Shown piece by piece: positions 1 through 21,284 of a stretch of 21,284 bases of DNA (its first letter is position 1; each line of letters starts with the position of its first letter). The stretch comes from a virus, in the IMG/VR virus record IMGVR_UViG_3300045996_002272, positions 1 through 21,284 of that record, one strand, 5' to 3'. The notes below the pieces were generated by a model that saw only the letters and a program-made list of their open reading frames with translations, had not been told where the DNA came from and did not search any database. A program made the translations under genes and the position numbers.

Positions 1-829
1 GTTCGGTGAGCGCGCCCTTCGTGAGCGCCATGGTCTCGATGTCGGCGGCCGTCTTGAGCCCGCCCTCGACCGCCTTCTTCCAGCGCTTGAACTGAGTCTC
101 GAACGGCTCATCAGGCCAGGTGGGCGCAGCGTCGGCTGCCGGCAGCGGCGCACCTCCTTCGCGGTCGCGCAAGTGAGCCTCGTCGTCCTCCCCGCCGGTG
201 GCGGTGCCGGTGATGGCGAGCAGGGACACGCGCTTCAGGTAGCTGGCCGTGGCCTGCATGTTCTGAACCGCCGTATTCGCGCTCAGGTCGCCCGGAGGTC
301 CTTCGAGGTCGAGACGTTCCGAGTGGCCTGCGCGGTGCTCCAGGAAGCAGGTGACCCATACCCACGGCACGTCGGACTCGACGCCGTCGTGGACCTGTCG
401 CATCACGCCGAAGCGCTGGTCGTGTCGGAACCCGAAGCCATGCTTGGCGCAAGCAGGCGAAAGGCGACGCTTCACCTCGTCGAACTCCGCCTGATCGAAC
501 GAGCCGGCGCGGCCACGGTCGACGTGCTTGGTCTTCGGGATGATGATGTTCTCGCCGGTGAGCCCGACAAAGTCGGCCCGGAACGCGAGCATGGCGGCGC
601 GCTGCCGGTCGCGCTCTTGGCTTTCGCGGTAGCGCTCGTCCATCGCCATCAAGCGCTCCAACCGGTCGAGGTCCTTGCTGTCCGTCTCCATGGCGATGCG
701 GAGAAGGTCGGCCGGCGTGACGACCACGTGGGGCTGGTTAGACCGTGCCTGAGTGGCCGGCAGATTCGCCTCACGCGGCTCCATCTGAAGGTCGACCACT
801 GCGGTCTCGGAAAGGGTTGCGGCGTTCAT
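1..829 (-). CDS. erf: Erf-family single-strand annealing recombinase (partial)
   Basis: Starts at ATG 829 behind a GAGAG ribosome site and runs off the left edge, so about 276 residues are visible without the C-terminus. Erf proteins are phage single-strand annealing proteins that pair complementary DNA during recombination and genome circularisation. Recognition rests on the block near residues 190-225, with NTAVQNMQATASYLKRVSLL followed by GTATGGEDDE. This matches the Erf signature of a Tyr/Lys/Arg-Arg helix, a glycine turn and an acidic GEDD end. The upstream part, with FVGLTGENIIIPKTK and an RDRQRAAMLAFRADF helix, also fits the family's N-terminal domain. It is the last visible gene of the leftward operon, where such phages usually keep recombination genes, perhaps followed by an exonuclease outside the window. 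The family call is quite sure; biochemical detail is inferred. Confidence 0.85.
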   Translation of the reverse strand, partial: MNAATLSETAVVDLQMEPREANLPATQARSNQPHVVVTPADLLRIAMETDSKDLDRLERLMAMDERYRESQERDRQRAAMLAFRADFVGLTGENIIIPKTKHVDRGRAGSFDQAEFDEVKRRLSPACAKHGFGFRHDQRFGVMRQVHDGVESDVPWVWVTCFLEHRAGHSERLDLEGPPGDLSANTAVQNMQATASYLKRVSLLAITGTATGGEDDEAHLRDREGGAPLPAADAAPTWPDEPFETQFKRWKKAVEGGLKTAADIETMALTKGALTE

Positions 830-852
830 GCTCTCTCGTTCCTTGTTGTGGT

Positions 853-1038
853 TCAGCGCGCCGAGGTGCGCAGGCCGTCAGCCCGATCGCGGCGGCGGTT
901 GATGTCGTTCATGAGGTGGCACGCCCAGGCGTCGGAGGCGGTGCCATCCAGCGATCGGTCCAGCAGTTCCTCGTTGTCCTGGCGCACGGTCCAGTCGATG
1001 AGCCATGCGCGGATCAGGCGCAGCAGGTGGACGATCAC
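853..1038 (-). CDS. small hypothetical phage protein, 61 aa
   Basis: GTG start at 1038 overlaps the stop of the preceding gene in a GTGA, with GGGGAG just upstream as ribosome site. The product begins with a hydrophobic, basic stretch (VHLLRLIRAWLIDWTV) that could be an amphipathic helix lying on a membrane. An acidic middle and a basic C-terminal end (NDINRRRDRADGLR) follow. I do not recognise a family. It sits between a one-pass membrane protein and the Erf gene, so it is expressed early from the leftward promoter. The reading frame is open much further upstream, but the 4-base overlap, the ribosome site and the coding fit of only this part support the short version. Confidence 0.6.
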   Translation of the reverse strand: MIVHLLRLIRAWLIDWTVRQDNEELLDRSLDGTASDAWACHLMNDINRRRDRADGLRTSAR

Positions 1039-1166
1039 AGCGCGCTCCCCCACTTCACGTAGGCGGCGAACGAGGCGGCGGCCACGGTGACCACTGCGAT
1101 GTAGGACCACCAGAAGACGCGGCGCAGGCCGTGGTCCACGTAGGACGGTTCGTGTTCGAGTTCCAT
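1035..1166 (-). CDS. single-pass small membrane protein, 43 aa
   Basis: ATG at 1166 overlaps the previous stop as TGATG, and AAAGGGAT lies 6-13 bases upstream as ribosome site. The short product has an acidic N-terminus (MELEHEPSYVDHGLRR) and one hydrophobic segment of about 20 residues (FWWSYIAVVTVAAASFAAYV), ending KWGSAL. It is probably an inner-membrane micropeptide. It is too short for the family to be named. Very small membrane proteins are common in early operons of this phage type. The tight coupling on both sides (1-base overlap before, 4-base overlap after) is the main support for it being a real gene. Confidence 0.6.
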   Translation of the reverse strand: MELEHEPSYVDHGLRRVFWWSYIAVVTVAAASFAAYVKWGSAL

Positions 1167-1888
1167 CACAGATCCCTTTCGATGCTGAGGTGAAGGGCGG
1201 TGCTGCGCTCGCCAAGGGCGAGGGACACGCGGGGGTGGACACCGAGGACGCTGCCGAAGCGGTAGGAGGGCACAACCATCGGCGTCCACTCGTGCCGGCC
1301 GGTGCCCTTGCACTGCTGCTCATCCCATGTCTTCGTGACGACCGCGCCGCCTTTGAAGACCTCGGTCTTTGAGCGTTGCTCTGTCCAGCACCGCTGCTTG
1401 TAGCCATTCACCGCGCCGAGGGCCACGTCGATCGGCCCCACCGGAAACTGGTACGCGCCATAAACCGATGTGCGGTCCAAGGAGTTCCGGTACAGGCCGA
1501 CCATCCAGCCGCTCTTGTCGCGGTAGAAGGCGCCCGCGTTCGCGTTGTTGTAGCCATCGCGGCTGGGGAGGTGCACGCTGGCGACGTGTAGGCCGACCGT
1601 CTGCGCCTGCGCCGTGGCGAAGATGTTGATGGCGAACACCACCAGCAGGATGACCACGAGGCAGGTGATGAAGCGGCGATAGACCGGGGACATCGTCGGC
1701 CCATCGCTGTAGGTCACGAACGGCCCGCGGCCTTGGCTGCACTGCCATGCCTTCGGCTGGCGCAGCGTGACCGGCTTCATGCGCGGCTTGTCGGTTGCGT
1801 GCCGCATCTGCACGAGGGGCAGGCCCATGTCGTCGTTGATGAGGGGCTCCAGGTCGACGCCCGAGCCGCTGCGTTGGAAGAGGTTCAT
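1166..1888 (-). CDS. membrane-anchored protein with beta-rich exported domain, 240 aa
   Basis: ATG 1888 overlaps the upstream stop as ATGA and follows GGGAG. Residues 1-65 are polar. Residues 66-95 form a basic-then-hydrophobic signal or membrane segment (MSPVYRRF, then TCLVVILLVVFAINIF) ending in ATAQA before QT, a plausible signal peptidase site. Residues 97-240 are rich in alternating polar and hydrophobic stretches with glycines and aromatics (NAGAFYRDKSGWMVGLYRNS, then SVYGAYQFPVG), typical of beta-strand exported or outer-membrane proteins. Two internal cysteines could pair. An internal ATG at 1693 would give a 175-residue form starting just before the signal, so the gene may be a fusion or may have two starts. 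No enzyme family can be named with confidence. It is expressed with the recombination genes, and a role at the envelope is inference. Confidence 0.6.
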   Translation of the reverse strand: MNLFQRSGSGVDLEPLINDDMGLPLVQMRHATDKPRMKPVTLRQPKAWQCSQGRGPFVTYSDGPTMSPVYRRFITCLVVILLVVFAINIFATAQAQTVGLHVASVHLPSRDGYNNANAGAFYRDKSGWMVGLYRNSLDRTSVYGAYQFPVGPIDVALGAVNGYKQRCWTEQRSKTEVFKGGAVVTKTWDEQQCKGTGRHEWTPMVVPSYRFGSVLGVHPRVSLALGERSTALHLSIERDL

Positions 1889-2103
1889 GACATGCTCCCG
1901 AGTTGCGGTGCCGGGGCTTGCACCTGCACCAAGTTGCCGAAGTCGTCCATGACAGCCGGGTGGCCGTAGGCGTCGCCCCAACCGGTGATGGCGACGCGCC
2001 AGAAGCCGGGGCGGTTGAGGTAGAAGTGGCGGGTCCACTCCAGGCCGTCGAGCAGTGACGGTCCGAGGTAACCGGCCGAGTCGGACCACCAGACGGCGCT
2101 CAC
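1885..2103 (-). CDS. small hypothetical phage protein, 72 aa
   Basis: GTG 2103 overlaps the upstream stop as GTGA, and its own TGA overlaps the next ATG as ATGA, so it is translationally coupled on both sides. The product is rich in Trp, Tyr and Gly (VSAVWWSDSAGYLG, RHFYLNRPGFWRVAITGWG) and lacks a signal or membrane segment, suggesting a small beta-rich soluble domain. I do not recognise the family. The frame is open upstream to 2241, but that extension is antisense-like arginine-rich sequence overlapping the real upstream gene, so I reject it. Confidence 0.6.
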   Translation of the reverse strand: MSAVWWSDSAGYLGPSLLDGLEWTRHFYLNRPGFWRVAITGWGDAYGHPAVMDDFGNLVQVQAPAPQLGSMS

Positions 2104-2495
2104 ACCGCTTCCTTCACGCTGACGTTCACCGACTGACCGGGGAACTTGATGCGTGCGGCGTGGATGCCTTCGGTGAGCGCTTGGGACGGCGCGGCCGTGA
2201 TCTGGAAATTGGCGTAGGTGCCGCCGACACCGCGGACCCACACGTCATGGAGGACCGGCGCTTCTGCGGCCGGCTCGGCCATCGCGCGCTTAATGCGAGC
2301 GGCGGTCACCTCATTCCAGATCGCCTTGTCCGAGTCGATGACCTTCTGCTCGGCCTTGGCCTGCTCGATCAGCGCCGCGTGCTTGCGGTGCTCGGTGTAG
2401 TCATCGGAGTACTGGTAGGACCAGTCGATTGCGCAGAGGGTCGCGCGGTAGGCTTCGATGCGCGCCAGGTCGGCGACTTGCGTTGCGGTGTCCAT
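2100..2495 (-). CDS. first gene of leftward operon, hypothetical, 131 aa
   Basis: ATG 2495 follows a strong AAGGAGAG ribosome site and is the first gene after the leftward promoter, with a leader of about 30 bases. The N-terminal half is helical and charged (ARIEAYRATLCAIDWSYQY, then EHRKHAALIEQAKAEQKVID), giving a probable coiled coil near residues 25-70. The C-terminal part (residues 85-131) is more strand-like. No DNA-binding motif or membrane segment is clear. I do not recognise the family. Its position corresponds to the antiterminator N slot of lambda, but it lacks the arginine-rich N-terminus of N proteins, so I do not assign that role. Confidence 0.7.
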   Translation of the reverse strand: MDTATQVADLARIEAYRATLCAIDWSYQYSDDYTEHRKHAALIEQAKAEQKVIDSDKAIWNEVTAARIKRAMAEPAAEAPVLHDVWVRGVGGTYANFQITAAPSQALTEGIHAARIKFPGQSVNVSVKEAV

Positions 2496-2531
2496 CTGCT
2501 CTCTCCTTGCATTCGTTGATGCGTTGAGAGA

Positions 2532-2560
2532 ACTGTAGCGATTCGCTATGGCGATAGCAA
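2532..2560 (-). promoter_or_regulatory. probable leftward early promoter (PL-like)
   Basis: On the minus strand TTGCTA (2560-2555) and TACAGT (2537-2532) are separated by 17 bases and would start transcription about 30 bases before the ATG at 2495. The match to the sigma-70 consensus is moderate. Two operator-like palindromes overlap the -35 and -10 elements, which is what a repressed early promoter should look like. Confidence 0.5.
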
Positions 2561-2603
2561 GCGAATCGCTATGCTGTTACAAAATTGTTTTTATCGATTC
2601 GCT
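2537..2603. promoter_or_regulatory. left operator cluster (OL-like), three palindromes
   Basis: Perfect AGCGATTCGCT at 2537-2547, perfect AGCGAATCGCT at 2560-2570 (the same palindrome on the other strand) and ATCGATTCGCT at 2593-2603 with one mismatch. Centres are 23 and 33 bases apart. The same 11-base sequence occurs three times on the other side of the repressor gene at 4299-4353. Such paired clusters are the signature of a lambda-type repressor and Cro acting at left and right operators. Confidence 0.8.
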
Positions 2604-2646
2604 CGCAAGTGCCCCGTTGCAACGATCGAGGGCAATGACCAGGCGC

Positions 2647-2669
2647 AAAAAAACCCGCCTGAGCGGGTT
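2647..2669 (-). terminator. intrinsic terminator of the lysogeny operon
   Basis: AACCCGC and GCGGGTT form a perfect 7-bp stem around a 4-base loop (2652-2669). On the minus strand it is followed by a run of seven T (2653-2647). It lies about 20 bases past the stop of the lipoprotein gene and before the left operators, so it ends the cI transcript and insulates the leftward early promoter. Confidence 0.9.
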
Positions 2670-2689
2670 CGTCTTTAGAACACCATGGG

Positions 2690-3094
2690 TTAGCGGCCGG
2701 GCAGCTCACTCGGGCTAACGAGGGTGTTGAACAGGTTGGTAGCGTTGTTCACCTGGTTCATGCATGCCGCCCCGTTGTCCACGTAGCATTGGAACCGGGC
2801 CTGGATGAGGTAGACGCCATCCGGCTGCGGGGACTTGGTCACCACTGCACCGAGCCTGCCATACGTGTTCGGGCTGAACGTCTCCAGTCGGCTGTCCGAC
2901 ACCAGCCGGAGTTTCATCCCCGATGTTGTCGAGGCTGCGTCCTGGGCCTTGATCCAGAGCGCCTCGCATCCTCGCGGCGTGACGCACTTCGGCACCAGAG
3001 TTGTCACTGGCGATACGGAGACGGGCTGCGGCGCCGCGCAGGCGGCGAGCAAGAGGGCCGCTGCGGCCGCGGCAATTGATGGTCTGCTATTCAC
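2690..3094 (-). CDS. lysogeny-operon lipoprotein, 134 aa
   Basis: GTG start at 3094 with GGGGAG eight bases upstream. Residues 1-18 are a lipoprotein signal peptide: a short basic n-region, an Ala/Leu core and a lipobox LAAC with Cys19 as the acylated residue. The residue after Cys is Ala, so the outer membrane is the likely destination. The mature part has four more cysteines (KCVTPRGC near 36-43, then FQCYVDNGAAC near 101-110) that could form two disulfides in the periplasm. It is the third gene of the repressor transcript and ends 20 bases before the terminator, so it should be made in the lysogen. That placement suggests a lysogenic-conversion or superinfection-exclusion role, which is inference. 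The protein family is not recognised. Confidence 0.75.
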   Translation of the reverse strand: MNSRPSIAAAAAALLLAACAAPQPVSVSPVTTLVPKCVTPRGCEALWIKAQDAASTTSGMKLRLVSDSRLETFSPNTYGRLGAVVTKSPQPDGVYLIQARFQCYVDNGAACMNQVNNATNLFNTLVSPSELPGR

Positions 3095-3103
3095 TGGCTC
3101 CCC

Positions 3104-3361
3104 TTACGTGGTGGTGTTGTCGAACCCCGTGCTGTGCACGAGCTCCCGCATCTCATCGTCGAGGGCGAGGATGGCACCACGAACGCCGGTCGGGTCAGCC
3201 ACACACTCACCGCATACGCCGGTGAAGTAGCGGTTTCGGGGCATGAGGGCGACGAACGCAAGCCCTCGGATGTCTCCGCGTCGGATGCGATCGAGGAGGG
3301 CGCTCGCGCACTCCTCCGCATCCCGTGAGACCGACTGCGTGACGAGTTGGAAGTGGCTCAT
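3104..3361 (-). CDS. conserved small phage protein downstream of repressor, 85 aa
   Basis: ATG 3361 lies 8 bases after the repressor stop, behind a GAGG ribosome site, so it is co-transcribed with cI. The product has a helical N-terminus (residues 8-28, with DAEECASALLDRI) and a strand-rich middle containing GDIRGLAFVALMPRNRYFTG. A GECVADPTGVRGA turn and an acidic helix LDDEMRELV complete it. Its overall form (two helices flanking two or three strands, ending in a helix) resembles small proteins I associate with the repressor neighbourhood of beta- and gammaproteobacterial prophages. Their function is not known to me. It may influence lysogeny, but only its position supports that. Confidence 0.7.
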   Translation of the reverse strand: MSHFQLVTQSVSRDAEECASALLDRIRRGDIRGLAFVALMPRNRYFTGVCGECVADPTGVRGAILALDDEMRELVHSTGFDNTTT

Positions 3362-3369
3362 GCAGACCT

Positions 3370-4260
3370 CTACTTGCCGTCGGGCGGCGCTTTCGCAGCC
3401 GCACCCATGTTCTGGCTCTTGACGTACCGGCTGACAGGGCGGCCGCGCGCTTCGGGGGCCGGCTCCGCGGGCGCCGCTGCACTTGGCGCTTGCTCGCCAA
3501 GCGATGACTTCCAGCGGCTGGCCTCGATGATCCCGAAGATCGGGTGCACCGATTCGACCTCGGCCGCTTCAATGGTGTGCTGCGCGCCGCCGGTCACGAG
3601 CATGACGGCTAAGTCGCCGCCACGTTCATACAGCAGCTTCCTGATGGCCTTGCGGCCGTCCTTGAAGTTCACGAGAACACGCTCTCCGTTGTGCACGGGA
3701 GCGCCTGGCTCGACCAATAGATAGACGCCGTTCTCGATGGCAGGCGCCAAGCTGTCACCCTTGATCCGCACCGCGTATGTCGGTGTCTCACTGAATGCCG
3801 GCACCCAACCACCAGCGTTGCCTTGAAACCGTTCTTCGTCGAAGAATCCGTCCTCCCCCACTCGCGCTATAGCGGTCACTTTTGCCATCCCCGATTGTTT
3901 TGGGAGGCCAGCGTACGCCACGTTTTCCTGCTCGTGGGCAAAATTTGCCGGGTGTTCGACAGGCTCATCTGGTGAGCTAGCCGAGACGTAAAGTGGTTGC
4001 CGTGCCGGAGTGATGTCGTCGGGCGCGTCAAACCACCCGCGGCCGAGCTGCAGGGCGTCCTCCAGTTTCCGCGCCAGTGCATTACCGACGCTCCGCGGGC
4101 TTCGCGTGCCGTCCGCCTTCTCGGGCAAAAGCACGCCGGACAAGATCTGGGTGAGCGTCTGCGGATTGACGTCAGCGGCTGCCGCGATCTCCCGCACGCC
4201 GCCGGGCCGCTCGGCCAGGGTGCGCAGTTTCCTCACTCTTCGATCGTGTGCAGTTTCCAT
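3370..4260 (-). CDS. cI: CI-type phage repressor with S24/LexA-like C-terminal domain, 296 aa
   Basis: ATG 4260 is chosen because the helix-turn-helix domain begins just after it and the candidate promoter lies just upstream; the ribosome site is weak. Residues 20-45 hold the DNA-binding helices (VREIAAAADVNPQTLTQIL). Residues 125-245 form an S24 peptidase-like dimerisation domain with the nucleophile motif KGDSLAPAI (Ser170). The usual Ala-Gly cleavage site, expected about 35 residues before Ser170, reads Val134-Gly135, and the position expected for the catalytic lysine seems to be Arg207 with Lys208 next to it. Residues 255-296 are a Pro/Ala-rich tail not needed in the family. It should bind AGCGAWTCGCT at both operator clusters, shut off both early promoters and regulate its own gene. 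The family call is firm; loss of self-cleavage is inferred. Confidence 0.88.
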   Translation of the reverse strand: METAHDRRVRKLRTLAERPGGVREIAAAADVNPQTLTQILSGVLLPEKADGTRSPRSVGNALARKLEDALQLGRGWFDAPDDITPARQPLYVSASSPDEPVEHPANFAHEQENVAYAGLPKQSGMAKVTAIARVGEDGFFDEERFQGNAGGWVPAFSETPTYAVRIKGDSLAPAIENGVYLLVEPGAPVHNGERVLVNFKDGRKAIRKLLYERGGDLAVMLVTGGAQHTIEAAEVESVHPIFGIIEASRWKSSLGEQAPSAAAPAEPAPEARGRPVSRYVKSQNMGAAAKAPPDGK

Positions 4261-4264
4261 AGGA

Positions 4265-4278
4265 CTGCTTTCTAGCAG
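4265..4278 (-). promoter_or_regulatory. leader hairpin directly before the repressor ATG
   Basis: CTGCT and AGCAG form a 5-bp stem with a 4-base loop, ending four bases before the start codon of the repressor. Together with the poor ribosome site it may hold repressor translation low. The stem is short, so this is a weak call. Confidence 0.35.
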
Positions 4279-4284
4279 AACGCT

Positions 4285-4314
4285 ATTCCAGGTTTCGTAG
4301 CGATTCGATGCGAA
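4285..4314 (-). promoter_or_regulatory. candidate repressor-maintenance promoter (PRM-like)
   Basis: On the minus strand TTCGCA (4314-4309) and TGGAAT (4290-4285) are 18 bases apart, each matching four of six consensus bases. Transcription would begin near 4278, about 18 bases before the repressor ATG. The third right operator (4299-4309) sits in the spacer, as OR3 does at lambda PRM. Confidence 0.4.
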
Positions 4315-4353
4315 GGTTCGAGCGAATCGCTTGCAAAGCTGTAGCGAATCGCT
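4299..4353. promoter_or_regulatory. right operator cluster (OR-like), three palindromes
   Basis: AGCGATTCGAT at 4299-4309 (one mismatch), perfect AGCGAATCGCT at 4321-4331 and perfect AGCGAATCGCT at 4343-4353. Centre-to-centre spacing is 22 bases twice, about two helical turns, which favours cooperative binding on one face. The site nearest cro lies between the -35 and -10 of the rightward promoter, the middle one touches the -35, and the far one lies over the candidate repressor promoter. Confidence 0.85.
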
Positions 4354-4358
4354 ATGAT
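4331..4358 (+). promoter_or_regulatory. rightward early promoter (PR-like)
   Basis: TTGCAA (4331-4336) and TATGAT (4353-4358) are separated by 16 bases. The -10 matches five of six consensus bases. The expected start is at about 4365-4366, which is the A of the Cro start codon. Two operators overlap the promoter. Confidence 0.7.
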
Positions 4359-4365
4359 GCGATTC

Positions 4366-4617
4366 ATGAGCACCGAAATCACCCCCGAACGCCGGCGCCA
4401 ACTGGCAGCCGCAACCGGCAAAAGCGACGCCTACCTGTACCAGTGCCTCACCGGCCGGCGTGACATGGATCCGTCGGAGGCCATGCGGCTCGAAAGAGCC
4501 ACCAAGGGCGAACTCAAGCGCTGGGCTCTCTGCCAGAAAACGTGGTTCTCCATCTGGCCGGACCTCATCGGCAAGAAGGGTGCCCCGAAGGTGCCCGCGC
4601 TGGAACGCGAGGCCTGA
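4366..4617 (+). CDS. cro: YdaS/Cro-like transcriptional regulator, 83 aa
   Basis: A small DNA-binding repressor, transcribed divergently from cI. Residues 8-35 form a helix-turn-helix (RRQLAAATGKSDAYLYQCLT followed by GRRDM). The region MRLERATKGELKRW followed by a Trp-Pro pair in FSIWPDL is the typical ending of YdaS/Cro-like proteins, which lack a dimerisation tail of CI type. ATG 4366 is chosen rather than 4354 or 4357 because those overlap the -10 element of the promoter. With a start predicted at 4365-4366 the message would be leaderless, and no ribosome site is present. It likely binds the same palindromes to reduce repressor synthesis and favour lytic growth. The role is inferred from family and position. 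Confidence 0.82.
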   Translation: MSTEITPERRRQLAAATGKSDAYLYQCLTGRRDMDPSEAMRLERATKGELKRWALCQKTWFSIWPDLIGKKGAPKVPALEREA

Positions 4618-4631
4618 GCCATGCGGGCCGG

Positions 4632-4790
4632 TCACTTCAGCCCCAGCCGGCGTTTCGCCGCTGCCACCGCTGCGGCGTCGGCCTTCACCCGCTGCTCCTC
4701 ACCGCGCATGCAGCGCTCGAGCATCTCGCGCACTTGGCGCTGTGCCCAGGCCTTCGTTGATTCGTCGGGCTGCTGCTTCTTGGCATCCAT
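4632..4790 (-). CDS. small charged antisense-oriented protein, 52 aa
   Basis: Runs against the early operon, ending 14 bases from the end of cro. ATG 4790 has AAAGGA nine bases upstream. The product is helical and highly charged (TKAWAQRQVREMLERCMRGE, then AAVAAAKRRLGLK), likely a coiled coil, with one cysteine and no membrane segment. The ribosome site sits in the inner arm of a 16-bp inverted repeat (4800-4815 with 4868-4883), so on a long transcript translation would be masked. An upstream TTG at 4823 could extend it by 11 residues. The frame reads like protein rather than shadow, but no family is recognised. It might be a regulated toxin-like or antisense locus; that is speculation. Confidence 0.5.
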   Translation of the reverse strand: MDAKKQQPDESTKAWAQRQVREMLERCMRGEEQRVKADAAAVAAAKRRLGLK

Positions 4791-4799
4791 CACTTGTTT

Positions 4800-4883
4800 C
4801 CTTTCTGTTGAGCCCTCCTGCAATGCCGCGGGTTTGGGTGCCTCCGAGTTCGTCGGTGGCGTGGGCCGGGCTCAACAGAAAGG
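4800..4883. repeat. 16-bp perfect inverted repeat with 52-base loop
   Basis: CCTTTCTGTTGAGCCC at 4800-4815 is perfectly complementary to GGGCTCAACAGAAAGG at 4868-4883. Read on the minus strand, the arm next to the 52-residue gene contains its ribosome site AAAGG. Read on the plus strand the same structure lies in the rightward transcript between cro and the next gene. There is no T-run, so it is not an ordinary terminator. The rest of 4884-5049 shows no convincing gene. Confidence 0.75.
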
Positions 4884-5049
4884 CGATTCGTTCATCACCA
4901 AACACGTCCTCAGTTTTGGCCCGCGCCAACGGGGTACGCAACGGCGGACTCAATGGTTTTTCCCTATGGGCGCTCGCGGCGCGCACCAAGGCAGAGCACC
5001 AACGGCGGATCGCATCAGCTTTTCAACCACGACCCATCGAAGGCACTCC

Positions 5050-5400
5050 ATGGATCAACTCTTCTTCCCGTTCCTATCGCGTGTCGAGCGTCCCTCGATC
5101 GCCCCGACGCAAGCCGTCAAGTCATGCAAGACGTTCCGCGAGGCCTGTCGCCTCTGCTGGGCTCATCGCCGCGTTCATCGCATGACGCTGCGCCAGCTGG
5201 CGATCGAGGCTGGCCTCCGCCCGCAACTCATCACCGACTACCTCCATCCCGACGACAACCCGCAGCGCCGCAGCCTCCCGGCCGATCGCATCGCTGACTT
5301 CGAGGCCATCGTCGGCAACAACCTCGTGAGCCAGTGGGTCGCGGCCCGTGCTGACCTCACGGTCCTCGAAGAAATGCAGGCGACGCGCGCCGCCGCCTAA
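5050..5400 (+). CDS. small helix-turn-helix phage regulator, 116 aa
   Basis: ATG 5050 follows AAGG. Residues 30-65 contain a helix-turn-helix (EACRLCWAHRRVHRMTLRQL, then AIEAGLRPQLITDYL). Next come a basic acidic-flanked loop and a helical end (DRIADFEAIVGNNLVSQWVA, then LTVLEEMQATRA). It lies second in the rightward operon, the position held by CII-type regulators, and has their small size, but its sequence is not CII-like enough to name. The frame is open back to 4621, but that stretch is shadow of the opposite-strand gene and inverted repeat. Most likely it is a DNA-binding protein that sets the lysis-lysogeny balance or early gene order; this is inferred from the fold and place. Confidence 0.75.
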   Translation: MDQLFFPFLSRVERPSIAPTQAVKSCKTFREACRLCWAHRRVHRMTLRQLAIEAGLRPQLITDYLHPDDNPQRRSLPADRIADFEAIVGNNLVSQWVAARADLTVLEEMQATRAAA

Positions 5401-5419
5401 GCCACACCTGGAGAACGCC

Positions 5420-5716
5420 ATGTCGACCCTCAGCACGCACCTCGATTCGCTCCGCCGTCGCCTGGACGAGCTGAAGCCGCTGGACTTCCAACCGACCATC
5501 ATCGGCCTCGATGTCACGGAGTTCCCTCCCGAGCAGCAACCTTTGATGCTTGCGGAGTTCGAGGCCCGCGTCGCCGAATTGGCGAGGAAGCACTACCCAG
5601 ACGCCGACAAGATGGGCGAGTTCGCTGAGGCGAGGATCTGGCCGCAGAGCGTCCATTCCAAGCAGGTTGCTGAGTGGGCCGACACCGTGCCGATGGGTGA
5701 AGAGGTGGCGGCGTGA
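5420..5716 (+). CDS. hypothetical phage protein before the methyltransferases, 98 aa
   Basis: ATG 5420 follows GGAGA and ends in a 4-base GTGA overlap with the cytosine methyltransferase. The product starts with a helical, charged region (STHLDSLRRRLDELKPLDF), continues with strand-like TIIGLDVTEFPPE and then a second helical part (AEFEARVAELARKHY, MGEFAEARIW). It lacks cysteines, signal and membrane segments and is probably a small soluble protein. Coupling to the methyltransferase suggests coordinated dosage, perhaps a helper or modulator, but nothing in the sequence shows that. I do not recognise the family. Confidence 0.7.
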   Translation: MSTLSTHLDSLRRRLDELKPLDFQPTIIGLDVTEFPPEQQPLMLAEFEARVAELARKHYPDADKMGEFAEARIWPQSVHSKQVAEWADTVPMGEEVAA

Positions 5717-7359
5717 TTTCATCTCAGTACCTTCTCCCGATCGCCTCCGAACTCGTGGTCGATCTCTTTGCGGGCGGTGGCGGCGCGAGCACTGGAATCG
5801 AGCAGGCCATTGGTCGGCACGTCGACATCGCGGTGAACCACAACGCCGAGGCGGTGAGTCTCCACCAGGCGAACCACCCGCAAACGAGGCACTTCATTAG
5901 CGACGTGTTCGAGGTGGACCCGCTTGAAGTCACCGGCGGTCAAGACGTCGGCCTGCTGTGGGCGTCGCCTGACTGCAAGCACTTCAGCAAGGCGAAGGGC
6001 GGCAAGCCCGTGTCAAAGAACATTCGCGGTCTTGCCTGGGTGGTCGTCAAGTGGGCCAAGCTTGTGCGGCCCCGTGTGATCTGCCTCGAGAACGTCGAGG
6101 AGTTCAAGACCTGGGGACCGCTCGGTGAGGATGACCGGCCGTGCCAGATCCGCAAGGGCGAGACCTTCCGCGAATGGAAGTCGGAGCTCGAGGGGTTGGG
6201 CTACGTGGTCGAGCACCGCGAACTGCGCGCTTGCGACTACGGTGCGCCGACGATCCGCAAGCGCCTGTTTCTCGTGGCGCGCTGCGATGGGCAGCCGATC
6301 GTGTGGCCGACCGCCACCCACGGACCGGGCCTTAAACCTCACCGCACCGCCGCCGAGTGCATCGACTGGTCGCTCCCGTGCCCTTCGATCTTCGAGCGAG
6401 AGCGCGAACTCGCGCCGGCCACCATGCGGCGCATCGCTCATGGGATCAAGCGCTACGTGCTGGACGCGGCGAAGCCGTACATCGTGCGAATCGGGCAAAC
6501 CGGGCACGGAGACGCCGGGAAGACGCGGGGCATCGGAGAGCCGCTTTCAACTGTCACGTCGAAGGCTGAGCACCTGCTTGCGTCTCCGACGCTGGTACAG
6601 ACGGGGTACGGTGAGCGCCCAGGCCAGGCGCCCCGTGTGCCAGGCCTCGACAAGCCGCTCGGCACCTGCGTGGACGGACAGAAGCATGGCTTGGTCGCGG
6701 CCTTCATGGCCAAGCACTACACCGGAGTGGTGGGTAGTGAGCTGCCTGCACCGATCGGCACGGTCACGACCGTCGACCACCACAGCCTTGTGGCCGCAAC
6801 CCTCGTTGACTCTGCCCACAGCGATGTGTCGCCGTCAGGAGTCAAGCGATGGAGCCACGGCAACCGGCCGGCCACCGCCCCGTTGCCGACCGTGCTCGCA
6901 AGCGGCGGCAACTCCGCCTTGGTCACGAGCCACCTCGCCAAGCTGCGCGGCACGAGCTCAAGCGCGTCGTCCCAAGAGCCGCTGCACACCGTAAGCGCCC
7001 AAGGACAGCACCATGCTGAGGTGCGTGCGCTTCTCTTGAAGTATTACGGCACCGACCAAGACCCGCAGCTGGGTGCGCCGCTCCATACGGTCACGACGAA
7101 GGATCGTTTCGGACTCGTGACGGTGAAGGGCCAGGACTACTACATCGCGGACATCGGCATGCGGATGTTGCAGCCCCGCGAGCTCTACCGAGCGCAAGGC
7201 TTCCCCGACAACTACGTGATCGACCGCGGACACGATGGCCGTGTGCTGTCCAAGGCAGCGCAGGTTCGCATGTGCGGAAACAGCGTGTGCCCGCCGCTCG
7301 CTCGGGCGATCGTGGCGGCGAACTACGCAGAGCAGGTTCCGATGCGGGAGGCGGCGTGA
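5713..7359 (+). CDS. phage C5-cytosine DNA methyltransferase with repeat-built target region, 548 aa
   Basis: Transfers methyl from S-adenosylmethionine to carbon 5 of cytosine in DNA. GTG 5713 overlaps the upstream stop. Motif I is VVDLFAGGGGAS (residues 15-26). The catalytic motif IV is SPDCKHFS with Cys88, the prolyl-cysteine preceded by Asp rather than Pro. Motif VI is LENVEE (125-130), motif VIII APTIRKRLFLV (178-188) and motif X GNSVCPPLARAI (522-533). The target-recognition region (about 275-475) holds six diverged copies of a unit beginning PLxTVT and ending LVxAxL, at about 275, 313, 344, 387, 420 and 454. There is no neighbouring restriction enzyme, so it is an orphan enzyme, probably protecting phage DNA from host restriction or marking it for other phage proteins. 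The enzyme class is sure; target sequence is unknown. Confidence 0.93.
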   Translation: MISSQYLLPIASELVVDLFAGGGGASTGIEQAIGRHVDIAVNHNAEAVSLHQANHPQTRHFISDVFEVDPLEVTGGQDVGLLWASPDCKHFSKAKGGKPVSKNIRGLAWVVVKWAKLVRPRVICLENVEEFKTWGPLGEDDRPCQIRKGETFREWKSELEGLGYVVEHRELRACDYGAPTIRKRLFLVARCDGQPIVWPTATHGPGLKPHRTAAECIDWSLPCPSIFERERELAPATMRRIAHGIKRYVLDAAKPYIVRIGQTGHGDAGKTRGIGEPLSTVTSKAEHLLASPTLVQTGYGERPGQAPRVPGLDKPLGTCVDGQKHGLVAAFMAKHYTGVVGSELPAPIGTVTTVDHHSLVAATLVDSAHSDVSPSGVKRWSHGNRPATAPLPTVLASGGNSALVTSHLAKLRGTSSSASSQEPLHTVSAQGQHHAEVRALLLKYYGTDQDPQLGAPLHTVTTKDRFGLVTVKGQDYYIADIGMRMLQPRELYRAQGFPDNYVIDRGHDGRVLSKAAQVRMCGNSVCPPLARAIVAANYAEQVPMREAA

Positions 7360-9053
7360 GCGACTGCACACCGGTTCCAGGTGCCGTCGGCGACAAGGCC
7401 AGCCGGTGCTGCCAGGGCGACAGCATCAGTTTCACGGTTCATCACGGCGACTGCCTCGACGTCCTGCGCGGCATGGCGGACAACAGCGTGGACAGCATCG
7501 TCACCGATCCGCCCTATGGCTTGTCCTTCATGGGCAAGAAATGGGACTACGACGTGCCGAGCGTTGCCATCTGGGTTGAGTGCCTCCGGGTGCTGAAGCC
7601 GGGCGGCCACCTCCTGGCCTTCGCCGGCACGCGCACGCAGCACCGGATGGCGGCACGCATCGAGGACGCCGGGTTCGAGATCCGCGACCTGATCGCCTGG
7701 GTGTACGGGTCAGGATTCCCGAAGTCGCTGGACGTGTCGAAGGCGATCGACAGTCTGGACGCGGCAGAAGCTCGCACCGAGCGCCGCTACCGCTTCACCG
7801 AGTGGTTCAAGCCTGTGTGCGTCCTCACAAAAGCAGAAATGGACGCTGTGTGCGGAACCGCTGACATGGGGCGTCACTGGACCGACGTGCGCCCGAATGG
7901 CAGGCAGCCTGACGTTCCGACGCGGCAGCACTTTGAGAAGCTGCGCCCGTACATCGCCGCCCTCGTGCCCGATTGGATTGAGGAGATGGTCGACCAGCGC
8001 ACCGTCGAGTCGGAGAACTTCAAGCGCCGCGCCATTGTTGGCGCCAAGGAGATGCGCGACACGTCGGAAGTGCGGATCGCGGTCACGGCGAATGCTGAGA
8101 CCTACGATTGCGGCGCCCGTCGATTCGTCAGCCTTACCGCGGCGTCGACTGACGCCGCCCGCCAGTGGGAAGGCTGGGGCACCGCCCTGAAGCCAGCGCT
8201 TGAGCCGATCACCGTGGCACGCAAGCCGCTGATTGGCACTGTCGCTGCCAACGTGTCGGAGCACGGTACCGGCGCGATCAACGTGGACGCCTGCCGGATA
8301 CCCGGGGGACTACTCCCGCCGAACACGGGCAACGGCGCGTTGCCTCGCCGCCATCAAGACGAGGTGCGCGCGCCTGGATTCGTTTCGCAGCCGAGCGAAC
8401 TGGGCCGCTGGCCTGCCAACTTGGTCCACGACGGCAGCGACGACGTGCTCGCCGCCTTCCCCCAGGCGCCCGGCCAGATGGCGAAGGCCAGCAAGAGCGA
8501 CACGCAGCGGGCTGGGCAGAACGCCTACGGTGCGATGGCGCGCGGATCGAACGGCGCGCCGCCTCGCGGGGATGCAGGAAGCGCGGCACGGTTCTTCTAC
8601 TGCGCCAAGGCCAGCCGCAAGGACCGCGGCGGGGGCAACAAGCACCCGACCGTGAAGCCCACGGACCTCATGCGCTACCTGTGTCGGCTCGTCACGCCAC
8701 CCGGCGGCCTGGTGCTCGACCCGTTCACTGGTTCGGGCAGCACCGGCAAGGCGGCCGTCCTTGAGGGTTTCCGGTTCGTCGGCGTCGAGCGCGATGCGGA
8801 TTCGGTGGCGACCGCTGAGCAGCGGATTGCCGAGGCCGCAGCGACCGGGCCTGCAGGCGCAGATGACGTGCTGCAGGAGCCGGGGCAGGAAGTCGCCGCC
8901 GATGAGTCGTCGACCCAAGAGCTTGAAGCGGCCGAGCCGGTGCCGGCCGCGGCGAGCTCTGAGCCAGTCCTCCGCGAAGGCCCTCGCCGCGCCAAGGCGC
9001 CAAAGGCTGTCGCGCCGATCAATCAACTGGACATGTTCGAGGCATCCGCATGA
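7356..9053 (+). CDS. phage amino-methyltransferase (N6-adenine or N4-cytosine), 565 aa
   Basis: GTG 7356 is chosen because it overlaps the previous stop as GTGA and keeps the conserved start; the frame opens 28 codons earlier inside the other gene. Motif IV DPPYG (51-55) comes first and motif I DPFTGSGSTG (455-464) last, the beta order of N4/N6 methyltransferases. LKPGGHLLAFAG, TALKPALEPI and HPTVKPTDLM are typical of the phage branch. Residues 140-235 are an insertion that could be a helical DNA-recognition module (RYRFTEWFKP, RQHFEKLRPYI, WIEEMVDQRTVE). Residues 490-565 are an Ala/Glu-rich tail ending NQLDMFEASA. It forms an orphan pair with the cytosine enzyme, likely giving double protection from restriction. 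Whether it methylates A or C, and where, cannot be read from the sequence. Confidence 0.92.
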   Translation: MSDCTPVPGAVGDKASRCCQGDSISFTVHHGDCLDVLRGMADNSVDSIVTDPPYGLSFMGKKWDYDVPSVAIWVECLRVLKPGGHLLAFAGTRTQHRMAARIEDAGFEIRDLIAWVYGSGFPKSLDVSKAIDSLDAAEARTERRYRFTEWFKPVCVLTKAEMDAVCGTADMGRHWTDVRPNGRQPDVPTRQHFEKLRPYIAALVPDWIEEMVDQRTVESENFKRRAIVGAKEMRDTSEVRIAVTANAETYDCGARRFVSLTAASTDAARQWEGWGTALKPALEPITVARKPLIGTVAANVSEHGTGAINVDACRIPGGLLPPNTGNGALPRRHQDEVRAPGFVSQPSELGRWPANLVHDGSDDVLAAFPQAPGQMAKASKSDTQRAGQNAYGAMARGSNGAPPRGDAGSAARFFYCAKASRKDRGGGNKHPTVKPTDLMRYLCRLVTPPGGLVLDPFTGSGSTGKAAVLEGFRFVGVERDADSVATAEQRIAEAAATGPAGADDVLQEPGQEVAADESSTQELEAAEPVPAAASSEPVLREGPRRAKAPKAVAPINQLDMFEASA

Positions 9054-9556
9054 GCTGCGACTACTCCCCAATTCCTGGCACGGCTGGCTACAAGGCCATC
9101 CAGTACCTCCAGAGCCTTGCCGCCGGCGCCGCGGTGCCGGCACAGGATCTCGGGCAGGCCATCGACGTCAGCCCGCGCATCTTCGCCTCGGTCCTCGGCC
9201 GCGCCCTTGAAGCCGGGTTCCTGGTGAAGGGCAAGGGCAATCGCCACGGCAAGCACATCGTCACCTACTCGCTCGGCGTGCACATCGACCTCCAGCCCGA
9301 GGAGCGAGAGGACGACAGCGAGATCCCCGTGCGCCAGTCCGTGGTGGCCGCCTCCATGTGCCCGAGCGTGTTCGCCTTAGGCCAGCACAACGAGGCCGCC
9401 CCATTCAGTTCAGCGATCACGAGCGACGGCCGCATCGTGCTCGAGCGCTTCGGCCGGGCGATTGCCATCCTGAGCCGCGAGGAGGCGCTGACGCACGTCG
9501 CGTGGATCGACAAGAACCTGTCGGCGTTCGTGCCGGTGCGGGCCGAGGCGGCGTGA
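9050..9556 (+). CDS. winged-helix-like phage protein, 168 aa
   Basis: ATG 9050 overlaps the methyltransferase stop as ATGA, and its TGA overlaps the replication gene ATG as TGATG. Residues 15-75 look like a winged helix: a first helix GYKAIQYLQSLAAGA, the pair QDLGQAIDVS and RIFASVLGRALEAGFLV, then a basic wing KGKGNRHGKHIVTYSL. The C-terminal half (residues 80-168) is acidic then strand-rich, with SDGRIVLERFGRAIAILSRE. It sits directly before the replication genes and may bind origin DNA or assist the initiator. No exact family is recognised and no enzymatic motif is visible. Confidence 0.72.
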   Translation: MSCDYSPIPGTAGYKAIQYLQSLAAGAAVPAQDLGQAIDVSPRIFASVLGRALEAGFLVKGKGNRHGKHIVTYSLGVHIDLQPEEREDDSEIPVRQSVVAASMCPSVFALGQHNEAAPFSSAITSDGRIVLERFGRAIAILSREEALTHVAWIDKNLSAFVPVRAEAA

Positions 9557-10311
9557 TGGCTGGCGACTGGATCAAGATGCGCGCCGACTTGTTTACGCAT
9601 CCGAAAGTTGTCCGCATGTCGTCCGCATTGAAAGCGGACGCGCTGAGGACTGTCGGCGGACTGATGTCCGTGTGGTGTCTGTTCGACGCCCACTCGACGG
9701 ACGGACTGCTGGAAGGTTACACGCCGGAAGTCCTTGACGATCACCTTCGGTGGAGTGGGTTTGCCACTGCAATGCAAGGCGTTGGGTGGCTCGCGGTCGA
9801 CCACAACAACGGCCTGTCCCTCCCTGAATTCGACACTCACAACGGCCAGTCTGCCAAGCGTAGAGCGCAGGACGCCGACCGGAAGCGCGAAGACAGAAAA
9901 GCGTCCGCATCCGAAGCGGACAAGAAGCGGACCAGAGAAGAGAAGAGAAGAGAAGAGATATCTCCTTCGCTTCGCTCAGGAGTTGACACGCCGAAGCGCG
10001 CTGCCTCCTTCGACCCTTCCTCTGTCGAGTTGCCTGAATGCGTGTCGGCCGAAGACTGGGCGCGCTGGTGCGCGGATCGCTCGAAGCGCCGCAAGCCGGT
10101 GACCCCAGAGGCGGCAAAGCTGCAACTCGCCAAGCTGGTCGCCTTCATGGCCGACGGTCACCTGCCCAAGGACGTGATCGACAACTCGATCGCCAACGGT
10201 TACCAGGGGCTGTTCGCCCCGAAGGCCGCGCCAAACGTCAACGGCGGGCACACGGGATTCGCCAAGAAGGACTACCGCAAAGGAGTGAACGACGATGGCT
10301 TCTTCAACTGA
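9556..10311 (+). CDS. O-like phage replication initiation protein, 251 aa
   Basis: ATG 9556 shares bases with the previous stop. The N-terminal domain (1-115) begins MAGDWIKMRADLFTHPKVVR and includes a tail DNGLSLPEFDTHNGQ-like turn, the common start of phage replisome-organiser proteins with a winged-helix fold. Residues 105-140 are a highly charged linker (KRRAQDADRKREDRK and onward) that contains the product of a 5-base DNA repeat. The C-terminal part (160-251) has a helical domain (EDWARWCADRS, PEAAKLQLAKLVAFMA) and ends with KDYRKGVNDDGFFN, as other phage O-type proteins do. The helicase-loader gene follows with a 17-base overlap, which matches the lambda O-P order. It probably binds an origin lying in its own gene and recruits the loader. 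Confidence 0.78.
   Translation: MAGDWIKMRADLFTHPKVVRMSSALKADALRTVGGLMSVWCLFDAHSTDGLLEGYTPEVLDDHLRWSGFATAMQGVGWLAVDHNNGLSLPEFDTHNGQSAKRRAQDADRKREDRKASASEADKKRTREEKRREEISPSLRSGVDTPKRAASFDPSSVELPECVSAEDWARWCADRSKRRKPVTPEAAKLQLAKLVAFMADGHLPKDVIDNSIANGYQGLFAPKAAPNVNGGHTGFAKKDYRKGVNDDGFFN
9610..9933 (+). repeat. GTCCGC/GCGGAC repeat set, candidate replication origin iterons
   Basis: Inside the O-like gene two 19-bp palindromes GTCCGC-N7-GCGGAC lie at 9621-9639 and 9903-9921, with central A and T-rich or mixed spacers. Extra half sites are GTCCGCAT at 9610-9617 and AAGCGGAC at about 9925-9932. The second cluster is followed at once by the purine tract at 9935. Lambda keeps its origin inside O as repeated initiator sites next to an easily melted tract, so this is a plausible analogue. 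The two palindromes are far apart, which weakens the case. Confidence 0.4.
9935..9959 (+). repeat. pentanucleotide tandem repeat (GAGAA)4-GAGAT
   Basis: Four copies of GAGAA and a fifth diverged copy lie in frame within the replication gene and encode a Glu/Arg/Lys-rich stretch of the linker. A change of one 5-base unit would shift the frame. The strand is purely purine over 24 bases, which also gives an asymmetric tract near the candidate origin. Confidence 0.8.
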
Positions 10312-11083
10312 TAGCGTCATCCCGCGCGCCGCGTTCTCGTTCGCCGAGCGCGAGGCGACTTGCCCGGAGCATGGCCGCTTCTCGAGCCGGCAGCTCAGCA
10401 TCAAAGTCTGGTCCAAGTGCCCGGCCTGTGTGGCGGAGCAGCGCGAGGCGGAAGAGACTGCGGCACGCAAGGCTGACGAGGAGCGCGCCGAGCGCCGCCA
10501 CCGGGCGATGCTCTCAAGCGCGCGCATCCCCGCCAGGTTCATCGGGCGGTCCTTCGACAACTTCGAGGCCACCACCGACATGCAGCGGCGCGCGGTGACC
10601 ATCGCGCGGGACTATGCCGAGCGGTTCGACCACTACCGCCGCAAGGGCCAGGGGCTGATCCTGTCCGGCCAGCCTGGCACGGGCAAGAGCCACCTCGCCA
10701 ACGCGATTCTCCAGGCCGTGCTGTCGCCGGACGTGCGCTACCTCACTTGCATGGACCTGATCCGCGCGGTGCGCGAGACCTGGCGCAAGGATTCGCCACG
10801 CAGCGAGTCGGAGGTGCTCGCCTACTTTGAGCGCCTGGACCTGTTGGCGATCGACGAGGTGGGCGCGCAGTACGGCACCGACGGCGAGCAGAACGTCATC
10901 TTCGACGTGCTGGACCGCCGGTATCGGGAAGTGCGCCCTGTGCTGCTGCTGACGAACCAAGACCTCGAGGGGTTCAAGAAATACGTCGGCGAGCGGACCT
11001 ATGACCGCCTGGGCGAGACATGCCGCTGGGTCGACTTCCAGTGGCCGACGTACCGGCCGACTGCCCGGAGGGCGGCGACATGA
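10295..11083 (+). CDS. dnaC: DnaC-like replicative helicase loader (AAA+), 262 aa
   Basis: Loads the host DnaB helicase onto phage origin DNA. ATG 10295 follows AAAGGAG and overlaps the O-like gene by 17 bases. Residues 23-45 contain CPEH and CPAC, a probable zinc site not found in E. coli DnaC but common in phage loaders. A charged helix (50-70) leads into the ATPase core: Walker A GQPGTGKS (125-132), Walker B LLAIDEVG (183-190), sensor LLTNQD (218-223) and a basic TYDRLGE segment with a likely arginine finger near Arg238. Length fits the family. With the preceding O-like gene it forms the initiation pair. The fold and role are firm; the host partner DnaB is assumed from the family. Confidence 0.9.
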   Translation: MASSTDSVIPRAAFSFAEREATCPEHGRFSSRQLSIKVWSKCPACVAEQREAEETAARKADEERAERRHRAMLSSARIPARFIGRSFDNFEATTDMQRRAVTIARDYAERFDHYRRKGQGLILSGQPGTGKSHLANAILQAVLSPDVRYLTCMDLIRAVRETWRKDSPRSESEVLAYFERLDLLAIDEVGAQYGTDGEQNVIFDVLDRRYREVRPVLLLTNQDLEGFKKYVGERTYDRLGETCRWVDFQWPTYRPTARRAAT

Positions 11084-11259
11084 GCTCGCAGCCCATCAGG
11101 CCCTGCTTGGGCGGCTTCTGCTCTCGCCGAGAGAAGTGCGCGCACCACGTCGACCCGACGGACCGTGTGCGGCCGGCCGAGCGCCTGTGCACGCCTGGCG
11201 CCGAGACGGTGATGTTCTTTCTCCCTCTTCAACCCACCAAGGAACTGGAAGCAGCATGA
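11080..11259 (+). CDS. small Cys-rich phage protein, 59 aa
   Basis: ATG 11080 overlaps the loader stop as ATGA, and the stop overlaps the next ATG the same way. Residues 8-38 contain RPCLGGFCSRREKCAHHV and ERLC, a Cys/Cys/Cys/His/Cys pattern that could hold a zinc ion or an iron-sulphur cluster. The C-terminus (TVMFFLPLQPTKELEAA) is short and mildly hydrophobic. Small proteins with this RPCLGG-FC-R-KCAH pattern are familiar from early regions of GC-rich phages, but I know no function. It is probably a small DNA- or protein-binding accessory factor; that is inference. Confidence 0.7.
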   Translation: MSSQPIRPCLGGFCSRREKCAHHVDPTDRVRPAERLCTPGAETVMFFLPLQPTKELEAA

Positions 11260-11576
11260 GGCACGACTACCTCACCCCGAAGGACTACCGGGAGGCCGTG
11301 ATCGCGGTCCTCGAAAAGGCGGACGCCGGCATGACCGCAGAGGCCATCACGTTCATGTTCGGCCGGGTGCCGGGCTCGAAGCTGACGGTGGCGGCCTGGA
11401 TGTGCGAGTGGACGAAGCGCGGCTGGTTCGTGAGCGAGGGCATGCGGCAGAACCGCGTGTTCCGTTCCTCCGGCAAGCGGCACGCGCCGGCCCGGGCCAG
11501 CTCATTCGCATCGGTCGGCCGTGACGCACTGCGCGTCGCGTCCGTGTGGCACTTCGCGCAGCGCGCGGCAATCTGA
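11256..11576 (+). CDS. winged-helix-like small protein, 106 aa
   Basis: ATG 11256 overlaps the previous stop as ATGA. Residues 9-60 look like a compact winged helix: DYREAVIAVLEKADAGM, TAEAITFMFGRV, then KLTVAAWMCEWTKRGWFVS and a strand RQNRVFRSS. The C-terminus is basic and Arg/Ala-rich (RHAPARASSFASVGRDALRV). It is probably a DNA-binding protein with a regulatory or replication-accessory role. The frame is open upstream inside the loader gene, but that part is shadow. No named family is assigned. Confidence 0.65.
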   Translation: MRHDYLTPKDYREAVIAVLEKADAGMTAEAITFMFGRVPGSKLTVAAWMCEWTKRGWFVSEGMRQNRVFRSSGKRHAPARASSFASVGRDALRVASVWHFAQRAAI

Positions 11577-11587
11577 GGAACAGAGGA

Positions 11588-11941
11588 ATGAACGAACAAC
11601 TGCAATCCAAGCTGGTCGAGATCCTGACCGCAATCCAAGAGGCGGCCCGCGCCGGTGGCGACTTCGCCATGGCGCAACTGCCGGACATCGCGCAGAGCTA
11701 TGTGGCGTATGGGCGGGTCAGCACCGTGGCGGCTGTGCTCGCGTGCCTCTTGGTCATCGGCATAGCGCTCGTGGTGGGGCGCCGCGCCCACGACCGATCC
11801 GACGGCATGGTGTGGATACCGGTCGGCGCAGTGGTCGCACCCGCACTGCTGGCCCTCTATGACGCAAGCCAGTCAGCCATCCTTGTGTGGGTTGCGCCGA
11901 AGGTCTGGCTGCTCAAGGAAATCTCGGGGTTGGTGAAATGA
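11588..11941 (+). CDS. phage membrane protein with two hydrophobic segments, 117 aa
   Basis: ATG 11588 follows CAGAGGA, 11 bases after the previous stop, and the stop overlaps the next gene as ATGA. Residues 1-35 are an amphipathic helix (QSKLVEILTAIQEAARAGGD). The first membrane helix is about 46-68 (VSTVAAVLACLLVIGIALVV), followed by a basic turn RRAHDR. A second hydrophobic region lies at about 75-110 (VWIPVGAVVAPALLALYDAS and beyond), which could be one long or two short helices. Size and form resemble a holin, but it is embedded in the replication region, so I do not call it one. It could place replication or methylation proteins at the membrane; no evidence shows this. Confidence 0.7.
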   Translation: MNEQLQSKLVEILTAIQEAARAGGDFAMAQLPDIAQSYVAYGRVSTVAAVLACLLVIGIALVVGRRAHDRSDGMVWIPVGAVVAPALLALYDASQSAILVWVAPKVWLLKEISGLVK

Positions 11942-13224
11942 GCAACGAGTACCGCAAGAAGCCGGTCGTGATCCAGGCTGCGCAGTGGTTCAAGGTCGGT
12001 GATCACCCGGCCGTCCGCGCCTACTGGACGCACGACCCTGACTGCAAGGAGTGGGGCTGGATCGAGACGCTAGAAGGCGGCCACATCGTCACGCCGGGCG
12101 ACTGGATCATCACCGGCGTGAAGGGCGAAACGTACCCATGTAAAGACGAAATTTTCAGGCTGACGTATGAGCCGGCCGCCGTCGCCACGCAACGGCAAGA
12201 CGAGCCGGCGGCGATTCCGTGGCACCACATGAGCCAGCATCGCCGCGACTTCATCGCCAAGGGCGAATCGTTCGTGCGCTCCCTCTACAACGACCCGAAG
12301 GACGACGTCCGCACGGTCGAGGTCGGCGCGTGGATTCAGTACGCGAACCAACTGCTTCAGCGCCAGCCAGACTCACCCTCTGCGCAACAGGCGACGGGCT
12401 CCGGTCAGGTGCTGACGGATGAGAAAGTGCAGCGGGCGCTTGAGGGAGTACAGGGCATGTGGGACGTGCTCGACAGGCTTTGCAAGGATGGCAAGCAAGT
12501 CACGTCTTACCAGATGCGCCACTGGTCGGCCGCGCTGTCCATCATCGAAGCCCTCGCAGCGGCCACCCAGGCGCAGCCCGAGACGCAAGCTGCCTACCAC
12601 GCATGGGCAGGATCCATTGACGACGAGGTGACCCTGCGCAAGGCCGTCAGCGTGTGTGACGACGTGCTGACCGACATCGCCGATTGGGAAGACAAGGCGC
12701 TCGCCGAAGCGGTCGCATCGGTGCGCGAGGACTTGTGCGCGATGGCTGACCGCATCAAGGAAGACGGCACGCCGGACCTCGCCGCCCCCACTACGGCCAC
12801 CCAGGCGCGGACCTTCGCAGGGTTCAGTGTGGTCGTCGATCCGAGCATGCCGTCCGACACCATGAAGCTGGTCACGACGCCCAACAGCATGTTCGGTTCA
12901 GTCGGCACTTCGGTGCCGCCGATGAAGGTCGACCACTGGCCGTCGATCACGGCTGGCGGTCGCGGCAAGCAGCCTCGCCGTGTCGAGCAGGCACAGCGCG
13001 AGGCCGCTGACCCGCAATACAAGGCTGAGATGGACGGCGCCCGCGCCGCGCTGGCGGATGCGAAGGACGCGGAGCGGTATCGCACCCTCAGAAGCTACGC
13101 CACCGGCAATGCCATCGAGCAGATGCTGGCACAGAGCATCGCCGCCGAACGATCGGCGCGTGAGTTCGATGCAGCAGTCGACGTTCTGATCCTGGCTCGC
13201 AGGAAGGCGGAGGACGCATCGTGA
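11938..13224 (+). CDS. mosaic phage protein with N-terminal PGDYG-like module, 428 aa
   Basis: ATG 11938 overlaps the previous stop as ATGA. Residues 1-80 form a module seen in many phages: EYRKKPVVIQAAQWF, IETLEGG, TPGDWIITGVKGETYPCKDE and IFRLTYEP, related to the PGDYG domain, whose function is unclear. Residues 90-145 are another short globular piece with Trp-His motifs. Residues 155-215 are helical (EKVQRALEGVQGMWDVLDRL), 225-275 are acidic helical, and 290-340 strand-like. Residues 365-428 end with DAERYRTLRSYATG and FDAAVDVLILARRKAED, again a form common in phage proteins. Linkers are rich in Ala, Gln, Thr and Pro (ATQAQPETQ). It is therefore a chain of several phage modules in one frame. 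No catalytic motif is seen. Confidence 0.7.
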   Translation: MSNEYRKKPVVIQAAQWFKVGDHPAVRAYWTHDPDCKEWGWIETLEGGHIVTPGDWIITGVKGETYPCKDEIFRLTYEPAAVATQRQDEPAAIPWHHMSQHRRDFIAKGESFVRSLYNDPKDDVRTVEVGAWIQYANQLLQRQPDSPSAQQATGSGQVLTDEKVQRALEGVQGMWDVLDRLCKDGKQVTSYQMRHWSAALSIIEALAAATQAQPETQAAYHAWAGSIDDEVTLRKAVSVCDDVLTDIADWEDKALAEAVASVREDLCAMADRIKEDGTPDLAAPTTATQARTFAGFSVVVDPSMPSDTMKLVTTPNSMFGSVGTSVPPMKVDHWPSITAGGRGKQPRRVEQAQREAADPQYKAEMDGARAALADAKDAERYRTLRSYATGNAIEQMLAQSIAAERSAREFDAAVDVLILARRKAEDAS

Positions 13225-13424
13225 TTGACGACCCCAAGAACAAGCCGGCCAAGCCCGAGTTCCGCTTCGCCGGTGTCGGCCACGCCATCACCCGCATGTG
13301 CATGGGCTGCAACCGCGGCAAATCGATGACCGGCGGCGCCGGTGGCCCGGACCCGATCCGGTGGCGTTGCGCCGGCTGTGTGGCGAAGCGCGCAGCGCGC
13401 CAGGCGGAGAAGGAAGCGGCATGA
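13221..13424 (+). CDS. small zinc-ribbon-like protein, 67 aa
   Basis: GTG 13221 overlaps the previous stop as GTGA; the stop overlaps the next ATG as ATGA. Residues 27-54 contain CMGCNRGK and then RCAGC, a CxxC-x18-20-CxxC pair that fits a four-cysteine zinc ribbon. The ends are basic and Ala/Lys-rich (KRAARQAEKEAA). Probably a small nucleic-acid-binding accessory protein of the early operon. No specific family is recognised. Confidence 0.68.
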   Translation: MIDDPKNKPAKPEFRFAGVGHAITRMCMGCNRGKSMTGGAGGPDPIRWRCAGCVAKRAARQAEKEAA

Positions 13425-13666
13425 GCTACGGCTGCCACAACCGCGCACCGCTCCGCGCCTCGCGTGTCGTGGCGGACGGCTGGTTTCTCGTGGACGCGAA
13501 CCTCGGGAAGAAGCGGTTCACCCGCATTCCCGATCCGATGACCAAGGACTGCAACTACACGCACACCGAGCTGGGGCAGGGTGATGCGGGTTGCTATGGC
13601 TGCAAGTGGCGCGCGGACGGTTCCGCGGCCGAACACGATGGAGGGGCGGATGGCCTCAGCAATTGA
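13421..13666 (+). CDS. small hypothetical protein, Cys-containing, 81 aa
   Basis: ATG 13421 overlaps the previous stop as ATGA, and its end overlaps the next gene start by 17 bases. The product contains MSYGCHNRAPLR at the start and KDCNYTHTELGQGDAGCYGC in the second half, giving four cysteines and two histidines that could bind a metal. The middle is strand-like and basic (GWFLVDANLGKKRFTRIPDP). No known family is assigned. It belongs to a series of three tiny metal-binding-like proteins in the operon, each coupled to its neighbour. Confidence 0.6.
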   Translation: MSYGCHNRAPLRASRVVADGWFLVDANLGKKRFTRIPDPMTKDCNYTHTELGQGDAGCYGCKWRADGSAAEHDGGADGLSN

Positions 13667-14030
13667 ACTCATGGCCCGCACGGTGGCGCTCCTGCGGAAG
13701 GGCCCGGCCACCGACGGCGCAATCTCCAAGGCGATCAGCTGCACGCGCGAGGTGGTCCCGCGACACACGCAGATGCTTCACCGCGAGGGCGTGATCTACG
13801 TTTCGTCGTGGATCACGGCCGGCGGCAAGCCGCAGCCGGTGTGGGCCATCCAGCCGCTTGACGAGCCCATGCCCGATGCGCCGTGCCGGCATTGGGAGAA
13901 GGCCGAGAGCAGCCCCAAGAAGCCGCGCGAGGTCAGTACCGCCGCCATGATCGCAACTCGGCCGAACCTTCGCACGAAGTGGGTCGGCCGGATGGCCGAA
14001 GTGTTCAAGCGCGAGACGGAGGAGGCCTGA
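13650..14030 (+). CDS. winged-helix-like phage protein, 126 aa
   Basis: ATG 13650 is chosen over ATG 13638 because GGAGGGG lies at the proper distance before it. Residues 4-60 form a winged helix: IELMARTVALLRKG, GAISKAISCTREVVPRHTQM, LHREGVIYVSSWITAGGK with a basic wing and then PQPVWAIQ. The C-terminal half is basic and Pro/Lys-rich (AESSPKKPREVSTA, TKWVGRMAEVFKRE). It likely binds DNA as a small regulator or architectural factor. It sits immediately before ninB. The family is not recognised. Confidence 0.68.
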   Translation: MASAIELMARTVALLRKGPATDGAISKAISCTREVVPRHTQMLHREGVIYVSSWITAGGKPQPVWAIQPLDEPMPDAPCRHWEKAESSPKKPREVSTAAMIATRPNLRTKWVGRMAEVFKRETEEA

Positions 14031-14032
14031 CC

Positions 14033-14560
14033 ATGCACGACTCCATGGAGCGTGTCGTCACGACGAAGGAGGCGGCGCACGAGGCCGCGACGCAGGCCTA
14101 CCATCACGCGCGCTCGATGATCGAGAACGGAAACCCGGCTCGCATCATCTGCGAGGAGTGGCAAGACGACATCAGCGTCAAGCAGCGAAAGTTCCTGCAC
14201 GGGCCGGTGCTCGGGCAGATCAGCGAGCAGGTTCGGATGCCGGACGGCACGCGCTACGTGATGAAGGTCTGGAAGGAGTACGCCCGCGAGCGCTTCCTGG
14301 GCGACCGCTGGGAAGTCATCGAGGTGCCGGGCAAGTTCACCAAGTCGGGCAAGCCCTTCAAGAAGCGCCGCAAGGTCCGCGTGAGCACCGAGGACCTCGG
14401 GATCAAGGCGTACTCGAACTACATCGACACCGTCATCGACACGTTCGTGGCGGAGTTCAACGTGGTGTTTGAGTTCAAGGCCAACGAGCGCGAAGAGGTG
14501 CGGTGGAAGCGCAAGGCGCCGGTCAAGCACGCCGAGGAGGTGGAAGCATGCGCTGCATAG
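14033..14560 (+). CDS. ninB: NinB recombination mediator (Orf family), 175 aa
   Basis: ATG 14033 follows GGAGG at the end of the previous gene. NinB of lambda (Orf) binds single-stranded DNA and SSB and acts in place of RecFOR to help annealing or RecA loading. Recognition rests on DISVKQRKFLHGPVLGQISE (46-65), VMKVWKEYARERFLG (76-90), KGRRVRVS-like strands near 111-118 and the helix STEDLGIKAYSNYIDTVIDT (118-137). Those features give the NinB order of an N-terminal annealing-like helix, strands and a long C-terminal helix. Length is slightly above the lambda protein because of 40 extra N-terminal residues. It works with Erf at the left edge and RusA downstream. Confidence 0.85.
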   Translation: MHDSMERVVTTKEAAHEAATQAYHHARSMIENGNPARIICEEWQDDISVKQRKFLHGPVLGQISEQVRMPDGTRYVMKVWKEYARERFLGDRWEVIEVPGKFTKSGKPFKKRRKVRVSTEDLGIKAYSNYIDTVIDTFVAEFNVVFEFKANEREEVRWKRKAPVKHAEEVEACAA

Positions 14561-14751
14561 CCTGTGGCCGCTCTCTGGCACGCGCGGCCGTAGAGATCAG
14601 CACTCGCGGCGGCTCGGCCACCTATGGCCCGAAGTGCGCGCGGATGGCTGGTCTGGTCGAGCTGCGCCGCCGGCGCTCCCGCCTGTTCACCGCCACCGCG
14701 ATGGTCGAGGCTGACCCGCGGCAGCAAGACCTCTGGGGAGTCGCAGCATGA
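14548..14751 (+). CDS. small zinc-finger phage protein, 67 aa
   Basis: ATG 14548 lies within the end of ninB, behind GAGGAGG; its stop overlaps the next gene as ATGA. Residues 1-30 contain MRCIACGRSLARAAVEI, then TYGPKCARMAGL, a CxxC followed by a single KC, which could form a small zinc knuckle. The C-terminal half is basic (LRRRRSRLFTATAMVE) and ends QQDLWGVAA. Small proteins with this YGPKCA pattern are typical of nin-like blocks in GC-rich phages. It may bind DNA or RNA near recombination sites. The function is unknown. Confidence 0.68.
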   Translation: MRCIACGRSLARAAVEISTRGGSATYGPKCARMAGLVELRRRRSRLFTATAMVEADPRQQDLWGVAA

Positions 14752-15221
14752 AGCGCACACCAATGGCCCGCGGCAAGGGCTTCCAGCGCGCCGTTCCGCC
14801 CCGACCGCCGAAGCAGGTGCACGACTTCACTGCGCCGAAGCGCGAGCAGCGCGGCCAGATCCTGCGCATGGATGACGGCCGGGCCCGGCTGAGCGTTCCA
14901 GTGCCGAAGCTGGTGCCGGTGCGGCATGGGGGATACCGCCGGCTCGTGGCGCTGCTGCCGTGCGTGTGCTGTGGCATCGCCGAGTGCAGCCAGGCCGCGC
15001 ATCCCAACACGGGGAAGGGCGGCGGCACCAAGACGGACGACCGACTGTGCTTCCCGCTGTGCTGCGACCGCTCGCCGAACCGGTGCCACCCGCGATTCGA
15101 TCAAGAGGCGATGTTCAGCAAGGCCGAGCGCCGCGCCATCGAGCCTGTGTGGGGCGAGCGCACCCGCCAGCGCATCAAAGACCTGGGCCTGTGGCCCGTC
15201 GACCTGGAGTGGATGGAATGA
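14748..15221 (+). CDS. DUF968/Rap-like HNH recombination endonuclease, 157 aa
   Basis: ATG 14748 overlaps the previous stop. Residues 1-45 are basic, giving DNA contact. Residues 63-120 hold the metal-binding core: YRRLVALLPCVCCG, then CSQAAHPNTGKGGGTKTDDR, CFPLCCDRSPNRCH, ending PRFDQ. The AAH-N-GKG-TKTDDR block with paired cysteines and a final His is the form of the phage HNH/DUF968 group related to lambda Rap. Rap cuts branched recombination intermediates. Residues 125-157 are helical (AERRAIEPVWGERTRQRIKD). It sits with NinB and RusA in a recombination block. The family is moderately sure; the substrate is inferred. Confidence 0.75.
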   Translation: MKRTPMARGKGFQRAVPPRPPKQVHDFTAPKREQRGQILRMDDGRARLSVPVPKLVPVRHGGYRRLVALLPCVCCGIAECSQAAHPNTGKGGGTKTDDRLCFPLCCDRSPNRCHPRFDQEAMFSKAERRAIEPVWGERTRQRIKDLGLWPVDLEWME

Positions 15222-15694
15222 GGAAGCGATCGAAGTACCGGCCGAAGTCGGTGATCTCGGACCCGCTCACGCTGATGGTCTCCGTCAGCGCCGAGCGCCG
15301 CAACAAGGTGATTCTCAAGTTCCTGACCGCCATCGAGGCCATGCGCGCCGGCACTGACCCAGGGAATGAGGAATGGCGCAGCCTGAGCGACGCGGTGAAC
15401 ACCGTCGAGACGCTCGCGCTGTGGCAGAAGAAGATCGACGCCGCCGAGGTGATGCCAACGGTCAATGCAGCCATCGCCGGCATGGTGCACGCCTCCCGAC
15501 GGTTCAAGGCCGGGCAGGGCATGCGCCTGGACGCCGCCGGCCTCGAGGCGCTGCGGGACGTCATCAGCATTTACGAGGAGTGCGCCATCCGGTTCACCGA
15601 GCGCGAGATGGCGATGGCGCAGGCCGAGACCCAGCGCCGCGTTCACGATCTGCTGCGCCGGCGCGAAGCCTGCCCGGAGGTCGTATGCGTCTGA
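15218..15694 (+). CDS. conserved helical phage protein near RusA, 158 aa
   Basis: ATG 15218 overlaps the previous stop as ATGA, and the gene overlaps rusA by 10 bases. The start is basic (MRKRSKYRPKSVISDP), followed by long helices: AERRNKVILKFLTAIEAMRA (35-55), SDAVNTVETLALWQKKIDAA (66-86), GLEALRDVISIYEECAIRFT and ERAMAMAQ-like repeats to residue 150. It has an RKRSKYRP opening that I associate with phage proteins encoded next to RusA. Their role is not known to me; DNA binding or control of transcription is possible from the basic start. No metal site or membrane segment is seen. Confidence 0.7.
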   Translation: MRKRSKYRPKSVISDPLTLMVSVSAERRNKVILKFLTAIEAMRAGTDPGNEEWRSLSDAVNTVETLALWQKKIDAAEVMPTVNAAIAGMVHASRRFKAGQGMRLDAAGLEALRDVISIYEECAIRFTEREMAMAQAETQRRVHDLLRRREACPEVVCV

Positions 15695-16080
15695 CCCTCA
15701 CGCTCCCGCACCCGCCGTCGACGAACAACCTCTATGCGACGGTCAACGGCCGCCGCGTGCTGAGCTGCAGGGGCCGTCAGTACCACGCCGAGGTTGCTCG
15801 CATCGTCGACCGGCACATGGAAGGCGAGGGCTTCGGCCGCGCCCGCATCGCGTACCACGTCACGGTGTTCCACCCCGACAACCGCAGGCGCGACTTGTCC
15901 AACCTCGTGAAGGCGATGGAGGACGCGCTGACCAAGGCCGGCGTCTGGCACGACGACAGCCAGGTCGACCGGTTCACCTTCGAGCGCAGCCACGTCCTGC
16001 CGGGCGGCTCGCTCTTCGTCGAAATCGAAGTGCACGAAGCGCACCAACCCGAAACCCGAATGGAGGTAGCTGCAACATGA
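15685..16080 (+). CDS. rusA: RusA Holliday-junction resolvase, 131 aa
   Basis: Resolves four-way DNA junctions by symmetric nicking. ATG 15685 follows CCCGGAGG within the end of the previous gene. PPSTNNLYATVNGRRV (10-25) is the family opening. The catalytic block is DNRRRDLSNLVKAMEDALTK (65-84) plus HDDSQVDRF (89-97), with acidic residues Asp70, Asp80, Asp90 and Asp91 and the lysine Lys76 in the places expected for metal binding. The length is close to the E. coli protein. It would process recombination intermediates made with Erf, NinB and the HNH protein, and so ready concatemers for packaging. The call is firm. Confidence 0.93.
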   Translation: MRLTLTLPHPPSTNNLYATVNGRRVLSCRGRQYHAEVARIVDRHMEGEGFGRARIAYHVTVFHPDNRRRDLSNLVKAMEDALTKAGVWHDDSQVDRFTFERSHVLPGGSLFVEIEVHEAHQPETRMEVAAT

Positions 16081-16691
16081 GCGAAACCAAGGACACGAAC
16101 CCCAAAGACGCGATCGGCTCGCGCAAGGTGCCGATGTCGGCGGTGCCGGCCGGCGTTCTCCTGGAGCTGGGCCTCGCGCTGCTTGAGGGTGCCGTCAAGG
16201 GGTACGGGCGCCACAACTACCGCGTCGCCGGCGTGCGGTCATCGATCTACTACGACGCCGCGATGGGCCACCTAATGGACTGGTGGGAGGGTGACGACAT
16301 CGACGCCGACTCAGGGCTGTCGCACGTCACCAAGGCGATGGCGAGCCTGACGGTGCTGCGCGACGCGATGTTGCAGGACATGCTCACCGACGATCGGCCG
16401 CCGCGGTCGAAGGTCTTCAAGCGCGACTTCAACGGCAAGGCCGCAGAGATCATCGATCGGTACAAGGGCACTCCGGCGCGCCACTACACCATCGCCGACA
16501 CGCCCGCCCAGGCGGCCGAGGAGCCAGCGGCCAATGACGAAGGGTGGACGCGGTGGCACGGCTGCGGGTTCCCTCCGGTCGAGGAGGAGCGCATGGTGAC
16601 GGTGAGGGGCCGAGACGGGCGCGAGGTGCGCGGGCCGGCCGTCAACATCGTATGGGACCTGGTGGCGGCATACAGGGTGGAGGCGGCATGA
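16077..16691 (+). CDS. dATP/dGTP diphosphohydrolase-like protein, 204 aa
   Basis: ATG 16077 overlaps the rusA stop. Residues 7-105 match the N-terminal phage dATP/dGTP diphosphohydrolase group (MazG-like all-alpha fold): NPKDAIGSRKVPMSAVPAGV, the Glu/Tyr-Gly pair LLEGAVKGYGRHNYR, a SSIYYDAAMGHLMDWWEG block (EG then DDIDADSG), and SHVTKAMASLTVL. In that group Glu and Asp of the EG-D-D block hold magnesium. It could hydrolyse dGTP or dATP to the monophosphate plus pyrophosphate. Residues 155-204 are a separate module (GWTRWHGCGFPPVEE, then MVTVRGRDGREVRGPAVNIV) also found in many phages. No PurZ or DatZ gene lies in the window, so the base-replacement pathway is not shown. Confidence 0.75.
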   Translation: MSETKDTNPKDAIGSRKVPMSAVPAGVLLELGLALLEGAVKGYGRHNYRVAGVRSSIYYDAAMGHLMDWWEGDDIDADSGLSHVTKAMASLTVLRDAMLQDMLTDDRPPRSKVFKRDFNGKAAEIIDRYKGTPARHYTIADTPAQAAEEPAANDEGWTRWHGCGFPPVEEERMVTVRGRDGREVRGPAVNIVWDLVAAYRVEAA

Positions 16692-16933
16692 AGGCCCTCA
16701 CCGGCCTCTTCGTATTTCTCTGCGGCGGCGTGTGGGGCTTCGCCGCGGGCTGGGAGGAGGCTCACCGCACGGTCGCCACCGAATGCACGCGCATCGGCGC
16801 CTTCTACGTCGCCGACTACACCTTCGCGTGCCGCCTCGCCAGGCCTGAGCCGACACCGTCCGCCAAGCCGAGAGCCCACACATGGGCCAGACCCGCACTG
16901 GCTCGATCATCGAGGCCTCCGTCAACATCATGA
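16688..16933 (+). CDS. small exported or membrane-anchored protein, 81 aa
   Basis: ATG 16688 overlaps the previous stop as ATGA. Residues 1-21 are a signal or membrane segment (MKALTGLFVFLCGGVWGFAA). Residues 22-50 hold ECTRIGAFYVADYTFACRLA, two cysteines that could pair after export. The remaining part is Pro/Arg/Ala-rich and overlaps the next gene by 52 bases, so it may be of little importance. The ECTRIGAFYV-D-TF-C pattern is common in small exported proteins of GC-rich phages, with no function known to me. It begins a run of tiny membrane proteins. Confidence 0.65.
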   Translation: MKALTGLFVFLCGGVWGFAAGWEEAHRTVATECTRIGAFYVADYTFACRLARPEPTPSAKPRAHTWARPALARSSRPPSTS

Positions 16934-17154
16934 TCGGCTACTTCGTCGCCCTGGGCGCGCAGATCGTGATCTTCCCGCTGTACGGTGTGCACATCTCCCT
17001 GTCGGCGGACATCGGCATTGGGCTCTGCTTCACGGTGGTGAGCTTCGTCCGCCAGTACCTGCTGCGCCGCTACTTCAACGCACGCCTCCGACAGGCCACG
17101 GAAGCGTTAGTTTCAGCGGCTGAACACCTGAAAACGCCCACTGTGAAGAATTGA
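16882..17154 (+). CDS. DUF7220-like small membrane protein, 90 aa
   Basis: ATG 16882 lies inside the end of the previous gene. MGQTRTGSIIEASVNIMIGY opens a first membrane helix (about 12-35, ending ALGAQIVIFPLYG). ISLSADIGIGLCFTVVSFVR forms a second (40-60), followed by basic LLRRYFNARLR. This order, with QTRTGS at the start and FP-YG between the helices, is a phage family I know as DUF7220. Its function is unknown. The C-terminal tail (TEALVSAAEHLKTPTVKN) is soluble. It is likely an inner-membrane protein made early. It could be involved in phage exclusion or in holding replication at the membrane, but nothing here proves it. Confidence 0.78.
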   Translation: MGQTRTGSIIEASVNIMIGYFVALGAQIVIFPLYGVHISLSADIGIGLCFTVVSFVRQYLLRRYFNARLRQATEALVSAAEHLKTPTVKN

Positions 17155-17192
17155 GGTATCGCGCTGCAACGGCGCGCACCTCGGGAGTTGTG

Positions 17193-17339
17193 ATGGCGAA
17201 GTGGACTTCTATCGGGCTGGCATTGACGGGGGCGTTCGACGGGTCGCCATACGTCCTGGCCGCGGCGGCCGTTCTGGCTCTCATCCACATCGGTGACGGC
17301 CTCGCCGTCGCGCTTGGCTTCTCGAGGGACGACGCATGA
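17193..17339 (+). CDS. single-pass small membrane protein, 48 aa
   Basis: ATG 17193 follows GGGAG by five bases; a GTG at 17190 is also possible. The stop overlaps the next ATG as ATGA. The product is almost one long hydrophobic stretch: SIGLALTGAFDGSPYVLAAA then AVLALIHIGDGLAVALGF, perhaps two short helices broken at FDGSP, with a charged tail SRDDA. It is the third small membrane protein in a row. I recognise no family. Position between the DUF7220-like gene and a Cys-rich protein suggests an early accessory role. Confidence 0.6.
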   Translation: MAKWTSIGLALTGAFDGSPYVLAAAAVLALIHIGDGLAVALGFSRDDA

Positions 17340-17545
17340 GCGTCCTCTGCATCGATTGCAAGCACTGGAACCTCAAGGGCAGCCACCTCCGCTCGATCGA
17401 GTGCGGCCTGTGCGCCTTCGAGAAGAACAAGGCCAAGACCTACCCGGCCATGTACCCGCGCAAGTGCGCCAAGTTCACCGCCGCTTCGGACGCCGTCATT
17501 GGCCTGCGCCGCCGCGCGTTGGGCCATCAGGGAGCAACGCAATGA
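17336..17545 (+). CDS. small Cys-rich metal-binding-like protein, 69 aa
   Basis: ATG 17336 overlaps the previous stop as ATGA and its stop overlaps the next ATG. Residues 4-45 hold LCIDCKHW, then IECGLCAFEKNKA and KCAKF: CxxC, CxxC and a single Cys, with His nearby, fitting a zinc site. The order is typical of the small CIDCKHW proteins common in phages and prophages. The C-terminal part is basic (LRRRALGHQGATQ). Function unknown; perhaps nucleic-acid binding. Confidence 0.7.
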   Translation: MSVLCIDCKHWNLKGSHLRSIECGLCAFEKNKAKTYPAMYPRKCAKFTAASDAVIGLRRRALGHQGATQ

Positions 17546-18147
17546 GCACGACCTACGATGAGAAGCCGAGCACCGGTGAGCGCTACGCTTCCGCGGTCGA
17601 GGCATCCAACCTCAAGGTGTCCACGCTCACCAGCGGGCCGGTCGACGTCATCATCGCGGCCGGGTGGTGCGGTGACACCATCGGGGCGAACCTCTGCCGG
17701 CTGCGCGCCGAGTACGACGCCGTGCGCGGTGAGCTGCTGACCGCCAGCGCTGACAACCTGACGGAGCATCTGCTGGTCCTCATGCGCTTGAAGTCGCTCA
17801 CCTCGGTGCGGCAGATGCTCTGGAGCCTGGCGCAGAAGCAGGCCCAGGTGATCGGCTTCGACCGGCCCGAGGCGGCGGCGCGCGCCATTGTGGGCAAGTG
17901 CCTGGACGTCTACCTCGACCCGAACTGCCGGCCCTGCGATGGCCGTGGCTTCAACGGCGGGGGCGGGCGCGACCACGAGGGCCCGAAGGTGATCTGCAAG
18001 CGTTGCAAGGGCACGGGCAAGCGGACCGGTGAGATCGGACGTGACGACGCCGAGCGTGCATATGCCGGCAGGCTCCTGACGCTCATGGAGCAATCGGCCA
18101 GCGCGGCTGAATCGGGCATGGCAAAACGACTGCGAAACAGCGACTAG
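17542..18147 (+). CDS. probable late-gene regulator (antiterminator Q-like), zinc finger, 201 aa
   Basis: ATG 17542 overlaps the previous stop as ATGA, and this is the last gene of the rightward operon. Residues 45-125 are helical (CRLRAEYDAVRGELL, EHLLVLMRLKSLTSVRQMLW, then AAARAIVGKCLDVYL). Residues 129-160 contain a DnaJ-type zinc finger: CRPCDGRGF, a Gly-rich loop, then CKRCKGTGKR, with two CxxCxGxG motifs. The C-terminus is acidic helical (DDAERAYAGRLLTLMEQ). Q-type antiterminators of several lambdoid phages carry a similar CxxCxGxG finger at the end of the early operon. The position before a structured region and the late genes fits. The function is inferred from finger and place, not from overall similarity. 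Confidence 0.55.
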   Translation: MSTTYDEKPSTGERYASAVEASNLKVSTLTSGPVDVIIAAGWCGDTIGANLCRLRAEYDAVRGELLTASADNLTEHLLVLMRLKSLTSVRQMLWSLAQKQAQVIGFDRPEAAARAIVGKCLDVYLDPNCRPCDGRGFNGGGGRDHEGPKVICKRCKGTGKRTGEIGRDDAERAYAGRLLTLMEQSASAAESGMAKRLRNSD

Positions 18148-18179
18148 CGGTTCGATAATCGCGCGTGTCCTGATCTGCA

Positions 18180-18286
18180 CCCTCGGTATTGATGCGTTCC
18201 GCCGAGGGAATTCGCCAACCGGTCCCACCGGTTAACAGCGCCAGACGCTGAGCAACTCAGCGCATAGGTGCGCGCCCCTAGCGCAC
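18180..18286. other. cluster of four consecutive RNA hairpins
   Basis: Four stems occur within 107 bases after the Q-like gene: CCCTCGG/CCGAGGG (18180-18208, 15-base loop), AACCGGT/ACCGGTT (18217-18233, 3-base loop), CGCTGAG/CTCAGCG (18246-18262, 3-base loop) and GTGCGC/GCGCAC (18268-18286, 7-base loop). None is followed by a T-run on either strand. They lie between two converging genes and could act as a bidirectional, Rho-linked end or as a structured leader for late transcription. Confidence 0.6.
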
Positions 18287-18493
18287 GAGAGCAGCCCGTC
18301 CGGCTTCGGTCACGCCAAGCACAACCGCCACCGCATGCTGACCAGCGTTGTATCGCCCTTTCGCAGGGGAATCGACCACGGCTTTCAGCAAGCCTAAGGC
18401 CTTGAACTTCTTGACGTACTTGATGGTTGCGCCTTGCGTCACCGTCTTTGGAAATGGGCCAGCCGCAAGCTGCTCGAAGATCTTCTTTTCCAT
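18278..18493 (-). CDS. winged-helix small DNA-binding protein, 71 aa
   Basis: ATG 18493 follows GGAG on the minus strand. It runs leftwards into the hairpin cluster. The product reads MEKKIFEQLAAGPFPK, then ATIKYVKKFKALGLLKAVVD, then a basic turn KGRYN and AVAVVLGVTEAGRAALVR: a recognition helix and wing, much like a very small winged-helix regulator. A short CTCC/GGAG hairpin in its leader could mask the ribosome site. It is divergent from the gene at 18641 and may regulate the intervening promoter region 18494-18640. No family name is assigned. Confidence 0.7.
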   Translation of the reverse strand: MEKKIFEQLAAGPFPKTVTQGATIKYVKKFKALGLLKAVVDSPAKGRYNAGQHAVAVVLGVTEAGRAALVR

Positions 18494-18640
18494 TTGGGTA
18501 CTCCGTTGTTGGAGCCCGAGTGTCGCCGCTATCGACGCACGCAGCCTGCGGTCCAATTTCGGGGGTCGCCTCCTCGCCCCAATGCACGCGACTTGTTCGC
18601 CTCCAGAAGGCCGACCCCCACCTATTCGGAGTCTCTTCCC

Positions 18641-18787
18641 ATGCGCTACATCGCCCGCTGGATCAATGGCGTCTGGGTCACGTACGACTCCATGACCATG
18701 AAGCACGTCGCCGTGCACGGCCGGGAGGTCGAGGCCCTGGAAGGCGTCAAGCGCGCGAACGGCGTGCCGGCTCAGGCCCGCCGCTGA
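18641..18787 (+). CDS. small hypothetical protein, 48 aa
   Basis: ATG 18641 follows GGAG by about ten bases. The product has an aromatic start (MRYIARWINGVWVTYDSMTM) with strand-like character, a basic middle (KHVAVHGREVEALEGVKR) and a short Ala/Arg end. It has no membrane segment or cysteine. Next gene begins nine bases on. No known family. The 147 bases between this gene and the divergent winged-helix gene must hold its promoter, but I see no clear one. Confidence 0.55.
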   Translation: MRYIARWINGVWVTYDSMTMKHVAVHGREVEALEGVKRANGVPAQARR

Positions 18788-18796
18788 GGTCCTGCC

Positions 18797-18979
18797 ATGA
18801 AGATCCTCGCCATCATGCGCCCGGTCTACGAGCGCTTCGGCTGGTTCAAGGTCGACGTGCAGGCTGAGTGGCAGTCCGGCGCCGTCACCAAGGGCACCAT
18901 GCAGTTCCGCACCCGCGTGGAGGCCGAGGCCATCAAGCCGGGGCACGAACAGCATGAGCCCACATCGGGCGTTGGTTAG
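18797..18979 (+). CDS. small hypothetical protein, 60 aa
   Basis: ATG 18797 follows GAGGT. The product alternates strand-like parts (MKILAIMRPVYERFGWFKVD, VQAEWQSGAVTKGTMQFRTR) with a short helix (VEAEAIKPGHE), suggesting a tiny beta-rich domain. It ends with TAG at 18977-18979, overlapping by four bases with the TAA of the oppositely oriented DUF6232-like gene (shared TTAG). No family is recognised. The direct contact of converging stops shows a tight, stable junction. Confidence 0.6.
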   Translation: MKILAIMRPVYERFGWFKVDVQAEWQSGAVTKGTMQFRTRVEAEAIKPGHEQHEPTSGVG

Positions 18980-19341
18980 CCCCGTGACACGATCGCGTCA
19001 TTGAGTGCGACGACGACCCGCTGGAGGTATTCCTTCGATTGGGTGGTCAACGCACTGGTCTCTCCGCCCGACGTCGTGAGCAGGACGTGGTAGGTCGCTT
19101 TCCCTGCCCACAAGCACAGAGCGCCGACAGCAGCCAAGCCCAGCGCCCAGCCCCAGGCGCTGTTGTACGCCGTGATCGCCGCAATGATGAGAGCGATGAG
19201 ACCGAACCCCATCAGCGAGGACGGCTCTTCCTTGGTCTTCACCGAAGTGACGTTCTGCATCACGTAGGTCTGACCGTTAACCAGGAATCGGGCGTTCGTC
19301 ACCTTAACGCCGGGTTCCTCGAAAAACGTCTTCTCGTCCAT
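18976..19341 (-). CDS. DUF6232-like two-pass membrane protein, 121 aa
   Basis: ATG 19341 follows a very strong AGGAGGAG ribosome site on the minus strand. The N-terminal part (residues 5-42) contains TFFEEPGVKVTNARFLVNGQ and MQNVTSVKTKEE, a cytoplasmic strand-rich domain typical of DUF6232. Two adjoining membrane helices follow at about 44-62 (GFGLIALIIAAITAY) and 64-82 (WGWALGLAAVGALCLWAG). A C-terminal domain (85-121) has LLTTSGGETSALTTQSKEYL and a helix VVVALNDAIVS. It stands alone on the opposite strand to the late genes, as lysogenic accessory genes do. Its role is unknown; membrane sensing or envelope protection would be guesses. Confidence 0.75.
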   Translation of the reverse strand: MDEKTFFEEPGVKVTNARFLVNGQTYVMQNVTSVKTKEEPSSLMGFGLIALIIAAITAYNSAWGWALGLAAVGALCLWAGKATYHVLLTTSGGETSALTTQSKEYLQRVVVALNDAIVSRG

Positions 19342-19386
19342 TCCCGCTCCTCCTGTTTGTGGTGCGGGGATTATGTCGATCCGCCG

Positions 19387-19569
19387 GTGAATCCGGCACT
19401 CCCGCGGATGTGGACCGCCCGTGCAGATCGCACGGTCGAGGCGACCGGCTCGGCCTCACTTGAGGTCGGACAAGACAATTCGGCCGTAAGCGCGGGAGCG
19501 CAATCCGGCAGCGGGTGGAATACCGCCGGAAAGTGGGCTCAGGCCCGCGGCGTAACCGGCACCAAATGA
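19387..19569 (+). CDS. possible small soluble protein, 60 aa
   Basis: GTG 19387 or ATG 19408 could start it; there is no good ribosome site, so support is weak. The product is Ala/Gly/Ser-rich (TVEATGSASLEVGQDNSAVS, then SGSGWNTAGKWAQARGVTG) and ends ten bases before the start of the next gene, which has an excellent ribosome site overlapping the space. The repeated small residues could mean a short beta-rich domain. The interval 19342-19579 otherwise shows only the probable promoter of the minus-strand DUF6232-like gene near 19370 (CATAAT as a possible -10). Confidence 0.35.
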   Translation: MNPALPRMWTARADRTVEATGSASLEVGQDNSAVSAGAQSGSGWNTAGKWAQARGVTGTK

Positions 19570-19579
19570 AAGGGGCTCA

Positions 19580-19849
19580 ATGAGCCTGGCCGAAGCAGTC
19601 CTCAACTCCCTAGTGGGAGCAGTCCTGCTGGTGGCGTACCTGCTGCTCGCAGGCTACATCGAGATCCGAAGATCACGCGGCGCAGGTGACGGGCTCACCC
19701 GCCAGCCTTCCAAGCTGAGCAGAGAAGGGTTCGATTCCCTCGCGCCGCTCCAGAGCGATTCCCCTCATGCCCCGCAGTCCGAAGCGGCCCCGGCAGGGGT
19801 AAGTGCCGGGTATTCCTCACGACGTCAAGACGCGCCCCGTTCGTGCTGA
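19580..19849 (+). CDS. small single-pass membrane protein whose frame contains a tRNA gene, 89 aa
   Basis: ATG 19580 follows GAAAGGGG, a strong ribosome site. Residues 5-28 form one membrane helix (AVLNSLVGAVLLVAYLLLAG), followed by basic EIRRSR. From residue 33 to 58 the codons are those of a tRNA-like gene (19677-19752) on the same strand. The remaining 31 residues are polar and unstructured. The last 25 bases overlap the end of the converging 285-residue gene. The membrane part looks genuine; the C-terminal half probably has low importance or arises from readthrough of the tRNA segment. No family is known. Confidence 0.5.
   Translation: MSLAEAVLNSLVGAVLLVAYLLLAGYIEIRRSRGAGDGLTRQPSKLSREGFDSLAPLQSDSPHAPQSEAAPAGVSAGYSSRRQDAPRSC
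19677..19752 (+). tRNA. tRNA-Gly(UCC)-like gene with an atypical D arm
   Basis: A 76-base element with encoded CCA. The acceptor stem GCGGCGC/GCGCCGC is a perfect 7-bp match. The discriminator U73 and the G1-C72 and C2-G71 pairs are those of bacterial glycine tRNAs. The anticodon loop CTTCCAA gives UCC with U33 and A37, on a stem CAGC/GCTG. The T loop is TTCGATT with GGG/CCC pairs. Departures from canon: A at position 8 in place of U, a D stem with a loop only five to seven bases long, a C-A mismatch at the top of the anticodon stem and an A-C mismatch at the base of the T stem. It may be a working phage tRNA, a decaying one or a tRNA-like RNA. Confidence 0.6.
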
Positions 19850-20682
19850 TCGGGCAAGGGCGCTCCCGCAGCAGCCAGCGCCTCATCGGCGTTCGTCGGT
19901 ATGGCTGCCTCGTCGCTCGCCTCGCGGCCCTTTAGCTGCAACTTCGCCAAGGGGGTGAGTTGGAGGAGTTTCGATTGCCTCGGGTTGCCCTTGCGCAAGT
20001 AGAAGGCGGTCGCGACGCCAGCGAGCATCGCCGGAATCAACAAGTAGCTCAGCGGCAAATATCTCTCAATGGTCATGCCCATCCGCTCTGCAGAGGTGCC
20101 GCGGAGGACCTCACCAACCCCGCGAGAGTGGAGCAGTCGGACCTTGTCAAACTCGTAGTATTGGAGGTGGAAGTCGCCCCAACCTTGGACCTCAGTGGTA
20201 GCAAAGGGGGCCATCTTCCCCAGTTGGACCGGGGCGAGAGGATTAACTGGCTTCCCTCCCACTTCCACGTGCCTTGGCATGTCCCTCGAATCGAAAACGA
20301 GCTGGACATCTTCGAGATGTGTGACACCTCGGTTCCTTACCACGGCCCGCCAGACTGACCTCGTTGGATGCCAGCGCGGATCTGAAAGTGTGCCGGGAAG
20401 ACCGGCAAGCAGCTCATCGACTGCCGAGGCTGCTGCGCTGAGTTGGGGAGGGGCAAGGGTCACCCCGGCTTTTCGAAGCTTCGTCTCCAGGTAGCGTTCG
20501 GCGCCTACGCCACGGATGGCATCCCTTTGTCTGACCTGGGTCGCAGGTTCGTCAAATTGGATCGAGGTGAACTCGACACTGAGGTCGTCCTTTGGTTTCG
20601 CCAGGAAGTCGTAGACCACCACGACGGCGGTCAGGATAGACGCAATGCCGACGACTCGAGCAAGCCGGCCCGACGGATTCAT
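19825..20682 (-). CDS. accessory two-pass membrane protein, 285 aa
   Basis: ATG 20682 follows GGGGAAGAG on the minus strand. The first membrane helix is at about 7-27 (LARVVGIASILTAVVVVYDF). Residues 30-205 form a large domain, probably periplasmic, with helix AERYLETKLRKAGV and strands such as SVWRAVVRNRGVTHLEDVQL and WGDFHLQYYEFDKVRLLHS; this part recalls immunoglobulin-like folds. The second membrane helix is at 212-229 (SYLLIPAMLAGVATAFYL), leaving a cytoplasmic tail rich in Ala, Glu and Lys. It stands alone and opposite to the late genes, as lysogenic-conversion genes do. A 10-of-11 match to the repressor operator lies 60 bases upstream. No known family; envelope modification or exclusion is only inferred. 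Confidence 0.72.
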   Translation of the reverse strand: MNPSGRLARVVGIASILTAVVVVYDFLAKPKDDLSVEFTSIQFDEPATQVRQRDAIRGVGAERYLETKLRKAGVTLAPPQLSAAASAVDELLAGLPGTLSDPRWHPTRSVWRAVVRNRGVTHLEDVQLVFDSRDMPRHVEVGGKPVNPLAPVQLGKMAPFATTEVQGWGDFHLQYYEFDKVRLLHSRGVGEVLRGTSAERMGMTIERYLPLSYLLIPAMLAGVATAFYLRKGNPRQSKLLQLTPLAKLQLKGREASDEAAIPTNADEALAAAGAPLPDQHERGAS

Positions 20683-20741
20683 ATCTCTTCCCCCATTGGT
20701 CGTGGCCGCTCACGCGGCAGCCTGTGGCAACACAGTACTCT

Positions 20742-20752
20742 AGCGAATCTCT
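20742..20752. promoter_or_regulatory. operator-like site between accessory gene and terminase
   Basis: AGCGAATCTCT matches the operator palindrome AGCGAATCGCT at 10 of 11 positions. It lies in the 73-base divergent interval between the 285-residue gene (start 20682) and the terminase gene (start 20756). A small GCCGC/GCGGC hairpin at 20705-20718 is nearby. One imperfect match in 21 kb can arise by chance, so this is tentative. Confidence 0.35.
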
Positions 20753-20755
20753 CCC

Positions 20756-21284
20756 ATGGGCCGTAAATCAAAGCTGACCGAGCGCCAGTGGGAGGACATC
20801 GGCAAGCGTCTCCTCGCCGGTGAGAAGGGCAGGGCGCTTGCCAAAGAGTACGGGGTAGCAGAGTCGACCATCCGTGAGCGCTTTTCCGCGCTGCACGGAA
20901 AGGTGAAAACCGTTGCGAATCAAATGGTTGCGACGGAGCAGGCTCTGCGCGAACTTCCCATTTCCGCGCAAATAGCCGCGCATAACCTCGCAGACGAACT
21001 GCGGGCAATTTCCATCCACCTGGCAGGGGCCGGGAAGTACGGTGCAGCGACGGCGCACCGGCTGTCCGGCATCGCTCACGCCAAGGTGCAAGAGATCGAC
21101 GACGCAGCGCCACTGGATGAAAAGAGCCGCGAGGCCTTGCGTGACGTGGCGGTCCTCACCGAGATGGCGAACAAGTCCTCGCACATCCCGCTGAACCTGT
21201 TGGCTGCCAACAAGGACATCGTCAAGGACCTGAACCAGCAAGACCCGGTGCAGCCGGTGAGGGTCACGATCATGGTTGAAGATG
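20756..21284 (+). CDS. terminase small subunit-like protein (partial)
   Basis: ATG 20756 opens a frame that runs past the right edge (176 residues visible). The ribosome site is poor (CTCTCC precedes the ATG). Residues 5-45 form a DNA-binding helix-turn-helix (LTERQWEDIGKRLLAGEKGR, then ALAKEYGVAESTIRERFSAL). A long helical region follows, with NQMVATEQALRELPISAQIA and NLADELRAISIHLAGAGKYG, then HRLSGIAHAKVQEID and LLAANKDIVKDLN. This order of an N-terminal helix-turn-helix plus coiled-coil oligomerisation part fits a small terminase subunit, which binds the packaging site and recruits the large subunit. The large subunit would be expected next, off the window. Role inferred from form and place at the start of the late region. 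Confidence 0.68.
   Translation, partial: MGRKSKLTERQWEDIGKRLLAGEKGRALAKEYGVAESTIRERFSALHGKVKTVANQMVATEQALRELPISAQIAAHNLADELRAISIHLAGAGKYGAATAHRLSGIAHAKVQEIDDAAPLDEKSREALRDVAVLTEMANKSSHIPLNLLAANKDIVKDLNQQDPVQPVRVTIMVED

Follow-up and report, generated by a model that had tools for sequence, protein, structure and literature searches.

Canonical tRNAs have U8 plus one more nucleotide as the connector between acceptor stem and D arm, and glycine tRNAs direct GlyRS through G1-C72, C2-G71, C35, C36 and U73. A different topology, with a single connector nucleotide, a small D loop, an elongated anticodon stem and a 3-nt variable loop, is described for tRNA-Pyl and for mammalian mt-tRNA-Ser(UCN) in a review whose text does not mention phage (PMC7609411). 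For tRNAG1, the tRNA-Gly(UCC) of phage T5, a GenBank note states that a version with a replaced anticodon is an effective amber suppressor. In the open-access literature we found no description of a T5-type glycine class and no experimental structure or charging data for it; older work on T5 tRNAs may have drawn the structure.

In this work we analysed a 21,284-base stretch of viral DNA (the window) that carries one glycine tRNA gene. The element is very probably a functional tRNA-Gly(UCC) that belongs to a distinct class borne by phages, of which T5 tRNAG1 is the best-known member. The features of the locus are collected in Table 1.

Table 1. Features of the tRNA-Gly(UCC) locus (window positions)
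Feature	Position	Strand	Evidence
tRNA-Gly(UCC) gene, T5-type architecture, CCA encoded	19677..19752	+	ARAGORN; model R1; covariation
Acceptor stem, 5' strand GCGGCGC, pairs with 19742-19748	19677..19683	+	sequence
Single connector nucleotide A8	19684..19684	+	sequence
D arm: 5-bp stem GGTGA/TCACC, 5-nt loop CGGGC with GG	19685..19699	+	covariation
Anticodon arm: 6-bp stem GCCAGC/GCTG-GC, bulged A at 19718	19701..19720	+	all cells paired
Anticodon loop CTTCCAA; anticodon TCC at 19709-19711	within 19701..19720	+	sequence
Variable loop AGA, 3 nt	19721..19723	+	sequence reading of architecture
T arm: G-C pair, bulged A at 19725, AGGG/CCCT; loop TTCGATT	19724..19741	+	covariation
Acceptor stem, 3' strand GCGCCGC, discriminator U73, CCA	19742..19752	+	sequence
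89-codon ORF, N-terminal hydrophobic segment, reads through the tRNA; status as protein gene doubtful or unproven	19580..19849	+	ORF list
AAGGGG, ribosome-binding-site-like, for the 89-codon ORF	19570..19575	+	sequence; kept in L002
Exchangeable cassette (ORF plus tRNA)	19549..19866	+	95.3% identical to L002 5970-6287
Terminase-small-subunit-like gene, head of late/packaging region, runs off the record	20756..21284	+	HTH_7

Architecture and covariation of the tRNA-Gly(UCC) class

The sole tRNA of the window is a 76-nt element that ARAGORN calls tRNA-Gly, anticodon tcc. A first-pass annotation had seen in it a tRNA-Gly(UCC)-like element with a perfect 7-bp acceptor stem, an encoded CCA and glycine identity bases, and the sequence and the ARAGORN call bear this out: G1-C72, C2-G71, C35, C36, U73 and CCA are all present. 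It had also noted that U8 is replaced by A, which is correct, and that the D arm is irregular, which does not hold, as the arm is regular if a single connector nucleotide is taken to precede a 5-bp stem with a loop of 5 nt. The U8-A14 tertiary contact is lost in this tRNA, and the 15:48 contact is probably lost as well.

Some 40 distinct sequences from numerous phages have this architecture, T5's tRNA-Gly(UCC) among them. Their 5' half consists of a 7-bp acceptor stem, one connector nucleotide (usually A), a D stem of 4-5 bp with a 5-nt loop containing GG, and one C; their 3' half has a 6-bp anticodon stem whose 3' side carries one bulged nucleotide, then a variable loop of 3 nt, a T stem that often has a single bulge, the T loop TTCGANT, U73 and CCA. 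The window element has the connector, D arm, C linker, bulged 6-bp anticodon stem and variable loop of the class. The oddities that had been taken as the sign of a special-purpose RNA are the common architecture of a class of phage tRNA-Gly, T5's included, that occurs in tRNA arrays.

The class was gathered in several ways. A tblastn-type search with the 89-codon open reading frame (ORF) returned 16 loci (L numbers denote collected loci), and in 15 of these the tRNA part alone matches; inspection of their DNA shows that the anticodon/T half is near-identical and that the acceptor and D stems differ. Pattern searches gave 33 distinct sequences of one architecture, and more were added from named phages. 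Because the gathering patterns fix most of the anticodon arm, other anticodon arms having come only through BLAST, the invariance of this arm is partly by construction. Anticodon loops other than UCC were not found when the loci collected up to that point (hundreds of tRNA genes) were scanned for the architecture.

The D region separates two subclasses: it is 16 nt long with a 4-bp D stem in one, and 18 nt long with a 5-bp D stem in the other. In the 18-nt, window-type subclass (n = 9: the window, L002, L080, L104, L116, L142, L149, T5 and Klebsiella phage Boggle) all 207 of 207 cells are paired (100%), two-sided changes occur at 14 of the 23 pairs, and the covariation score is 0.636 versus 0.195 in shuffles (0/500 shuffles). 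Two-sided changes affect four of the seven acceptor pairs and all five D-stem pairs (alignment A4); in the anticodon stem C27-G44 is replaced by U27-A44, a compensatory change, in phage Boggle (L163), and the 48:65 pair is G-C in eight sequences and U-A in L104. For the 16-nt subclass, 98.2% of the cells are paired, with two-sided changes at 10 of 22 pairs. Slid controls fall far below the true alignment in both subclasses. G1-C72 and C2-G71 are invariant across both; the connector nucleotide is A in 9/9 sequences of the 18-nt subclass, and A, C, U or G in the 16-nt subclass. Between the window and L002 one of the 76 tRNA positions differs, which changes a C-G pair to a U-G pair. The pairing and the two-sided changes in the window-type subclass are those of a selected RNA fold, and the window element belongs to a structurally distinct, phage-borne tRNA-Gly class whose fold is under selection. 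When the isolated window RNA is folded without constraint, a rival GC-rich fold is 2.8 kcal/mol lower (-34.9 vs -32.1); free folding of the T5 RNA gives the class structure, one T-arm pair excepted.

These observations bear on the idea that the RNA is a pseudogene or a decayed remnant, passively carried. The unusual D arm, the 27:43 mismatch and the lack of U8 could be read as decay, one related gene is annotated as a tRNA-Gly pseudogene, and the Rfam tRNA model is not reached. However, some 40 distinct sequences have these oddities in common and show compensatory changes in the acceptor, D, anticodon and T stems, the identity bases are kept, and the T5 copy is reported to function as a suppressor. 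The pseudogene reading is strongly disfavoured by the covariation, and we consider it very improbable. The 27:43 mismatch itself was rejected as a mark of decay: C27/A43 is also found in otherwise ordinary phage tRNA-Gly(UCC), so that by itself it is not diagnostic of the class, and a bulged six-pair stem explains it better. A tRNA-Gly(UCC) of phage TPWB-08 (28835-28905; L165 401-471), which scores 65 bits with model R1 and in which 27:43 is paired without a bulge, may be intermediate between the canonical tRNA and the odd class.

Detection by tRNA finders and covariance models

Model R1 was built from 26 other phage sequences, all of the 16-nt subclass, with the window left out. It scores the window element at 78.4 bits, with an E-value (rough for R1) of 2.5e-17 in 21 kb. 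Rfam RF00005 (gathering score 29 bits) gave no match in the window, and region scans with Rfam models, run at the gathering score and again with E-values allowed up to 10, gave none above threshold; the best match of the clan is tRNA-Sec, with 27.1 bits, under that family's own cut-off. The covariance-model search proposed in the first-pass annotation thus had a divided outcome, the Rfam tRNA threshold being missed and the phage-family model matching well. To discard the tRNA for a score below threshold, one part of the refuting condition in that annotation, would have been misleading here, because the Rfam tRNA and tRNA-Sec models do not cover the T5-type architecture.

Other members of the class also escape a standard finder. 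ARAGORN misses the copies of T5, PPSC2, 4MG, AhP_Mru1, Boggle and Klebsiella DP, and most of the T-bulged copies. In the PPSC2 and 4MG records neighbouring tRNAs are annotated and the class tRNA-Gly is left unannotated, and one record labels a class member as a tRNA-Gly pseudogene. Since class members are missed by ARAGORN or score too low for the Rfam tRNA model, and at least one carries a pseudogene label, counts of phage tRNAs run too low in a single slot, Gly(UCC). Phage 4MG also has, between its Glu and Trp tRNAs, a tRNA-like gene with undetermined anticodon (L160 566-635; Rfam tRNA 38 bits).

Genomic context and role as a glycine tRNA

The tRNA gene lies toward the terminase-small-subunit-like (terS) gene, from which it is separated by a minus-strand gene (19825-20682) for a 285-aa protein with no family match, whose 3' end overlaps the 89-codon frame. 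On the other side the ORF and tRNA are flanked by a gene for a DUF6232 protein (18976-19341, minus strand). Farther away, adjacent DNA methyltransferase genes, of C5-cytosine and N4/N6 type, occupy 5713-7359 and 7272-9053, their listed frames overlapping. Neither a near-identity search of 11 kb of the window nor a search with the terS protein found a match among named phages. Relatives of the terS-like protein are present in 22 viral contigs, several of which have ordinary tRNAs just upstream of terS; in L080 the class tRNA-Gly itself is just upstream of terS, and in the Pseudomonas loci the class RNA is in the region near the terminase genes. These positions fit an arrangement in which tRNA genes head the packaging/late region. 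In L080 (4057-4206) and L142 (4317-4466) ARAGORN calls a tRNA-Leu(caa) directly after the odd tRNA-Gly, with an overlap of 18 nt; an extra T-arm-like hairpin lies between the two, and this region is possibly another non-canonical tRNA.

When 84,980 species genomes were searched for the exact pattern of the Pseudomonas-prophage version, it turned up in two contigs, of P. guariconensis and P. monteilii, and no plasmid copy of this version was found. In a set of 398 Pseudomonadota genomes a score above 70 bits is reached only by the copy in the P. guariconensis prophage, and the chromosomal tRNA-Gly(UCC) genes inspected among the next-best matches are all canonical.

At phage attachment sites the 3' end of a host tRNA is often found. 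This is the sole point in favour of the element being a tRNA part used for attachment, a reading that is inconsistent with the sequence and that we regard as close to negligible, given that the tRNA is complete and has an acceptor stem of its own, that it differs from the host tRNA-Gly(UCC) in the D arm, the top of the anticodon stem and the T stem, and that it lies at the packaging-gene end, with relatives that sit in tRNA arrays of large phages. These arrays argue for a glycine tRNA: those of L098 (27 tRNAs), L100 (14) and L147 (22) have no ordinary Gly(UCC) tRNA by ARAGORN and have the class RNA in the Gly(UCC) slot instead. An array holding the odd tRNA-Gly adjoins, in viral contig L156, a tmRNA-like gene (2532-3020) with the tag peptide ANDNIYALAA and an ARAGORN asterisk.

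From this family context we infer how the window copy would be expressed and benefit the phage. It would be transcribed as part of the region that immediately precedes the terminase genes, and RNase P and 3' nucleases of the host would trim the transcript, the CCA being already encoded. Host GlyRS would charge it through G1-C72, C2-G71, C35, C36 and U73, and it would then read GGA and GGG codons, supplementing or replacing the host tRNA during infection. A scan of 19300-20000 found no promoter and one weak, minus-strand terminator-like match near chance level.

The 89-codon frame around the tRNA

As the first-pass annotation had stated, the tRNA lies on the same strand inside the 89-codon frame, and the proposed ribosome site is present 5' of the frame's ATG. 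This overlap is restricted to two known phage contigs, the window and L002, which share a 95% identical cassette. On the 3' side of the cassette the two are unrelated, L002 going directly to a different terS. The class tRNA is elsewhere found without the frame (L002 cassette apart), and the ORF protein has a relative, 96% identical in amino acids, only in L002. No Pfam or PHROG family matches the ORF, and a tblastn search of named phages returned tRNA parts or chance matches. The shared peptide QPSKLSREGFDSL was rejected as a sign of protein conservation because it arises from translating the conserved tRNA.

The frame may encode a small membrane protein, with the tRNA lying in it by chance, as the comparison with L002, the one on which this rests, would allow. 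RNase P cleavage and 3'-end processing are the known steps of tRNA maturation; if frame and tRNA were both made from one transcript, they would cut the message. The frame could be a real gene whose message is switched off by the processing of a tRNA on the shared transcript. AAGGGG and the ATG are kept in L002, the N-terminus is hydrophobic, the limits of the ORF are closely matched by those of the conserved cassette, and outside the tRNA six of the ten substitutions between the window and this single relative are synonymous, for about three under neutrality (P 0.04-0.07). On the other hand, an open frame of 89 codons is unremarkable, since frames of such length are common in DNA of 65% GC (the window has 163 ORFs of at least 60 aa), no protein family is matched, homologues beyond L002 match only through the tRNA, and most class members have no such frame. 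We consider this reading unlikely, and the evidence that the frame is coding weak.

Discussion

Our observations on the tRNA-Gly(UCC) class raise the question of what its altered parts are for. Phage tRNAs are known counter-defence tools. T5 tRNAs defeat the Retron and PARIS defences (PMC11555353, PMC12409363). The window tRNA might be kept mainly as a replacement that escapes toxins or defences targeting tRNA-Gly, such as FaRel2-like toxSAS enzymes or GNAT toxins that acetylate Gly-tRNA, via the changes at acceptor pairs 4-5 and in its core. FaRel2 picks tRNA-Gly and tRNA-Thr via G1-C72, C2-G71, G4-C69 and Pu5-Py68 (PMC11559606), and Py5-Pu68 is present throughout the nine window-type sequences, that of T5 among them, six of which lack G4-C69 as well; despite these altered pairs the 18-nt subclass keeps the first two acceptor pairs needed by GlyRS. 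However, G4-C69 and Pu5-Py68 are mostly kept in the 16-nt subclass, and ordinary phage tRNA-Gly likewise vary at pairs 4-5, for which reasons the FaRel2 pattern is a lead and not a result. The anticodon loop, CUUCCAA, is the same as that of the Pseudomonas host tRNA, and for the suggested escape from anticodon nucleases a route by an altered loop is therefore not indicated. Altogether, evasion as the main reason for keeping the tRNA is possible but rather doubtful. As a broader conjecture, which we think unlikely, many phages, T5 included, would share a non-canonical tRNA-Gly(UCC) that has a tRNA-Pyl/mt-Ser(UCN)-like core and that standard finders mostly overlook; the core and the altered acceptor pairs would sustain glycine translation when defences disable host tRNA-Gly.

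Several known systems come close to the window element. T5 tRNAG1 (AY543070 29177-29252) is also 76 nt long and has a connector A, a 5-bp D stem with the loop CGGGN, the C linker, a 6-bp anticodon stem with bulged 43, a 3-nt variable loop, a bulged T stem, UCC, U73 and CCA. The two differ in the sequences of the acceptor and D stems, and in position, as tRNAG1 adjoins other tRNA genes whereas the window tRNA is single, next to terS and inside an open frame. The tRNA-Gly(UCC) of Vequintavirinae, Otagovirus and Pseudomonas prophages (examples are Kashira, 4MG, PPSC2 and the P. guariconensis and P. monteilii prophages) are of the same class (R1 at least 85 bits); in contrast with the window they have a 4-bp D stem (16-nt D region), and their T stem is bulged or not. 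Canonical bacterial tRNA-Gly(UCC) shares with the window tRNA the anticodon loop, the GlyRS identity bases and the T loop, but has two connector nucleotides with U8, a longer D loop, an unbulged 5-bp anticodon stem and an ordinary variable loop.

Bacterial tRNA-Sec resembles the window tRNA in its long D stem and short D loop, in line with the weak covariance match; a tRNA-Sec identity is ruled out, as the window tRNA has UCC and not UCA, no 8-bp acceptor stem and no long variable arm. In topology the class resembles tRNA-Pyl and mammalian mt-tRNA-Ser(UCN), with which it shares the connector, D loop, anticodon stem and variable loop, and from which it differs by its glycine anticodon and identity and by the bulges at 43 and 49. 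It also keeps the GG of the D loop and the TTC of the T loop, which are absent in tRNA-Pyl. A tRNA-Pyl identity (CUA anticodon, PylRS partner, no GG or TTC) is ruled out by the UCC, GG and TTCGA of the window tRNA. The topology with a short D loop and a six-pair anticodon stem, found in tRNA-Pyl and mt-tRNA-Ser(UCN), thus arose in a glycine tRNA of phages that use bacterial ribosomes, and through the T5-type class it becomes a testable question why this odd core is favoured, and only with UCC.
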